Part shown: piece after piece, positions 1 through 64,000 of the stretch | How positions within the stretch are numbered: the stretch's first letter is position 1 | Layout: each line of letters starts with the position of its first letter | Origin: Caldivirga sp. MU80 | GTDB lineage: Archaea > Thermoproteota > Thermoprotei > Thermoproteales > Thermocladiaceae | Assembly: GCF_001663375.1 (NCBI RefSeq) | Contig: NZ_LCTF01000003.1 | Coordinates: 1-64,000, forward strand | Length of the DNA stretch: 64,000 bases | Direction: 5' to 3' | Notes under the pieces: model-generated | The model's database searches: none | Told to the model about the DNA's origin: nothing | The model's input: only the letters and a program-made list of their open reading frames with translations | Translations under genes and position numbers: made by a program

Positions 1-2
1 AA

Positions 3-938
3 ATACTAAGCAAGTGGTTCGGTGAATCAGAAAAGGCAATAAGGGAAATATTCAAAAAAGCAAGAATGGCAGCACCATGCGTAGTATTCTTCGACGAAAT
101 AGACGCAATAGCACCAGCAAGAGGGTATAGGATAGATAGTGGGGCAACCGACAGGATAGTTAACCAAATACTCGCAGAGATGGATGGTATAGCCCCCTTG
201 CGTAACGTTGTCGTGATAGCGGCAACTAACAGGCCTGATATACTTGACCCAGCGCTGTTAAGGCCTGGGAGGTTCGACAGAATAATATACGTACCACCAC
301 CCGACAGGGATGCTGTGCTTGAGATACTGAAGGTGCACACAAGGAGAGTTAAGCTGTCTAGTGATGTTAATGTCCAGGAGTTAGCCGAGGCAATTAGGGT
401 TTTATCAGCCGAGAAGGCGCTTACGCAACTCAACATTAGGGTTCAGGAATTTAAGAGCAAGGTCAGTGATGCGGTGGAGTCGGCGTTGAGTGAGATAGAG
501 GGTCATAGTGATGTTAATAGGGATGAGGTTGCAAAATTAACTGAGGCACTTAACCACGTCAAGGCAATGCTAACTGGTGGTGACTTTAAGGGTAACAGTG
601 GGTTAAGGGCTATGGCCAACATAGTTAAGGCACTTGCTGATGTGTTTGAGAACGCTGGTGGTAGCCAATCACAGGGTAATGGCCTTGAGTCGCTCAGGGA
701 ATTTAAACTATACGTGTCGCTCTACACTGGGGCTGATATAGCAGCCATCGTTAGGGAGGCTTCCATGATGGCGCTTAGGGAGGCCGTTACATCAACTAAA
801 ATGCCCTCAGACGTTGCAGTAACCATGAGGCACTTTCAAGTAGCCTTCCAGAGAGTTCAGCCATCATTAAGTGTTGAAGTACTTAGGAAGTACGATGAAA
901 TGTCAAGGATGCTCAGTAGGGTAATTAGAGGCCTATAA
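3..938 (+). CDS. CDC48/VCP-type AAA ATPase, C-terminal part (5' end outside window)
   Basis: This is the last AAA module of a CDC48/p97-like unfoldase, which extracts and unfolds proteins for the proteasome. The open frame enters from the left window edge, so the start is not here. Visible motifs are the pore region [15 protein letters not shown], Walker [14 protein letters not shown], sensor-1 AATNRP and the arginine-finger stretch LLRPGRFDR. The lid sequence [13 protein letters not shown] is present. However, a block of about 105 residues (nt ~399-717), helical and low in aromatics, separates the start of the lid ([10 protein letters not shown]) from YTGADI, where most CDC48 proteins have only a few residues. 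The family call is secure; the role of the insertion is unknown. Confidence 0.9.
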
Positions 939-1049
939 TTCAGCCACTAGCCCTGGATCCTCACTAATAGCCTCCATTAGATCACCCATTAGACTCCATA
1001 GTGTAATGCTTTAAAGTAAGTAGCTACTAGGGTTGATTGGGGTGGTTTT

Positions 1050-1892
1050 ATTGCCAAGTATGCAGTAATCGGCTTGGGTAAAATAGGTACGGCAATGGTT
1101 AAGGCACTGCTAAAGATGGGGATTCAGGGTAATGAAGTGGCTGGGTCGGTTAAAAGTGAACGTAGGTTAAGGAAGGTTCAAGAGGAGTTACCGGAGATTC
1201 AGGTAACCCTCAGCAATAGGGAGATTGTCAAAGGTGCTGAGGTTGTTATCCTGGCGGTTAAGCCTAGGCAAGTCATCGATGTGGTTAAGGATATTGGGGC
1301 GCTGCTTAACGATTCTAAGCTACTTATATCAGTGGTTGCAGGCCTATCAACCAGGGTACTGGGTAAGTTGACCAGGGCTAGGGTTATTAGGGCCATGCCC
1401 AACATATCAATACTGGAGGGTTCAGGGGTAACCGCTGTTTCAAGGGGTCCCAGGGCTACGGACTTAGATGTTGAGTTTACCTGCAACTTATTCAACACCG
1501 TTGGTAAGTGTTACCTTGTTGATGAGGAGTATATGAATGCCATAACCGCCTTAAGTGGCTCAGGGCCTGCCTACGTAGCCATGATTGCCGAGGCCCTTTG
1601 GGAGGCTGGCATACTCGTGGGTTTACCATCAGACCTGGCCTGGTCACTCTCAATAGATGTCATAGAGTCTGGGGCTAAGTTACTCAACTCTAGAAAGCCC
1701 TGGGAGATAGTTAGTGATGTAGCTACCCCAGGTGGCGTAACCATAAGCGGCATTAAATACGCTGAGGAGAGGGGCCTTAAAGGCCTATTAATGGGTGTTG
1801 TTGAATCAGCCTACAGGAGAAGCATGGAGGTTCAGAGGATTATTGAGGATACGATAGAGAATAACCTTCATGATTCGGAAAGCAGTAAGTAA
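1050..1892 (+). CDS. proC: Pyrroline-5-carboxylate reductase (apparent ATT start)
   Basis: NAD(P)H-dependent reduction of pyrroline-5-carboxylate to proline, the last step of proline synthesis. The N-terminal Rossmann motif reads AVIGLGKIGTAM, and the C-terminal dimer domain carries ALSGSGPAYVAMIAEAL and ATPGGVTISGI, both typical of ProC. No ATG, GTG or TTG lies in frame upstream of the TTG at 1074, and starting at 1074 would delete the first beta strand and the first glycine of the nucleotide-binding motif. An ATT at 1050 gives IAKYAVIGLGK and is preceded by GGGGTGG (1038-1044), a good ribosome-binding site, with a TATA-like TTTAAAG near 1011-1017. I therefore propose the rare ATT start; a sequence error is the alternative. 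Confidence 0.85.
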   Translation: MAKYAVIGLGKIGTAMVKALLKMGIQGNEVAGSVKSERRLRKVQEELPEIQVTLSNREIVKGAEVVILAVKPRQVIDVVKDIGALLNDSKLLISVVAGLSTRVLGKLTRARVIRAMPNISILEGSGVTAVSRGPRATDLDVEFTCNLFNTVGKCYLVDEEYMNAITALSGSGPAYVAMIAEALWEAGILVGLPSDLAWSLSIDVIESGAKLLNSRKPWEIVSDVATPGGVTISGIKYAEERGLKGLLMGVVESAYRRSMEVQRIIEDTIENNLHDSESSK

Positions 1893-2023
1893 GGCTTTAT
1901 TTTACTAACTAGGGAAAATATTAAAAACATACGCTACTATTTATGATAATTAGTCAATAAAAATGCTATTTCAACATTTAAGCGCTAGGCTTCTAATTTG
2001 TCCATAAGACTATGTGAGCTATG

Positions 2024-2031
2024 TTTTAAAA
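2024..2031 (+). promoter_or_regulatory. TATA-like box of the methyltransferase gene
   Basis: TTTTAAAA is centred about 26 nt before the ATG at 2054. The same spacing is seen upstream of many other genes here, so it favours 2054 over the ATG at 2045 and implies a leaderless transcript. Confidence 0.55.
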
Positions 2032-2053
2032 CTCCCCCTTACTAATGCCTAAC

Positions 2054-2716
2054 ATGCCGTACGATGTACCATATGTACCAACCCCAGAGGTCGTTGTAAG
2101 GAGGATGCTTCAGGTCAGTGGTGTAAAGCCCGGCGAGGTTGTTTACGACCTTGGTTGTGGTGACGGTAGGATAGTGATAATGGCTGCTAAGGAGTTTGGC
2201 GCCAGGGCCGTGTGCGTCGAGATAAGGAATGACCTTTATGAGCAAACCCTCAGAAGGGTTAAGGAACTCAACCTGGAGAACGTGGTTAAGGTTATTCACG
2301 GCAACTTCTTCGAGGTTCCGATAGGCGATGCCGATGTGATAACCATGTACCTGCTAACCAGCGTTAACCAAATGCTCAGACCTAAACTTGAAAGGGAGTT
2401 AAGGCCAGGGACCAGGGTTGTTAGCCATGATTTCGAGGTTCCAGGTTGGAAACCCCTACTGGCCGAGGACGTCTATGAAGAGTGGAGGAGCCACAAGATA
2501 TACCTATACAAGATACCTGGTGCTGAAATACCAATACCTAACCAAGTCCAGGTTAACATACCCAGTGAGTACTCTGATGTGGCTAAGCTGCTTGATGGGC
2601 GTAGGTCAATAGAGGAGATAGCTGAGAAGACGGGCTTAACCATGAGGAGGGTTAGGGAGATTATTAATGAATTAGAGAAGCTGGGGGTTGTTAAGGAGGT
2701 TAAGGTCGTCAAATAG
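2054..2716 (+). CDS. aKMT-like protein-lysine methyltransferase with C-terminal winged helix
   Basis: A SAM-dependent class I methyltransferase resembling crenarchaeal aKMT, which methylates lysines on many proteins including chromatin proteins. The N-terminus PYVPTPEVVVRRML, motif I VYDLGCGDGRIV, the acidic ribose-binding residue in CVEI, and the GNFFEV and RVVSHDFEVPGW stretches all match that family from memory. The usual protein is about 160 residues. This one continues for about 55 more, from roughly residue 170, with a helix-turn-helix pattern (SIEEIAEKTGLTMRRVREI) that looks like a winged helix. The ATG at 2054 is preferred because of the upstream TATA-like spacing. The substrate is not shown by the sequence. 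Confidence 0.8.
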   Translation: MPYDVPYVPTPEVVVRRMLQVSGVKPGEVVYDLGCGDGRIVIMAAKEFGARAVCVEIRNDLYEQTLRRVKELNLENVVKVIHGNFFEVPIGDADVITMYLLTSVNQMLRPKLERELRPGTRVVSHDFEVPGWKPLLAEDVYEEWRSHKIYLYKIPGAEIPIPNQVQVNIPSEYSDVAKLLDGRRSIEEIAEKTGLTMRRVREIINELEKLGVVKEVKVVK

Positions 2717-2764
2717 GTACCCTAGAGATCGCATTAAGGCTAAAGATCAAAACCTGGAGTAAAA

Positions 2765-2772
2765 GTTAAAAC
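2765..2772 (+). promoter_or_regulatory. TATA-like box of dys
   Basis: GTTAAAAC is centred 26-27 nt before the dys ATG at 2795, consistent with a leaderless transcript for the dys / GlcNAc-1-P transferase / small membrane protein operon. Confidence 0.5.
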
Positions 2773-2794
2773 ACCCACATCAAGTACACGCATC

Positions 2795-3781
2795 ATGATC
2801 CATGAGGAGAAGGTTACTGACGCTGAATTGGGTGCCGAGTCGATTAAGGACCTTATTGAGTCGTATAACCTAATTGGCGGCTTCATGGCCAGGAACCTTT
2901 ATGATGCAGCGAATATACTTAAGTCGATGTACAGTGACCCAGACGTAACGGTAATACTCTCCTTCACGGCTAATTTAGTATCCACGGGGCTTAGGGGGAT
3001 TTTAAGGGGGATTATTGAGAGGGGGTTGGCGGATGTTGTCATAACCACGGCGGGTACGGTGGATCATGATGTGGCTAAGTCCCTTGGGGGAGTTTACTTT
3101 AAGGGTTCATTCGATGTTGATGATTCCGAGCTCCTGGATAAGGGGATCCATAGGATAGGTAACGTGTTCGTCAGGAGGGAGCACTATGGACCATTGGTTG
3201 AGAAGGCGGTCCACGCAACCCTAAGCCGGGTTAACAAGGATGAGATTGGTGTGAGGGAGCTCCTGTGGTTAATGGCTGATGAGCTGGACGACTCCTCGTT
3301 AATAAAGGCCGCCAGGAAGTCATGTGTACCAATTTACATACCTGGTTTTGTGGACGGTGCCTTCGGTACGGCAATATTAACGTTCAATGAGGTTCAGAGG
3401 GCTAGGAGTGGGGGTAGGAGGGTTAACGTTAATGTGCTTAGGGATGAAGAGGAGTTAATGAACATAGTTTACTCAAGTAAGAGACTGGGCGCGGTGGTGA
3501 TTGGTGGGGGTATTAGTAAGCACCATGTCATATGGTGGAGTCAGTTTAAGGGCGGCCTAGACTACGTAGTTTACTTAACCACGGCAACGGAGTGGGATGG
3601 GTCTCTAAGCGGTGCCAGGCCTAAGGAGGCTATTAGCTGGGGTAAGGTTAAGCCGAGCGCCATGTCGACGTTTGTCGTTGCTGATGCGACAATAACAATA
3701 CCAATACTGTTCAACTACATAGCCTCCGAGATTAAATTTAGGAGTAGGAATATGGGTGTTTACCCATGGAGTTGCCAATAG
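2795..3781 (+). CDS. dys: Deoxyhypusine synthase
   Basis: Transfers the aminobutyl group of spermidine to a lysine of translation factor aIF5A, the first step of hypusine formation. The 328 residues include the NAD/spermidine-site blocks SFTANLVSTGLRGILRG and TTAGTVDHDVAKSLGG, and the C-terminal TEWDGSLSGA followed by AISWGKV, whose lysine is the expected catalytic residue. First gene of a three-gene set; its 3' end overlaps the next start by 16 nt. The aminopropyltransferase at 45 kb could supply its polyamine substrate. Confidence 0.95.
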   Translation: MIHEEKVTDAELGAESIKDLIESYNLIGGFMARNLYDAANILKSMYSDPDVTVILSFTANLVSTGLRGILRGIIERGLADVVITTAGTVDHDVAKSLGGVYFKGSFDVDDSELLDKGIHRIGNVFVRREHYGPLVEKAVHATLSRVNKDEIGVRELLWLMADELDDSSLIKAARKSCVPIYIPGFVDGAFGTAILTFNEVQRARSGGRRVNVNVLRDEEELMNIVYSSKRLGAVVIGGGISKHHVIWWSQFKGGLDYVVYLTTATEWDGSLSGARPKEAISWGKVKPSAMSTFVVADATITIPILFNYIASEIKFRSRNMGVYPWSCQ

Positions 3782-4743
3782 TGGTTGCATCATCAACCTT
3801 GGCATCGATAATAGCAGCCTACGTTATCTTGAAGTGTAAGTGTGCCTTAGCGCCTGATGTTCATAAACCCAACAGGCCCCTCATACCTAAGCTAGGTGGC
3901 TTAGTCATACTGGCATATGTAACCGTTTCATTGGCCTTAACGGGGTTAGGGGGCTTAGGTATCAACCCAACCTATGGTATAGTATTCTATACAACGCCCA
4001 TAGTCCTAGGCGTAATAGGCCTAGTGGACGACTTCACAAATGTCCATGAACTACTTAGAGTTGGTGCCTCTGTGCTTTACCCATTGGCGGTGTTGGTTAT
4101 TATGGGTAACTTCGACTACCTCTACTTCCCGATAATAGGACACTTCTCAAACCCAATAGTCGTGGCAATACTGACAATTGCCGTTTATGGAGTGTTCTCA
4201 AACGCAATAAACATGATGGATGTGGTTAATGGAGTTGTACCATACTCAATGATATTAACATCAATAATACCCCTAGCCTACTCAATAATAACCAGTAACG
4301 TTGCATTACTTCAAATGACACTGACGCTACTAGTACCATCAGTGGTTTTGTTCGCGCTTAACAAGTACCCGGCCAAGTTATTCAACGGTAATGGCGGCAC
4401 ATATGCGCTTGGTGCATTAGTCTCTGGTTTAATACTGTACAGTGGGTTAGGTACATTAATACTACTGGTTATGGTACCCTATGTGGTCAACGGCCTACTA
4501 ATAGTGGTCAGCTCCAGGGGCATTAAGTCTAGGGAGAAGCTTAAGCCATCAACATACATGAACAACTACGTAATATACCCGAACCTTGATGAAGGCTCAA
4601 CATTAACACTAATGAAGATGATAGTGATTGATGAGCCTGGCGACGAAGGTAAGGTGGTGAGGGGATTCTACATGTTATTTAACATGGTCACCGCCTTAAC
4701 TATATTATTATTCATTGTACTTTACTTGTTTAGGTGGGTCTAA
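3766..4743 (+). CDS. Polyprenyl-phosphate GlcNAc-1-phosphate transferase (MraY/WecA/AglH family)
   Basis: An integral membrane enzyme predicted to move GlcNAc-1-phosphate from UDP-GlcNAc to a dolichyl-type phosphate, starting archaeal N-glycan synthesis. About ten hydrophobic segments are visible. Family signatures include DVHKPNRPLIPKLGG near the N-terminus, the VIGLVDDF metal-binding motif, the NAINMMDVVNGV block and FNGNGGTYALG, followed by a polar loop between the last two membrane segments. It starts inside dys at ATG 3766, so the two are translationally linked. The donor sugar is inferred from the family. Confidence 0.85.
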   Translation: MELPIVVASSTLASIIAAYVILKCKCALAPDVHKPNRPLIPKLGGLVILAYVTVSLALTGLGGLGINPTYGIVFYTTPIVLGVIGLVDDFTNVHELLRVGASVLYPLAVLVIMGNFDYLYFPIIGHFSNPIVVAILTIAVYGVFSNAINMMDVVNGVVPYSMILTSIIPLAYSIITSNVALLQMTLTLLVPSVVLFALNKYPAKLFNGNGGTYALGALVSGLILYSGLGTLILLVMVPYVVNGLLIVVSSRGIKSREKLKPSTYMNNYVIYPNLDEGSTLTLMKMIVIDEPGDEGKVVRGFYMLFNMVTALTILLFIVLYLFRWV

Positions 4744-4943
4744 TGGTTAAGTCGGCACTATACCTAACCGTTGTCTCATGGGCTCTCCTGTTAATTGGCA
4801 TGGCCATACTGGGTGCTATTGCACGCGTCCTCGGTAACCCATGGCTCCTCGTGGCTGTTGGTATAATTATTGTTGCCGCCTGGTCAGTGTTCGTGTATGG
4901 TATGGCTAGGGGTTTAGCCACTAAACGGGTTAGGCGTCGTTGA
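4743..4943 (+). CDS. Small two-helix membrane protein
   Basis: A 66-residue protein with two hydrophobic segments (about residues 5-27 and 32-54) and a basic tail ending RRR. Its ATG overlaps the stop of the upstream transferase (TAATG), which argues that it is a real, co-translated gene. An in-frame GTG at 4734 would add three residues. No family is recognised. Position suggests an accessory to the glycan-transferase step, but that is only guilt by association. Confidence 0.55.
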   Translation: MVKSALYLTVVSWALLLIGMAILGAIARVLGNPWLLVAVGIIIVAAWSVFVYGMARGLATKRVRRR

Positions 4944-4985
4944 ATCAATATGAGTTAACGTAACGCTGTTTAACGAGTTAACGCA

Positions 4986-6527
4986 TTACGAGTACCTCCA
5001 AACACCCTTACCCCTGTAATTGTAAACAATGGCCTTGTAGGCGGTGACATACTCAAGGGTATAGCCTAGGCCCTCCCTCCCTATGCCCGAATCCTTCCTA
5101 CCACCGAATGGGTAGTACCCTATGCCGTGCCTTGGGTAGTCGTTGACGTAAACGGCCCCAACCTCAAGCAGCCTAGCAGCCTTCCTAATCTTACTAACGT
5201 CATTGCTGAATATGGCTGCGTCAAGCCCATACCTCCTACCATTGGCAAGCTCAATTGCCTCATCAAGGTCCTTAACCTTAACCAACACTGTTATTGCGGC
5301 GAAAACCTCCTTGTTGTAGAGGTAAAGGTCCTTAACCCTACCTGAGTCCACCTCAATCAGGGTTGGTTCAATGTAAGTTGGCCCCAGTTTCCTACCACCA
5401 TAAAGAACCCTACCCCCCTTGGAGACTGCATCTTGCGTTGCCTTAACCACCTCATCAGCGGTGGCCTCATCAATCAACGGCCCCATTACTGTCTCAGGGT
5501 CCCTTGGGTCACCAACCTTAACCTTGGAGAGCTCCTCTATTAGGCTTGCCTTAAGTTGGTCATAAACACCAGGTTCGGCGAATATGAATTTAACGGCATC
5601 GCACCTTTGGCCGGCATAACTGTATATGCCTATTGCGATTCTCTGCGCAGCCCACTTAGGGTCAGCATCGTTGAGCACTATGGCTGGGTCACCGCCTCCC
5701 AATTCCATTACGAATTGTTTGATTCCAGCCTCCCTGATAACCTCAACACCAGTCTCCGTGCTACCCGTGAGTGAAATAACCCCTATCCTCCTATCCGAAA
5801 CCACCTTACCCATATCCCTGCCTGGTATCGTTAACACAGCCAATGCCTTAGGTGGGAAGCCCGCCAGCTCAAGTACCCTGGCGAAGAGTATAGTTGGCAA
5901 TGGGTCAGCTGAGGCGGGTTTAATCAACACGGCGTTGCCAGCTATGGCTGAGTAGGCTATCTTATTGACCGTGTCGAAGAGTGGGTAGTTAAATGGGACT
6001 ATGGCTAAGACGACGCCCACCGGCTCCCTCTTAACAATAGCCTCACTCTCAAGAGCATCAACACTCCAGTCACCTGGCACGTAATCACCCTGTAAACCCC
6101 TAACATCAAGGTCAAGTCTCCTGAGTCTCTCAATGGCCGAGTTAACTTCACCATTGGCCGCTGACCTAGTTTTACCTGCATTAGCCACAAGGATGTTGAC
6201 GAAGTCATCCCTGAACTTATCAAGCAAATCCGCAGCCTTATGAAATACCTCAAGCCTTCTTTGACCAGGCATGTCACGAATAGCCCACCTACCCTCCCTA
6301 TACGTGGTTTCAATGGCCTGCTCCGTAATGTTGCCCGGTAAACGTGGTACCTTGGCTATTATGGATAGGTCTATTGGCGACTTAACGTCAATCCAGGAAT
6401 CACCGGTGTACCATTGGCCATTTATGTAGGTTGGGAATAAAGGTGTTCCATCAGGCCCAACCTTAAGTATTGATGATAGGTCTGGTGACTTAACCTCAAC
6501 CTTAACCTTCCCCTTAACCTCCACCAT
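4986..6527 (-). CDS. gapN: Non-phosphorylating glyceraldehyde-3-phosphate dehydrogenase (GAPN)
   Basis: An aldehyde dehydrogenase superfamily protein of 513 residues, oxidising glyceraldehyde-3-phosphate directly to 3-phosphoglycerate in the modified Embden-Meyerhof pathway. It closely resembles Thermoproteus tenax GAPN as I remember it: [13 protein letters not shown], the dipeptide-rich [14 protein letters not shown], the catalytic Glu in [13 protein letters not shown], the catalytic Cys in [10 protein letters not shown], and [17 protein letters not shown] near the end. A TATA-like TTTTAAAT on the minus strand (6550-6557) lies about 26 nt before the ATG at 6527. Together with ppdK and pckG it completes a recognisable carbon route. 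Confidence 0.92.
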
Positions 6528-6578
6528 ACTTACTAGCCTTGGATAAGGCTTTTAAATGATTCGGGGTTTCTCGGTTAA

Positions 6579-6673
6579 ACTAAGTGTACCCGGTAAATCC
6601 CCCCTAAGTAGCATTGCAACGACAATATCAAGCCAATTCAGCAACCACTAAGTGTACCCGGTAAATCCCCCCT
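6579..6673. repeat. 27-bp direct repeat covering the KH-gene 3' end
   Basis: An identical 27-nt sequence occurs at 6579-6605 and at 6647-6673, 68 nt apart. The second copy contains the last codons and stop of the KH gene (GGFTGYT then stop, minus strand). The first copy repeats this coding tail and stop downstream, between the KH gene and gapN. The sequences between and beyond the copies do not match, so this is not a longer tandem duplication. Confidence 0.85.
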
Positions 6674-7211
6674 CAACCCGCCTTAGGTTCAATTCCCTCC
6701 TCCACCTCTGAAGCCACCTATAAATGGTTGAGGGCTGCTTACCGTTAATCAGCATCACCACGGCCTCCCTGGCTGCTCTAGCATTATCGTAGTCACCGAT
6801 TATACCCACAACCCTATCCTTAACGGCTATCCTAGTTTCCGTTAACTCCTCCAGGTTCCTCTTAACCCTACCATTCTCGCCGATTATCAGTGCCCTAATC
6901 CTACTCATGTGGTTCTCCTTATCCTTACCCACATAGTCCCCTAGGTCAATGGTTTCAAGGTACTTGTCATCACTAAGCAACTCCAAGGCATCCTCCCTGG
7001 GGAATCCCAGTGATAATGCTTGTATTATCTGTCTGGCCTTTATGACTGAGTCAGGTTTGGACTCATTAGTTGGGGTTAGCACCACTGAATCATCCTTCAC
7101 CTCAACCTTAACCTTCAACCTACCCTCAATGGCATCCTTAACGTCATTATTAATTAGAATTCTAGCCCTCTCTAGGGGAATCTCTAAGGGTCCGCCGAAG
7201 TAGTACGACAT
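6648..7211 (-). CDS. KH-domain RNA-binding protein, Dim2/Pno1-like
   Basis: A 187-residue protein with two KH-like halves. The first is degenerate (about residues 10-60). The second (about 100-165) carries RALIIGENGRVKRNLEELTETRIAV, a KH GxxG loop (GENG) in the Pno1/Krr1 arrangement. Archaeal homologues act in small-subunit rRNA maturation near the 16S 3' end and are usually found near the rio1 kinase gene, which lies 8 kb away here. Length is normal for archaeal Dim2. The last seven residues and the stop are duplicated downstream as a direct repeat. Confidence 0.88.
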   Translation of the reverse strand: MSYYFGGPLEIPLERARILINNDVKDAIEGRLKVKVEVKDDSVVLTPTNESKPDSVIKARQIIQALSLGFPREDALELLSDDKYLETIDLGDYVGKDKENHMSRIRALIIGENGRVKRNLEELTETRIAVKDRVVGIIGDYDNARAAREAVVMLINGKQPSTIYRWLQRWRRELNLRRVEGGFTGYT

Positions 7212-7288
7212 GGCTCCCTCAGCGGGTTTGTTAAGCTGCTCTAAATAAACCTTAACCTTTAAACCAAAGCCACTGGTTTTAAATTACT

Positions 7289-8434
7289 TTAAGAGTACTT
7301 CCTTCTCAATTGCTTGGCTGCCTCAACCATGGAGCGTAGCTTGGCGAAGGCTATCTTCCTGCTGTACTTCCTAAACATGCCAACTCCGAATCCGCAGTCT
7401 GGGTTTAGCCATATCCTAGATGGGTCGAGGACCCTGGCAAGCCTCTCAGCCCTAGCCACAACCTCACTGGGCTCCTCAACCCTACTCCCCCTAACCTCAA
7501 TTACACCTAGCCCAATCTCCCTATCCTGGGGTAGAAGTTGGGCGAACTTGGCTGGGTCACCACTACCTGGGCTTGCGTACTCCAGCACGTACTGCTTAAC
7601 CTTAATGTCAACTACATCGGGGGCTAGCCTCTCGTAACCAATACCGTAGAATGGGGAATCGGGGTTAGGCCACCTGTCCATGTGCATCCCTATCCTAACG
7701 CCGTCAATACCCTTAATTGTCTCGTTTATTAAGTCCTTAGCCAAGCTGAGTTCGTTCCTAAAACCCCTATACCTCTGCCCATTAAGCTCCTGGAGGACCT
7801 TCCTGTATCTATCTGGTTCATTCTCCGTAGCCTCAATCAAGTCGCCGAGCATTGGTTCATCCAGTTGGACAAAGTGGACGCCCAGTTCCCTTAACCTAAC
7901 TATCTCATTCCTAACCAGTTTAAGGTACTGTTCAGCCAACTCCTCAGGTTCCTTGTAGTAATCCTTAGAGTACTTGGCGTGCCAAGCCTCCCACATTATC
8001 AGGTAAGGGCTTGGTATGGTTACCTTAACCCTCCTATTGGTTATACTCAGGGTGAATGAAGCCTCATCCACGGTGAACGGCTTATCCTCAATAGGCCCCA
8101 CCGCAACGGGCCTATAGTAGGTTAACTGGGCCTTGTAGCGCTTCATTATTTCAATGCCCTGCGGGTTTATCTCGGATATGTGCATTACCTTGAAGCCCGG
8201 TATCTTCTGGCCGACGAAGGCGACGAAGCTTGTCCTCCTCTGCTCCCCATCAGTCAACACGTCTATGCCGGCCAACTCCTCCTCCTTAACCGTCAACTTC
8301 ACTGCATCGTTAACGTACTCCTCATACTCATCCTTATCCATCTTACCCCTACTGAACGCCTCAAAGGCCTCAATAAGCCACCTGGGCCTTGGGAAACTAC
8401 CAACCACGGAGGTTATGAAGGTCTCCTCAACCAT
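7289..8434 (-). CDS. Core MetE-like (cobalamin-independent methionine synthase family) protein
   Basis: A 381-residue TIM-barrel protein of the MetE C-terminal family; methyl transfer to homocysteine is the usual role. It has SVVGSFPRPRW at the start, the QLDEPML block and NPDCGFG with the last zinc-ligand Cys. Where methionine synthases have His-x-Cys, this protein has GMHMDRW, so the cysteine ligand is replaced by Asp. Methionine synthesis is likely but not certain. The frame is open back to 8524, but I place the start at ATG 8434: it gives the family N-terminus MVEETFITSVVGSF, sits about 25 nt from a TATA-like box, and leaves out a region occupied by a C/D sRNA. Confidence 0.8.
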   Translation of the reverse strand: MVEETFITSVVGSFPRPRWLIEAFEAFSRGKMDKDEYEEYVNDAVKLTVKEEELAGIDVLTDGEQRRTSFVAFVGQKIPGFKVMHISEINPQGIEIMKRYKAQLTYYRPVAVGPIEDKPFTVDEASFTLSITNRRVKVTIPSPYLIMWEAWHAKYSKDYYKEPEELAEQYLKLVRNEIVRLRELGVHFVQLDEPMLGDLIEATENEPDRYRKVLQELNGQRYRGFRNELSLAKDLINETIKGIDGVRIGMHMDRWPNPDSPFYGIGYERLAPDVVDIKVKQYVLEYASPGSGDPAKFAQLLPQDREIGLGVIEVRGSRVEEPSEVVARAERLARVLDPSRIWLNPDCGFGVGMFRKYSRKIAFAKLRSMVEAAKQLRRKYS

Positions 8435-8454
8435 TAATAATGCGTAATGGGGGT

Positions 8455-8462
8455 TATTTAAA
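8455..8462 (-). promoter_or_regulatory. TATA-like box of the MetE-like gene
   Basis: TTTAAATA on the minus strand is centred about 25 nt before the ATG at 8434. This supports a leaderless transcript and the shorter protein. Confidence 0.6.
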
Positions 8463-8501
8463 AGCATTTCAATGGAATCTACGCAACCTTTAGCTTTGCC
8501 A

Positions 8502-8550
8502 TCAGCTCGTCGTGAGGTCATCAATCATCAGGTTTGATACCCATCATCAC
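8502..8550 (-). ncRNA. C/D box sRNA
   Basis: On the minus strand, from 8550 down to 8502, the order is box C GTGATGA, 12 nt, box D' CTGA, 4 nt, box C' TGATGA, 12 nt, box D CTGA. Every box and both 12-nt guide spacings match the archaeal C/D guide-RNA consensus exactly. Guide 1 is TGGGTATCAAAC and guide 2 is CCTCACGACGAG. A TATA-like TTATTAG (about 8574-8582) lies about 25 nt before box C, giving it its own promoter. Such RNAs direct 2'-O-methylation of rRNA or tRNA with L7Ae, Nop5 and fibrillarin. I could not identify the targets. Confidence 0.88.
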
Positions 8551-8651
8551 TACTGGGTTCAACAAGCCGCCACCTAATAACACTTACCGAAACGTAAACT
8601 AAGGGGCTGGTAAGTGAGGGCGATACTATTTAAGGGTTATAAATTCTGTGC

Positions 8652-9185
8652 ATGTTCATGAGTAATGTTGATATATGGGGTTACGTTAAGTTGGGTAACG
8701 TGGTTAGTGTGGCTGCCGCCGTACTAATTCTGGTTGTCCTCTTCGGCGTAGCGTTAATGGGTCTACAGGCAATATTTGCGCAATGGGCGTTGGCCATAAT
8801 GTGGGTTCTATGGTTAATGGGCATAGTGGCCTACGTATTCTATGCCTCAGCCAGGTTAAGGGTAAGGACGCTGATGGTTTATGCGGCACCAGCAGCATTA
8901 GCAATAACCCTAATCGGCCTAGTACTCCTCACTATTCATTCATTCCTCGGGGCGGATCTAATAGTGCTGGGTTACTTCCTAGAACCAATAGCAGGCGTAT
9001 CCCTATACCTAACGCTCCTAGGCATTGAAGGTAGGTTGATTAAAGCTGCAACACACGTGTTCTTCTGGGGAGCCGTGGTGTTCACGGTTGGATTACCTAT
9101 AATACTGGTTAAGGACCCCTACATATCAATAATGGGGGACTTAATTAAGCTAATTGGCCTAGTGATACTCATTATGTTCAAGTAG
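8652..9185 (+). CDS. Multi-pass membrane protein of unknown function
   Basis: A 177-residue, very hydrophobic protein with about six predicted membrane segments (roughly residues 18-38, 43-63, 75-95, 103-122, 133-150 and 155-175), almost no soluble loops and no cysteines or obvious ligand-binding motif. The start could be ATG 8652 or ATG 8658. A TATA-like CTATTTAAG about 26 nt upstream fits either. It is divergent from the C/D sRNA and the MetE-like gene. I do not recognise the family. Confidence 0.6.
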   Translation: MFMSNVDIWGYVKLGNVVSVAAAVLILVVLFGVALMGLQAIFAQWALAIMWVLWLMGIVAYVFYASARLRVRTLMVYAAPAALAITLIGLVLLTIHSFLGADLIVLGYFLEPIAGVSLYLTLLGIEGRLIKAATHVFFWGAVVFTVGLPIILVKDPYISIMGDLIKLIGLVILIMFK

Positions 9186-9240
9186 GGAGGGGATGGCGCG
9201 ATCCCGTTGATTAACAATAATATTTAAACATAGAGAAACG

Positions 9241-9248
9241 CTTAAAAG
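9241..9248 (+). promoter_or_regulatory. TATA-like box of tRNA-Leu(TAA)
   Basis: CTTAAAAG is centred 28 nt before the first base of the tRNA, the expected spacing for an archaeal tRNA promoter. Confidence 0.55.
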
Positions 9249-9272
9249 TTAATCATGCAGTGGAATAGTTAA

Positions 9273-9360
9273 GCGGGGGTGCCCGAGCCTGGTCAAAGGG
9301 GGCGGACTTAAGATCCGTTGGCGTAGGCCTGCGTGGGTTCAAATCCCACCCCCCGCACCA
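9273..9360 (+). tRNA. tRNA-Leu, anticodon TAA
   Basis: An 88-nt class II tRNA without intron. The acceptor stem GCGGGGG (9273-9279) pairs with CCCCCGC, followed by A and an encoded CCA. The anticodon loop is CTTAAGA, giving anticodon TAA (Leu). The long variable arm and the T arm GTGGGTTCAAATCCCAC are clear. It is almost identical to the tRNA-Leu(GAG) near 54.6 kb outside the anticodon arm. Confidence 0.95.
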
Positions 9361-9520
9361 TTTGCAAATGCTACTTCAAGTTTCTTTTCATAAATTTATG
9401 CATGCATTACACAGTAATGACGTATTTATGTAGCTGGTGAAGATAATGTTCATGGTATTATCCAACCCGGTTAACATGGTTTGGATCCACTTTTGTGGGG
9501 TTCCTTAAATTGAGATATGC

Positions 9521-9528
9521 TTATAAAG
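9521..9528 (+). promoter_or_regulatory. TATA-like box of rps13
   Basis: TTATAAAG is centred about 25 nt before the rps13 ATG at 9550. It supports that start over upstream in-frame codons and a leaderless transcript. Confidence 0.6.
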
Positions 9529-9549
9529 GGTGGTTGGTTTAGTTCATTA

Positions 9550-10041
9550 ATGGCTGAGACTGGTCAGGGTAGGCAGATAGTACGTATAGGGGATACTGAC
9601 CTTGATGGGTCTAAGGCTGTTGCCTACGCCTTAGCTAGAATTAAGGGTATCGGTGTATCGACCGCTGTGGCGATATGCAGGAACCTGGGCATTAACCCAC
9701 TGGTTAGGTTGGGTGAGTTAAGTGAGGATATGGTTAGGAAACTTGACTGGAGTATTAGAAACCTACACCAGGTTGCCCCAGGTTGGTTCGTTAATAGGCC
9801 TAAGGACCCTGAGACAGGTAGGAATGTTCACCTGATAGGCGCTGACCTGATACTGGCAGCTAGGAACGACATTGAGAGAGAGAAGCGCATACTCTCATGG
9901 AGGGGCATTAGGCACAACCTAGGTTTAAAGGTTAGGGGGCAGAGGACGAGGACAACGGGTAGGCTTGGGCCAGTTGCCGGCGTTCAACGTAAGAAGACGG
10001 CCGCTAGCGCCGGTGGTGGAGGAGGGGGTGGTCAGGGTTAA
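9550..10041 (+). CDS. rps13: Small-subunit ribosomal protein S13 (uS13)
   Basis: Binds the 16S rRNA head and contacts the large subunit. The N-terminal IVRIGDTDLDGSKAVAYALARIKGIG and the C-terminal WRGIRHNLGLKVRGQRTRTTGR are diagnostic. It ends in a short basic and glycine-rich tail. The reading frame is open from 9517, but ATG 9550 fits both the family N-terminus and the TATA spacing. In many crenarchaea S13 is followed by S4, S11 and polymerase subunit D; here the next gene is a nitrilase, so that cluster is broken. Confidence 0.95.
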   Translation: MAETGQGRQIVRIGDTDLDGSKAVAYALARIKGIGVSTAVAICRNLGINPLVRLGELSEDMVRKLDWSIRNLHQVAPGWFVNRPKDPETGRNVHLIGADLILAARNDIEREKRILSWRGIRHNLGLKVRGQRTRTTGRLGPVAGVQRKKTAASAGGGGGGGQG

Positions 10042-10089
10042 AATGGCCTATTAGCAGTCCTAATAACGCTTATTAACTTCCCTGGTAAG

Positions 10090-10938
10090 ATGCTCATTAT
10101 GCTGAGGATCCACATGCTTCAATACGCGAGTAAATTAGGTGACCCAGAGTACAACATAGGTAGGCTTAGGGATTATGCTAGGAGGAATTGCAGGGGTGAT
10201 GGTAACGAGGTCTTGGTGACCCCTGAACTGTACATACATGGCTACATGTCCAGGGACCTTCACCTACAGTTAGCTGAACCGTTCGATGGCAAAATCGTTA
10301 ATGAGTTGGTTAACATAGCTAGGGAGGGTAGGTGCACCATAATAACGGGCATGTCTGAAAGGGACAAGGACTCTGGCGTTGTGTATAACTCAGCCATAGC
10401 CGTGGGTGAGGGGGGCTTAATTTCACTCTACAGGAAGAGGCATCTACCAAGTTACGGGGTTTTTGATGAGGCCAGGTACTTTGGGGTGGGTAAGGGTGAT
10501 GCGCCGGTTTTCTCAATAAATGGTGTTAAGGTTGGCTTAGCAATATGCTACGACGCCTTCTACCCGGAAATATCCAGGTCTCTCATGCTTAAGGGGGCTA
10601 AGGTCCAGTTCTACATAAGCGCTGCACCGGATATGTCTAGGACCCACTTTGAAACCTTTATTAGGGCTAGGGCCATGGAGAACGTGTCCTACGTTGTCTA
10701 CGTTAACACGGTGGGCCAGTACGATGGCTTAGGCTTCTTTGGTGGAAGCTTCATCGTTGACCCACTGGGTGAGGTTATTGCTAAGGCTAAGTACTATGAG
10801 GAGGATGTCGTGGTGGCTGAGATAGACCCCAACCTTGTTGATAACTTTAGGTCGATTAGGCCAATACTTAAGGATTACACGCTTGATGATGTAAGGTACC
10901 TGTACAGGAACTACAAATCAACGTATAGGGCATATTAA
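10090..10938 (+). CDS. Nitrilase-superfamily carbon-nitrogen hydrolase
   Basis: A 282-residue C-N hydrolase with the Glu-Lys-Cys triad in place: Glu in VTPELYIHGY, Lys in LYRKRHLPSYGVF, and the nucleophile Cys in LAICYDAFYPE. Candidate reactions in the family include amidase, N-carbamoyl-amine hydrolase and omega-amidase; the sequence alone does not choose between them. GFFGGSFIVDPLGEVIAKA is the usual C-terminal family block. The start may be ATG 10090 or ATG 10099. It lies 48 nt after rps13 on the same strand and may share its transcript. Confidence 0.85.
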   Translation: MLIMLRIHMLQYASKLGDPEYNIGRLRDYARRNCRGDGNEVLVTPELYIHGYMSRDLHLQLAEPFDGKIVNELVNIAREGRCTIITGMSERDKDSGVVYNSAIAVGEGGLISLYRKRHLPSYGVFDEARYFGVGKGDAPVFSINGVKVGLAICYDAFYPEISRSLMLKGAKVQFYISAAPDMSRTHFETFIRARAMENVSYVVYVNTVGQYDGLGFFGGSFIVDPLGEVIAKAKYYEEDVVVAEIDPNLVDNFRSIRPILKDYTLDDVRYLYRNYKSTYRAY

Positions 10939-10994
10939 ACACCGATAACCGCGGAAAAATATAAAAACATACATCACGCATTCAATGGTTAGAT

Positions 10995-11900
10995 ATGGCC
11001 CTTGAAGCAGCATTGCCTAGGGAGGTTACTGATGCATTGGGATTAGTCATTAATGAACTTGATGGCTTGCTTAGGGGTGTTAATATGTCGTCTAACCTTA
11101 GGGAGTCCGCAATGCACTACATACGTAATAAAGGTAAGATGATTAGGCCCCTACTAACCCTAATAACCACGTATACGTTGGGTGGTAATGTTAACGATGC
11201 CGTTAACCCAGCCATAGCAGTAGAGCTAATACACATGGCCACCCTACTCCAGGATGATATAATAGACGGTCACCTGGTTAGGAGGGGATCTGAAACACCA
11301 TTTAAGAGGTACGGCACAGAATACACCATATTAGCAAGCGACCTGCTTATAGCTAAGGCTATAGAGTACTCACTTAAGTCCAGGACCATGAAGGTGACCA
11401 TGGAGCTCACCAACGCGGCCTTAAGGTTAGCCATAGGCCAGTCCTATGAGCTTGAATACAAGTTAAACGGCAAGATCAATATGGACATTTACATGAGGAT
11501 AATTGAGAATAAGACCGCGTCCCTAATAGCCGCCGCAATAGCCCTAGGTGGCTACGTGGCTAATGTTAATGATGACGTCACTAGCCTACTTAGGCTACTT
11601 GGGGAGAAGCTTGGGGTTGCCTACCAAATAAGAGATGATATAATAGATTACCTTAATCTTGATAAGGATAATCCAAGCGGCCTAAGAAGCGTTGATGTTA
11701 ACATAATTGACGCATTGAAGGTGGAGGGCTCCAGCAACCCACTTGGGGATGCGGTTAACTTGTTTATGAGTTACATAAGTGAGGCTGAGGCCACGGCGGC
11801 GGCTATACGGGGCAGCTCCGTGTTCATGGGTATTATTAATTATCTTAAGCATCCTATAATTGAAATTAAGGAAAAAGGCACTGGGTTTAAGAGTACTTAG
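10995..11900 (+). CDS. Short-chain polyprenyl diphosphate synthase (GGPP/FPP type)
   Basis: Condenses isopentenyl diphosphate with allylic diphosphates to make the C20 (or longer) chains of archaeal lipids. The first Asp-rich motif is in LLQDDIIDGHLVRRG and the second in YQIRDDIIDYLN; GKMIRPLLTL provides the IPP-binding Lys/Arg. Length is 301 residues, normal for the family. Residues just before the first motif (VELIHMATLL) lack bulky aromatics, which in this family usually means a product of C20 or longer. An AT-rich stretch around 10957-10967 could be its promoter. Confidence 0.88.
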   Translation: MALEAALPREVTDALGLVINELDGLLRGVNMSSNLRESAMHYIRNKGKMIRPLLTLITTYTLGGNVNDAVNPAIAVELIHMATLLQDDIIDGHLVRRGSETPFKRYGTEYTILASDLLIAKAIEYSLKSRTMKVTMELTNAALRLAIGQSYELEYKLNGKINMDIYMRIIENKTASLIAAAIALGGYVANVNDDVTSLLRLLGEKLGVAYQIRDDIIDYLNLDKDNPSGLRSVDVNIIDALKVEGSSNPLGDAVNLFMSYISEAEATAAAIRGSSVFMGIINYLKHPIIEIKEKGTGFKST

Positions 11901-11916
11901 GATTTTTAATACATCC

Positions 11917-14592
11917 CTAGTATTCAGCGACCTTAGGCGCCCTGCCGAGTATCTTAAGCGATTCCTGGGCGGCAACAAGCCTAGCCACTGGGACTCTGTA
12001 CGGTGATGCACTGAAGTAGTCCAAGCCTCTGCCAACCACCTCTGCGAGTATCCTAATGGAGTCTGCGTCACCACCATGCTCACCGCATATACCGACCTCA
12101 ATATCCGGCTTAACGCTCCTAGCTAAATCCACAGCTATCTTCATCAACTTAGCTACACCGTCACGATCAATAGTTACGAATGGATCATAGGGTAGTATGC
12201 CTAGGCCGAGGTACTGGCTCATGAACTTGTTCTCCACGTCATCCCTACTGAAGCTGAAGACCGCCTGCGTTAGGTCATTAGTGCCGAAGCTCATGAAGTC
12301 CACGACCTTGGCTATCCTATCGGCCGTTAGGCAGGCCCTAACGGTCTCCATCATTGTGCCAACCTTAAACTCCACACGGTCACCATACCTCTTAAACACG
12401 TCCTCGGCGGTTGGCTTAACGACGTTGTTTATGATGTATTCAAGCTCCTTGTACTCGGAAACCTGAGGTATCATTATCTGGACCTGTATGCTCTTACCCC
12501 TCTTCTTGAGTTCAAGGGCAGCCTCAAGTATAGCTCTAACCTGGGCTGCGTAAATGTCTGGGAAGGTTATGCCTAGCCTAACACCCCTATGACCCATCAT
12601 CGGGTTAGCCTCCATTAAAGCCTTAACCCTGGCCAGTAGGGACTCTTTCTCAACGTCAGGTCTACCCAGGGCCCTCGCCTTGGTTACATCAGCCACGAGC
12701 TCCTCTATGTTAGGTAGGAATTCGTGAAGCGGTGGGTCGAAAAGCCTAACGGTGACTGGGTAACCCTCCATTATTTCGAATATCTCCTCGAAGTCCCTCC
12801 TCATTAACTCTGCCAGCTTGTTTAAGGCATCTCTCCTCTCATCTGCGTTGGCGGACAGTATCACGCTCCTGAATAACTCAAGCCTACCAGGCGCCCTAAA
12901 CATCCTCTCAGTCCTAAGTAGGCCGATTCCCTTAGCCCCAAACCTCCTGGCTATGGATGCGTCCTCGGGTGTATCCGCATTAGCCTTAACCCCGAACACG
13001 GACACTGAGTCAGCCATGTTAAGTAGCTCGTAGAATTCGGGTGGCAGCTTCGGCTCGATGGTTGGGACCTGGCCGATGTAGACGTTGCCGGTGAAGCCAT
13101 CTATGGTGACCCAGTCACCCTCCTTAATAACTGCATCACCTGCCCTAGCAGTCCTCGTGGAGTAGTCTATCTTAAGGCCCTCCGCCCCCACCACGGCTGG
13201 CCTACCTATTGCCCTAGCCACCACTGCGGCGTGGCTTGTTGCACCACCCCTACTGGTCAGTATGCCCACTGAGGCATAGAATCCATGCACATCATCTGGC
13301 TTAGTCTCCTCCCTAACCAGAATAACCCTCTTACCTGCCTTAGCCCACTCCACGGCTGAATCTGGGTCAAAGACCGCCTGCCCACTCACGGCACCTGGTG
13401 ATGCGGCTATGCCCTTGGCTATTGGCTTAGGCGCCTTGGCCTCATCAATCCTTGGGTAAAGGACCTGCAGTATGTGCTGGGGTTTAATGGTCATGACAGC
13501 CTCCTCCTTGGTCATCCAACCCTGCTTAACCATATCAACGGCAACCTTAATCATGGCCAGTGGGTTCATCTTGGCGTTCCTGGTTTGCAGGAACCAGAGC
13601 TTACCCTTCTCAATAGTGAACTCCACGTCCTGTACAGCCTTCTTAGTCCTCTCAATGAGCTTAACCCCATTGTAGAGCTGCTCATAAACCTCAGGCATCT
13701 CCTTCTTAAGCTCTGAAATCGGCTTAGGCGTCCTAATACCGGCTACAACATCCTCACCCTGGGCATAGGGTAGGTACTCCCCGTAAAGTTCATCCTCACC
13801 TGTGGCTGGGTTCCTTGAGAAGACTACGCCTGTGGCTGACCTCCAATCAGCATTGCCGAAGACCATGGTGACCACTGATGCAGCCGTGCAGTCAGCTATG
13901 TCGGGGGTTATCTTATTCGCCTCCCTGTAGAACCTAGCCCTCGGTGAGTTCCATGACTTAAAGACCGCCTCTATTGATAGCCTTAACTGCTCCCATGGAT
14001 CATCAATAATCTTACCCACCCTCCTTAGGTAAACTTGCTTATAAATCTCAACAAGCTCCTTAAGGCCCTGTAGTGGTATTTCAGGGTCCTCCTTGACGCC
14101 GTACTTCCTCTTAATCTCGTCAAGCGGCTTGTTAAACTCCTCCTCAGGTATCCCAAGCACTATCCTTCCGAACATCGCCAGGAATCTCCTGTATGCATCG
14201 TATGCGGCGTGCTCGCTCCCTATGAACCTTATGAAGCCCTGCAGGGTCCTATCGTTCAAACCGACGTTAAGCACCGTATCCATCATGCCTGGCATTGAAA
14301 CCGCTGCACCAGACCTGACACTGACCAGTAGTGGGTTATCCTCACCGCCGAATTTCCTACCTGTCTTAGCCTCAAGGTACCTTACACCCTCAATAACCTC
14401 ATCCATTAGCCCCTCCGGCAGCTTCTCACCAACCCTATAATACTCCCTACAGGCCACTGTGGTTATCGTGAAGCCTGGAGGTACCGGTAGGCCCAACCTA
14501 GTCATTAATACGAGGCTTGTTGCCTTACCCCCAAGGAGCTTAACATCATCTGGGTTTGCCTCCTCAAACGTTAGCACGTACTTCCTAGCCAT
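11917..14592 (-). CDS. ppdK: Pyruvate, phosphate dikinase
   Basis: Interconverts pyruvate + ATP + Pi and PEP + AMP + PPi, a reversible step at the bottom of glycolysis. The 891 residues show the N-terminal nucleotide domain (GGKATSLVLMTRLGLPVPPGF, SVRSGAAVSMPGMMDTVLN), the swivelling phosphohistidine domain (LTSRGGATSHAAVVARAIGRPAVVG) and the C-terminal TIM barrel (ETVRACLTADRIA, SFGTNDLTQ, GICGEHGGD). A TATA-like TTTTTAAA lies about 25 nt before the ATG at 14592. It is convergent with the prenyl synthase gene, only 16 nt away. Confidence 0.96.
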   Translation of the reverse strand: MARKYVLTFEEANPDDVKLLGGKATSLVLMTRLGLPVPPGFTITTVACREYYRVGEKLPEGLMDEVIEGVRYLEAKTGRKFGGEDNPLLVSVRSGAAVSMPGMMDTVLNVGLNDRTLQGFIRFIGSEHAAYDAYRRFLAMFGRIVLGIPEEEFNKPLDEIKRKYGVKEDPEIPLQGLKELVEIYKQVYLRRVGKIIDDPWEQLRLSIEAVFKSWNSPRARFYREANKITPDIADCTAASVVTMVFGNADWRSATGVVFSRNPATGEDELYGEYLPYAQGEDVVAGIRTPKPISELKKEMPEVYEQLYNGVKLIERTKKAVQDVEFTIEKGKLWFLQTRNAKMNPLAMIKVAVDMVKQGWMTKEEAVMTIKPQHILQVLYPRIDEAKAPKPIAKGIAASPGAVSGQAVFDPDSAVEWAKAGKRVILVREETKPDDVHGFYASVGILTSRGGATSHAAVVARAIGRPAVVGAEGLKIDYSTRTARAGDAVIKEGDWVTIDGFTGNVYIGQVPTIEPKLPPEFYELLNMADSVSVFGVKANADTPEDASIARRFGAKGIGLLRTERMFRAPGRLELFRSVILSANADERRDALNKLAELMRRDFEEIFEIMEGYPVTVRLFDPPLHEFLPNIEELVADVTKARALGRPDVEKESLLARVKALMEANPMMGHRGVRLGITFPDIYAAQVRAILEAALELKKRGKSIQVQIMIPQVSEYKELEYIINNVVKPTAEDVFKRYGDRVEFKVGTMMETVRACLTADRIAKVVDFMSFGTNDLTQAVFSFSRDDVENKFMSQYLGLGILPYDPFVTIDRDGVAKLMKIAVDLARSVKPDIEVGICGEHGGDADSIRILAEVVGRGLDYFSASPYRVPVARLVAAQESLKILGRAPKVAEY

Positions 14593-14738
14593 CGCCCCTC
14601 ACTTAACTTAATCTTTTTAAACATTACTCCCTTTAAAGAGATTTTAAACAAAATATTGTACTTAATCATTAGCGGCAGTAATACGTTTACTTCAATGCCG
14701 TGAATATACATCGATTTAAGTATTTATCAATATGCTAA

Positions 14739-14780
14739 GTGAAATGATGAAAAAGCAACGCGTGTGGATCATCACTTCAC
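14739..14780. repeat. Imperfect inverted repeat at the rio1 3' end
   Basis: GTGAAATGATGA (14739-14750) and TCATCACTTCAC (14769-14780) form a 12-bp stem with one mismatch and an 18-nt loop. It spans the rio1 stop codon and could act as a transcript 3'-end structure. The ATGATGA within it looks like a box C, but no box D follows, so I do not call an sRNA. Confidence 0.4.
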
Positions 14781-15658
14781 ACATTAAATTTAAGGTAACT
14801 TAACAAGTCCTCACCATCAATCATTAACCTGCCATCAATGAACTCATACCTTCCCCTACTCCTCCTAATCAACGCATTAACCAACTCCCCCTCATCTATG
14901 GTCAATGCACCCAGCCTATCAAAAAACCTGTTTATGGTCCTAATATCCCTGGTCAGCAACTCTACTAGGTTTGGGTGTGAGGCGTCAACAGCTGACCCCC
15001 AGTCTATTATGAACAGTTTATTGTTCCAATTCAGGATGTTGTATTCGCTTAAATCTGCGTGAATGAGCCTACCGGCTATGAAGGCCTTCTCCACGTTAAG
15101 AACCACGTCAATGTAAGCCGCCTGCGCATCCTCCGGGGGCGCATCCTTTAGGGTTGGTGCGGGTACACCTTCATCGCCTATGAACTCCATGACAAGTATG
15201 TTGCTGTAGAAGGCTATTGGCTTAGGTACCGTGACCATGGCATCATAGGCCCTCTTCATGTTCCTAAACTCCTTCCTACACCACATACTGGCAAACTTAA
15301 ATGGGTTACTTGGCTTACGGGTAAACCTCCTATCACCCATTATGTAGGGGTCCCTATTAATGAACCTGTTGGCTAGTGTGTAGTAAACCTTAAGCGCAAT
15401 GTCCCTACCATCATAGTCCTTACCCCATATTACCTTAGCCTCCTTACCCTGTGCAATTGGACCATAAACCTCAAGTACAATCCTCCTGTTCATTAACTCG
15501 TAAAGGGCCTTAAGGGTGTATTCGTTGAAAACATCATCAACTAGCTTAAGCTGGTCAATATCCTTTATCCTAAACCTCCTCTTCTCAATCCTATCCCTCT
15601 CAATCCTGGTTTCATCATTAGGCACAGGGTTAAGTTCATGCAGGACGTTAATAAGCAT
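14777..15658 (-). CDS. rio1: RIO1-type serine/threonine protein kinase/ATPase
   Basis: An atypical kinase for late maturation of the small ribosomal subunit. The P-loop-like GPIAQGKEAKVIWG, the lysine in IALKVY, the catalytic loop HADLSEYNIL and the metal-binding IIDWGSAV are the RIO1 pattern. The canonical STGKEA is AQGKEA here. Length 293 residues, with an N-terminal basic helical segment (about residues 15-35) usual in archaeal Rio1. In this window it is separated from the Dim2-like KH gene by 8 kb. Confidence 0.9.
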   Translation of the reverse strand: MLINVLHELNPVPNDETRIERDRIEKRRFRIKDIDQLKLVDDVFNEYTLKALYELMNRRIVLEVYGPIAQGKEAKVIWGKDYDGRDIALKVYYTLANRFINRDPYIMGDRRFTRKPSNPFKFASMWCRKEFRNMKRAYDAMVTVPKPIAFYSNILVMEFIGDEGVPAPTLKDAPPEDAQAAYIDVVLNVEKAFIAGRLIHADLSEYNILNWNNKLFIIDWGSAVDASHPNLVELLTRDIRTINRFFDRLGALTIDEGELVNALIRRSRGRYEFIDGRLMIDGEDLLSYLKFNV

Positions 15659-15732
15659 TTACCTCCTGTTATCCCACGTACCTAGCTCAAGGTAAGAACG
15701 CGCCTTAAGCTCTACTTCAACTATCTAAGTGC

Positions 15733-17061
15733 TTAATAAAACCCTAGCAATCTAATTAGTTTAAATAACCTTAATAGCCATGCCATGAACAATACATGAG
15801 CAGTAACCCCCTTAGTTGAACCACCCTGGGCATTATCCTTAACTAGACTTCCATTAAACAGTTTAATGGGTACGTCTAAGTTACCTACCTGGATTTCGCA
15901 CCCAGCATAGTTAACCCCCTGGGTTAGTAGACCATTAAGTGGAGTTGCCAGTATTTTGGTTAGGTTATAGAAGTCGTAGCTGATTAAGAAGCCGCCAAGC
16001 AGTAATGATCCGTTGATTAAGGTTAAGCCGGTGGCTTGGGAGGTCTCGTTGAAGAGTGTGATTGGTGTGAAGGTGCCGTATGCTGGATTCTCAAATTGAA
16101 ACACAACACTTAGCCCGTAGCTTAATGGCAGGCATGATGGGTTAATTAAAGTACCATTGGGGTATAGTATCAGTGGTGTATAGTAGGTTAAGGGGCCCAG
16201 TGGAGCTAACCTAGGCACACTGAATATGTCGTAACCGTAGTCAGTTTCATTACCCAACACGTAATTGACACCAGCCGTTGCGGAGTAGGCGGTGGTATAA
16301 TTAACGTACTGATTCAATTCCACAGTGAAGTACCTTAGGTATAATGGGAACTCCCCCTGCTCATTAATCTCAGGAGGGAGCGGCATAACCCTACTACTGG
16401 TGTTTAGGTCATTACCAAACCAGGTGTAGAACGTAACCACGCCAGGTAGGGGGACGACGTAGTGGAGTGAGCCCTCGTAGAGATAGTGGTGCCATAGGCT
16501 GTACCTGTAGCCATTATACATCAGCAGGTAGCCCCCGGGCACCGTTAAGTTGCCTAAAACCTCACCCAGGGTCTCGTAGCCTGTTTCAAAGGCGTACACG
16601 GTGTAGTTGAGGCCATTAATGTGTGTGGTGATTAATACGAACCACCTGGCCTTAAGCGTAAGCGGGTTCTGCAACCCACCGTTAAGGGGGTAGGTTACGT
16701 TGAGGATCCACCTAACACCCCCAGTACTATTACTGAGTGATGTTGACTTAAGCACAATGGGGTAGGATGTTGGGGTGGCGTTGGTTATCACCAGGGTGAA
16801 GCTTAGGTTGGCGGCCCCAATCCAAGGGGCTGTGGCATTCTCCTCACTAACCAGTTCACTGTAGGTTAACGGTTCACTAAGCCTAAGGGACTCCACGTAG
16901 GATAAGGATGGCTCTGAGTGGGCGAGGTTCATTGACACAGCGTAGGATTTAGTAACGTAAACCGGTGGCGTAGGTGAAGAGGGGACGTAAACCCCTAGGC
17001 CAATTAAGGATACTAACGAAAGCATGGCCACCATTAATATGCCTAATGCCACCAATCTCAT
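15733..17061 (-). CDS. Secreted, heavily sequon-bearing protein of unknown function
   Basis: Begins with a clear signal-type segment (MRLVALGILMVAMLSLVSLIGLGVYV) followed by PSSPTPP. The roughly 400-residue exterior part is rich in aromatic residues, Ser, Thr and Asn, with about fifteen N-x-S/T sequons (for example NATAP, NLSF, NVTY, NYTT), suggesting N-glycosylation. The C-terminus has an amphipathic stretch (AHVLFMAWLLRLFKLIRLLGFY) that could bind the membrane. There are few cysteines and no protease or S-layer motif I can name. It resembles large surface proteins of acidophilic crenarchaea only in general composition. Confidence 0.65.
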   Translation of the reverse strand: MRLVALGILMVAMLSLVSLIGLGVYVPSSPTPPVYVTKSYAVSMNLAHSEPSLSYVESLRLSEPLTYSELVSEENATAPWIGAANLSFTLVITNATPTSYPIVLKSTSLSNSTGGVRWILNVTYPLNGGLQNPLTLKARWFVLITTHINGLNYTVYAFETGYETLGEVLGNLTVPGGYLLMYNGYRYSLWHHYLYEGSLHYVVPLPGVVTFYTWFGNDLNTSSRVMPLPPEINEQGEFPLYLRYFTVELNQYVNYTTAYSATAGVNYVLGNETDYGYDIFSVPRLAPLGPLTYYTPLILYPNGTLINPSCLPLSYGLSVVFQFENPAYGTFTPITLFNETSQATGLTLINGSLLLGGFLISYDFYNLTKILATPLNGLLTQGVNYAGCEIQVGNLDVPIKLFNGSLVKDNAQGGSTKGVTAHVLFMAWLLRLFKLIRLLGFY

Positions 17062-17142
17062 AGCCTACCACCCAGATCAGCATCATAAACATAGATAAAC
17101 CTTTCCCTATTCGAATGCCCTTGTGGTGAAGCGCAGAAGCGA

Positions 17143-17149
17143 TTTAAAT
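17143..17149 (+). promoter_or_regulatory. TATA-like box of the aldo/keto reductase pseudogene
   Basis: TTTAAAT is centred 25 nt before ATG 17171. The promoter is intact although the gene downstream is broken. Confidence 0.5.
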
Positions 17150-17170
17150 TCAACTGTACGGTGAGACTTA

Positions 17171-18189
17171 ATGAGGTATAGGGCCTTGGGTAAAACTGGC
17201 CTCACCGTGTCTGAGATTGGGCTTGGGGCTTGGTTCATAGGAGGCATGTACGGTGATGTGCCCCTTGATGATGCCAGGGCTATAATAAAGAGGGCACTGG
17301 ACCTGGGGGTGAACACCTTCGATACGGCTGACGTATATGGTAATGGCCTAAGTGAGAGGGTTTTGGGCGAGGAGTTAAGGGGTTATGACGTCAATGTCTT
17401 CACTAAGGTTAGTTACAACATTCACCAACACGAGGGGGTAAGGTTAATGACCCCCTTCCCGTCCCAGTGGGACGGGGTTTTCACTGCTGGGGTCTTGGGC
17501 GTTGCCCCCTCTTTGGGGGTTAATGGTTTTGTTCTTGGGGTGGTGGAAACAGTGGGGTATCGCCCCACCGGCTCATCTAACGTAGGAAACCCCCTCTCGG
17601 GGGCACCACCCCAAGCACTAAAACCCTAGCGGAGCTAGTCTTTATAAAGCTATCGCTAAATCCCCACATAGTGGGGCAACCCCGCCATAAATGGCGAGAC
17701 TTGCCCGTTGTCAACGTACTTAATGAAGGCCTAGCCGCCATTGAGGAGGGTTACGAGTCAATAATGTTCGTCTTCAACGCCCTGGAACAGGAGCCCGGTA
17801 GGGCATTGATACGTGCAGGTGTTGAAGGGGGTGTTGGATTAATAACCAGGGTTCCACATGCCTCAAACGTGCTGACGAATAACTTCACCCAAAGCTTCCC
17901 ACCCAGCGACCACAGGAGCTTGAGGAGGAGGGATTGGTTAATTAAGGCCAAGGCCATAGTTGATGAGTACGTTAAGCCCATCAGTGATCAACTGGGCATA
18001 ACCCTGAGCCAACTAGCCCTGAAATTCATCCTATCCTACCCAGTATCAACAGTGATAGTCACCGTGACGTCGGTTAAGGAGCTTGAGGAGTACGTTGAAG
18101 CGGCTGACGGCGGTTACCTAAGCCCAAGGGTTTTAGGGGACTTGGAGAGGCTTTACGATGAGTTAATTAGCATTAGGCTTAGCCAATAA
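17171..18189 (+). pseudogene. Aldo/keto reductase gene interrupted by a mini-insertion element
   Basis: The 5' part encodes a normal aldo/keto reductase start (RALGKTGLTVSEIGLGAWFIGG, then VNTFDTADVYGNGLSERVLGE, containing the catalytic Asp and Tyr) up to about NVFTKVSYNIHQHE. Family similarity then stops at about 17435, where a roughly 265-bp mobile-element sequence begins. It resumes at about 17709 with NVLNEGLAAIEEGYESIMFVFNALEQEP and runs to the normal C-terminus at 18189. Compared with the usual 280-320 residues, some 60-70 residues of the middle barrel, including the catalytic Lys/His region, are absent from both halves. The insertion therefore replaced, rather than just split, the coding sequence. 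A functional enzyme is very unlikely. Confidence 0.85.
17445..17706 (-). mobile_element. IS605-type mini-element without transposase (copy A)
   Basis: The ends match, in inverted orientation, those of the tnpB element at 46-47.6 kb. The right-end structure lies at 17449-17494: GACCCC pairs with GGGGTC around a perfect 8-bp hairpin CCCGTCCC / GGGACGGG. The left end lies near 17663-17706 and carries a CCAC-ATA-GTGG hairpin and ccgccataaatggcg. Between them are about 170 nt without any tnpB coding capacity. Boundaries are estimated from similarity. It sits inside the aldo/keto reductase gene. Confidence 0.75.
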
Positions 18190-18291
18190 ATAACTATTAA
18201 TTGAGCCTTAAGTGATGCGAGTAACTACATCCACTAATGTGCGTATTTAAAGTAATCCCCAATGCACCATCTTTGGTGCTTTAACGGGTCC

Positions 18292-18567
18292 TCATATCTT
18301 ACCCTCAATGTAGTCCCTTCCCCTACCGAGGGCGTTAAGAATCCTAGCCACCATAACCTCGTCAGCCCACTCCACTAGGTATATACCCCACTTGTCCAGT
18401 GATAAATTATCATTAACACCCAGATAACTGTGCCACCATGCAATACTTTCGCTCAGGAGGTTCTTCACAAACTCCTTGTTATACTGGTTAATCTCAGCGT
18501 CGTCACTAATCCTAAGTATTATAACCATGTACTTCCTACCCATAACCCTCCTGCCACCTGGCTCCAT
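18292..18567 (-). CDS. Small hypothetical protein
   Basis: A 91-residue soluble protein with a hydrophobic strand (KYMVIILRI), an amphipathic middle with several Trp residues and a C-terminal helix. I do not recognise the family. A TATA-like run GTTTTTTAAAC (minus strand, 18589-18598) lies 26 nt before the ATG at 18567, which supports that it is expressed. A short hairpin GCACCA/TGGTGC just downstream (about 18263-18278) may mark the transcript end. Confidence 0.6.
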   Translation of the reverse strand: MEPGGRRVMGRKYMVIILRISDDAEINQYNKEFVKNLLSESIAWWHSYLGVNDNLSLDKWGIYLVEWADEVMVARILNALGRGRDYIEGKI

Positions 18568-18706
18568 AACTCAATCATTCGGTTCATGTTTAAAAAACAT
18601 ACCACTAACCTAAGTCGTGGGCTTAACATGACATTATAAAATAGGTTAACACTGCATTTTAAGCAAGCATCATTCAACCTTAATAACCCTCATTACCCGT
18701 GGGCCT

Positions 18707-19072
18707 ATGAACCCTCTGATTGCGCTTCCAGTGGCCGGGTCTGCTTTGATGGCTTACTACGTGTATGAGAACTCCAGGAGGGTAAACGCCTGCCTACCTG
18801 GGGTTTTCAACTGCGAGTTATTCAGCTTCCTGGTGCCTAGGAGGATTAGGCTTCTCATGGCCATTGGGGCCATGGTTACGTTGGCCTTAATGGCGTTTTT
18901 AATAGCCATTAACCTACACCTATACGTGGCCGCCCTATCGCTAGTTGGATTAGCCATCGGTGCATGGGGCATTTACCTACAGATCAAGAAGGGCGCCTAC
19001 TGCCTATACTGCTTAACAACAGATGCAATACTACTCATATTGTTCGGTCTATCGATAATTAGAGTTATTTAA
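18707..19072 (+). CDS. VKOR-family disulfide-forming membrane protein
   Basis: A 121-residue protein with four predicted membrane helices. The pattern CLPGVFNCELF (loop cysteines) followed by YCLYCL (active-site CxxC) near the start of the last helix is that of vitamin K epoxide reductase homologues, which oxidise a thioredoxin-like partner and pass electrons to quinone. It would make disulfides outside, and in thermophilic crenarchaea also for intracellular proteins. At 121 residues it is a minimal form without a fused thioredoxin domain. No partner thioredoxin gene is adjacent. Confidence 0.8.
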   Translation: MNPLIALPVAGSALMAYYVYENSRRVNACLPGVFNCELFSFLVPRRIRLLMAIGAMVTLALMAFLIAINLHLYVAALSLVGLAIGAWGIYLQIKKGAYCLYCLTTDAILLILFGLSIIRVI

Positions 19073-19156
19073 CACCATTAACTGTTAACCGATGCGCATG
19101 TTCTTCCATGAGGACCAGTAAGCTTTCATTAAGTGGGTGGTTGCCTATGGCTTAAG

Positions 19157-20185
19157 TTATTGTTTAACCACAGTGAGCCAGTTATGCCTCTCCACGGTGC
19201 ATGGGTCCCAGTTACTGTTGAATTCTAGGTACTTCTCTACTCTATAGTCGTCAATAGGCGCCTTACCGGTAACCACTAGTTCAGCCAGTCTCCTCGCCAA
19301 TGCCGGGCCAACCATTGAGCCGTAGCCGTCCAGGCCCCCAAGGACGTAGAGCCCATCCTTAACCTCACCGTACACTGGGCCTCCGCTTGGCGACACCTCA
19401 CAGGTCCCTGACCTGGTTAGGATGGGTATCGCCCAGCCAAACCTCCTCGACACTAAACGGGCTATGCGCCAGCCATAGTCCAACGGCGCCCACTCGCCAG
19501 GTTTACCACATCCGTCACCGGCTATGAATAACCCGGGTATGAATGGCCTGCTATACCACCCAAGCACGTCGTCACCTATGCTCAGTTTCATTATCCTACC
19601 CGGCCCGGTCATAAGCGACGCATAGCATTGATACCTCCTTAGGGGTAGTTTTAAACCAACCTGTGAGGCTAGGTCAGAGTTACCTGGCCCCGCAGCCAAC
19701 ACCACAACGTCACCCGTGTACCTTACGCCATTGGCAATAACCACCAGTGAGCCATTTACAACCTTTAACCGTGCCCTAGCATCAATAACCCTTAACCTAC
19801 CCCTCAGGTAATTCACCACACGCCTAACTGGTATAAGGTAGTCCGTGGTCTCCACTATGAACTCATCACTGTTCAACCTAACCCACTCGGCATCTTCAAT
19901 AATCCTATACCTGACCCCAGCCAGCTTAAGTGAATCTAGACTAACCCACCTGGGCATTATGTCTATTGATGTTATGGCCCTGGGATTAGTGAACTGCCTA
20001 TAAACCTCAAGGCTCTCCTTGGCTAGGAGTACGTCATCAACATGAGGCATTGATTGTGTTAGGACAAGAGTGGTTAATGGATACTTGGGCCTGTCACCTA
20101 TGACAACTGCCTCAACGCCCATTAGGGTTAGGTAATGCGCCGTGAACACTGCTGCGATGCCTCCACCAACAACCACTACCCTCAT
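19157..20185 (-). CDS. FAD-dependent oxidoreductase, amino-acid oxidase (DAO) type
   Basis: A 342-residue flavoprotein. The N-terminal dinucleotide fold is VVVVGGGIAAVFTAHYL, the second FAD-contact region is GDVVVLAAGPGNSDLA, and near the C-terminus GLYVLGGLDGYGSMVGPALARRLAELV is the usual DAO-family FAD block. Substrate could be an amino acid or amine; nothing nearby decides. The N-terminal GGGIAA differs slightly from the classic GxGxxG. It runs divergently from the XPD gene. Confidence 0.8.
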   Translation of the reverse strand: MRVVVVGGGIAAVFTAHYLTLMGVEAVVIGDRPKYPLTTLVLTQSMPHVDDVLLAKESLEVYRQFTNPRAITSIDIMPRWVSLDSLKLAGVRYRIIEDAEWVRLNSDEFIVETTDYLIPVRRVVNYLRGRLRVIDARARLKVVNGSLVVIANGVRYTGDVVVLAAGPGNSDLASQVGLKLPLRRYQCYASLMTGPGRIMKLSIGDDVLGWYSRPFIPGLFIAGDGCGKPGEWAPLDYGWRIARLVSRRFGWAIPILTRSGTCEVSPSGGPVYGEVKDGLYVLGGLDGYGSMVGPALARRLAELVVTGKAPIDDYRVEKYLEFNSNWDPCTVERHNWLTVVKQ

Positions 20186-20401
20186 TACATGCGCCCTGGG
20201 CCCAACCTTAATTAAGCTTATGATTCATCACCCTTAAACAGCCTAACCCCGCTCATCTTCATTCGCGCAGTGAACGTGGATTAAATGATGCTTGGCTCTA
20301 ATGCGCATTAAGTTGAGGTGGTGTGGGTTAACTTCATGTTAATGGGCTTTAATGATGCACCATAGGTTTTTAAATCTGGGTTGCCGTTAACGTCAAGCTT
20401 A

Positions 20402-22273
20402 ATGGTTAACGCTAAGGTGAGTAGGTATCTGCCGTATGGGGATTGGAGGCCACTGCAGGCTAGGATCGCGGACTTCATATACGATAAGCTAGGTGAAGGT
20501 AGGGGCATCATTGTTGAGGCACCCACTGGGGTTGGTAAGACTGCCGCCGCTCTGGCGGCGGCTTTAGCGTACAGTGAGGGTGAACCCGTGAAGATAGTTT
20601 ACATGATTAGGACTAATAACCAGGCGGCAGTCCCCATGAGGGAGATTAGCAGGTTGTTTAAGATTAAGGGGGTTTTCATACCGTACGTCCTCATTAGGAA
20701 TAGGGCGAGGATGTGTTGCATATCCTCAACCTCCAGGTTGCCGTATAGGGACTTCCTCATGGAGTGTAACTACCTAAAGAGGACTGGGCAATGCAGCTAC
20801 CACGTTAAGTTAAGGGAAAGTGGGGTTGACGGTAGCTTATTCATGGATACGGTGGCTGGCTTAGAGTCACCGGCGGATTACGTTAAGTCCGTGTGTAAAC
20901 TCGGCGTATGCCCCTATGATGCGTCTAGGATGCTTATAGGCAACGCCAAGGTTGTTGTGTTGTCGTACTACTACCTATTCTCCCTAAACGCCCCAGAGGT
21001 GGTTAACCTAGACCTGAAGTCGTCAATCCTCATAATAGATGAGGCCCATAACCTACCCTACGCCATACTGGACCTAAACACCCAGTACTTAACCGAGTCC
21101 ATGGTTAAGGCGGCTACGTCAGATGTGAGGAAGTTCGTAGAGGACATTAACATTAAGGCCGGGGCCCTAAGGGCCTTAGCATCGTTAAGGGCTCTCTTCA
21201 AAGATTTATTCGCAGATTTAGGTGAGCAGAGTGAAAAGAGGATTGATTCATCTAAGGTGCTTGAGTACTTCAATGACGTTGAATACCTAGACGAGGCGCT
21301 CGACGAGGTGCTAATGGCTAAGAGGAGTAGGGGCATTTTACTTGCTGGTTCAGCGTTGAGTGACATAATAGACTTCTACAGGTCAATAATAAAGATGCCG
21401 AAGGATAAGGCACTCTTCCTATCAATGAGCAGTGAAGGTAGGGCAGTGGTGAGCAGGTTGATGGATCCATCGGTTGCGGCGTCGGTCGTTATGAACAATG
21501 CACATGGTTTCATAGCCATGAGCGGCACCATGCCCCCCACTAGGTTATTCACCAGCCTACTTGGGGTTAACGTCAAGGTGAGCGAATTGAGAATAGGACT
21601 AATGGAGTACATTAAGCCATCCAACGTTAAGGCAGCCATATACGGGGAGGTCACCACCAAGTACACTGAGAGGGATGAGGAGCAGTACGGTAGGATTGCC
21701 CAAACCCTAATGGACATTTACGATGCTGTTAGGCATAGTGTGCTGGCTGTTTTCCCATCCTACGACACGCTTAAGGCCACTAGGAAGTACATTAGGCGTG
21801 ACGTGGACCTTGTGGTGGAGATAGGTACAACCACCATTGATGAAGTATTGGCATCAATGAAGGTCAATCCCCACAAGCTCATCCTAGCCGTGGCCGGCGG
21901 CAAGCTTGTGGAGGGTATTGAATTCAGGCTTAATGATGTTAATTACATTGATGTAGTGGCCATAGTTGGTGTACCCTACCCGGAGCCCAACGACTTCATG
22001 AATGGACTCGTTGACGTTGTTAAGTCTAGGGCTAACTACGATGACGCATGGCATGCAGTATACACTTGGAATGCCCTGGTTAAGGTTAAGCAGGCCATTG
22101 GTAGAGGGTTGAGGTCGGATAAAGATAGAGTCTTCATAGTTTTCATGGATTACAGATTTAAGGATAACCCAATGATTTGGCATGAGATAAGCAAATACCT
22201 ACCGGATATTAAGTTACCACCTAATGAGGGTGAGTTGATTAAAATGATTAGGGAGTTCTCGGCGCGTAGCTAA
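20402..22273 (+). CDS. xpd: XPD/Rad3-family iron-sulfur DNA helicase
   Basis: A 5'-3' superfamily 2 DNA helicase for repair. Walker A is EAPTGVGKTAAALAAAL and Walker B ILIIDEAHNLP. The four cysteines of the 4Fe-4S domain lie between them, in ARMCCIS, FLMECNYLKRTGQCSYH and VCKLGVCPYD (five or six Cys are present, so the exact ligand set is not certain). The C-terminal half has SGTMPP, VEGIEF and QAIGRGLRSDKD. Start at ATG 20402; a TATA-like TTTTTAAAT (20367-20375) is about 31 nt upstream. The gene is followed within 20 nt by mini-element copy B. Confidence 0.92.
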   Translation: MVNAKVSRYLPYGDWRPLQARIADFIYDKLGEGRGIIVEAPTGVGKTAAALAAALAYSEGEPVKIVYMIRTNNQAAVPMREISRLFKIKGVFIPYVLIRNRARMCCISSTSRLPYRDFLMECNYLKRTGQCSYHVKLRESGVDGSLFMDTVAGLESPADYVKSVCKLGVCPYDASRMLIGNAKVVVLSYYYLFSLNAPEVVNLDLKSSILIIDEAHNLPYAILDLNTQYLTESMVKAATSDVRKFVEDINIKAGALRALASLRALFKDLFADLGEQSEKRIDSSKVLEYFNDVEYLDEALDEVLMAKRSRGILLAGSALSDIIDFYRSIIKMPKDKALFLSMSSEGRAVVSRLMDPSVAASVVMNNAHGFIAMSGTMPPTRLFTSLLGVNVKVSELRIGLMEYIKPSNVKAAIYGEVTTKYTERDEEQYGRIAQTLMDIYDAVRHSVLAVFPSYDTLKATRKYIRRDVDLVVEIGTTTIDEVLASMKVNPHKLILAVAGGKLVEGIEFRLNDVNYIDVVAIVGVPYPEPNDFMNGLVDVVKSRANYDDAWHAVYTWNALVKVKQAIGRGLRSDKDRVFIVFMDYRFKDNPMIWHEISKYLPDIKLPPNEGELIKMIREFSARS

Positions 22274-22289
22274 GGTTACTGCTGTTGCC

Positions 22290-22461
22290 GTTTGACCCCT
22301 TCCCCACCCTTTGAGGGCAAGGGTTCCCTGGGGGGTCTTGGAGGTTACCCGCCTTTAACGCGGGCTACTGAGGTATTGGGAAAGCCGGAGTTTTATAATT
22401 TTATAATCTATTGCTACGAACCCACTACGTGGGGTAACCCCACCCTAAAGGGCTAGGTTTG
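22290..22461 (-). mobile_element. IS605-type mini-element without transposase (copy B)
   Basis: A roughly 170-bp non-coding element between the xpd stop and the next gene's stop. The right-end structure at 22294-22337 has GACCCC pairing with GGGGTC around CCCT-TTG-AGGG. The left end has CCCAC-TAC-GTGGG (about 22431-22445) and gggctaggtttg. The layout and orientation match copy A and the tnpB element. It holds no coding sequence. The left boundary abuts the stop codon of the gene at 22466. Confidence 0.7.
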
Positions 22462-22465
22462 TTAT

Positions 22466-23026
22466 TCATTTTATCACGCCCAGGCATGCAGATGGAGTAA
22501 CCCTCACGCCTAGGCATTCATCATTAACCTCAACCATTAGTACATCACGCCTATTCTCAATGAGAAACCTAACCATGGCACTGGCCAACTTAAACCTACG
22601 ATTTAACTTAATTAGCCTCCTAAACAACTTAGCGTTAGCCATTAGTATAGGTGTGCTCAATCCCTTACCACCCCTAGCCGGCACAACTATGGGCCTATTA
22701 AAGGACCTTAACGCCCAAAGCAGCTTTACGTAGGTTCCTGGGCTTAGGTATGGTTGAGTACCCCTAATTAACATTATTGGTGGCGTTAGATAGGTTTCAC
22801 CGCACCTCGTTAATATGCCCCTTGATGATGAATACCATTGATCAATGTAGACAGTTAATGCAGCCGAGCCGAAGCCGTATATGCCCCTAAGCGGCCCACA
22901 AAAAACCACATTGTTGAAGCCAGCCTTGGCTAGGTTACGCTCAGCATGGTTAACTATAATTTTTAATAGTCCCTCATCCGCGATGGGGGGTATTATCATT
23001 AGGGCGGTGGGCATGTTAACGCTCAC
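22466..23026 (-). CDS. Putative MobA-like nucleotidyltransferase, divergent
   Basis: A 186-residue protein. The blocks CGPLRGIYGFGSAAL and LIRGTQPYLSPGTYVKLLWAL, followed by PIVVPARGGKGLSTPILM, have the order seen in molybdenum-cofactor guanylyl/cytidylyltransferases (PLxG, GDQPYLS, PV-type loop). The N-terminal LAGGxSxRMG nucleotide-binding motif is missing, however, and the usual GD before QPYLS is GT. The neighbours (a NifX-like protein overlapping by 11 nt and a divergent ModE-like regulator) suggest a metal-cofactor role. Assignment is tentative; it may be inactive as a transferase. Confidence 0.45.
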   Translation of the reverse strand: MSVNMPTALMIIPPIADEGLLKIIVNHAERNLAKAGFNNVVFCGPLRGIYGFGSAALTVYIDQWYSSSRGILTRCGETYLTPPIMLIRGTQPYLSPGTYVKLLWALRSFNRPIVVPARGGKGLSTPILMANAKLFRRLIKLNRRFKLASAMVRFLIENRRDVLMVEVNDECLGVRVTPSACLGVIK

Positions 23027-23378
23027 TCAGCCTCTCCAGCACAGCAATTATACTTGAGTAGAACACCTCCCAGCGGCTCAAGGGTATGGCACTTATGCTG
23101 CTTAGGTCTAGGCCAGGCTCAGTTACGTAAATCTTAACATTATGCTGCTTAAGTATGCGGTAGGATGGGTAGCATACCGACCCATGCGGTGCAATGACAA
23201 CATCGGCCCCCAATTCCACGCACCTCCTAGCCACCGTGGGTCTCTTGTTAGCGCTTTGGAGGGCTGGGTTATCCTCAACGTGAATCACGCCCCTGCTGGT
23301 ATCCACCAGCACCAACTTAGTTGCCCTTGAGAAAACCTCAACCCTATAATCATCATTAACGGTGGTGCACATTATCAT
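23016..23378 (-). CDS. NifX/NifB-type dinitrogenase-cofactor-domain protein
   Basis: A 120-residue single-domain protein of the dinitrogenase iron-molybdenum cofactor (NifX) fold. RRCVELGADVVIAPHGSVCYPSYRILKQHNVKIYV matches the family's GADVVI...G....L...GI.VY pattern. In non-nitrogen-fixing archaea these proteins are thought to bind metal clusters, perhaps of Mo or W. Its 3' end overlaps the MobA-like gene, so the two form an operon. No nitrogenase genes are present. Confidence 0.7.
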   Translation of the reverse strand: MIMCTTVNDDYRVEVFSRATKLVLVDTSRGVIHVEDNPALQSANKRPTVARRCVELGADVVIAPHGSVCYPSYRILKQHNVKIYVTEPGLDLSSISAIPLSRWEVFYSSIIAVLERLSER

Positions 23379-23442
23379 AAATAGCCGGATGGGCTTGGCT
23401 TTATAAACCCTATTACCATTCAGTAACCTAGGCAGTTAAGTA

Positions 23443-24369
23443 ATGCCAAATGCAACGGTTAGGTTTAGGGATGTGGATATTAAGGTTGAGGTTATTGAAC
23501 TGCTTAGCCTAGTTAAGAAGTATGGTTCACTCAGTAAGGCTGCCAAGCTATTGAACATACCCTACTCAACAGCCTTCAGGCTGATTAGGGAGACCGAGGC
23601 CACCTTATCAGAGGCGTTAATTGAAGGTGTTAGGGGTGGTTCACGTGGTGGCTACAGTAGGTTAACGAGACTTGGTGAGGAGCTTCTCCTAACCTTTAAG
23701 GATGATGAATTTAAAGGTAGGCTCATAGTGGCCAGCAGCCATGATGAGCTACTTTCTAACTTAGTAGGTGATTACGCATCCATCACCTGGGTTGGCTCAG
23801 TGAATGGCTTATCAATGCTGCTGGTTAATAGGGCTCAGGTAGCCGGCATACACTTATCCTCAGCGTATGGAAGTAACCTAAATTTTCTAAAATCCCTAGG
23901 CGTCTTAGATGAGGTCACCTTGGTGAGGGGTTATGGTAGGGTGATTGGGATAGGGTATAGGCATAGCCTAGGTAAGTTAAACCTGAGGGACCTTGTTGGC
24001 AAAATTAAGAGGGGTAGGTTAGTGATGATTAAGAGGAACCCAGGTTCAGGAACCAGGATACTAAGCGAGGCATGGTTAAGGGAAATGGGTGTTAGTAATC
24101 CACCTGCAATCAGCAAAGTTGCCTGGACCCACGATGACGTAGCCAAGGCCATACTTAACGGCGAGGCTGACTACGGCTTCATAACGCAGTATCACGCAGA
24201 TAAGTGGGGTCTAGAGTTCATTGAAGTGGCCAAGGAGGACTTCGATGTGGTGGTTAGGAGGGATTCCATGAATGAGGCAGAAGGGCTCATATACTCACTG
24301 AAGGGCCTAAGGGGCCTTAACATTAGGGGCTACATAATTGGTAAGGATATTGGCCAGGTAATTGAGTAA
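23443..24369 (+). CDS. ModE-like regulator: N-terminal HTH fused to periplasmic-binding-protein-like domain
   Basis: Residues about 15-75 form a LysR/ModE-like helix-turn-helix (KYGSLSKAAKLLNIPYSTAFRLI). Residues about 90-305 form a substrate-binding-protein-like domain with the oxyanion-site sequence KRNPGSGTRIL, as in TupA/ModA-like binding domains. This architecture suits a cytoplasmic sensor of molybdate or tungstate (or another anion) controlling transport or cofactor genes. It is transcribed divergently from the NifX/MobA-like pair across 64 nt, which suggests that it regulates them. The ligand is not shown. Confidence 0.75.
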   Translation: MPNATVRFRDVDIKVEVIELLSLVKKYGSLSKAAKLLNIPYSTAFRLIRETEATLSEALIEGVRGGSRGGYSRLTRLGEELLLTFKDDEFKGRLIVASSHDELLSNLVGDYASITWVGSVNGLSMLLVNRAQVAGIHLSSAYGSNLNFLKSLGVLDEVTLVRGYGRVIGIGYRHSLGKLNLRDLVGKIKRGRLVMIKRNPGSGTRILSEAWLREMGVSNPPAISKVAWTHDDVAKAILNGEADYGFITQYHADKWGLEFIEVAKEDFDVVVRRDSMNEAEGLIYSLKGLRGLNIRGYIIGKDIGQVIE

Positions 24370-24416
24370 ATCACATAGTAAACCAATAGGGTTACCGATT
24401 TCAGTAAATAGTTAAG

Positions 24417-24425
24417 TTTATAAAC
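24417..24425 (+). promoter_or_regulatory. TATA-like box of the CBS-domain gene
   Basis: TTTATAAAC is centred 26 nt before the ATG at 24447, indicating a leaderless transcript. Confidence 0.6.
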
Positions 24426-24446
24426 ACATAAATAATTTAGGTTAAT

Positions 24447-24878
24447 ATGAAGGCCTCCGAGTTAATAACCAATAAAAAACCGATAGTAGTTAAAGTTGGT
24501 TCCCCCGTTTCAGAGGCGGTTAGGCTAATGGCTGAAAATAACGTAGGGCTAGTTGTAGTGGTTAACTCCCCCGAGGACATGAGGGTTCTGGGGGTTATAA
24601 GTGAGAGGGATGTGATTAAGGCGATGGCTAAGGGTGTAGATATTAGTAGGGCCATGGTAGAGCAGGTAGGGACTATGGGCAACATAGCCACCGTTAAGTA
24701 CTACGATGATGTGACTAAGATAGCCCAGTTGATGAATGAGAGGCGCATTAGACATGTGGTGGTTGTTGATGATGAAGGCAGGGTTATGGGGGTTGTGTCT
24801 ATAAGGGACTTACTGAGGGAGAGCAACGCCATCAGTGAAATCGCAAAAATGCGCCCACGCCCACCTGTAAGGGAATAG
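24447..24878 (+). CDS. Two-CBS-domain protein
   Basis: A 143-residue protein made almost entirely of a CBS pair: first CBS about residues 8-62 (VSEAVRLMAENNVGLVVVV...VLGVISERDVIKA), second about 75-128 (IAQLMNERRIRHVVVVDDEGRVMGVVSIRDL). Such stand-alone pairs bind adenine nucleotides or SAM and act as energy or ligand sensors. The partner is unknown. Confidence 0.85.
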   Translation: MKASELITNKKPIVVKVGSPVSEAVRLMAENNVGLVVVVNSPEDMRVLGVISERDVIKAMAKGVDISRAMVEQVGTMGNIATVKYYDDVTKIAQLMNERRIRHVVVVDDEGRVMGVVSIRDLLRESNAISEIAKMRPRPPVRE

Positions 24879-24939
24879 AAAGTTATGGGTTAAATACGCT
24901 AAAACCTCTTAACGGCAGCCACCGTTAGGCTACGCCGTG

Positions 24940-25626
24940 ATGCTAACACTAAGGCTCATACTGATTAACGCGGCATTGGAGCCAATACCCCCAGAGCTGA
25001 GGGGAAATAAGAGTGTTGTTAGGGTTGCTAGGAGACTTGGTAGGGACCCCAACTACATGCCCCTCGATAAGTCACTCCACTTCAAGGTCATGGGTGGGCT
25101 TAAGAATAAGGAGGGTAGGGGTAGGCCTGACATAGTCCACAAGTTCCTCCTGGATTCATTAAATAGCATACTGGCTATCAAGGGTATGTTGAACATTTAC
25201 GTGCATACTGTGGATGGGAAGGTGATTGAGTTTGCACAGGGCGAGAGACCACCGCAAAATTACCTTAACTTCATCGGTTTAATGGAGCAGCTCTTTAAAT
25301 ATGGTTCAGTACCCCCAGGTGGCAAATGGTTAATTAGGCTCATTAATACGCCACTGGGTGACTTAGTTAGGTCGATGGGTGAGCCGTTGGTCATACTTCT
25401 CGAGAGGGATGGCGAACCAATTAAGGTTTCTGAACTGGCCAAGCTAATAGTTAAGCATGGCGGGGCTGTGGTGATGGTGGGTGGGATGCCTAGGGGTAGT
25501 GTGTGTGGTGAGGCCAGGTCACTTGCAAGCAAGGTCTTTAGCCTAGCCGGTGGGTTACCGTTGACGACGAGCCATGTCGTTAACTCAGTACTGGTCTCCA
25601 TAGAATCTGAACTGGGGTTAATCTAG
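24940..25626 (+). CDS. nep1: 16S rRNA pseudouridine N1-methyltransferase Nep1 (EMG1)
   Basis: A SPOUT-fold methyltransferase that N1-methylates a pseudouridine in the small-subunit rRNA and is needed for ribosome assembly. Family blocks are LDKSLHFKVM, GRGRPDIVHKFLLDSLNS, IYVHTVDGKVIEF, the PRNYxxF-like PPQNYLNFIGLMEQL, and the C-terminal SAM-site loops MVGGMPRGS and LTTSHVVNSVL. The start could be GTG 24937 or ATG 24940. It lies 60 nt after the CBS gene on the same strand. Confidence 0.9.
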   Translation: MLTLRLILINAALEPIPPELRGNKSVVRVARRLGRDPNYMPLDKSLHFKVMGGLKNKEGRGRPDIVHKFLLDSLNSILAIKGMLNIYVHTVDGKVIEFAQGERPPQNYLNFIGLMEQLFKYGSVPPGGKWLIRLINTPLGDLVRSMGEPLVILLERDGEPIKVSELAKLIVKHGGAVVMVGGMPRGSVCGEARSLASKVFSLAGGLPLTTSHVVNSVLVSIESELGLI

Positions 25627-25645
25627 GGTGAGAATGGCCAGCGGC

Positions 25646-28264
25646 TTAGATGGTTTCAGCCACTAGCTTAAGGCTATCCTTATCCAGCTTCTTAAGGTCA
25701 ATCTCATACACGTTATCATGCACATCAATTAACGTTAGCCTGCTGTCCATGAGTATCACGTTTCTTCTACCCCTTGTCCTAACCGTAACCTCACCATAGT
25801 TGGTTACCAGGTGCCACTCCAGTTCATCACCCTTGACGTCAATCCCCTTAATGCTTAAGGTCATTGGTTTAAAGTTGTTCAGCTTTATCGCCTCCTCAAG
25901 CAGCTTAACGGACTCTGGGTCAAGTTTCCTATAGTTGCTTATCATGAACCTCTCCCTACCATCCCTATCGTAGAGTATGACGTACTCGGGCTGGGATATT
26001 GGGAACGGTAACTTGGGTTTAAGGTCACTGTACACTTCCCCATTAACCATGAGCGTCACCAAGCTCCTCCTGCTACCTGGCCTAACCTTAACCTTAGCCT
26101 TACTGAGGTCGAGCACCGCGTCCTTAACGTAATCGGCCAGCGTTAAGGCACCCTTATCATCCTCACTTTTAAGTAACCTTAACTCGCCTGTGAATAACTC
26201 CAACTGATCCTTGAACATTTGGTAAAACGCCCCCCTCCTAGCTATCAACTCGGTTGGTTTCCCCTCCTCAATTATTTCACCATTAGCCATGACTATGACC
26301 CTATCAGCGCTCATAACCTCAACGAAGCTGTGGGTTACGAATATAGTAGTCCTACCCTTGGCTAGGTTCATTATTGCCCTGTAGACCTCGGCCTCATTAA
26401 TCACGTCCAGGTTTGAGGTTGCCTCATCAAGTATGACGATGTCTGGCTGCTTGATAATGGCCCTAGCTATGGATATCCTTTGTCTCTGCCCACCTGAAAG
26501 GGATGAACCCCTCTCACCTAGGTTTGTGTCGTAGGCTAGTGGCAGTTGCATGATCTCGTCGTGGATCCTAGCCGCCTTACAGGCGGCGATGATCTCCCAG
26601 GGTTCAATCCTCCTACTGCTACCGTAGGCCACGTTGTAGGCTACGGTGTTGTCAAATAAGGCCACCTCCTGGGGGACGTATGCTACCCTTTCCCTAAGGT
26701 ACTGTAGATCAATGTCCTTAATATTAACCCCATTAATTTTAATTTCCCCAGAGTCCACGTCGTACATCCTGAGCAGCAGCTTAGATAACGTAGTTTTGCC
26801 TGAACCACTCTTACCCACGACGGCAACCTTCTCGCCAACCTTTATTCTGAGGTTTATATTCTTCAACACGGGCGTGTACTTGTCGTAACTGAACCAGACA
26901 TTACTAAACAGTATATCACCCTTCAGGTCAGGTTTCTTGGGGTGTTCAGGCTCCTTTACATCGGGTTCAGCCTCCATTATCTCCCTAAGCCTATCCCCTG
27001 AAGTTACGGCTTGCTGTATGAAGGGTATTATGTTGCTTAGGTTGTTTATGGGCCCGTAGAACTGGGCCATGTAGGCCACGAAGGCCGTTAATGTACCTAG
27101 CTGTATTGTACCTGCAATAACCTGCTCACCCCCAAACCACCACATCATGACAGTTGACAGCGATGTTAATAGACCTAGGAATGGCCAATAACTGATGTTC
27201 ATCTTAGTAACCTTGACTTGGGATTCGTAAAGCCTATTAAGCAGTTCATCAAGCCTATCCGATTCGTAATCCTCCTTGGCAAAGGATTTAATAACCATGT
27301 AGTTGGGTATTGTATCCGATAACGCACTAGTGACATCTGCGCTCCTCCTCCAATTCCTGTGGTATATCCTATGCGACTTCTTACGGTACCTGTAGACCAT
27401 ATAGGCTATTACTGGTGTGGGTAGTAGCACGAATAAGGCCAGTCTAACATCCATGGTGAACAGTATTACGCCTATACCGATCAGGGTTAGTAGGTTAACT
27501 ATCAGCGTAGGTAGCCCCCAAACCATTAACCATTGCGTATTACCTGCATCCGTTGTTAGCCTTGAGAGTATCCTACCCGTGGATATCCTATCTATGAACG
27601 AGGCCGAGAGTCTCATGGCATGCTTAAAGACCTTAGACCTTATGTCATTTACAACCCTCTGGCCAACCGTGTTGAGTATGTAGTTCTGTGCAATTGATAA
27701 AGCTGTGACAGCCACGTATGATCCTATTAATGTTAAGGTTAAGTCAATGAACAACTTCATTGAGTGTGTTTGCGTTAAAAACACATTGTCAATAAGTATC
27801 TTAAGTAGGTAGGGTGGGACTAGGTTAAGCATGGCGATGCTTATGGATAGTATAACACCTATGAGCATCTTATGCCAATACGGTCTCATGAAGTTAAGTA
27901 ACCAAAGCAGAGTACTCCTAACGTTAGGCTTCCTCCTCTCCTCCCTAACTAGCGATAAACCCTCATAATGGCCATTACCGCTTAGGCGGCCATTGATTAA
28001 AATGGCCAATTTCCTAAAGTCATCAATAGGCCTCTTGGTGAAGTAAACCGCCTCAACCTCCTCACCACTCTTCTTAACCAAGATTAACTTACCTATACCC
28101 ACACCATCTTCCACGTAGGCTCCCTTCAACTCACTTAGGTCGAAGCGATCCTCCCTTCCATCATACTTGATTACTATTTTGTCATCATTAGTTAAACATA
28201 CCTCCGTGTCTTTGAACTTGAGCTCTTTATCTAAGTCGGAGATCGCCTTAAAGGCGCAATCCAT
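25646..28264 (-). CDS. ABC exporter (fused membrane and ATPase domains) with extra C-terminal DUF1854-like domain
   Basis: An 872-residue protein. After about 115 residues of a soluble N-terminal domain come six membrane helices (about 120-410), then a complete ATPase domain (Walker A AVVGKSGSGKTTLSKLL, Q-loop YVPQEVALF, signature LSGGQRQRISIARAI, Walker B VILDEATSNLD, H-loop FVTHS). About 170 further residues resemble DUF1854, with PEYVILYDRDG and a terminal YEIDLKKLDKDSL. The N-terminal domain (KIVIKYDGREDRFDLSELKGAYV) looks like a related beta-rich repeat. The transported substrate is unknown. It is a half transporter, so it likely works as a homodimer. Confidence 0.85.
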   Translation of the reverse strand: MDCAFKAISDLDKELKFKDTEVCLTNDDKIVIKYDGREDRFDLSELKGAYVEDGVGIGKLILVKKSGEEVEAVYFTKRPIDDFRKLAILINGRLSGNGHYEGLSLVREERRKPNVRSTLLWLLNFMRPYWHKMLIGVILSISIAMLNLVPPYLLKILIDNVFLTQTHSMKLFIDLTLTLIGSYVAVTALSIAQNYILNTVGQRVVNDIRSKVFKHAMRLSASFIDRISTGRILSRLTTDAGNTQWLMVWGLPTLIVNLLTLIGIGVILFTMDVRLALFVLLPTPVIAYMVYRYRKKSHRIYHRNWRRSADVTSALSDTIPNYMVIKSFAKEDYESDRLDELLNRLYESQVKVTKMNISYWPFLGLLTSLSTVMMWWFGGEQVIAGTIQLGTLTAFVAYMAQFYGPINNLSNIIPFIQQAVTSGDRLREIMEAEPDVKEPEHPKKPDLKGDILFSNVWFSYDKYTPVLKNINLRIKVGEKVAVVGKSGSGKTTLSKLLLRMYDVDSGEIKINGVNIKDIDLQYLRERVAYVPQEVALFDNTVAYNVAYGSSRRIEPWEIIAACKAARIHDEIMQLPLAYDTNLGERGSSLSGGQRQRISIARAIIKQPDIVILDEATSNLDVINEAEVYRAIMNLAKGRTTIFVTHSFVEVMSADRVIVMANGEIIEEGKPTELIARRGAFYQMFKDQLELFTGELRLLKSEDDKGALTLADYVKDAVLDLSKAKVKVRPGSRRSLVTLMVNGEVYSDLKPKLPFPISQPEYVILYDRDGRERFMISNYRKLDPESVKLLEEAIKLNNFKPMTLSIKGIDVKGDELEWHLVTNYGEVTVRTRGRRNVILMDSRLTLIDVHDNVYEIDLKKLDKDSLKLVAETI

Positions 28265-28417
28265 AAATGGTTCTTAAGCGGTCAAGGGACTGAGTGTTAA
28301 TAAACCCTTCCTCATAGGTTCATGGTAAAGCCGTTGTAGACGCTTAAACTAAGGGGTAATAGATTATGGTATTATCGGTATCTAAATACTCATAATAAAT
28401 GTAATTACTTAAAACTA

Positions 28418-29473
28418 TTAGCCATTAACCCCGGTATTGATTAAAGATTCAGCTTCATTAAGTATTAGGCTAGTGGGATCCTCAAGCCCCTTAACAACGC
28501 CTTCCTTTCTCATGCCTAATGCCTTGCGTATGCCCTGCAGCAGCCTACTCGGCTTAACCCTAACCAATGGTGCACCAGCCCTTATGATGAATCTATCCGT
28601 GTAGTAAGTTGTTGGGAAGTATGACACTGATGGGACACCGAGTAGCGCTGCCTCCACTGCGAATGTTGAACCCCCCGTTACCACAATTCTTGAGTAGTGG
28701 GCTAATTGTAAACCATCAACTGGTTTACTTGGTATTATCACAAGGCCCTTGTTTAATTCACCCTGGAATTTATCTTCAATCAGCCTCCTTTGATCAGGGT
28801 ACCGGGGGAATACAATCACCTTCAACCCCTCCCTGAGGAGCATGCTAATGGCCTTAATGGCAATGCTGGCCTGCTCGCCATAGGTGTAGTAAGCTGCCTT
28901 ACTCTCCTCAAACCTGAATACGGCGTAATCCTCACCATCCCTCAACCCAAGTTGCCTAACCTCACCCCAATTAGGCTTAAACCTGTAGACCCACATAACC
29001 TCAAAGACCCCATTAAAGAACTTAACCTTGCTCCCCTCACCATGGGGTATGTAGGCCATTATCTTCCTCCTAGGTATGGCAATAGGTGCAATGACCCTAC
29101 TGGCGAGCGGTAACGTTAACTTATTGACATGGTAGGCGTGCGCGGTGTCCGTTAACGCTATTGATGGTTTACCTAACCCAAAGGCCACCCTAAAGGCCTC
29201 CGGTGAGGTCAACGATACGTGTACGTCGAAGTCCTTAACTAAGTCCAGTAGCCTTAGGCTCCTAGTAAGCCCATTAATCAACTTACTCCTAACATCGCCA
29301 CCATGTTCCCCCTCACAATACCCACTTAGCCCATACATGCTTAGCACGTTAACCACATAGTCGTAGTTCCTACATGTTATGAGGAATCTATGCCCCCTGG
29401 CTGCACCCTCCAATGCCAGTATTGAGGCTATCCTAGCCTGCTTAGCCGTTAATGCATCGAACCAGATGAGCAT
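28418..29473 (-). CDS. DUF354-family GT-B-like protein
   Basis: A 351-residue protein that fits DUF354, a family with a glycosyltransferase-B-like double Rossmann fold. Features are the start LIWFDALTAKQARIASILALEGAARGHRFLITCR, the central SIALTDTAHAYHVNKLTLPLASRVIAP, and a C-terminal donor-site-like VTGGSTFAVEAALLGVPSVSYF. Related genes occur near archaeal surface-polysaccharide or lipid genes, but no substrate is established. It lies between the ABC exporter and a HAD phosphatase on the same strand. Confidence 0.75.
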   Translation of the reverse strand: MLIWFDALTAKQARIASILALEGAARGHRFLITCRNYDYVVNVLSMYGLSGYCEGEHGGDVRSKLINGLTRSLRLLDLVKDFDVHVSLTSPEAFRVAFGLGKPSIALTDTAHAYHVNKLTLPLASRVIAPIAIPRRKIMAYIPHGEGSKVKFFNGVFEVMWVYRFKPNWGEVRQLGLRDGEDYAVFRFEESKAAYYTYGEQASIAIKAISMLLREGLKVIVFPRYPDQRRLIEDKFQGELNKGLVIIPSKPVDGLQLAHYSRIVVTGGSTFAVEAALLGVPSVSYFPTTYYTDRFIIRAGAPLVRVKPSRLLQGIRKALGMRKEGVVKGLEDPTSLILNEAESLINTGVNG

Positions 29474-29516
29474 TTGTGGGTTGACTCAGCTTAGCTATTA
29501 AGCTTTGACTACTTTT

Positions 29517-30296
29517 TTAACCGCACTTACCGAGTAGGTCGATTAGGGTTAATACGTCCCTCGTCCTCCTGATGATGTAGGCTTTACACTTAATGGCTTC
29601 GTATGGGCTTGAATTAGTGGGTAGGTAGGAGCCATTTGGGTCGTAGAGGACGCCCACTATGCCGTACATTAATGCGCCCACGAAATCCTCCTGGATATTA
29701 TCACCAACATGCGCGGCGACGTCGGGTACCCTATCCCCAACCAGTGAGTTGATCAGGGTCTCGAATATTATTGGGTGCGGCTTTGGGTAACCAACCTCAT
29801 CCGAGAATACCCCGTAGTCTATGAACCTCCATAGCCCAAACCTGGTTAATAGGGCCCTTGAAACCCTACCTGGCCAGAAGATTACATTAGACACTATGCC
29901 CACTAACCAATCCTCCTCCTTAAGTATGCTGAATGCCTCCTCAACTCCCTCAATAACCTTAATGTTCTGGGAATTTATCACCGTGTCCGCTATCACGTTC
30001 TGCAGATCGTTGACTAACCTGCTGGAGAAGGGTATACCATACCTTTGGTTAATCCTCTTAGCCAGCCTCCTAACATTCTCCATTGGTGGGGTGTAGAGTA
30101 GGTTCATTATCCTGCTGGCCCTAACCTCCCTCTCCATTATCCTGTAGTACTCAGTGACCACGTTTGGGTCCACTGTGTAACCTATTTCACCGTAGTACTT
30201 GCCTATGGCTTCGCCAATCTCCCTAATCAACGCATCCCCATACTCAAGCACCGTTTGGTATACGTCGAACGTTATCACCTTGGTTCTTTCAGCCAC
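29517..30296 (-). CDS. HAD-superfamily hydrolase
   Basis: About 259 residues. Motif I is ITFDVYQTVLE (nucleophile Asp; the second acidic residue of DxD is Tyr, as in haloacid-dehalogenase-like members), motif II GIVSN, a Lys in YPKPHPIIFETL, and motif IV HVGDNIQEDFVGAL. It is likely a phosphatase of small metabolites. The frame is open to a GTG at 30305, but a GTG at 30296 lies about 27 nt from a TATA-like TTTAAAAAC (minus strand, 30318-30328) and is preferred. Confidence 0.8.
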   Translation of the reverse strand: MAERTKVITFDVYQTVLEYGDALIREIGEAIGKYYGEIGYTVDPNVVTEYYRIMEREVRASRIMNLLYTPPMENVRRLAKRINQRYGIPFSSRLVNDLQNVIADTVINSQNIKVIEGVEEAFSILKEEDWLVGIVSNVIFWPGRVSRALLTRFGLWRFIDYGVFSDEVGYPKPHPIIFETLINSLVGDRVPDVAAHVGDNIQEDFVGALMYGIVGVLYDPNGSYLPTNSSPYEAIKCKAYIIRRTRDVLTLIDLLGKCG

Positions 30297-30320
30297 AGTG
30301 AGCACTCAATGAACAGGTTT

Positions 30321-31568
30321 TTAAACTATCCATAATGATGGCCTATTGAACACGTTGGCCAACCCCTCAAGGCTAACCCTACCCAGGGGCTTATGTAGAT
30401 GCCTAACCTCAGAACCCCTGGGCTCCTCAAGAATAACCTCACCCACATAGCCCAGCAGCCTAGGCACCCCAGTCACTAACCCGCACCTAGTGCACCTAAG
30501 GAGCCCAACTCTCCCCGTTGATTCCAAATTGCCCCCGCACCTGGGGCATTTAGGGTTATTAACATCAACCTTACCCAGTAAGGCCACCCCACCCTCCATG
30601 TAGAGGTCAAGGTCCTTGGGACCAGGCCTTAAGCCACCATACGCCAGCAGGTACGTGGCCTTATCAAGCCTCTTAAAGCCATAGTGCCTATACGAGAACA
30701 CCACCCCAGACGAAGCCTTAATTTCAAGGTTACCACCACTGATGACGGTGACACTACCCACATTACCTTCAATGTAGCCTGGTGTATATGGCTTATTGGC
30801 TATGTGCTTCATGTGATGCTCCGTGGCTTGGTTAGTCAGGTAGATTAACCACCTTGGCTCAACGTCAACCTCACTGGTTAATACAGTGGCGAAGTGAAGT
30901 AGGTGGTAGGGTGAGTCACCCCTAACCCCAAACACAACTGGGTCATTACCGTGGGGTTGTATTAAGGTGTAACCATCCCCGATGTTCTCGAAGGTTAATG
31001 GGGCTGTTGATGAATCAAGGGTCTCAACGATGCCAGTGGGTATGTTGGGCTTGGGCGTTGATTCCCCATAAGCCAACAGTTCAAAGGTTGAGTCTGTTGA
31101 TAGATCAGCCATTACCGAGGCTAAGGCGCCTATGACACCCCTACCACCCCTATGAACCACGCCCAGCCTCCTCATCCACCTAAGGGCCACGTCAATTGGT
31201 ATAACGTCACTGATAGCCTTCCAGTATATCCAGTGCTCAGAATTAGTGGTGGAGACCACTATACCCGGACTAGTCTTACCAACCCTACTGGAGTAGGCAT
31301 TCACAGCCCACTCGGCTAATTCAACCGCCTCCCTAATGTCATCAACGTTAAGGCCCACTGAGACCGCTGCATTACCCCTAGTCTTAAATGGTATATTGGG
31401 GTTAAGCCTTATCAACCTGGGGTAGCCGACAACCCTCTCCTCACTCCTCGTCTTAATGAACTCTTTAAGCATGTTATACATAACGTAGGTTGTACACCCC
31501 TTATCGTACGTGTCCGTGTCGTCAATGCCAACCCAAACCAACAGCGACAACCACCGGCATGTCTTCAA
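30321..31568 (-). CDS. tiaS: tRNA(Ile2) agmatinylcytidine synthetase TiaS
   Basis: Attaches agmatine to C34 of tRNA-Ile(CAU) so that it reads AUA. The N-terminal VGIDDTDTYDKGCTTYV is the hallmark of this family. GNAAVSVGL and HRGGRGVIGALASV belong to the kinase-like core, an OB-fold region follows, and a zinc ribbon (CPRCGGNLESTGRVGLLRCTRCG, residues about 345-367) closes the protein. No ATG lies before the conserved start; the listed start is a TTG, and other in-frame TTG codons lie at 31550 and 31541. A TATA-like box is at 31577-31588. Confidence 0.9.
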   Translation of the reverse strand: MKTCRWLSLLVWVGIDDTDTYDKGCTTYVMYNMLKEFIKTRSEERVVGYPRLIRLNPNIPFKTRGNAAVSVGLNVDDIREAVELAEWAVNAYSSRVGKTSPGIVVSTTNSEHWIYWKAISDVIPIDVALRWMRRLGVVHRGGRGVIGALASVMADLSTDSTFELLAYGESTPKPNIPTGIVETLDSSTAPLTFENIGDGYTLIQPHGNDPVVFGVRGDSPYHLLHFATVLTSEVDVEPRWLIYLTNQATEHHMKHIANKPYTPGYIEGNVGSVTVISGGNLEIKASSGVVFSYRHYGFKRLDKATYLLAYGGLRPGPKDLDLYMEGGVALLGKVDVNNPKCPRCGGNLESTGRVGLLRCTRCGLVTGVPRLLGYVGEVILEEPRGSEVRHLHKPLGRVSLEGLANVFNRPSLWIV

Positions 31569-31727
31569 TCTGCATGTAGTTTTTTAACCTAACTTTAAGG
31601 TGACTCTAGGTTAAATGAATGCAATACATAACCTCCCGATGGTCATAACCGCCCATATCACGCTCACTTCAATACCGCTGTTAACTTGGGATTAGGTATT
31701 TTTAGGAAGTGCCATGGCCTAGTCTTA

Positions 31728-32639
31728 ATGAGGCTTAGGCTAAACCCACCTGAGGTGATGGCGGTCATCAATGTGAGCCCTGAGTCATTTTACCAGGGTA
31801 GTGTTAAATCTAGTGAAGCTGAACTAGTCAACTTTGTCAATAGGGCCCTTAAGGCTGGGGTTAGGGTATTTGACGTTGGCGGTATGTCCACGGCACCCTT
31901 TAAGAGGACTTGGGTGCCTGAGGATGTTGAGACCAGTAGGCTTAAGTGGGCTGTGGGCATCCTAAGGAGGGAGTTTGGGGATAAGGTGATTATATCGGTG
32001 GATACCTTTAGGCCTAGGGTGGCCTCGGAGGTGGCTAGGTTAGGCATAGACATTATCAACGATGTAACTGGGTTAAGGTACGATAAAAGTTTAGGTGGGG
32101 TGGCTAGGGAGCATGGCCTCACGATGATACTTTGTGCAAGGGAAAGGACACAAAGCACACTTAACCCCGTGGATGCCGTGATCAACGAGGCTAGGTGGAG
32201 TATCAATACAGCTGAGTCAATGGGGGTTTACGACTTGGTAATCGACCCCTGCATAGGTTTCCCACCCCTTGACAGGGATCAGAACCTTGAACCCAATAGG
32301 CAGGTAGCCAAGAAACGCTATGATGACTGGCCCTATAGGGACATATACGTGCTGGCTAACATACTAAGGATAAGGAGGGAACTAGGTAGGCCAATTTGCG
32401 TTGGTGTATCCAGGAAGGGCTTCATAAGGGAACTACTGGGTGTTAACATGGAAGAGTCCATATGGGGTACATTAAGTCTCCACGCCTACCTAGCCTACGT
32501 CAACGTGGACTTAATTAGGGCTCATGATGCCATTGAGACACTTCAAGCGGTGAAGATGATCAACATGGTTAAATCATGTGGTGGGGATTACTCAAGCTGT
32601 ATTGAGACTATTAGAAAAGCTTATAAGGGTGGGGCCTAA
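31728..32639 (+). CDS. Dihydropteroate synthase-family protein
   Basis: A TIM-barrel protein with the DHPS signatures MAVINVSPESFYQGS, FDVGGMSTAP, IISVDTFRPRVASEV and, near the end, CVGVSRKGFIRELLG. In folate-making bacteria it joins p-aminobenzoate to a pterin; archaea of this group use modified pterins, so the acceptor may differ. A roughly 20-residue insert (DRDQNLEPNRQVAKKRYDD) precedes the last third. Start at ATG 31728, which follows an AT-rich stretch (TATTTTTAG) by about 28 nt; the frame is open to 31686. Confidence 0.82.
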   Translation: MRLRLNPPEVMAVINVSPESFYQGSVKSSEAELVNFVNRALKAGVRVFDVGGMSTAPFKRTWVPEDVETSRLKWAVGILRREFGDKVIISVDTFRPRVASEVARLGIDIINDVTGLRYDKSLGGVAREHGLTMILCARERTQSTLNPVDAVINEARWSINTAESMGVYDLVIDPCIGFPPLDRDQNLEPNRQVAKKRYDDWPYRDIYVLANILRIRRELGRPICVGVSRKGFIRELLGVNMEESIWGTLSLHAYLAYVNVDLIRAHDAIETLQAVKMINMVKSCGGDYSSCIETIRKAYKGGA

Positions 32640-32650
32640 CTGGTGGATGT

Positions 32651-32839
32651 ATGTCAATTAGTACTATTCAGGAATATAAGCGATATAGGGCTATTAAGCA
32701 GCTTAAGATGCTACGGGTGGTAAGGATGGCTAGGGAGGTTGCATTGGTGTCGGTGGCGGTAAGGCCACTGCCTGTTGATAAGGGGATTAAGGTGCAGGCA
32801 GCGAGAACTAGGGCCATATTGAACAGTCAGCAGGCTTAA
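32651..32839 (+). CDS. Small basic protein of unknown function
   Basis: A 62-residue, strongly basic, cysteine-free protein, probably helical at the start (EYKRYRAIKQLKMLRVVRMAREV). It starts 11 nt after the DHPS stop and is preceded by GGTGG at 32642-32646, a good ribosome-binding site, which supports translation in the same operon. Small basic proteins of this kind in crenarchaea are often ribosome-associated, but I see no motif that proves it. Confidence 0.55.
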   Translation: MSISTIQEYKRYRAIKQLKMLRVVRMAREVALVSVAVRPLPVDKGIKVQAARTRAILNSQQA

Positions 32840-33034
32840 CCCGCCTTAAAGCCTAGACAGCGGTGCCATGCCCAGGTGCTCTGGGGACGTGGATACGGCT
32901 CAGGACCCTGCATGCGGTGTATATGCTTCATGATGCACCAAGGCGAGGCGTACATAAGCCTAAATCCTTACGGCTAAACCACTGTTTGAGCAGAAAAGTT
33001 TTATAAACCCGACGGGTGACGTAGGGATCTTAGA
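32840..33034 (+). other. Intergenic region with a hairpin, and rpoA1 promoter
   Basis: A 195-nt gap that is more GC-rich and more structured than most gaps here. It has a hairpin CCCAG/CTGGG near 32870-32884, and GGTGTAT pairs with ATGCACC at 32917-32940, followed 17 nt later by ACATAA. A TATA-like GCCTTAAAGCC at about 32843 could drive a small RNA. The TATA-like TTTTATAAAC around 32998-33007 is the likely rpoA1 promoter, about 32 nt before its ATG. An H/ACA-like RNA is possible but not shown. Confidence 0.35.
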
Positions 33035-35704
33035 ATGTCTTATTCTAACCAAACTGGCGGTGAGGATAATATTCCGCTTAAGGTAATTAAGGAGATAACG
33101 TTTAGTGTCCTTTCACCGGATGTTATACGAAAAATGTCGGTCATGGAGGTGACAACCTCCGAAACCTACGATGAGGCAGGTAACCCGGTTAAGGGTGGGT
33201 TAATGGATAGGAGGCTAGGGGTTGATGAACCAGAGGCCAGATGCGAGACCTGCGGTAATGACTGGAGGAGGTGCCCAGGGCATTTTGGTAGGATTGAGTT
33301 AACAAGGCCCGTTATCCACCCTGAGTTCGTTAAGCCCATATACGACATACTCAGGGCAACATGCCCTAACTGCGGTAGATTGAAGCTAACTGATGAGGAG
33401 TATAAGAGGTATTCAGAGAGGATTAAGAGACTTAGGAGGCATTGGAGGGTACTTGCCGATAGATTGATAACTAGGGTTAAGAAGAGGGCTGCCGCCAGGT
33501 CAACCTGCCCACACTGCGGTGCCCCGCAACCTAAGATTAAACTTGATAAACCATTCAAGTTCTACATAGAGTCAGAGGGCGGTAAGTTAACTAGACTTGA
33601 CCCCATCAGGGTTAGGGAGTGGCTTGAGAAGATACCTGACGATGACCTTGAGTTACTTGGGTGGAATCCATCATTAGCCAGGCCTGAGTGGGCTGTTCTA
33701 ACCGTTTTACCCGTTCCACCGCCTCAGGTTAGGCCATCCATACAGTTGCCCAGCGGCCAAACAAGCGCCGATGACCTAACCCATGCCTTAACGACTATAC
33801 TTAGGTATAATGAGAAGCTTAGGAACGCCATAGAATCCGGCTCACCAACAACCTCAATACTTGACCTGTGGGATTCACTTCAGGCTAATGTAGCCACTTA
33901 CATCGACAATGAGCTTCCAGGCGGAATCCAGGCTAGGCATAGGAGTAAGAGGCCGCTTAAGGGGATTGCGCAGAGGCTTAAGGGTAAGGAGGGCAGGTTC
34001 AGGGGTAGTTTATCCGGCAAGAGGGTTGAGTTCTCGGCCAGGACAGTGATCAGCCCAGATCCTAACCTAAGCATTAACGAGGTTGGCGTACCCATGGACA
34101 TAGCCAGGGAGTTGACGGTCGTTGAACCGGTCACTGAGTGGAACATTGACCTAATGAGGCAGTTGATAATTAATGGGCCTGAGACTTGGCCAGGGGCTAA
34201 TAGGGTTATTACACCTGATGGTAAGAAGATTGAGCTTAAGGTGAGGAGGGATAGGAGTGAACTTGCCCAGCAGATCCAGCCTGGTTGGAAGGTCGAGAGG
34301 CACCTAATGGATGGAGACTACGTATTGTTTAACAGGCAACCCAGCCTACATAAAATGTCCATGATGTGCCACGTGGTTAAGGTCCTTCCAGGAAGGACCT
34401 TTAGGCTTCACTTGGCCGTGTGTCCGCCGTATAACGCAGACTTCGACGGCGATGAGATGAACCTTCACGTACCCCAAACCCCAGAGGCTAGGGCTGAGGC
34501 TAAGATGCTCATGCTTGTCCAAAACTTCATAATAACGCCTAGGTACGGTGGACCAATAATAGGAGCTAGGCAGGACTACATAAGCGGTGGTTACCTACTG
34601 GCCAGGAAAGGTAACGTCCTCACTAAGGATGCTGTTTCATACTTAATGGGCGCCGTTAGAGATGATGTTCAACTCGATGAACCAGCCATAATGCACCCCA
34701 TTGAGCTTTGGACTGGGAAGCAAGTCATATCGGCATTACTACCAAGGGACTTCAACTTCACTCAGGCCACGGCGTTCAGGTCAACGTGCAAGGACCCATA
34801 TAGGTGCGATACAGATGAATATATAGTGGTTGTTAATGGGTACCTAGCCACCGGTGTCCTGGATAAGAAGTCTATTGGCGCAGAGCAGGTTGATTCACTG
34901 CTGCATGTCCTAGTTAAGAGGTATGGTAACGAATTTGGTAGGAGGTGGATTGACTCAATGTTCAGGCTGATACTGAGGTTCATGGACATGAGGGGGTTCA
35001 CCATGGCCTTGGATTCACTCAACCTACCTGAGGAAGCCATGAGGAGACTTGATGAAATCAAGGACATGTACATTAAGGAGGCCTACGAACTGCTGGACAG
35101 ATACTATAAGGGTGCCCTTGAGGCTGAGCCTGGTAAGACAGTTGAGGAGACCCTGGAGGATAAGCTGGCCGAGACCCTGTCTAAGATAAGGGAGGAGGCG
35201 TCTAAGATAGTTGACGATTACATGAGTAAAGAGTCTGAGGTTTACATAATGGCTAAGTCGGGTGCTAGGGGTAGCCTACTGAACGCCGCTCAAATGACAG
35301 CAGCCCTCGGTCAGCAGACAATAAGGGGTGAGAGATTTAGGCGTGGGTTCACGGATAGGACGCTCTCGCACTTCCCGCCTGGGGATAAGGGGCCTGAGGC
35401 TAGGGGGTTTGTTAAGGGTAACTTCAGGGATGGCTTATCACCCATAGAGTACTTCTTCCATGCCGCGGGTGGTAGGGATGGGTTAGTTGAAACGGCGGTT
35501 AGGACATCGCAGAGTGGCTATGCCCAGAGGAGGCTCATTAATGCAATGCAAGACATCTACATCGCCTACGATGGAACTGTTAGGGATTCTCAAGACGCAA
35601 TAATACAATTCAAGTATGGTGAGGATGGCATAGACGTCTCCAAGAGTGACCACGGCAAGTTAAACGTAGAGGACATAATTAGGAGGGTGGTGACAAGTGG
35701 CTGA
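33035..35704 (+). CDS. rpoA1: DNA-directed RNA polymerase subunit A' (Rpo1N)
   Basis: The N-terminal two thirds of the split archaeal large subunit. Zinc sites are CETCGNDWRRCPGHFGRIEL and the paired CPNCG/CPHCG. The catalytic magnesium loop is NADFDGDEMNLHVPQ, and the lid/rudder area contains GKRVEFSARTVISPDPNLSINEVGVP. The end includes FRRGFTDRTLSHF and the bridge-helix region FFHAAGGRDGLVETAVRTSQSGYAQRRL. It ends 8 nt inside rpoA2. Confidence 0.98.
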   Translation: MSYSNQTGGEDNIPLKVIKEITFSVLSPDVIRKMSVMEVTTSETYDEAGNPVKGGLMDRRLGVDEPEARCETCGNDWRRCPGHFGRIELTRPVIHPEFVKPIYDILRATCPNCGRLKLTDEEYKRYSERIKRLRRHWRVLADRLITRVKKRAAARSTCPHCGAPQPKIKLDKPFKFYIESEGGKLTRLDPIRVREWLEKIPDDDLELLGWNPSLARPEWAVLTVLPVPPPQVRPSIQLPSGQTSADDLTHALTTILRYNEKLRNAIESGSPTTSILDLWDSLQANVATYIDNELPGGIQARHRSKRPLKGIAQRLKGKEGRFRGSLSGKRVEFSARTVISPDPNLSINEVGVPMDIARELTVVEPVTEWNIDLMRQLIINGPETWPGANRVITPDGKKIELKVRRDRSELAQQIQPGWKVERHLMDGDYVLFNRQPSLHKMSMMCHVVKVLPGRTFRLHLAVCPPYNADFDGDEMNLHVPQTPEARAEAKMLMLVQNFIITPRYGGPIIGARQDYISGGYLLARKGNVLTKDAVSYLMGAVRDDVQLDEPAIMHPIELWTGKQVISALLPRDFNFTQATAFRSTCKDPYRCDTDEYIVVVNGYLATGVLDKKSIGAEQVDSLLHVLVKRYGNEFGRRWIDSMFRLILRFMDMRGFTMALDSLNLPEEAMRRLDEIKDMYIKEAYELLDRYYKGALEAEPGKTVEETLEDKLAETLSKIREEASKIVDDYMSKESEVYIMAKSGARGSLLNAAQMTAALGQQTIRGERFRRGFTDRTLSHFPPGDKGPEARGFVKGNFRDGLSPIEYFFHAAGGRDGLVETAVRTSQSGYAQRRLINAMQDIYIAYDGTVRDSQDAIIQFKYGEDGIDVSKSDHGKLNVEDIIRRVVTSG

Positions 35705-36860
35705 GCAGTTCCTAAGTCAAGAGGAGGTTAAGGCCAGGATCGAGAGCCTTAGGGGGGTTTTACCGGCTAAACTGGTTAATGAACTACTCAACAGGTTAAG
35801 TAGTCTCAGGGTTTCGGGCAGGCAACTTGAGAGGGTCATGAAGGCTGTGGTGGCTGAGTACTACAAGTCCGTGGTTGACCCAGGGGAGGCTATAGGTATA
35901 GTCACCGCTCAAAGCGTTGGTGAGCCGTCAACGCAGATGATCCTAAGAACATTCCACTACGCCGGCTTAAGGGAATTCTCCATGGCCCTCGGTTTACCTA
36001 GGCTAATTGAGATCATCGATGCCAGGAGGAAGCCCCAGGTACCGAGGATGACCATTTACCTAAAGCCTGAGTACGCGCATAACGAGGAGAAGGCGCATGA
36101 GGTTGCTAAGAGGATTCAGACAATCACCATTGAGAACGTGGCCAAGAGTATTGACATAGATTACTTCAACTCAACGATAGTGGTAACCCTGGATGAGGAT
36201 GCATTAAACTACAGGGGGTTAACGATTAATGATGTTAAGAAGGCCCTGGATAGGATTAAGGGTAAGACTGGTAAGGTCACCGTTGAGGGGAACACGATCA
36301 GTGTGACCGTTGAGGTTCAGGAGATATCGGCATTGAAGAGGATTAGGGATAAGATCCTGCAGACTAAGGTGGCTGGGATAAGGGGTATTAAGAAGGCTCT
36401 GGTTGTTAAGGAATCGGATGAGTATGTAATATACACTGAGGGCACTAACCTGGAGGCCGTACTACTACTGGATGAGGTCGACCCAACGAGGACAATATCC
36501 CACGATATACATGAGGTTGCTGAGGTCCTCGGCATTGAGGCCGCTAGGTCGATGATAATAAGGGAGCTTAAGGAGGTCCTAGATGCCCAAGGCCTTGATG
36601 TTGACGTGAGGCACCTTATGATGGTGGCTGATGTCATGACGTGGGACGGTAAGGTTAGGCAAATTGGGAGGCATGGAGTGGCTGGGCAGAAGGTTAGCCC
36701 ATTGGCTAGAGCGGCCTTCGAGGTCACGGTTAAGAACCTGATCGAGGCGGCCTATAAGGGTGAGAGTGAGAGGTTCAGGGGTGTTGTTGAGAGTATAATA
36801 TCAGGGAGGTATGTGCCTATTGGCACAGGTTACGTTGAGTTAATGCTTGAACACCCCTAA
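35697..36860 (+). CDS. rpoA2: DNA-directed RNA polymerase subunit A'' (Rpo1C)
   Basis: The C-terminal third of the split large subunit. GEAIGIVTAQSVGEPSTQMILRTFHYAG (trigger loop) and GLPRLIEIIDARRKP are diagnostic, as is the closing VMTWDGKVRQIGRHGVAGQKVSPLARAAFEVT. The GTG start at 35697 overlaps the rpoA1 end by 8 nt. Its 3' end overlaps that of the convergent DUF429 gene by 4 nt. No rpl30e or nusA gene follows, unlike the arrangement in many archaea. Confidence 0.97.
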   Translation: MAEQFLSQEEVKARIESLRGVLPAKLVNELLNRLSSLRVSGRQLERVMKAVVAEYYKSVVDPGEAIGIVTAQSVGEPSTQMILRTFHYAGLREFSMALGLPRLIEIIDARRKPQVPRMTIYLKPEYAHNEEKAHEVAKRIQTITIENVAKSIDIDYFNSTIVVTLDEDALNYRGLTINDVKKALDRIKGKTGKVTVEGNTISVTVEVQEISALKRIRDKILQTKVAGIRGIKKALVVKESDEYVIYTEGTNLEAVLLLDEVDPTRTISHDIHEVAEVLGIEAARSMIIRELKEVLDAQGLDVDVRHLMMVADVMTWDGKVRQIGRHGVAGQKVSPLARAAFEVTVKNLIEAAYKGESERFRGVVESIISGRYVPIGTGYVELMLEHP

Positions 36861-37384
36861 AACTCTATTAAATATAATTCACCGTCACTGGCGGTGACCC
36901 TCCTAACCTTACCCATGGTGTAGGCTAAGGCAACTAATGCGCAGACAGCGGCATCATGAACATCCCTATTGTTAGCAACGTCAAGCACCCTAATCCCCAT
37001 TACCCTCGATAACTGGGTTAGGTTCAACCCAATCCACTTAAGCACACTCGTCGGGTGGGTTTCAATAACCTTAACCCCCATGTCCTCGAGCCTAGACTTA
37101 ATCCTAACCGCCCTCTCACTAAGCTTAATCATCCAGGACCAGTTGGCCGGCATAACCCTAAGCCCCAGTTTAAGCATAGCCCTATCCAAATCCCTATACC
37201 TACCGGGTCCACTCAATGGGGCATCGATGGCAACCACATCAACACCACTCAAGGTGCTGATTATTTCATCATCGGTGGCGACCAACATACCCCTCAATAG
37301 GTCATTCCGAACCACAGCCACCCCACTCTTCCTAACCACCGATAGGTCAATTCCCCCTACTGCTATTTCTGCTGGCCTTGACAC
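36857..37384 (-). CDS. DUF429-family RNase H-like protein
   Basis: A 175-residue protein with a DUF429 predicted-nuclease pattern: AVGGIDLS at the first beta strand (catalytic-type Asp), VVAIDAPLSGPGRYRDLDRAM in the middle with a second Asp, VIETHPTSVLKW and NRDVHDAAVCALVA for later acidic positions. Function is unproven in archaea. Its GTG/ATG region overlaps the end of the coiled-coil gene upstream by 22 nt, so the two are likely co-translated. Confidence 0.72.
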   Translation of the reverse strand: MSRPAEIAVGGIDLSVVRKSGVAVVRNDLLRGMLVATDDEIISTLSGVDVVAIDAPLSGPGRYRDLDRAMLKLGLRVMPANWSWMIKLSERAVRIKSRLEDMGVKVIETHPTSVLKWIGLNLTQLSRVMGIRVLDVANNRDVHDAAVCALVALAYTMGKVRRVTASDGELYLIEF

Positions 37385-38754
37385 TGCCTAACTAACTCCT
37401 CATACTTCCTCTTAATCTCCTCAAACTCAGCCCTCTGTGCCTTTAGGCGTTCAGCCTCCTCATCAAGCTTCTCCTTAAGTTCAACTAGCATGCTCTCCCT
37501 AACTACCAGGGTCCTCTGGTAATTGATTAACTCCCTCTCCCTCTCCAGTAATCTCCTCTCCCACTCAGCTAGCCTCCTCTCCTCCTCCGTTAACCTAACA
37601 ATAAGTGGCTCTAACTTACCCTCCAGTTCCTTTCTCCTGTTCTCCAGTTCACTTTTAACGATCTCCAGTTCCTTCTCCTTCCTACTCAACTCCTCCCTAT
37701 AGCTGTTTAACTTGGCCTCCAGTTCACTAAGTTCCTTAGCTCTCCTCTCCCATTCAGCGGCCAGCTTATTGACCTGCTCCTCCTTAGCCTTAACCTGGCT
37801 CTCCCTATTAGCCAATTCCTGTAGCCTATTCTTAATCTCCTCCTCCTTCCTCTCCAGCTCCTTAAGTCTCTCTGCATTGGCCTCAATCCTAGCGGCCTCA
37901 AGCTGCAGTCTTGCCTCAAGGTTCTTCAGGTTTATCTCCTGTTCCCTAAGCTTGGCCTCCCTTTCCTGAATATCCTTAAGGGCCTTCTCGTAGTTAGCCA
38001 GCCTACTGATTAACTCATTCATCGCATTACCCATTCCACTTGAAAGGTTTGATAGGTCGTTCATTAACCTGGAGGCTGCCTCAACCCTCCTCTTCTCCTC
38101 CTCTAACGCCGCCTCAACCTTACTTAACTCCTCCTCCCTCCTCTTAAGGTTCTCCTCCCTAACCTTAAGTTCACTCTCCTTGTTAGTAAGTTCAATTAGC
38201 CTTGCCTCAAGTTCCCTCTGCCTATTAATAGCCTCATCACTGGCCGCCTGCAGCCTAGTGGCCACCTGCTCTATCTTGGAGAATTGATCAAGCAGTTGGC
38301 TTGACCTTTGGGAAACATCACTCAACTTGCCATCGATGGCGCTCATCATGTTTAGGCCGCCCTCAAGGCCCTTACTAAGGTCATTGACCCTTGCGATTAG
38401 GCTATTCGCGGTGTCCTCCATAACCTTACTCAACTGCTCAACCCTACCAAGTAGCGCTGATATGGCGTTGATGTAGCTGTCTGTTGTTTGGGAGAACCTT
38501 TGGTATAGTTCATTAATATCACTGATCCTCTTATCCTGGGCTGATACTATGTCCCTAACTATGTTACCTAGGTCTTGAATAGCCTTACTGAGCCTTGTAA
38601 CCTCACCACCAATGCCCTGCACCATCCCCCTTATATTGCCTAACTCACCCAGTAATGCCTGCTGCTGCCTGTTAAGGTTATCAATACCTGCTGCAATCTG
38701 ATCAATCCTCTGCATGGCACTCTGCTGCTCCTTTTTACCGCCAAACAGCGACAT
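37363..38754 (-). CDS. Long coiled-coil protein
   Basis: About 463 residues, almost entirely alpha-helical. Residues about 15-180 resemble a methyl-accepting-protein-like or tropomyosin-like helix with Gln, Ser and Asp. About 190-455 are a highly charged, repeated heptad coiled coil (many EELxxRExEL units, RREEELSKVEAALEEEKRR). There is no ATPase head, so it is not an SMC. The start at ATG 38754 (MSLFGGKKEQQ) fits a TATA-like TTTAAAATAA 28 nt upstream; a TTG at 38775 is the alternative. It is co-transcribed with the DUF429 gene, so the two may act together. Confidence 0.7.
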   Translation of the reverse strand: MSLFGGKKEQQSAMQRIDQIAAGIDNLNRQQQALLGELGNIRGMVQGIGGEVTRLSKAIQDLGNIVRDIVSAQDKRISDINELYQRFSQTTDSYINAISALLGRVEQLSKVMEDTANSLIARVNDLSKGLEGGLNMMSAIDGKLSDVSQRSSQLLDQFSKIEQVATRLQAASDEAINRQRELEARLIELTNKESELKVREENLKRREEELSKVEAALEEEKRRVEAASRLMNDLSNLSSGMGNAMNELISRLANYEKALKDIQEREAKLREQEINLKNLEARLQLEAARIEANAERLKELERKEEEIKNRLQELANRESQVKAKEEQVNKLAAEWERRAKELSELEAKLNSYREELSRKEKELEIVKSELENRRKELEGKLEPLIVRLTEEERRLAEWERRLLERERELINYQRTLVVRESMLVELKEKLDEEAERLKAQRAEFEEIKRKYEELVRQCQGQQK

Positions 38755-38863
38755 GAATACATTATTTTTTGCCAATTATTTTAAACTTATCGCTTAACAC
38801 CATTAACATATGAAGGAGGTAAGTAAGGTGGGTTACATGGTTTGTCGTTAACACGCTAAACCG

Positions 38864-38872
38864 GTTTAAAAC
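38864..38872 (+). promoter_or_regulatory. TATA-like box of the molybdoenzyme gene
   Basis: GTTTAAAAC is centred 26 nt before ATG 38894, consistent with a leaderless transcript. Confidence 0.55.
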
Positions 38873-38893
38873 CCCAGCCAAGCAGCATAGATT

Positions 38894-39487
38894 ATGGATG
38901 CGCCTAATCAACGCTACATAAGTATGTTCATATATTACGCCGCCCTGGGCATACCGAGGATCGACATTGAGAGGTGGAGGTTGAGTATTGTTGGCGAGGT
39001 GGAGAGGCCACTTGAATTCACTTATAGTGAATTGATATCAATGATTAACGTTAAGTATGTTAGGGACTTTCACTGCGTGACCGGTTGGTCAGTTAGGGAT
39101 GTGGAGTGGGAGGGTGTTAGGATTAGGGACCTAGCCAGCATGGTCGGTGTGAGGAATGATGCCAAGTGGGTTATTTTCCGGTCAGCAGACGGCTACGAGA
39201 GCGTGGTACCTGCGGAGGATGCGTTAAGTGAGGATGCAATAGTAGCCCTCAGGATGAATGGAAAGCCCCTGGACTTGAAGTCGGGCTACCCGGCAAGACC
39301 ATTCATACCGCATTTATACGGTTGGAAGAGCGCCAAGTGGCTAACCACAATAGAATTCACAAAACAATACAGGGACGGGTACTGGGAGGCAATGGGATAC
39401 CACGAAAGAGGCAACGTACACCTAGAGGAAAGATTCAAAGGCATGGAGGGAACACACACGGGAAAGACAAGGAGGGTTATTGCTTAA
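38894..39487 (+). CDS. SUOX/YedY-type molybdopterin-dependent oxidoreductase
   Basis: A 197-residue single-domain protein of the sulfite-oxidase molybdopterin-binding family. [21 protein letters not shown] begins the domain, and the Mo-ligand cysteine is in [44 protein letters not shown] is the typical end block. There is no Tat signal, haem domain or dimerisation domain, so it appears cytoplasmic and minimal. The substrate is unknown. A perfect palindrome begins at its stop codon, and a decayed gene lies downstream. Confidence 0.85.
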
Positions 39488-39513
39488 AACCAACCTTAAG
39501 TTAAGGTTGGTTT
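39487..39513. terminator. Perfect 13-bp inverted repeat after the molybdoenzyme gene
   Basis: AAACCAACCTTAA (39487-39499) and TTAAGGTTGGTTT (39501-39513) are exact reverse complements around one G. It starts at the stop codon of the upstream gene and is followed by a TATA-like TTTAAAAG. A transcript 3'-end structure is the simplest reading. A protein-binding operator for the promoter next to it is the alternative. Confidence 0.5.
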
Positions 39514-39539
39514 AAAAGTGAGATTAGTAACCAGGGTTT

Positions 39540-39997
39540 ATGAGCAAGCCCCCTGGGAATCCTCATCTTAACCTTATTAGCCACTGCAATGGCATCCGTG
39601 GTTAATGCCCATGCGTAGGTTAGCATCCTTGGGTTAACCTAAGCCAGGTGGAGGTTTGTAGTGGCACCTGGGAATGCTACCTATATTCTGAAGATACTTG
39701 GCACTGCGAGTAGATGCGTTTACATGGAGACCCATGTGTTAACGTACCAACCCTGGTTAATCAACTTGCTAACTTAGTTAACGTGGGGTTGAGGTTTACG
39801 TAGTCCTCTTCAGTAATGTGCACTGTGGCGTATCTAAGGGTGAATGGCTAGCCGTAAATAAGCTTGTTGAATCCAAGGTCCACGTATTGTTTGATTACGC
39901 ATACGGCTTTGTTCTTAGTGCGTTGAAAGACGCCTTTAGGCGATTACACATGTTCAATTCACTAAGACTACTCAATGCGGTAAGCAACCACCAATAA
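39540..39997 (+). pseudogene. Decayed gene, possibly PLP aminotransferase-like
   Basis: No open frame spans this gap, but fragments in successive frames read like one protein. It starts with MSKPPGNPHLNLISHC (ATG 39540, with a TATA-like TTTAAAAG about 28 nt upstream), then VVAPGNATYILKILGTASRCVYMETHVLTYQPWLINLLT (from about 39658). After a frame change comes a piece with VYVVLFSNVHCGVSKGEWLA and VHVLFDYAYGFVLSALKDAF, to a stop at 39997. The spacing of the ET and DYAYG-like blocks recalls class I/II aminotransferases with much of the gene lost. The parent family is a guess. Confidence 0.5.
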
Positions 39998-40002
39998 AAA
40001 CC

Positions 40003-40080
40003 TGGCGGGCCCGGTGGGATTCGAACCCACGACCTACGGGTTAAGAGCCCGCCGCTCTGGCCAGGCTGAGCTACGGGCCC
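40003..40080 (-). tRNA. tRNA-Lys, anticodon CTT
   Basis: A 78-nt intronless tRNA on the minus strand. The acceptor stem GGGCCCG pairs with CGGGCCC, then G and an encoded CCA. The anticodon loop is CTCTTAA (anticodon CTT), and the T arm is GTGGGTTCGAATCCCAC. A TATA-like CCTTATAAACCC (40108-40118) lies about 30 nt upstream of the 5' end. Confidence 0.95.
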
Positions 40081-40163
40081 TGTCGTTGATCATTAATAAT
40101 GGGTTTATAAGGTTTTGCCCTCGGTTAATCAGTGGCTTTACCATGGTGTCGATTCCCTTAAAA

Positions 40164-40172
40164 GTTATAAAG
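40164..40172 (+). promoter_or_regulatory. TATA-like box of adkA
   Basis: GTTATAAAG is centred 25 nt before the GTG start at 40193. It decides that start over upstream in-frame codons that lie next to the tRNA. Confidence 0.55.
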
Positions 40173-40192
40173 CCTTATCGAGCGACCTACCC

Positions 40193-40798
40193 GTGAGGTT
40201 GATTGTAGTTGCGGTTCCTGGTGCGGGTAAGACAACTATACTTAGGATTGTCAAGGAGAAGCTCCCCGATGTAACAGTGGTTAATTACGGCGACTACATG
40301 CTTGATGTGGCTAAGAGGCGGTATGGTATAAGTCATAGGGATGAGATGAGGAGGAAGCTCCCACTTAATGACTACAGGAGGGTTCAGGAGATTGCCGCTG
40401 AGGAAATAGCCAAGATACCGGGTGACGTGTTGATAGATACCCATGCAGCCATTAGGATGCATGGCGGCTTCTATCCAGGCTTACCCGGTAGGATTATCGA
40501 GAGACTGATGCCAGACGCCATAGTGGTCTTGGAGTTCAACCCAATGGACATAATAGAGAGGAGGATGAAGGATGAGGCGCTCAGGATTAGGGAGAAGGAG
40601 ACCCCTCAGGAAATTGAACTACATCAAATGGCAAATAGGTACTACGCCTTCGCAGCTGCCAATGAGGCAGAGTGCCCGGTCTTCATCCTAGACTTCCACA
40701 ATAGGGTCCAGGAGAGGCCATTCCAACACGCTGAGGAGGCGGCGGCCTTCATAGTGGACTTAATAGTGAAGAATAGGCAGGGCAGCCTAGTGGCGTAA
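40193..40798 (+). CDS. adkA: Archaeal-type adenylate kinase
   Basis: Converts ATP + AMP to 2 ADP. The P-loop is VAVPGAGKTTILRIV; NYGDYMLDVAKRRYGI and HRDEMRRKLP, followed by IDTHAAIRMHGGFYPGLP, match archaeal AdkA rather than bacterial Adk. About 201 residues. The GTG start at 40193 gives the family N-terminus VRLIVVAVPG. The frame is open to 40115, but that extension overlaps no homologous sequence. Confidence 0.92.
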   Translation: MRLIVVAVPGAGKTTILRIVKEKLPDVTVVNYGDYMLDVAKRRYGISHRDEMRRKLPLNDYRRVQEIAAEEIAKIPGDVLIDTHAAIRMHGGFYPGLPGRIIERLMPDAIVVLEFNPMDIIERRMKDEALRIREKETPQEIELHQMANRYYAFAAANEAECPVFILDFHNRVQERPFQHAEEAAAFIVDLIVKNRQGSLVA

Positions 40799-40816
40799 CA
40801 TCTCTAGTTACCTAAG

Positions 40817-41380
40817 GTGTGGCGCTGTTTAAGTGTTAAATTAATAAAATGCGGTAAGGCTTATATTAACGTGCATGTTGATGAGAGGAGACTTGTGATA
40901 ACATCTGGCATAGTGCTTGGTGAGGATTTGGAAGATGGCATTGGGGTTAGGTTAAGTGAGCTAAGGCAAGCCTTATCAAGGAGGATAAGCGACCCAGATG
41001 CCGTAATCACTAAACTTGCTGGGGAAGGTTTACTGAGACTTGAGAGAGTTGGAGGGGGCTACAGGGTTATTATCAAGTATACGCCTGAGGTTAGGGGCAT
41101 ATACAGCTTCATCATAAACCCCACGGTTACCACTGATGATTTCGTGAGGGAGTTGAACAATGCCATAACCAAGTACGCTAACCCAGCCACAGGCTATGCA
41201 GACCTTGGACTCGTGGCGAGGCAGGTGTGTGGTAAGTTGGGGATTAGTGAGACTGAGTTTGATCAAATGCTTATTAGGATCTTAAGGGCTAATGGAAGGA
41301 GGTACGTGCTAAGCTATGGGGGTTCGCATAGGATTAAGGTTGGTTCAGGGTACTATGGCCTGATCAAGGTGGTTTCATGA
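40817..41380 (+). CDS. Winged-helix-type protein of unknown function, upstream of AAA ATPase and gins23-mcm
   Basis: About 187 residues. Two regions look like winged helices: about 45-90 (VRLSELRQALSRRISDPDAVITKLAGEGLLRLERVGGGYRVI) and about 125-187 (YADLGLVARQVCGKLGISETEFDQMLIRIL...RYVLSYGG). No family is recognised. It ends in an ATGA overlap with the AAA ATPase, so the two are co-translated. The GTG at 40817 is uncertain; a GTG at 40871 also fits. The context next to replication genes suggests DNA binding. Confidence 0.6.
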   Translation: MWRCLSVKLIKCGKAYINVHVDERRLVITSGIVLGEDLEDGIGVRLSELRQALSRRISDPDAVITKLAGEGLLRLERVGGGYRVIIKYTPEVRGIYSFIINPTVTTDDFVRELNNAITKYANPATGYADLGLVARQVCGKLGISETEFDQMLIRILRANGRRYVLSYGGSHRIKVGSGYYGLIKVVS

Positions 41381-42201
41381 TGCAGAGTAGGTTACTCGCA
41401 ACCCCAGAGAGGGCCAGTACGCTCCTAGGCCCCTCCTGGAGGGCTGTTAAGAGGAGGGTGCTTGAGATGATTGACGGCTACCAGTTGATAACACTGGTGG
41501 GTAGGGCTGGGTCAGGGAAGACCCACATGGCCCTCAACCTATGTAAGGAGCTTAAGGCGAGTTGGCTCTGTATGTACCTGGATGCGGCTCAATTGGGTGA
41601 TAAGAGGCTTGGCCAATTAATCAGCACCGCGGTTAGGGATAATGAGGACTCAATAAGGGGTGTGATGAAGCTGGGTAAGTCTAGGAAACTTGACAGCGCC
41701 TTGTCAAGGTTCATTAAACTCGGCACCAACGAATTGACAACCGCCGCCTACAATTACCCAATAGACTTCTTAACCATGCTCCATAATCTAACATTGGCGG
41801 TGGGTTTAAGGGGGCTGGTCCTGGTTATTGATGAGGGTGCCTTATCCCAGGATGACCAATACATAGGGGCCTTCACCACGGCTATACATGCGCTTAGGAA
41901 TATTATGCCCAAGTTAAGTGGATTAAGGTTAATATTAACCATGCTCCCGGATGTGGTGGATTACATAGCTAAAAATGACCCACCCCTCTTCGAAATACTA
42001 AGCATGGGTGTTGTCAACCTACCAGACTACGTAACGGAGGAGGATTTGAAGGAGGTGGCCAGGGCCTATAACCTTAGTGGCGAATTAATCGAGTTGATTA
42101 AGTCCAGTAACTTAACCATGAGGCAGGTTATGTGCATAGCCGAATTTAAGGATCTGCAGAAGTGTGGCCTTCAAAGCGAGGTTGAGGTCACCATTACCTG
42201 A
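41377..42201 (+). CDS. AAA-type ATPase of unknown role
   Basis: A 274-residue P-loop ATPase with Walker A ITLVGRAGSGKTHMALNL, Walker B LVLVIDEGALS, a sensor-1-like LILTMLPD and a helical C-terminal part. It resembles the ORC/Cdc6 and archaeal ATPase families in layout but has no clear origin-binding domain of its own; the preceding winged-helix protein could provide one. It is 81 nt upstream of gins23. Function is not known. Confidence 0.65.
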   Translation: MMQSRLLATPERASTLLGPSWRAVKRRVLEMIDGYQLITLVGRAGSGKTHMALNLCKELKASWLCMYLDAAQLGDKRLGQLISTAVRDNEDSIRGVMKLGKSRKLDSALSRFIKLGTNELTTAAYNYPIDFLTMLHNLTLAVGLRGLVLVIDEGALSQDDQYIGAFTTAIHALRNIMPKLSGLRLILTMLPDVVDYIAKNDPPLFEILSMGVVNLPDYVTEEDLKEVARAYNLSGELIELIKSSNLTMRQVMCIAEFKDLQKCGLQSEVEVTIT

Positions 42202-42282
42202 GGGGGAATACTTTAAGTTAACTATGAGGAAGTATTTTACCTAATTCACTTATAAGGGTTCCAGGCATGAGTATAATTAAGC

Positions 42283-42807
42283 ATGTCATCAGTGTTGTCG
42301 CTAGTCTTAACCATGGTGTCCGGCCAGGGAATTAAGGTCATTGTGAACAGGGATTTACCGAAGATAGAGGTCAATGGCTCAACCTTCGGCGGATACGCAG
42401 CGGGGGACTTGGTGACACTCCCAGTGCCAATGGCGGAGGCGTTGATTAAACGCGGCTACGCATCCCTAACTCAACAGGACCTGGTGACGCTGGATGATGT
42501 TAAGAGGGCCCATTGGGTTGAGGGTAAGGAGTCCAGTGAGTTAACGAAGCTGGATAAGCTCTTCTACGTTAAGGCTAGGTTAAGCGCATTAAGCAATGGA
42601 CAGGGGGATTCGAGGGAGTTGATGACTGCCTTAAGGGACCTGGTCTCCGTTAGGCTAAGGAAGATACTAAGCATGATTAGCGTATCACCAACTGGCCTAC
42701 CTCAGGAGGTCATGGATAAATTAACCATTGAGGAGGAGATCCTCGTCAAGGAGTTGACCAGGGTCATTAACCCATGGTTCAGTAGGGTGATTGGGGGTGG
42801 GCAGTGA
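42283..42807 (+). CDS. gins23: GINS complex subunit Gins23
   Basis: A 174-residue subunit of the GINS tetramer, which with MCM (and Cdc45/RecJ-like) forms the replicative helicase. The N-terminal small domain has IKVIVNRDLPKIEVNGSTFGGYAAGDLVTLPVPMAEALIKRGYA, the Gins23 B-domain pattern, followed by helices. The mcm gene overlaps its end, as in Sulfolobus. A TATA-like CTTATAAGG is about 30 nt upstream of ATG 42283. Confidence 0.82.
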   Translation: MSSVLSLVLTMVSGQGIKVIVNRDLPKIEVNGSTFGGYAAGDLVTLPVPMAEALIKRGYASLTQQDLVTLDDVKRAHWVEGKESSELTKLDKLFYVKARLSALSNGQGDSRELMTALRDLVSVRLRKILSMISVSPTGLPQEVMDKLTIEEEILVKELTRVINPWFSRVIGGGQ

Positions 42808-44866
42808 GGAATTAATCCAGTTGGGTAGGGATGAACTGGTTAATAGGTTCACTAGGTTTTTGAAGCAGATTGAGAAGTACGATGAGGAACTTAGCTTAGC
42901 CATAGTAAATAGGAGGAGGTCGCTTATAATAGACTTCAACGACCTCCTCCTATACGATAAGCAACTTGCCGATTACCTAATGGAAAAGCCAAGCATCGTC
43001 ATCGACAGTGCCTCCGAGGCTGTCGGCGAGTTGATTAGGGAGAAGGATCCTGAGTACGCCAGTCAGGTGGCTAAGTTCTATGCCAGGTTTAGGCTTAGCC
43101 CAATTGACAGGATGAGCATAAGGAGGCTTAGGAGTGAGCACCTGGGTAGGTTCGTCTCCATTGAGGGTATTGTGCTTAGGCAAACACCACCAATGCACTA
43201 CGTTAGGGTCGCTAAGTTTAGGTGTAATCAATGCGGCTACGAGGTCACGGTAACCACGGACACGTACCCATCACTACAACCACCCAAGAAGTGCCCCCAG
43301 TGCGGTGCAGTAAACTCAATGATGTTCGTAACCGATGAGTCCATCATAGCGGACTGGCAGAAGATACTTGTCCAGGAGAAGCCTGAGGAGACGCCCTCTG
43401 GGCAATTGCCCAGGAGTATTGAGGCGGTTTTAACGGATGACTTGGTGGATACGGTTAAACCTGGGGATAGGGTTATGCTCAGTGGCGTGCTTGAAATAAA
43501 CCTATTCGAGCCCAGGAGGGGTAAGTTACCAGTATTCTCAAGGCTCATAAACGTCAACTATGTTGAGAGCCTACAGAAGGAGTTCGCTGAGATAGAGATC
43601 ACGCCCCAGGATGAGCAGGAGATCAGGAGGCTGGCCATGCAGCCTGACGTTAGGGATAGGATAATAGCCTCAATAGCCCCATCAATATACGGACTTGACG
43701 ATGTTAAGGAAGCCATAGCCTGCCTACTTTTCGGTGGTGTACCTAAGGAGCTGCCTGATGGAACCAGGATAAGGGGGGATGTCCACGTGCTGCTTGTGGG
43801 TGATCCAGGCACTGCGAAATCGCAGTTACTCAAGTACGTGGCTAGGATAGCCCCCAGGGCGGTCTACACCACGGGTAAGGGTTCAACGGCCGCTGGGCTT
43901 ACGGCTGCAGTGGTTAGGGATGGTTTAACCGGTGAGTTTTACCTTGAGGCAGGTGCCCTGGTGCTGGCTGATATGGGGGTTGCCGTGGTTGATGAGATTG
44001 ATAAGATGGACGCCAAGGATAGGGTGGCGATGCATGAGGCCATGGAGCAGCAGACGGTCTCAATAGCTAAGGCCGGCATACTGGCCACCTTGAACGCCAG
44101 GGCCTCTGTTTTGGCTGCAGCTAACCCGGCTTTTGGCAGATACCTACCCAACAGGACTGTCGCGGAGAACGTGGATTTACCTGTCACGTTACTTTCAAGG
44201 TTTGACCTAATATTCATAATTAGGGATGAGCCCAATGCCGATAGGGATAAGGCAGTGGCCGAGCATGTGACCAAGCTACACGCTGGTGAGGTTACTCAGG
44301 GGTTCAGAAACATGATTAAGGTTGACCTACTTAGGAAGTACATAGCCTACGCCAGGAAGTACATTAAACCCGTGCTAACCCCAGAGGCTAGGGATAGGAT
44401 AGTCGGCTTCTACACCCAGATGAGGGCTAGGTCAGTTCAGGAGGCTGGTTCACCAGTAGCCATAACCGCCAGACAGCTTGAGGCCCTGATCAGGTTAACA
44501 GAGGCTGAGGCTAAGATGAGGCTGAGCAGCATAGCCACCGCTGAGGATGCGGAAAGGGCCATCAGGCTCTTCATGAAGTTCCTCCAGAGTGTCGGCATTG
44601 ACATGGAGACCGGTAACATAGACATTGACGTTATCATGACTGGGAAACCCAGGAGTCAACAGGAGAAGATTGCCCTATTAATGAGCCTAATAGCTAAACT
44701 GGAGCAGATTAACAACAACAAACCCATTAAGGTTGAGGAGCTTTACAAGGAGGCTGAGAATGAGGGCTTGGATAGGGCTACCGTGGATAAGATACTGAGC
44801 ATACTTAAGAGTAACGGTGAAGTCTACATGCCTAAGCAGGGCTACATAAAGAGGACAACCGCCTAG
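42797..44866 (+). CDS. mcm: Replicative minichromosome-maintenance helicase MCM
   Basis: A hexameric 3'-5' DNA helicase of about 689 residues. The N-terminal zinc site is CNQCG...CPQCG (about residues 145-175). The AAA core has Walker A LLVGDPGTAKSQLLKYV, Walker B ADMGVAVVDEIDKM, sensor 1 ANPAFGRY and the arginine-finger block LLSRFDLIF. A C-terminal winged helix closes it (VEELYKEAENEGLDRATVDKIL). It starts within gins23 (GTG 42797 preferred; TTG 42791 possible). No intein is seen. Confidence 0.95.
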   Translation: MGSEELIQLGRDELVNRFTRFLKQIEKYDEELSLAIVNRRRSLIIDFNDLLLYDKQLADYLMEKPSIVIDSASEAVGELIREKDPEYASQVAKFYARFRLSPIDRMSIRRLRSEHLGRFVSIEGIVLRQTPPMHYVRVAKFRCNQCGYEVTVTTDTYPSLQPPKKCPQCGAVNSMMFVTDESIIADWQKILVQEKPEETPSGQLPRSIEAVLTDDLVDTVKPGDRVMLSGVLEINLFEPRRGKLPVFSRLINVNYVESLQKEFAEIEITPQDEQEIRRLAMQPDVRDRIIASIAPSIYGLDDVKEAIACLLFGGVPKELPDGTRIRGDVHVLLVGDPGTAKSQLLKYVARIAPRAVYTTGKGSTAAGLTAAVVRDGLTGEFYLEAGALVLADMGVAVVDEIDKMDAKDRVAMHEAMEQQTVSIAKAGILATLNARASVLAAANPAFGRYLPNRTVAENVDLPVTLLSRFDLIFIIRDEPNADRDKAVAEHVTKLHAGEVTQGFRNMIKVDLLRKYIAYARKYIKPVLTPEARDRIVGFYTQMRARSVQEAGSPVAITARQLEALIRLTEAEAKMRLSSIATAEDAERAIRLFMKFLQSVGIDMETGNIDIDVIMTGKPRSQQEKIALLMSLIAKLEQINNNKPIKVEELYKEAENEGLDRATVDKILSILKSNGEVYMPKQGYIKRTTA

Positions 44867-44894
44867 TTAAGCATCATTTCGAATGGACGTTTAG

Positions 44895-44944
44895 TCAGCC
44901 GGTACGTGAATACTTCACCACTCCGTCACGAGGGCTCTCATCAC
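44895..44944 (-). ncRNA. Candidate C/D box sRNA (partly canonical)
   Basis: On the minus strand: box C GTGATGA (44944-44938), a C'-like GTGGTGA in the middle, and box D CTGA (44898-44895), 50 nt overall. The D' box is weak (CGGA) and the 3' guide is 16 nt rather than 12. Strong support comes from a TATA-like TTTTAAAC (44967-44975) centred about 26 nt before box C, in a gap between two convergent genes where no mRNA promoter is expected. Targets not identified. Confidence 0.55.
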
Positions 44945-44995
44945 TGGTATTCATTAGGTTAACCATGTTTAAAACGTTTCCTCAAGCAAACATGG

Positions 44996-45868
44996 TCACC
45001 TCCTGTATGAGCCTAGGGTCATTAAGGCCACGTGAACCTTACCATTATAGAACCTAGTCTTAACACCATTAGCCCTAAGCACCGCGTCAACGTAATCGCT
45101 CGTTAATGATGCCGGGTTAACCCTCTTTGAGGCCATTATGAAGCTCTCCGCGTACATGAATGAGGGTACCCAGACCTGATACTCGGTTACAATTGGGAAC
45201 GTTAACTTAACCATGTCGTAGACAGCGTTGTACTCCTTCGGGAATAGGAAGCTTGAACCAGCCTGCACAACAAACACGCCATTATCGCTAAGTAGCCTGT
45301 GGATACCGTTAATTACATCCATGGAGTAGACCCTGGCCCCAACCTCAGGTCCATAGGGGTCTGTTAAATCCATGATGACTACGTCGAACCTCTCCCCAGT
45401 TGACACAGTCCCCTTGACGTAATCCACGGCATCCTGGTAAACCTCCCTAACCCTAGGATCCCTGAAGGAGTCCGCGTGGAACTCCCTGAGGTACTCCTTA
45501 ACGTACTTAATCAACTCGTAGTCTATATCAACGGTGACCACCTCATTAACGCCACTGTACTTAACCACCTCCCTTAAGGCTGCACCCTCGCCTGTACCCA
45601 GTATCAGCACCCTGGTTGGGTTACCGTGGGTTACCATTGCTGGGTGTACGAGGGATTCATGGTAAATGTACTCATCCAGCTGCGCAGATTGGAGTATGCC
45701 ATCGAGGAACAGCGCCTTACCGAAGTCCTCCAATTCAACTATGAGTACATGCTGATACCTGGTCCTTTCATTAACCAAAACCCTCCTAACACCCATGTAG
45801 GCCCATGTATTTGGGGCTATGTATTGGGCGCATTGAAGTGAACTTCGAATAACATAGTCATTATCCAT
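44996..45868 (-). CDS. Polyamine aminopropyltransferase (spermidine/thermospermine synthase type)
   Basis: Transfers aminopropyl from decarboxylated SAM to a polyamine. The 290 residues include FLDGILQSAQLDEYIYHESLVHPAM, RVLILGTGEGAALREVVKY (motif I with GTGEG in place of GGGEG), VVTVDIDYELI and VIMDLTDPYGPEVGARVYSMD. Members with DLTDP-like loops in Pyrobaculum make thermospermine or have wide acceptor range, so spermidine synthase is not assured. It could feed deoxyhypusine synthase. Confidence 0.88.
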   Translation of the reverse strand: MDNDYVIRSSLQCAQYIAPNTWAYMGVRRVLVNERTRYQHVLIVELEDFGKALFLDGILQSAQLDEYIYHESLVHPAMVTHGNPTRVLILGTGEGAALREVVKYSGVNEVVTVDIDYELIKYVKEYLREFHADSFRDPRVREVYQDAVDYVKGTVSTGERFDVVIMDLTDPYGPEVGARVYSMDVINGIHRLLSDNGVFVVQAGSSFLFPKEYNAVYDMVKLTFPIVTEYQVWVPSFMYAESFIMASKRVNPASLTSDYVDAVLRANGVKTRFYNGKVHVALMTLGSYRR

Positions 45869-45944
45869 GGGTTAGGGCTGAGTTGTTTAGCTTTTAACGT
45901 TATTTGGTACCCAATTAAATAAATCAATTTCTCTCCGAGTTAAG

Positions 45945-45967
45945 GGTATTGGCTGAAAACCAATACC
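45945..45967. repeat. 8-bp perfect hairpin in an intergenic region
   Basis: GGTATTGG (45945-45952) and CCAATACC (45960-45967) enclose a CTGAAAA loop. It lies upstream of speE in a 170-nt gap that ends at the left end of the tnpB element and otherwise holds no gene. Function is unknown. Confidence 0.45.
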
Positions 45968-46211
45968 ACGTTGAATGAATGCGGAACTTAGTTAACATGA
46001 GGTAGGCTGATTCGCCATACGGTTAATAGGGGATGACAGGTTCATGATAATGGGTGGGCAAACCTTGCCATTCATGGCGGGGTTGCCCCACTATGTGGGT
46101 CTCAGGTGTTAGGTTTATTAGCCTTGGTTTTGTGCTTTGTTTGGTGCCTCGTGGGTGACACCCCCTGGTGAACACCACCAAGATGAGGAGCGGGGGCCGA
46201 CTTCCCCCGCA

Positions 46212-47561
46212 ATGCCGGGGGAGGGTGTCTACGAGGTTAAGTACACTAATGTGAGGACTAACGTTGTTAGGCTTCTGCCGAATGGCTACCAGGAGAGGAG
46301 GCTTAGGAGGCTTGCCGACGCCTGTGCTAGATTGTACAATGAGGTTAATTATGAGAGGAGGCAACAATTCTTTAATCACCAGCGTGTGGACTTCAGAGGA
46401 ACGTGGGGTAAGTACTATGGGAAGTATAAGGGTTTGCTTGGTGTTAATGCTTAAGCCGTAATGCAGAAGAGTAATGAGGCTTGGAACTCTTTTTTCACCC
46501 TCCTCAACATGAAGAGGGAGGGTAAACTATCACCCTTCATGAGGCGTGTTTCATCACCCGGCTACTGGAAGGATGAGGCAACTGGTAGGAGGAGGTTAAT
46601 ACTCGTTGTTAGGCAGGATAGGTATGTAGTGGATGAGCAGAGACGTGTTATTATCCTCAAGGACTTTAACCTTGAAGTGAAGTTCATAGGTAGGCTTAGG
46701 TGGTTTGGTAAGCAGGGTAGGCTTGAGATACACTACGATGAATCCAAAGGAGCATGGTATGCATGCATACCAGTGGAGGTTGGTGTTGAGGAGGCGAGGA
46801 CTGGAAGGAAAAGCAAGCACATTGTTAAGGGTGAGAGGAGGTTGATTCAAATTAAATCACCTAAAGGTAATAAGGCTGCATCCATCGACTTAGGCATTAA
46901 CAACCTAGCCAGCGTGGTTGTTGATGACGGCACTTGGTTACTCTACAAGGGCATAAGAGCAAAGGAGGATTACTTCTACATGCAGAGGTTGATTTCGAGG
47001 ATTCAATCCCTTAGGGACGCACTCAAGGGTAAATTGCTGAGTGACGCAATCGATGAGTTGAACCACGAAATGAGAAGACTGTACGGGAAGTTGAGGAGGA
47101 GGTTGTTGCACCTATACAGGAATTTTGCTTCTCACTTATTGATGCAACTCCACGAACTAGGAGTCTCAACAATATATCTGGGTTACCCATTCAATATCGC
47201 TCAGCAGAAGGGCAATAAGTTCACAGTGAACATGTGGACTTACAGAAAACTCATGGAGGCCATTGAGTTGAAGGCACAGGAGTACGGCATGAGGGTGTTT
47301 ATAGTCATCGAGTACAACACCTCAAGGTACTGCGCCTACCACAACGTCGAAGTAAAGAGACAACCAAGAGGAGTAGCCCACTGCCCTAAAGGACACAAGC
47401 TCCACTCAGACCTAAACGGAGCCTTAAACATAATGAAGAAGGCAACAGGCAAAACACCCTTAGTCATAAAGAAGCCACTCTCCTTCATCGTAGACCACAA
47501 CAAAGTAGCACCCGTAAAAAGGGGTGTAACCCCTGAGACCTCAGGGAACCCCCACCCTTAA
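46212..47561 (+). pseudogene. tnpB: tnpB RNA-guided nuclease gene with an in-frame stop
   Basis: TnpB proteins are RNA-guided DNA nucleases encoded by transposons. The N-terminal part (ATG 46212; VYEVKYTNVRTNVVRLLPNGYQERRL) runs to GLLGVNA, then a TAA at 46452-46454, then AVMQKSNEAWNSFF in the same frame. A single change from a Gln codon (CAA) to TAA would explain this. The rest is intact, with the RuvC acidic residues in ASIDLGINN, VIEYNTSR and HSDLNGALN and metal-type positions CAYH and CPKGH. Translation could resume at ATG 46461, but the missing N-terminus makes a normal enzyme doubtful. Confidence 0.82.
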
Positions 47562-47577
47562 GGGCGGGGAGGAGGTC
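47537..47577 (+). ncRNA. Right-end guide-RNA scaffold (omega/reRNA-like) structure
   Basis: GACCTC (47537-47542) can pair with GAGGTC (47572-47577) around an inner hairpin with CCC-TTAA-GGG and CCCC/GGGG. It overlaps the tnpB stop codon, as TnpB guide-RNA scaffolds do. In the mini-elements the outer pair is GACCCC/GGGGTC, a compensated change. In TnpB systems the guide lies just beyond this end, here starting about 47578. Confidence 0.55.
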
Positions 47578-47581
47578 AGAT

Positions 47582-47770
47582 ACCCTAACATGGTTAGTGG
47601 ATGCTGCATTAGATACCTTTAAAGGTAATAATTACTTCATTAGGGTAAACCAGCTGGGCAAGATGATCAGAGTTAGGGTACAGGCTAGGTTGGATTAGCA
47701 GGGTATTCTGAACGTTGAAGCCGGCTTAATGCTCACTGGTTACCTCATCTTGGATGGTGGGTTACACTAG
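47582..47770 (+). pseudogene. Short gene remnant of unknown family
   Basis: One frame reads TLTWLVDAALDTFKGNNYFIRVNQLGKMIRVRVQARLD, a stop, then QGILNVEAGLMLTGYLILDGGLH and a stop. There is no proper start, so it may be a fragment of a gene cut by the element next to it. I do not recognise the parent. It may also be chance. Confidence 0.25.
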
Positions 47771-47779
47771 CCGTAGGGT

Positions 47780-49264
47780 TTAATGCCTACTTAACCTGGC
47801 TAGTATTACCAGCGCCACTGCGAATTCGATCATTGATATTATGAGCATTACGAGGGCTGGTATTACATAGCCACCTATGAGCATCTGAGCCACAAATAGT
47901 GAGGCAGTGGGTAGACCCTCAACAAGCATTACTATTAGGGCATAAACAAACATGGTGAGTGTTGATGGTACAGCACCTTCACTTATGGATTCCTCAAATA
48001 AAATGGCCATGACTGCCGTGGCGGCTATTGGTGGGCCAAAGGCCAGTAATATGGGTACTTGAAGGCTTAGCGGCAGCTTGTAAAACAGCGCTATAATCAT
48101 CATTGGTGCGGTGGCTATGTAGTATGCTATTAAGGTCATAGTTAGTTTACTAATCAGGTTTCTGATTGGTGATATTGGCAGTAGCCTAAATACCACGGCA
48201 CCCCTCAACTCGCTCATGTATAAGGCGTAGGGTATGAAGGCGGTTAGCAGGCTTAACTCCATGGTGTAAGTTAACATTAACATGGGGTTTAACTTAGTAC
48301 CACTTATAATTGTTGTTAACACTGTGATTAACCAGTAACCTATTGGAAGGGCCCATAGCGCAGCCATCCTCGACCTGAAGGACTGAGTTAAATCAACCCT
48401 GATCAGCGCCATTAACGGATTCCTAATCCTAAAGACTCCAGGTGCCTTAACCCTAATGGCTTGAACCTGTACGGTTGACTCAAATAGCCTATTACTAGCC
48501 CTTTGAAGCATTACATAGGCCAGCGCTGAGAAAAGGGTAATGTACATTATCGTCACATAAAGTGGAGCACCTAACCCAGTTATGAATAATCCACCAACCA
48601 CAGGTGCAAGTGATAAGGCTGGGTTGAGTTCACTTGGGTTCACGTTAACAACATACCCCATCGCCATTGATGCGAGTATTATTGGGGCTAGGGCTAAAGC
48701 CTTAACAACATTACCACTAATTGGATTCCTAAGGGTCCTCTCAGCGATTAATATGAAGCCCATTGATGCAATGATGCCTAAGGGTATTCCCTCAAGTGTA
48801 CCTATAAGTGGATAGGGTACACCACCCATTACTATGGATAGGGCCATGGATGCGGTGATTGAGACGTAAATGGGTAAGTCCATGGTCATGTATAGGGATA
48901 GTGTTAAGGCCCTTCTAGTCAACCTAAGCTCCAGGGGTAATGTGGCCAGTAGTCCTTTAATATGGTCTGTGCTCTGCAGTGAGAAAACTACGTTTATTGA
49001 TGATGCAAACACCATGAAGAATGAGGTCACTAAGGTCTCAATTAGGCTTAGGCCTGGCTTCTTAAGCACGTAGGGTACAGTCCCCATTAGACCTATGTAG
49101 AAACCCATTAACACACTTATGACAAGTTTATTGTACCTAGCAGCCCTAATAGCCCTCCTAACGTCCATCGGCCTTAAACCACTTATCCTAGATGCAGTAT
49201 ACCCCTGGTAGGACAACTCTCTGTAAAGTACGGAGGCTAATTTATGGGCACTAACCATGTTCAT
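47780..49264 (-). CDS. ABC-2-type transporter permease, about 12 membrane segments
   Basis: A 494-residue hydrophobic protein with about a dozen predicted membrane segments, first about residue 40 after a basic, soluble N-terminus (SAHKLASVLYREL). A central polar loop (FESTVQVQAIRVKAPGVFRIRNPLMALIRVD) divides it in two halves. There is no binding-site motif. Its ATG overlaps the ATPase stop (ATGA), so the two form a transporter. The substrate is unknown. Confidence 0.78.
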   Translation of the reverse strand: MNMVSAHKLASVLYRELSYQGYTASRISGLRPMDVRRAIRAARYNKLVISVLMGFYIGLMGTVPYVLKKPGLSLIETLVTSFFMVFASSINVVFSLQSTDHIKGLLATLPLELRLTRRALTLSLYMTMDLPIYVSITASMALSIVMGGVPYPLIGTLEGIPLGIIASMGFILIAERTLRNPISGNVVKALALAPIILASMAMGYVVNVNPSELNPALSLAPVVGGLFITGLGAPLYVTIMYITLFSALAYVMLQRASNRLFESTVQVQAIRVKAPGVFRIRNPLMALIRVDLTQSFRSRMAALWALPIGYWLITVLTTIISGTKLNPMLMLTYTMELSLLTAFIPYALYMSELRGAVVFRLLPISPIRNLISKLTMTLIAYYIATAPMMIIALFYKLPLSLQVPILLAFGPPIAATAVMAILFEESISEGAVPSTLTMFVYALIVMLVEGLPTASLFVAQMLIGGYVIPALVMLIISMIEFAVALVILARLSRH

Positions 49265-50007
49265 AAACCCTCGAGTATCGCCTTAATCTCCTCATCGGCG
49301 TGAATGGCCTTAAGGAATGCATCCTCAAGAGTACCGGCCTTAGCCCTCTCCTTAATCTCACTCAGCGTCCCTTCGGTTATTAAATCACCCTCATTCAGTA
49401 TGCCTATCCTATTGCACACTCTCTCGGCAACCTCCATTATATGAGTCGAGAATAATATAGAGCCCCCTGACTCAATATGCCTCTGCATAATCTCCTTAAA
49501 CACCCTAACGGACTTAACGTCAAGGAAGTTGAATGGTTCATCGAGAAGTAGTAGCCTTGGTTCATGAAGCAGCGCCGCCACTATAGCCACCTTCTGCCTA
49601 TTACCAGCTGAGAGGGCGGCTATGGGCGTGTCTAGGTATTCCCTCAATTCAAAGGCGTCGATGAGCGCCTCAGCCCTCCTGGCATTGAAAATACCCCTAA
49701 CAGAACCTAGAAATTCCAGGAACTCCCTGGGTGTTAACGCCTCTAAAACCACCGGTGTCTCCATGACCACACCAATGTTATTCATGACACTTGGGGAGGG
49801 TTGCCCTAGGCCTAGTATGTCTATTAAACCCTCATACTTAACTAAGCCCAGTATCGCCTTTATGGTCGACGTCTTACCAGCCCCATTGGGGCCTAAGAGG
49901 CAGTAAACCTCACCATTATTAACCATGAAGCTTAGACCCTTAACGGCAACCTTATCACCATACCTAACGGTAAGCCTCTCAACCTTAAGTGCGTAACCAT
50001 CATTCAT
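49261..50007 (-). CDS. ABC transporter ATP-binding protein
   Basis: About 248 residues. Walker A is CLLGPNGAGKTSTIKAIL, the signature LSAGNRQKVAIVAALLHE (LSAGN in place of LSGGQ), Walker B LLLLDEPFNFLD and the H-loop FSTHI. It powers the adjacent ABC-2 permease. ATG 50007 fits a TATA-like TTAAAAAT on the minus strand (50031-50036 core) about 26 nt upstream; the frame is open to 50058. The C-terminal region (EGTLSEIKERAKAGTLEDAFLKAIH) is the usual export-type end. Confidence 0.88.
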   Translation of the reverse strand: MNDGYALKVERLTVRYGDKVAVKGLSFMVNNGEVYCLLGPNGAGKTSTIKAILGLVKYEGLIDILGLGQPSPSVMNNIGVVMETPVVLEALTPREFLEFLGSVRGIFNARRAEALIDAFELREYLDTPIAALSAGNRQKVAIVAALLHEPRLLLLDEPFNFLDVKSVRVFKEIMQRHIESGGSILFSTHIMEVAERVCNRIGILNEGDLITEGTLSEIKERAKAGTLEDAFLKAIHADEEIKAILEGL

Positions 50008-50112
50008 TAGCTCATGTCGCCATTCCTCATTTTTAAGCCTTCCGGTATTACCTATCACCGGAAGAAGGAACCTTAGCTTAATGCTTATTTGGGTTAAGCT
50101 GGTTCCGGGTTT

Positions 50113-51516
50113 ATGGCGTTAAGTAAGGGTATTAAGCGCCTAATACTGCTCACAACCTCCCTAGCAGCCTTTCAAACCCCGTACAACTCAACTGTTCTAT
50201 CATTTATCATTCCTGTGCTTGGTAGGTTTTTCCATGCCTCACTGTACACCTTAATCTACATGCCAGTGGTTTACCTAATACCATTACCGACCCTAATGAT
50301 TCTGCTGGGTAGGATTGCCGACATATACGGTAGGGTGGGTATCTTCAGGGTTGGCCTTGTGGTATTCACCATTGGTTCATTAATGGGTGCCCTATCAACT
50401 AGTATATACCTTTTAATCGCTGCATCGTTTATAATGGGCCTTGGCTCAGCCATCTTATCCCCAAGTTCAACCGCCATAGTGAGCCAAGTCTTCCCTGAGG
50501 GTGAGAGGGGGTTTGCACTGGGTATTAATGCCATGGCGGTTTACATTGGTTTAACATCGGCGCCATTCCTAGGTGGCATTATCACCCAATTCCTGGGTTG
50601 GAGGTACATACTGCTGATTAGCACCATGCTCTCGTTGATTGGTTTAGCCGTGTCCTACGCATCCATGAGGAGCATCGAGGTTGCCAGGCGTGGTGAATCC
50701 CTGGATACCATTGGCGCCCTCACGTTCTCCCTAGCCTTAATTTCAATAGTAATGTACCTCATATTGTCCTCATTAAATGGATGGTTAAATTACGCCTACC
50801 TACTCATGGTAGGCGTAGTCTCGTTAATAGTCTTTATACTGCTGGAGGGTAGGGTTAAGTACCCGATGCTTGACTTAAGGTTATTCACTGGTAACGTCTC
50901 CTTCATGGCCGGTAACGTGACTGCTCTGTTGAACTACATAAGTACCTACTTTGTACCATTCATCTTCTCACTCTACCTGCAAGTGATCCTAGGTTATAAC
51001 CCCTTCGAGGCCGGTTTAATATTAGTATTGGAACCGATTTTCATGGTTATCCTATCGCCGGTGAGCGGTAGGTTATCTGATGTGTATGGTTCAAGGGAAA
51101 TAGCGGCACTGGGCATGGGCCTAATTGGCTTATCCTTCATACTACTCCTCACACTCAACATAAGAAGTATAACTAACATATTAATTGCCCTATCCACACT
51201 GGGTATAGGCTTCGGCTTATTCTCGGCACCAAACACGAATTCAGTGATGAGCTCGGTGAGCAGGGATAAGTATGGTGTTGCGTCAGGTGTTTTAGGAACC
51301 ATGAGGTTCACTGGGCAGTTACTTAGCATCGCTATAGCAGGCTCCATATTAACTAAGTACCTAGGTAAGTACGCGGTGCTATACCTATTCACAGGGGTTC
51401 CGATGGTTAAGGTAACTGTTTACCAAGCGTTCATTGATGGACTCAGGGTAACGTTAATGGTTGCCGCAGCCCTAAGCTTCCTGGGAGTATATACGTCACT
51501 ACTACGTGAGAGATAA
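50113..51516 (+). CDS. Major facilitator superfamily transporter, 14-segment (DHA2-like)
   Basis: A 467-residue protein with about 14 predicted membrane segments. The start LAAFQTPYNSTVLSFIIPVLGRFF and the following GRIADIYGRVGIFRVGLVVF, a motif-A-type loop, are DHA2-like, as is SFIMGLGSAILSPSSTAIVSQVFP. This family exports drugs or other small molecules. The substrate cannot be told. It is divergent from the ABC gene pair, 106 nt away. Confidence 0.85.
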   Translation: MALSKGIKRLILLTTSLAAFQTPYNSTVLSFIIPVLGRFFHASLYTLIYMPVVYLIPLPTLMILLGRIADIYGRVGIFRVGLVVFTIGSLMGALSTSIYLLIAASFIMGLGSAILSPSSTAIVSQVFPEGERGFALGINAMAVYIGLTSAPFLGGIITQFLGWRYILLISTMLSLIGLAVSYASMRSIEVARRGESLDTIGALTFSLALISIVMYLILSSLNGWLNYAYLLMVGVVSLIVFILLEGRVKYPMLDLRLFTGNVSFMAGNVTALLNYISTYFVPFIFSLYLQVILGYNPFEAGLILVLEPIFMVILSPVSGRLSDVYGSREIAALGMGLIGLSFILLLTLNIRSITNILIALSTLGIGFGLFSAPNTNSVMSSVSRDKYGVASGVLGTMRFTGQLLSIAIAGSILTKYLGKYAVLYLFTGVPMVKVTVYQAFIDGLRVTLMVAAALSFLGVYTSLLRER

Positions 51517-51630
51517 TGACCCTATGGTCGGCGTATGATTAAAATATGCTGACTTTGCAAAATGAACTCAACATACATTATGATGAAAGTAACTGTATAT
51601 GAATATGACTTATTATGAGAACTTGAAGCA

Positions 51631-51700
51631 GATGAGTGATATACTGAGTTAAACATTATTGTCGCATCCATCATGCGGATGTTGATATATCACATTCATC
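51631..51700. repeat. Long inverted repeat upstream of pckG
   Basis: GATGAGTGATATA (51631-51643) pairs with TATATCACATTCATC (51686-51700), with only an AT bulge. Between them an inner hairpin, CATCC/GGATG or CGCAT/ATGCG (about 51663-51681), can form. The region is in a 262-nt gap otherwise without genes. It lies 79-150 nt upstream of the pckG start and before a TATA-like TTTATTTATG (about 51730), so it could be an operator for a dimeric regulator. Confidence 0.45.
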
Positions 51701-51778
51701 TTATTTTAACTTAATCGACGATTGCTGAATTTATTTATGAGTATAATTGATAATGGTAACGAAGTAGGGTAATTAACC

Positions 51779-53683
51779 ATGGTGAAAGTGGGTGATAAAC
51801 TAATGAATCATGAGATAGACGATGTTGACTATGTGCTCCACAGTAGTATGAGCTATGAAATGTACCAAAGGTTAATGAGGATAAGAAACCACGATCTCCA
51901 TAAATTCATAGCCTGGGTTACAGATCTCTGTAAGCCTTCCTCCGTATTTATATCCACAGGTAGTCCTGAGGATCTAGAGTACATTAGGAGGAGAGCTATA
52001 GAAACAGGCGAGGAAATACCTCTCAAAACTCCTGGGCATACTGTCCATTTTGATAGCCCTTTTGATCAGGCAAGGGCCCGTGAAGACACAGCAATACTAC
52101 TACCGGGTAGTCAAAGGTTGCCGTTCATAAGGACAAAGGATCGTGATGAAGGTCTCAGGGAAATGTTTTCATTACTCAGCGGTGTAATGAAGGGTAAGGA
52201 GATGTTGGTTGGCTTTTACTCACTTGGCCCAAAGGGTTCACCCTTCAGTATATTGGCAGTTCAAGTAACGGACTCTTATTATGTAATGCATAGCGAGAAC
52301 ATTCTGTATAGACCTGCCTATGATGAGTTTGTTAGGCAAGGTGAGAGGGTTAGATTTCTAAGGTTTATTCACTCCCAGGGGGAATTAAATGAGATGGGGC
52401 AAAGTAGGAACATTAAGCAGAGGAGGATATACATAGACCTACCTGGTGAAACAGTATACTCTGTGAATACGCAGTATGGCGGCAACAGCATAGGTTTGAA
52501 GAAGTTAGCGCTTAGGCTAACGATTAAGAGGGCTATGGAGGAGGGTTGGCTTAGCGAGCACATGTTCATAATAGGTGTTGAGGGCCCTGGAGGCAGAGCT
52601 ACGTACTTCACAGGCGCATTCCCATCCATGTCTGGTAAGACCTCCACAGCAATGCTTGGTAGATTAATAGGTGATGACTTGGCATTCTTAAGGAATATCA
52701 ATGGTGAGGTCAGGGCCGTGAATCCTGAGGCTGGGGTTTTCGGCATAATCGAAGGTATCAACCTAATTGATGACCCATTAATCTATGAGGTCCTTACGAA
52801 ACCCGGCGAGGTCATATTCTCGAATGTCCTAATTACCGAGGACGGTGACGTTTACTGGAATGGTAAGGGGGAACCCGTGCCTGAGAGGGGTATCAACTAC
52901 ACGGGTAAGTGGTGGAAAGGTAAGACTGACGATAAGGGTAATCCAATACCGCCATCTCACCCCAATGCCAGGTTCACGGTATCACTGAAGGCCTTCAGGA
53001 ACCTGGATCCTAGGTATGACGATCCCAATGGAGTAGTAGTTGGTGGTTTAATATTTGGCGGTAGGGATCCAGATACTTGGGTGCCTGTCTTTGAATCCTT
53101 TAATTGGGACCATGGTGTAGTGACCATAGCGGCATCCATAGAGTCGGAGAGGACAGCTGCAGTAATAGGTAAGACTGGGGAAAGGGAGTTTAACCCAATG
53201 GCTAACCTAGACTTCCTTTCAGTTGACCTAGGCATTTATATAACTAATTACCTAAAGTTTGGCGAAAACTTGAAGAATCCGCCGAGGATATTTGGTGTTA
53301 ATTACTTCCTTAGGGATGAGCAGGGCAGATTCTTAAATAGTAAGGAGGATAAGAGGGTTTGGCTCCAGTGGATGGAGAGGAGGATACATAATGAGGTTGG
53401 TGCCGTAAAAACGCCGATAGGTTATGTGCCGAGGTACGAGGACTTGAGGAGGCTATTCCATAATGTTCTCGGTAGGGATTATGGGCTTGAGGATTACAAT
53501 AGGCAATTCGCGATAAGGGTTGGGAGGCTCCTTAATAAGATAGAGAGGGTATGGAAGATATACTCAGAGGTGTCAACAACGCCGAGAAAATTATTTGAGG
53601 TACTTGAGGAGCAGAGACAAAGGCTAATTGAGGCAGGGAGACTATATGGTGATCCAATACCACCATTAAAATTTGAGTACTAG
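51779..53683 (+). CDS. pckG: Phosphoenolpyruvate carboxykinase, GTP type
   Basis: Interconverts oxaloacetate + GTP and PEP + CO2 + GDP; gluconeogenic. The 634 residues show the P-loop FPSMSGKTSTAML (kinase-1a; in most homologues FPSACGKT, so the reactive Cys is Ser here), the metal/substrate region IGVEGPGGRATYFTGAF, GDDLAFL and later GVVVGGLIFGGRDPDTWVPVFESFNWDHGVV. Codon use seems less restricted than in neighbours, with more AT-rich third positions, but no proof of transfer. Confidence 0.92.
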   Translation: MVKVGDKLMNHEIDDVDYVLHSSMSYEMYQRLMRIRNHDLHKFIAWVTDLCKPSSVFISTGSPEDLEYIRRRAIETGEEIPLKTPGHTVHFDSPFDQARAREDTAILLPGSQRLPFIRTKDRDEGLREMFSLLSGVMKGKEMLVGFYSLGPKGSPFSILAVQVTDSYYVMHSENILYRPAYDEFVRQGERVRFLRFIHSQGELNEMGQSRNIKQRRIYIDLPGETVYSVNTQYGGNSIGLKKLALRLTIKRAMEEGWLSEHMFIIGVEGPGGRATYFTGAFPSMSGKTSTAMLGRLIGDDLAFLRNINGEVRAVNPEAGVFGIIEGINLIDDPLIYEVLTKPGEVIFSNVLITEDGDVYWNGKGEPVPERGINYTGKWWKGKTDDKGNPIPPSHPNARFTVSLKAFRNLDPRYDDPNGVVVGGLIFGGRDPDTWVPVFESFNWDHGVVTIAASIESERTAAVIGKTGEREFNPMANLDFLSVDLGIYITNYLKFGENLKNPPRIFGVNYFLRDEQGRFLNSKEDKRVWLQWMERRIHNEVGAVKTPIGYVPRYEDLRRLFHNVLGRDYGLEDYNRQFAIRVGRLLNKIERVWKIYSEVSTTPRKLFEVLEEQRQRLIEAGRLYGDPIPPLKFEY

Positions 53684-53736
53684 GTGCCAATGCGTAATCA
53701 ATGCGATCCTAACTCAGCATCACCGGTATGTATATG

Positions 53737-53745
53737 CTTATAAAG
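53737..53745 (+). promoter_or_regulatory. TATA-like box of the MBL hydrolase gene
   Basis: CTTATAAAG is centred 27 nt before the GTG at 53768, supporting that start and a leaderless transcript. Confidence 0.55.
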
Positions 53746-53767
53746 CATTAATAGGCACCTAGATGCT

Positions 53768-54457
53768 GTGGTTAAGTGGGTGAGGTTAGTAGTCATCAAT
53801 GATAATGAACCCAACCCACCACTATTAAGCGATTGGGGATGGAGTGTTTACGTAGAGACTGAGAGGTGGTCAATACTCTATGATGCAGATACAGAGCCTA
53901 GGGTTATTGAGAATAATGCAGCATCTTTAGGTATCGACTTGAGTAAAGTCAATGTGGCTTTCCTCAGCCACTACCATGCAGACCATTACGGTGGCTTTAA
54001 GTATGTGGGCGAGGTTAAGAGGGGGTTAATGGTTTATGTACCTGAGGATGACGAGGTGTTGAGGGGCTGGGGTCTAACACCCATTACAACGGTAAAGCCC
54101 ACGGAAATACTAAGGGATGCAGGCACAACAGGCGTTATGAGAGGTATGGGTGTTAATGAGCATGCCCTTGCCATTAGGCTTAATAACCATGGTATGGTTT
54201 TGATTGTTGGGTGTTCACATCCCGGTATTGATAACATTGCGAGGAGAGTTCATGAGCTGTACGGTGAGGTTTACCTAGTCATTGGTGGTTTTCATAATCC
54301 ATCAAAGCATCAACTTGATATCACCGCAAATTACTCAAGGTATGTTTGTCCAGCTCATTGTTCAGGAAGGGAAGCTAGGCAATATGTAGCATCAAGATAC
54401 CCCGATAAGTATTGTGAAGTTAAGACAGGAACTAGATTGAACCTGCCGCTCATCTGA
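53768..54457 (+). CDS. Metallo-beta-lactamase-fold hydrolase
   Basis: A 229-residue MBL-fold protein with the metal motif LSHYHADHYGG and later ligands in VGCSHPGIDNI, GGFHNP and VCPAHCSGREA. This pattern (HxHxDH then a distant GCSHPG) belongs to the archaeal group annotated as beta-lactamase-like or methylpterin-binding-type MBL proteins. The substrate is unknown. The first codon is GTG 53768; GTG 53780 is a possible alternative. Confidence 0.8.
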   Translation: MVKWVRLVVINDNEPNPPLLSDWGWSVYVETERWSILYDADTEPRVIENNAASLGIDLSKVNVAFLSHYHADHYGGFKYVGEVKRGLMVYVPEDDEVLRGWGLTPITTVKPTEILRDAGTTGVMRGMGVNEHALAIRLNNHGMVLIVGCSHPGIDNIARRVHELYGEVYLVIGGFHNPSKHQLDITANYSRYVCPAHCSGREARQYVASRYPDKYCEVKTGTRLNLPLI

Positions 54458-54573
54458 TTTAATTAATGGAAATCCTAGGAGATCCTCCATAGTATAAAAG
54501 TCAGCTTAATGATTCAACGTAATTCTCACCATAAACTCACTACGTAGGTAACAATTTGGAGCACAAAAGTACA

Positions 54574-54661
54574 TGGTGCGGGGGGTGGGATTTGAACCCA
54601 CGCAGGCCTACGCCAACGGGACCTCAACCCGCCCCCTTTGACCAAGCTCGGGCACCCCCGC
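54574..54661 (-). tRNA. tRNA-Leu, anticodon GAG
   Basis: An 88-nt class II tRNA on the minus strand with encoded CCA and no intron. The anticodon loop TTGAGGT gives GAG. The acceptor, D, variable and T arms are the same as in tRNA-Leu(TAA) at 9.3 kb apart from one D-arm base. A TATA-like CCTTATAAGCCC is about 30 nt upstream (54688-54698). Confidence 0.95.
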
Positions 54662-54861
54662 TTGAGTGGGCATATTACTTTGAGGGCTTATAAGGCTTCC
54701 CTCACAAACTACATGAACAACTTAAGTTGGTTTAAACCTTGTTCCTTGGGCTGGTATGAACCCTTTAAGGGTTGGTCCATTAGTTAAACCTTAGCTGCCC
54801 TATGATAATCTCTACGAACACGCTGAAACAGCTAACTCTCCGCAATAGGGGAGGTGGGTAA

Positions 54862-55266
54862 CTACTCCGGTTGTAGGTTTATCCCATACGCTCTAAGCAA
54901 CCTGTCCACCTCCTTCAGTGTCCCCGCCTCCTCCGCCAGCCTAAGGGTTAGTGGTATGTTTAGGTTCCCTAGGTTAAAGTTACTCAGTAGCCTGGTGTAC
55001 TCCTCCCTATTCAGGGGTATTGAGGCTACGTAGTCCTCTAGGCTTATGTGTGGGAGTCCACCCACGTAGATTGCCCTATTCGAGAACCCAACAACCCCCA
55101 CCTTAAAGACACCGATATCTTCAGGTACCTTATCCACGTCGTCCACGTGAACAGCCACGTCATCGATTGCCGTAATTCCCTTAACCCTCCTCAGCATTGA
55201 TAATGGACCGCAAACCACCTCAATGATGCTCCTCAAGTCCCAGTAAACCTCATCGCAGGTTGACAT
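54862..55266 (-). CDS. Hypothetical protein following adenosine-specific kinase
   Basis: A 134-residue acidic soluble protein. The first half looks alpha/beta (VKGITAIDDVAVHVDDVDKV, FKVGVVGFSNRAIYVGGLPHISLEDYVASIP), the second half helical with many Leu and Glu. No family is recognised. It starts 6 nt after the kinase gene and is probably translated with it. Confidence 0.6.
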   Translation of the reverse strand: MSTCDEVYWDLRSIIEVVCGPLSMLRRVKGITAIDDVAVHVDDVDKVPEDIGVFKVGVVGFSNRAIYVGGLPHISLEDYVASIPLNREEYTRLLSNFNLGNLNIPLTLRLAEEAGTLKEVDRLLRAYGINLQPE

Positions 55267-55272
55267 GTTTAC

Positions 55273-55770
55273 TTAAAGCGATACCTTGTAGCCGAACTTC
55301 CTCACAATCTCCTTACGCTCCTTAGCGTCCTCAGGCCCCTCGACGCCTAGGGGTGAGTGCCCGTCAACGACCCCAATCACACCCCTACGTTCTGGGGCTA
55401 TCTCAGCCACTATTATGGAGAGTGGGTTACCGGTGGCGGCCAGTATCCTGGTGACCTCCCTTACGTTCTTAATGGCGTTTAGGACGTTTATGGGGTAGGC
55501 GTTCCTTATGAATATGACGAAGACGTGGCCTGCAGCTATTTTTGAGCATAGGTCTATTGCAGCGTTCCTGAGCTCCTCATCATTGCCCTCATGCCTAATA
55601 AGCCTCTTCCCACTGGCCTCACAGAACGCTAACCCAAACTTAATCCCCGGTACTGATGTGACTAGGGCTTCGTAAAGATCCTCAACCGTCATTATGAAGT
55701 GGGAGTACCCTATTATCACGTTTGAGTTGGGTGGGTACTTAACATCCACAACCTCAAACCTAATGCTCAT
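55273..55770 (-). CDS. Adenosine-specific kinase family protein (DUF355)
   Basis: A 165-residue protein matching the adenosine-specific kinase family, known from a Pyrobaculum protein. Family blocks are [48 protein letters not shown] and the C-terminal [15 protein letters not shown], thought to form the nucleotide site. It may act in adenosine salvage. The next gene downstream is only 6 nt away. Confidence 0.85.
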
Positions 55771-55838
55771 AGGGGCCAGTGGGGTTGAGGGATTTAAGCA
55801 TTAGGCCCTTGCAATGCAGCCGTGCGCCAGTGTAATGG

Positions 55839-57020
55839 TCATTGCTTAGTTAGGGTTTCCTTAATTATCTTAGCGGCGTATGAGGCATCATCCTCAGTGA
55901 AGTGGGGTGAAACCAATATGCCCAAAACCCTCCTTGTGGCCTCCTCAGTGTTGGGTAATGGCTTGTATTCAATTTTCCTACCATAGAATGGGCATGACCA
56001 TGGGCAACCCTTACCATGCCCAATCATTTTAGTGAAGAGAGGCGTCTCATAAAGTGGTATCGGGTAAGCCACGGTGACTGCCTCAAGCCCCCTAGCCCTA
56101 AGCTCCTCAGCAACCCTATCCCTAGGCTTCCCAACCCTGTCTGTTAGTAGGATTTGGTATATGTGCCATGCATGCCTAACATAGGGCTTGGGCTTGGGTA
56201 AAATTAACAAGTCATTATCAAGGCTACTCAGCTCCTCCGTGAGGACCCTTGCGAAGGCCTCCTTCCTCCTAATAATCTCCTCAATCCTGAGGAGTTGGGA
56301 GTAGCCAAGTGCAGCCTGCAACTCACCCATCCTGTAATTGTAGCCAAGCTCCTCATAATAGTACTTACCGGTTTCACCATGACTCCTAAGCAGCCTAACC
56401 CTACTGGCTAATTCATCCGAGTTTGTCGATACTGCCCCACCCTCACTACTCGTTATGGTCTTAGTCGGGTAGAAGCTGAATGTACCCAGGTCACCCAGGG
56501 CACCAACCTTAACACCCCTATAGATTGCGCCAAGGGCCTGCGCAGTGTCCTCGATTAGGTATAGGTTGTGCTCCCTGGCAACCTTAATTAACCCATCCAT
56601 TTCAGCAGGCATACCGGCTAGGTGAACCACTATTATTGCCTTGGTCCTATCAGTAATCTTACCCTCAACACTGGCCGGATCGAGCCCAAGGGTTTCCAGC
56701 GAGATGTCTGCGAACACCGGTACTGCATTTGAATGGAGTACTGAGGATGCCGTGGCCAGGAACGTGAAGGCTGGTACAATGACCTCGTCACCAGGTCCAA
56801 CACCAATTGCCTTGAGGGCTAGGTGAAGGGCGGTAGTTCCGCTCGAAACTGCTAACGCATACTTAACATTCAGGTACTTGGCTAATTCACCCTCAAGCAA
56901 CTTACCATACTTGCCGTAGGGTGAAACTAAGTTACCACTCATCAGCGCATCAACCACAACCTTAGCATCGTCCTCAGTTATCCATGGCCTAAACCTGAGG
57001 ACTCTCTCACCGTTGGGCAT
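55839..57020 (-). CDS. DegT/DnrJ/EryC1-type PLP aminotransferase
   Basis: A sugar aminotransferase family protein of 393 residues. VSSGTTALHLALKAIGVGPGDEVIVPAFTF, IEDTAQALGA and SFYPTKTITSSEGGAV are the family blocks, the last including the PLP lysine. CPWSCPFY near the end is unusual with two cysteines. It most likely makes an amino sugar for cell-surface glycans. A TATA-like GCTTAAAAA is about 24 nt before the ATG at 57020. Confidence 0.88.
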   Translation of the reverse strand: MPNGERVLRFRPWITEDDAKVVVDALMSGNLVSPYGKYGKLLEGELAKYLNVKYALAVSSGTTALHLALKAIGVGPGDEVIVPAFTFLATASSVLHSNAVPVFADISLETLGLDPASVEGKITDRTKAIIVVHLAGMPAEMDGLIKVAREHNLYLIEDTAQALGAIYRGVKVGALGDLGTFSFYPTKTITSSEGGAVSTNSDELASRVRLLRSHGETGKYYYEELGYNYRMGELQAALGYSQLLRIEEIIRRKEAFARVLTEELSSLDNDLLILPKPKPYVRHAWHIYQILLTDRVGKPRDRVAEELRARGLEAVTVAYPIPLYETPLFTKMIGHGKGCPWSCPFYGRKIEYKPLPNTEEATRRVLGILVSPHFTEDDASYAAKIIKETLTKQ

Positions 57021-57129
57021 GGTTAAGGGTCTTGGGTAGGTTTTTAAGCTACAACCTAAGCCCAGTTAACAATGGGACCTTGGCGGTATTGGAAAAATAA
57101 TTATTAAGGCTCAGGTTAAGCCCATCATC

Positions 57130-58479
57130 ATGGCTAAGCTTAACTCACTATGGAGATGGCTGCCCCTGGTTGTTGTGTTGGTGGTCTTCACGCTTTACCT
57201 AGTTGCAATACAACCCCACCTCAACTCCTACACCAGTGATGAGATTTGGTACGTATCGGCGGCAAGGAACTTCATTAATGAGGTTGGGTTAGGCAGGTAC
57301 ATTGCTGGGTACGGCGTGACAGTGGCCCCATCACCACCATGCAACGTAACCAGCGCATCACCATCCATTTACTACAAGGACTACTTAATGGCATGGTACA
57401 GCAACGTAACCTACACCCAGTTAAGGAACCTACTTGATAACCCATCCTGCATAGTTAGGTTTGGGTACTATTACCCGGATAAGCAGAGCATAGTGACCTA
57501 CCTAAACATTGAGCACCCGTGGTTTGGCAAGTACTTCATGGTGCTTTCAATGCTGCTCCTGGGTGATAAGCCAGTCAGCTGGAGGGTCCCAAGCATGGTC
57601 CTATCAGTGCTGATGCTCATTCTCGTCTATTACATAGCCCTAAGGCTCAGTAACGGTAATGTTGCCTATGCATCACTGGCAGCGGTTACATTGCTAATGG
57701 ATGCGACCTTTAGGGATGTTGGGATAATAGCCCTTCTAGACATCTACGTGGGCTTCTTCACACTCTTAACGGTTTACCTATACTTCACTGGTAGGTACAC
57801 CTCATCGGCCATAGCCAGTGGCCTAGCGGTGGCTAGCAAGTACCCAGGTGCATTCACGGTTTTCTCGGGGGCTTACCTGGAGACTTATAGGAGGAATGGG
57901 ATCTGGGGGCTAGCCTACCTGGCCATAGCCTTCATAGTGTTCATCATCCCTCAACTACCCATAGTTTACCTGGTGGGTGGCATCCACAATTACATCTCTG
58001 ACGTCTTCTTCTACCTTAAGTGGTTCACTGAGCCAAGGCCGCCGGGGCCTGTTGCCTCCAATCCGCTTGACTGGTTGATAGGCATTGACTCCTTCGTCAA
58101 CAACGTAACGCCACCACTGTACGCAATGGGACTACCAGGCGCCTACCTGGTTGCCCTAGCCTACTCGGTGATGCTTATCGAACCCCACGTTAAGGGTAGG
58201 TTGTTTAATGAAGTTAACATTAATGAATTATCCATACCCGTAACCCTATTAACCATTTGGCTTGGCTTCTGGCTAATCTACTTCCTAGGGGACACAACCC
58301 TGTACAGCTACTACACCATGCAGTTCGCAGCCCTCGTACCACTAACCTTAGTCCTAGCCATGAGTAGGGCTAAGCCTAAGGCAAAGATTTGGATAATACT
58401 AGGTGCCATAGCAGGGGTAGCCTACGGAATATCAGTACAGTGGAGGATACTACACTCCCTAATCATATCAATCGCATAA
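57130..58479 (+). CDS. GT-C-type membrane glycosyltransferase (dolichyl-phosphate-mannose family)
   Basis: A 449-residue protein with about nine or more membrane segments. After the first helix, the loop SYTSDEIWYVSAARNF contains the DE pair typical of GT-C / protein-mannosyltransferase-type enzymes, followed by a long external loop with sequons. The family uses lipid-linked sugars to modify proteins or lipids. It is divergent from the DegT aminotransferase, 109 nt away, and both fit surface glycosylation. Confidence 0.75.
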   Translation: MAKLNSLWRWLPLVVVLVVFTLYLVAIQPHLNSYTSDEIWYVSAARNFINEVGLGRYIAGYGVTVAPSPPCNVTSASPSIYYKDYLMAWYSNVTYTQLRNLLDNPSCIVRFGYYYPDKQSIVTYLNIEHPWFGKYFMVLSMLLLGDKPVSWRVPSMVLSVLMLILVYYIALRLSNGNVAYASLAAVTLLMDATFRDVGIIALLDIYVGFFTLLTVYLYFTGRYTSSAIASGLAVASKYPGAFTVFSGAYLETYRRNGIWGLAYLAIAFIVFIIPQLPIVYLVGGIHNYISDVFFYLKWFTEPRPPGPVASNPLDWLIGIDSFVNNVTPPLYAMGLPGAYLVALAYSVMLIEPHVKGRLFNEVNINELSIPVTLLTIWLGFWLIYFLGDTTLYSYYTMQFAALVPLTLVLAMSRAKPKAKIWIILGAIAGVAYGISVQWRILHSLIISIA

Positions 58480-58606
58480 ACAACCTAACCTAAATTCTCA
58501 AATTATTTGAGGATTATTGAGGTCTTAGGGGTGCCCTCCTTACGTTTCTACCACTTCGATGAAGATCGCTCATCTGAATCCCTCCTAGTCCTTGTGAATA
58601 ACCATG

Positions 58607-59197
58607 TTAAAGCCCTACGTTGTCTAGGAAGTTCTTGAGTATTCTAATCCCGTATTGGGTTCCTATGCTCTCGGGGTGGAATTGAACTCCAAAGACTGGG
58701 TACTCCACGTGTTGAATACCCATTATTTCATTATCATCTTTGGAAATGGCGGTTACCATGAGTGACTCAGGTGGGTTATCCACAACGAGGCTGTGATACC
58801 TCATGCCTTCGAATTCGTCAGGTAGGCCGGTGAGTATTGGTGTTGGTTTAACCCTCCTGATTACACTTGTCTTGCCGTGCTTAATAACCTTAGCCCTCCT
58901 TATCGATGCCCCGAAGACGTGTCCTATTAACTGGTGACCTAGGCAGATGCCTAGGATGGGGACTTTGTTGCTGAAGTACCTTACAACATCCCTTGACACA
59001 CCCACATCCCTCGGGTTCGTTGGGCTACCTGGACCTGGGGATATTATTATCCTATCCGGTCTAATCCTCTCAATGGCCTTAACGCTAACCTCATCATTCC
59101 TGAAGACCAGCGGCCTACTGCCCAACTCACCAATGTACTGGGCTATGTTGTAGACGAAGGAGTCATAGTTATCTATGATCACGGTTACGTCAACCAT
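58607..59197 (-). CDS. trpG: Anthranilate synthase, glutaminase component
   Basis: A class I glutamine amidotransferase supplying ammonia to TrpE. IIDNYDSFVYNIAQYIGELG, the oxyanion motif ISPGPGSPTNP, the nucleophile LGICLGHQLIG, and the His-Glu pair in VQFHPES are present. The start at ATG 59197 is preceded by GGGTGGTGG and overlaps the trpE stop by 8 nt. Last gene of the trp operon. Confidence 0.94.
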   Translation of the reverse strand: MVDVTVIIDNYDSFVYNIAQYIGELGSRPLVFRNDEVSVKAIERIRPDRIIISPGPGSPTNPRDVGVSRDVVRYFSNKVPILGICLGHQLIGHVFGASIRRAKVIKHGKTSVIRRVKPTPILTGLPDEFEGMRYHSLVVDNPPESLMVTAISKDDNEIMGIQHVEYPVFGVQFHPESIGTQYGIRILKNFLDNVGL

Positions 59198-60455
59198 GCC
59201 CACCACCCAGGCCCATGGCAGCCTTAAGGCTGCCTAACTTATGCTCAGTCTCCATGAGCTCCAACTCGGGTTTTGAATCATACACTATGCCAGCCCCCGC
59301 CTGAATCCTAACGGTACTTCCCCTCGTGAACATGCTCCTTATGATTATTGCGAACTCCCCACCTCCACCGTGCATTATGCCCAACGCCCCAGCGTAGGGC
59401 CCCCTAGGTGAGTCCTCGTACTTGGCTATCAGCTCCATTGCCCTGGGCTTTGGGGCTCCGGTTACTGTGCCGGCTGGGAATGTGGCCACTAGGGCATCCA
59501 CAATGTCATTACCCCTGCTCAATGTCCCCTCAACCCTTGATACCAGGTGTTGGACGCTTTGATACTTCTCCACGGCGTAGAGCTCCTTAACCTTAACACT
59601 CCCGAAGACGCACACCTTACCTATATCGTTCCTGGCCAGGTCAACGAGCATCACGTGCTCCGCCCTATCCTTAATGCTTGATAGGAGCTCCTCCTCAAGC
59701 CTAATATCATCCCTCGGGTCCCTACCCCTAGGCCTAGTTCCAGCTATTGGGTGGGTCTCAACCCTCAAGCCATCAACCTTGACCAGTAGTTCGGGGCTTG
59801 TGCCTATTATGTACCTATCCTTAACCTTCATTAGGTACATGTAGGGTGATGGGTTTAGGTCGGCAAGCCTCCCGTAAAGCGTCATTAAATCCCCCCTGAA
59901 GCTATACTCCTCATACCTAGATAGGACGACTTGAAAAACCTCACCATTCTCAATATCCATTAAGGCCTTTGAAACCCAATCCATGTATTTAACCGGATCC
60001 GTGGCGCTGATTAACCCAGCCACCTCGAAACCACCTGCATCACCTAAGCCTCCCCTGGGCAGCTCACCCTTGACGTATGCCCTACCCAGGAAGTAGTCGT
60101 ATATGACCACGTTCTGAGGTATTATGAACTCTGCCTGGGGCCAATCACTCCCCTTAATTAATGCGGCTAGGTATGGTTCAATGGACGCGACTGCATCGTA
60201 GGATAAGTAGCCCACAGCCAATTCACCATCCTCAAACCTACCCAACCTCCTATAGAGGAACTTAAGCTCATCGTAAAGGTCATCACCGGCATCCAACTTT
60301 AAAACATCCCTAACACCCCAGGTAACCACCGTGTACCTAGACCTCTCCGGGAAACCTGGCCCACTCTCAAGTAGCGTCACGTAATCCTCACCCTTATCAA
60401 GCATTAACCTAGTTAACTCCCTTGGTTTGGGTAACTCGTCAAGCGGCACCTTCAC
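59190..60455 (-). CDS. trpE: Anthranilate synthase, component I
   Basis: Makes anthranilate from chorismate with TrpG. The 421 residues contain the conserved C-terminal set: NPSPYMYLMKVKDRYIIGTSPELLVKV, HPIAGTRPRGRD, ELLSSIKDRAEHVMLVDLARNDIGKV, FPAGTVTGAPKPRAMELI and IQAGAGIVYDS. The N-terminal feedback region is short, with the segment LLESG being the only part like the tryptophan-binding LLES motif. It overlaps trpF upstream by 17 nt. Confidence 0.94.
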   Translation of the reverse strand: MKVPLDELPKPRELTRLMLDKGEDYVTLLESGPGFPERSRYTVVTWGVRDVLKLDAGDDLYDELKFLYRRLGRFEDGELAVGYLSYDAVASIEPYLAALIKGSDWPQAEFIIPQNVVIYDYFLGRAYVKGELPRGGLGDAGGFEVAGLISATDPVKYMDWVSKALMDIENGEVFQVVLSRYEEYSFRGDLMTLYGRLADLNPSPYMYLMKVKDRYIIGTSPELLVKVDGLRVETHPIAGTRPRGRDPRDDIRLEEELLSSIKDRAEHVMLVDLARNDIGKVCVFGSVKVKELYAVEKYQSVQHLVSRVEGTLSRGNDIVDALVATFPAGTVTGAPKPRAMELIAKYEDSPRGPYAGALGIMHGGGGEFAIIIRSMFTRGSTVRIQAGAGIVYDSKPELELMETEHKLGSLKAAMGLGGGHG

Positions 60456-61080
60456 CCTTAACCACCCTGGCCACCTGCATCACCAGCCCCCAATCCTTAA
60501 CACCTGGCTTTGACTCAACCCCAGAGTTGACGTCAATCAGGTAAGGCCTATACTTAACGACAAGCCTAATGTTACCTGGCCCAATACCACCGGCAACGCC
60601 AGCCTTACCCAGGCCAGCGATCTTCGTTATAATGCTTAGTGGTATCTTTAACCCATGCTCAAAGACCATATAACCGACCTTGGGTGCGTCAACCAGCACG
60701 TACTCAACGTTGCCTAACGTTAGGTATGTCTTAACGGTTTCAATGACCTGTGAATCATTAGTGTACTCCACGACGGGCGCCACGTTAACATTGCCGTATT
60801 CACTGGTTATGAGGTCGGCATTGATTGGCCCGTGGAATTGGAGCACTGGGAAGCCTGCCTTAGCCGCCAGGTTCATTGCCTCACCTAGGCTAAGGCCCTT
60901 AATCACCGCCACTGGTCTAGCCCTCGAGAGTGATCCAGCCATGTCGATGGCGTCTCTAAGATTAACTAACCTGGGGGTTGGGGTGTCTGAGTGGATTATG
61001 AAGCCTGCGTAGTCAGCGTACTTATCGATGAACTCCACGTCAATCCTCCTGGTTAGGCCACACACCTTAAGCAGAACCAC
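60439..61080 (-). CDS. trpF: Phosphoribosylanthranilate isomerase
   Basis: A TIM-barrel isomerase of 213 residues. The N-terminal LKVCGLTR has the catalytic Cys. VLQFHGP, VLVDAPKVGYM and GGIGPGNIRLVVK, followed by LIDVNSGVESKPGVKD, with a catalytic Asp, are typical. GTG start at 61080; it overlaps trpD by 14 nt and trpE by 17 nt. Confidence 0.93.
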   Translation of the reverse strand: MVLLKVCGLTRRIDVEFIDKYADYAGFIIHSDTPTPRLVNLRDAIDMAGSLSRARPVAVIKGLSLGEAMNLAAKAGFPVLQFHGPINADLITSEYGNVNVAPVVEYTNDSQVIETVKTYLTLGNVEYVLVDAPKVGYMVFEHGLKIPLSIITKIAGLGKAGVAGGIGPGNIRLVVKYRPYLIDVNSGVESKPGVKDWGLVMQVARVVKGEGAA

Positions 61081-62086
61081 CCCTACTCACCGCTGCGACC
61101 TCATTAACATAGGCCCAGAATCCGTCTGGGTTATCAGTGACTTGCAATACTGCTTCAACACCATCCCTAGGATCCTTAACCTTACCAGCCACGTAGAGCG
61201 CCATAGCCGTATTGGCGCCTATGAAGTCTAGGGCAGCCTTATCAACCCCCATTAAACCCCTCCTAGCCTTCTCAATACTCTCAACTGGGCTTGAGACAAC
61301 TACGTCACGTAGGTCATGTAACCTTAGCCCCAGGTCTGAGGGTTCTATGGTGTACTTGTCCGCTGAGCCGTCCTTAACCTCATACACCGTGGTTCTCCCG
61401 AAGACCGACACCTCATCTATGCCTGGTTCACCGTGAACCAGGACTAAGTGGTCATAGCCTATGAAGCCGGCTGCCTCAGCCATCACGCTCATGATCCCTG
61501 GCTCAGAGACACCTAGGACCTGTCTCCTAACAAGACCTGGGTTGGCTAATGGGCCTATTAGGTTGAATATTGTCCTTATGCCTAGCTTTCTCCTGACAGG
61601 CATGACGTTCTTCATGGCTGGGTGGTACATTGGGGCGAAGGCGAAGGCGAACCTGTACCTATTAACCATGGCGATGGCGAGTTCTGGTTGAATGTTTATG
61701 TTAAAGCCAAGCGCCTCCAGGAAGTCGGCACTACCTGATGATGAGGACACGCTCCTGTTGCCATGCTTAAGCACCTTAACGCCCAGGTAAGCCGCCAGTA
61801 GTGCAGCCACGGTGGACACGTTCATGGTCCTTAACCCATCACCCCCCGTGCCAGCCGTGTCAACGACATAAGGGTCGTTTACGGGTATTCTTAGGCAAGT
61901 GTCCCTAAGCGCCTTAGCAAACCCAGCCACCTCCTGGGCTGCCTCACCCTTAACCCTAAGCCCCATTAGCAACGCAGCCACCTCAGCCTCACTGGTCTCC
62001 GCCCTAAGTATCATTAATGCCGCGTTGTAGGCCTCCTCAAGGCTTAACCCAATCCCCCTAGCCAGCTTCTCCAGGATGGGCCTCAC
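61067..62086 (-). CDS. trpD: Anthranilate phosphoribosyltransferase
   Basis: Joins anthranilate to PRPP. The 339 residues show VDTAGTGGDGLRTMNVSTVAALLAAYLGVKVLKHGNRSVSSSSGSADFLEALG, the PRPP-binding core, FAPMYHPAMKNVMPVRRKLGIRTIFNLIGPLANP and LVHGEPGIDEVS. The GTG start directly follows the trpB stop. Confidence 0.95.
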   Translation of the reverse strand: MRPILEKLARGIGLSLEEAYNAALMILRAETSEAEVAALLMGLRVKGEAAQEVAGFAKALRDTCLRIPVNDPYVVDTAGTGGDGLRTMNVSTVAALLAAYLGVKVLKHGNRSVSSSSGSADFLEALGFNINIQPELAIAMVNRYRFAFAFAPMYHPAMKNVMPVRRKLGIRTIFNLIGPLANPGLVRRQVLGVSEPGIMSVMAEAAGFIGYDHLVLVHGEPGIDEVSVFGRTTVYEVKDGSADKYTIEPSDLGLRLHDLRDVVVSSPVESIEKARRGLMGVDKAALDFIGANTAMALYVAGKVKDPRDGVEAVLQVTDNPDGFWAYVNEVAAVSRGGSA

Positions 62087-63331
62087 TCAACTCACCCTCT
62101 CGTAGGCGTCTGGGTCAAGTAACCCATGGCCAGATAGGTTGAACAATATCACACTTCCCTTAGGCATTCTCCTCGCCTCATCGATAACCGCCCTTATTGC
62201 GTGGGAGGACTCTGGGGCGGGTACAATACCCTCACTCCTCGCAAACATCACACCGGCCTCAAGCGCCTCCTCCTGCGTGTAGGCCCTAGCCTCAACGATA
62301 CCCTCCCTAACCAGTAGTGATAGGCTTGGGGCCGCCCCATGGTACCTTAACCCGGCGGCGTGGCTTGGGGGTGGTACGTAGTTGTGTCCAAGGGTCAGCA
62401 TCCTTATCATTGGCAGTAACCCCCCTGAATCCGGGAAGTCGTACTCGTACCTACCCTGGGTCAACTTGGGGGCCGCCTTAGACTCAACGGCTAGGAACCT
62501 AGTCCCCTCGAAGCCCTCACCCCTCAGCTTAGCCCCTATGAATGGGTACGTTAACCCCGCGAAGTTGCTGCCACCACCAACGCAGCCAACCACTAGGTCA
62601 GGCTCCTCCGGGATTTGCTCAATGGCCTCCTGCCCAATCACCGTCTGGTGCATTAGGACAAATTCAAGAACACTACCCGGTATGTACCTCCTACCCTCAC
62701 CCTGAAGCGTGTAGTCAATGGCCTCGCTTATGGCTAGGCCAAGGCTACCTGGGTGGTTTGGGTTAGCCTTAAGGGCCTCAATGCCGTACTTAGTAACCTC
62801 GCTTGGGCTTGGGTAGACCGTGGCCCCGTAGGTCCTCATGAAGAGGACCCTCTGCCTCTTACTCATGAAGGAGCTCTTAGTCATGAATACTGTTGCCTTA
62901 ACCCCAATTAGGGCTGCCGCTATTGAAACGGCTAAGCCCCACTGTCCAGCCCCAGTCTCAGTGGCAACTTCCTTAGCCCCATCCCTAAACGCATAGTAAA
63001 CCTGGGGGACGGCCGTATTCAACTTATGTGATCCACCTGGTAATGCACCCTCGAACTTGTAATATATCTTAACTCCATTACCAATGAGCCTCTCAAGGCC
63101 CCTAGCCCTCCTCAGTGGCGTGGGCCTACCAAGCCTTGCGTAAATGTCCCTAACCTCCTCTGGTATTGGGACGTACTGCAGCGCGGTGAACTCCTGGTGT
63201 AGGAGTTCACTGGGCATTATCCTGTTCAGTAGGGTTATCCTGGACTCACCCTCATATGGATCCATGGGTGGTGGTAGTGGTTTAGGTAGGTCAACGGCTA
63301 TGTTGTACCAGTGGGTTGGCACATTGGTCAT
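62087..63331 (-). CDS. trpB: Tryptophan synthase beta chain, TrpB2 type
   Basis: A PLP enzyme making tryptophan from indole (or indole-phosphate) and serine. The PLP lysine is in ALPGGSHKLNTA; TETGAGQWGLA, GCVGGGSNF and the C-terminal SGHG block are present. The long N-terminal segment (WYNIAVDLPKPLPPPMDP, then PSELLHQE) marks the TrpB2 subgroup, which in many archaea works with or without TrpA. The ATG at 63331 overlaps the trpA stop (ATGA) with GGGGTGG 7 nt upstream; the frame is open to 63352. Confidence 0.93.
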   Translation of the reverse strand: MTNVPTHWYNIAVDLPKPLPPPMDPYEGESRITLLNRIMPSELLHQEFTALQYVPIPEEVRDIYARLGRPTPLRRARGLERLIGNGVKIYYKFEGALPGGSHKLNTAVPQVYYAFRDGAKEVATETGAGQWGLAVSIAAALIGVKATVFMTKSSFMSKRQRVLFMRTYGATVYPSPSEVTKYGIEALKANPNHPGSLGLAISEAIDYTLQGEGRRYIPGSVLEFVLMHQTVIGQEAIEQIPEEPDLVVGCVGGGSNFAGLTYPFIGAKLRGEGFEGTRFLAVESKAAPKLTQGRYEYDFPDSGGLLPMIRMLTLGHNYVPPPSHAAGLRYHGAAPSLSLLVREGIVEARAYTQEEALEAGVMFARSEGIVPAPESSHAIRAVIDEARRMPKGSVILFNLSGHGLLDPDAYERVS

Positions 63332-64000
63332 GGTAAACCACCCCTCAGCCACTTGAGGAGGCTTAGAGCCGACTCAAGGTTACTCATCCTTTGAATGAAG
63401 GCTGTCCCAACCACAACCCCATCAGCCCCAGCCTTAATGAGCGACTTAACCATATCAGGGTTATTCACGGCGAAGCCAACAACTAGGAACGTATCACCAA
63501 TAATGCCCCTAATCGTTGTAACGTTCTGCTCAACGTAGATAGGTAGCTTAATGCCCGTGGCCGCGTATAGGCCTAGGTAGATGAATAGTGGGTTATATTC
63601 ACTGAGTCTCTTAACCAACTTGTAGGGTGTCTTGCTTGATATGAAGAAGCTTGGCCTCAACCCATTACTCACCATAACCTCAACATACCTATCGATTAAT
63701 TCAGGGTAGTCGAATATTAGGTCAGGGAAGAGTATGGACACGGCATTAACAGACCTAGCCACTGATGCAGTCTCGTTAAGCGAATCAACGTAATCAGCCA
63801 CGTAACCCATTAGGACCGGCACCCTACTATACCTACCGTAGTCATCAACAACTTTAACAGCCTCAAGACCCTTAAGCTCGGCGCCGTGGTGCGTAACCCT
63901 AATAACGGGGCCATCGTACTTAGGGTTACCAGTGGGTATGCCTATTTCAAGGAAGTCCACGAGTCCCCTTACACCATTAAGGACCTCTATGAAATGCCTA
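63328..64000 (-). CDS. trpA: Tryptophan synthase alpha chain, N-terminus outside window
   Basis: A TIM-barrel lyase cutting indole-3-glycerol phosphate. VDFLEIGIPTGNPKYDGPVIR carries the first catalytic Glu region. Later blocks, VPVLMGYV, VSILFPDL, FLVVGFAVNNPDMVKSLIKAGADGVVVGTAFI, match TrpA. A GTG at 63960 would give 210 residues, but the frame stays open to the window edge (RHFIEVLNGVRGL), and TrpA is usually about 240-260 residues. The gene therefore starts beyond 64000. Confidence 0.9.
   Translation of the reverse strand, partial: RHFIEVLNGVRGLVDFLEIGIPTGNPKYDGPVIRVTHHGAELKGLEAVKVVDDYGRYSRVPVLMGYVADYVDSLNETASVARSVNAVSILFPDLIFDYPELIDRYVEVMVSNGLRPSFFISSKTPYKLVKRLSEYNPLFIYLGLYAATGIKLPIYVEQNVTTIRGIIGDTFLVVGFAVNNPDMVKSLIKAGADGVVVGTAFIQRMSNLESALSLLKWLRGGLP

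Follow-up and report, generated by a model that had tools for sequence, protein, structure and literature searches.

A right-end hairpin of IS605-type elements as the probable 3' part of an omega-RNA-type guide scaffold kept by many mini-elements of a Caldivirga-like archaeon

The window, the whole stretch of 64,000 nucleotides that was analysed, represents contig C49 of a Caldivirga-like host genome (2.26 Mb, 94.5% complete), which has Caldivirga MAGs among its close relatives. It possesses one tnpB-bearing IS605-type element and two mini-elements without tnpB, named copy A and copy B (Table 1). The right ends of all three were found where the preliminary description had placed them, the G of GACCTC being at 47537 and the C of GAGGTC at 47577 in the tnpB-bearing copy. 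The right boundary of this copy (47579) was set by analogy with the empty sites described below. The TGAT at its left end is presumed to be the target motif because in other copies TGAY sits 9-17 nt upstream of the left hairpin. The tnpB contains OrfB_IS605 and Cas12f1-like TNB domains, both in its downstream part. Uninterrupted relatives with 81-83% identity are present in the same genome (L002 and L004); the tnpB of L003 has one TAA, like that of the window. The guide of a TnpB system is about 16-20 nt long, and a guide is predicted directly after the right end. An Rfam search of the window at gathering threshold gave only tRNAs.

Copy A interrupts an aldo/keto-reductase-like gene. Comparison with uninterrupted genes revealed that the host-gene sequence picks up again at the TGAC of copy A. 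The insertion is common to the congener G004, with 93.6% identity over 1284 bp. About 65 codons found in the congeners are missing between the flanks in G000 and G004 alike, as if a deletion had accompanied or followed the insertion. For copy B, the empty site is present in G004. Two starts of its TATA-like motif lie at -39 and -31, counted from the scaffold. Elsewhere in the window, an exact 27-bp direct repeat, ACTAAGTGTACCCGGTAAATCCCCCCT, was observed at 6579-6605 and 6647-6673, either between annotated frames or at their margin.

Table 1. Positions of the element features identified in the window.
Feature	Position	Strand	Remark
tnpB-bearing IS605-type element, left end to GGTCAG	46049..47579	+	Ends similar to other copies
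TGAT, presumed left target motif (TAM) of tnpB copy	46045..46048	+	14 nt upstream of left hairpin
tnpB	46137..47561	+	In-frame TAA at 46452-46454
Omega-RNA-type scaffold of tnpB copy	47506..47579	+	Covariance model match 47506-47578, 76.9 bits
Stem 1 of tnpB-copy scaffold	47509-47513/47522-47526	+	
Outer stem of tnpB-copy scaffold	47537-47542/47572-47577	+	GACCTC/GAGGTC
Inner hairpin of tnpB-copy scaffold	47550-47557/47562-47569	+	Scaffold end is GGTCAG
Predicted guide of tnpB copy	47580..47599	+	Flank directly after right end; position inferred from empty-site boundaries
Copy A, long-type mini-element without tnpB	17447..17709	-	263 bp
TGAC, left target motif of copy A	17710..17713	-	GTCA on + strand
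TATA-like box of copy A, CTTTATAAAG	17640..17650	-	26-27 nt upstream of predicted RNA 5' domain
5' structured domain of copy A	17534..17621	-	Outer stem with two hairpins
Omega-RNA-type scaffold of copy A	17448..17522	-	Covariance model match, 74.4 bits
Aldo/keto-reductase-like gene	17171..18189	+	Interrupted by copy A
Copy B, short-type mini-element without tnpB	22292..22472	-	181 bp
TGAT, left target motif of copy B	22473..22476	-	ATCA on + strand
A+T-rich TATA-like stretch of copy B, GATTATAAAATTATAAAA	22391..22408	-	
Omega-RNA-type scaffold of copy B	22293..22367	-	Covariance model match, 76.3 bits

The preliminary description had compared the three right ends directly. The ends are real; however, opposite strands had been compared, since copies A and B are minus-strand elements. 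The hairpins are palindromic, and for this reason the stems survive the strand correction. Read in the direction of the element, the inner hairpins are CCCCACCC-TTAA-GGGCGGGG in the tnpB copy, CCCCGTCCC-ACT-GGGACGGG in copy A and CCTTGCCC-TCAAA-GGGTGGGG in copy B. In an alignment of right ends, the hairpin proved to form the 3' half of a longer conserved unit of 76 nt, composed of stem 1, a TAAC-containing joint, an outer stem GACCCC/GGGGTC, the inner hairpin and the end GGTCA.

A covariance model of this unit gave 102 matches in the host genome at E up to 1, and the 90 with E below 0.005 were taken as the census. Among them, 21 adjoin tnpB, with the scaffold lying at the 3' end of the gene and running into the right end, while 69 stand alone. 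The genome-wide search proposed earlier thus extends to dozens of copies what the window had hinted, that mini-elements keep the scaffold without tnpB. Full-length tnpB frames of both scaffold clades are present in the host genome. The scaffold was also found in 23 of 60 genomes of relatives, including G004 (41 copies), G006 (57) and G012 (21). The excess of stand-alone copies is not general, because most of the copies examined in G006 are tnpB-linked. Right ends of a second class, most of them terminating in GAGGAGGCCAG, were observed at L043, L044, L046, L055, L056 and L059, and some ends of this class lie beside a more distant TnpB group (L026-L030).

Three copies by themselves prove little on compensatory change. 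In the relatives, the pair that distinguishes GACCTC/GAGGTC from GACCCC/GGGGTC is C-G in 39 copies, U-A in 28 and another combination in 2 (n=69), so the compensatory change claimed from the window is real. Among 77 distinct copies of the own genome, both sides were changed in 10 of 19 pairs, amounting to 51 cells where shuffles gave 21.1 +/- 3.2 and slid controls no more than 4, and five of five measures were above all 500 shuffles. The 69 distinct copies of other genomes gave 79 cells compared with 27.3 +/- 4.0 in shuffles, and pair 5-35 of stem 1 shows all six standard pair types among them; both alignments were fitted to the model structure and are biased in its favour. A tree-corrected count of same-branch co-changes gave 13 where 4.8 were expected (P = 2e-4). 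The signal was strongest in stem 1 (P = 3e-4), followed by the outer stem (P about 0.01), while for the inner hairpin P was 0.11 or 0.01 depending on the tree. No individual pair reached significance when pairs were examined one by one in a stricter G-test with a tree null, and the conclusion rests on the pooled co-change test. The excess over shuffles and slid controls, together with this test, supports the earlier proposal of selection on the folded form.

Stem 1 is separated from the element end by over 45 nt, and nothing at the left end corresponds to it. Its pairing is 95.6% in stand-alone and 97.4% in tnpB-linked copies, and that of the outer stem 98.0% and 100%, respectively. Wobble polarity was considered as a guide to the folding strand and was uninformative (G-T 23, C-A 73). 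One form of pseudoknot was analysed, in which the TAAC-side loop would pair with the linker following GACCCC, and its complementarity did not exceed that of swapped controls (P = 0.11 and 0.77).

Most of the stand-alone copies have a left hairpin (CCTCGCCCTTTAGGGCGGGG / CAAGCCTCGCCCTTTAGGGCGGGG type), and the right hairpin was located by the covariance model. TGAC or TGAT is present at the left end in 51 of 65 stand-alone copies, mostly 9-17 nt before the left hairpin. Matching of joined element flanks to congener genomes revealed contiguous empty sites in same-genus genomes for eight copies (L099, L101, L102, L120, L125, L168, L182 and L192) in addition to copy B. The guide target directly adjoins TGAC or TGAT in the empty sites, and target duplication is absent. 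A recurrent one-base offset at these sites places the element end at GGTCAT, or at GGTCAG or GGTCAA in the other clade. Judged by their sequence, the stand-alone copies are small IS605-type mini-elements inserted directly 3' of TGAC/TGAT.

No match to Y1 TnpA (PF01797) was found in the host genome. A complete element with Y1 TnpA and TnpB and the same left and right ends is present in the congener G003 (L158), and G010 has a TnpA element with a similar left end (L157). An IS607-type serine recombinase was rejected as the mover; two resolvases are present, but the mini-elements carry Y1-type ends. At one end of G000:C71 (L062), an IS607-type serine TnpA is followed by a tnpB which is cut off by the contig end, and no scaffold match was found beside this pair.

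In many mini-elements a TATA box precedes the predicted RNA by 26-32 nt. Outside the long type, 23 of 50 copies have a TATA-like motif with its start at -33 to -29 from the scaffold; about half of the short-type or degenerate copies have none at the expected place. In total, 32 motif starts fall in the interval from -33 to -29 where 0.87 were expected from the flanking density. The long type (n=19) has an extra domain before the scaffold, and in most of these copies the TATA-like motif lies 26-30 nt upstream of that domain. Since the archaeal TATA box is positioned about 25 nt upstream of the transcription start, the start would coincide with the 5' edge of the folded RNA in both types. Full-length tnpB genes of clade 2 have the extra domain as their 5' leader, and the 5' domain of copy A is the same as this leader. 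The domain covaries; its outer stem is 98.1% paired, with 28 cells changed on both sides compared with 8.0 +/- 3.9 in shuffles. Clade-2 leaders of this kind were seen at L005 (about 1410-1500), L006, L007, L008 and L010, where the domain before the tnpB start has a long outer stem, one or two inner hairpins and the motif GATGAGCCGGTGGGKCGAT. The leader domain had no convincing match in Rfam.

At sites common to G000 and G004, the flanks mostly differ by 3-5% and the scaffolds by up to 21%, while the adjacent flank is unchanged. In the orthologous pairs L181/L241, L166/L254 and L201/L257, the element interiors diverge far more than the flanks, and one orthologous pair differs by 9 nt in the spacing between TATA motif and scaffold. 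This pattern suggests that interiors may be exchanged or converted between copies while the guide stays unchanged.

Taken together, we consider it probable (roughly 0.6) that the right-end hairpin is the 3' part of an omega-RNA-type guide scaffold which doubles as transposon end, and that the stand-alone guides act in trans. The mini-elements would be, or would once have been, moved by a Y1 TnpA from outside, an enzyme that congeners have with the same ends. In many of them, the element's own TATA box would drive transcription beginning with the 5' edge of the RNA, and this RNA would end in a guide copied from the downstream flank. This RNA may be loaded into TnpB made by other copies, and cutting of alleles without the mini-element would then favour its retention. 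Supply of guides in trans, raised in the preliminary description, is plausible and better supported than it was from the window alone. A wider proposal is held more tentatively: guide RNA genes dispersed over the whole genome might share a few TnpB proteins in trans, each guarding its own insertion, with the 5' leader of the long type as a second, undescribed RNA part.

The same hairpins might have been kept only as single-stranded DNA ends for TnpA, with the RNA-like scaffold and the promoter as functionless leftovers of the parental element, as in mini-elements of the PATE type. Such elements with IS605-type ends are known (PMC3119063). The empty sites correspond to ordinary IS605-type insertion, and complete Y1 TnpA elements of the congeners share both ends. 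The inner hairpin resembles the left-end hairpin, which would fit a site recognised by TnpA. Stem 1 and the outer stem, however, do not occur at the left end and are nevertheless well paired and covarying in stand-alone copies, so that they fit an omega-RNA function, and long-type copies without a tnpB frame still keep the RNA-structured 5' leader along with the scaffold. We regard a purely DNA-level role as rather unlikely, even if the promoter and the scaffold could have been retained simply because the mini-elements descend from full-length copies. The preliminary description had offered the RNA scaffold and the DNA end read by TnpA as alternatives; the anatomy suggests both rather than one alone, and it is likely that each holds for different parts. 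TnpA would probably read the inner hairpin in its DNA form, and TnpB in its RNA form.

Gene conversion or recombination of hairpin blocks could carry paired changes together, and if the differences had spread mainly in this way the covariation would be only apparent. Identical inner hairpins, CCCGTCCCACTGGGACGGG, in several copies agree with such exchange, as do the shared sites of copy A and L166, where scaffolds differ far more than flanks. Double changes are nevertheless seen between distant genera too, as at pair 5-35, the co-changes exceed the tree-based expectation, and exchange leaves unexplained why every block is paired; as the main source of the signal it appears improbable. A role of the RNA other than TnpB guiding, such as L7Ae binding or regulation of nearby genes, was also considered; sRkB and sRkC of Pyrococcus abyssi, which are related to an OrfB end, bind L7Ae via K-turns (PMC3124441). 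The guide-plus-TGAY geometry of the empty sites is what TnpB requires, and we find this other role very improbable.

If the guide-scaffold reading is true, protein-free transposons would live off a shared RNA-guided nuclease, as a parasite of a parasite. They would also represent a natural intermediate step from transposons with one guide to systems with many guides, of which the CRISPR array is an example. Dozens of natural guides, together with many empty alleles in sister species, make this heat-loving archaeon suitable for tests of TnpB-driven retention of non-encoding elements. Stand-alone guide loci have been reported for the related IscB system too.

Several known systems resemble these elements in part, and no publication in the collection searched combines Caldivirga and TnpB. 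The palindrome-associated transposable elements (PATEs) of Haloquadratum walsbyi are short, lack a protein gene and have subterminal palindromes, a short 5' target motif and no target duplication, as here (PMC3119063). They are likewise related to IS605-type ends, outnumber full elements and were born by core deletion; their mobility was noted in a genome with broken TnpA genes. In the present elements a complete omega-RNA-type scaffold, and often a promoter as well, survives the core deletion, a feature that the consulted passages on PATEs do not mention.

HgcC RNAs (RF00062) of hyperthermophilic archaea have a matching 3' end of the type CCCCGCCCUUUAGGGCGGGGAGGAGGUCAG, and in Thermococcus kodakarensis they are transcribed, some loci lying in transposase genes and others standing alone with their own start site (PMC4247193). 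With the HgcC model the present scaffolds score 26-38 bits (E 0.02 to 1e-5), below the Rfam gathering cut-off of 50. About 69 copies stand alone here, compared with 2 of 5 expressed HgcC loci in T. kodakarensis (PMC4247193). The P. abyssi RNAs sRkB and sRkC are promoter-driven stand-alone ncRNAs similar to an orphan OrfB (tnpB) 3' end, and a promoter precedes the mapped 5' end by 24 nt. They are two expressed loci of six and are likened here by description; element ends, empty sites and guides are absent from the available portion of the account (PMC3124441).

In the omega-RNAs of ISDra2 (PMC8612924, PMC10097598) and of archaea (PMC12558985), which are transcribed in H. salinarum (PMC12558985), the scaffold overlaps the tnpB end and the right end, as here. 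They also share a terminal hairpin with a UUUA/UUAA-type loop and a flank-derived guide. The target motif is TTGAT in ISDra2 and TGAC/TGAT here, and the pseudoknot known from omega-RNAs is unsupported by the present scaffold alignment. In ISDra2, a predicted pairing near the 3' end gave way to a pseudoknot in the solved complex (PMC8612924, PMC10097598), so the outer stem here may differ from the form inside the protein. The parts are thus of known kinds, while their number and arrangement are unusual; the novelty lies in the scale, the architecture of promoter plus scaffold, the retained 5' leader domain and the evidence from empty sites.
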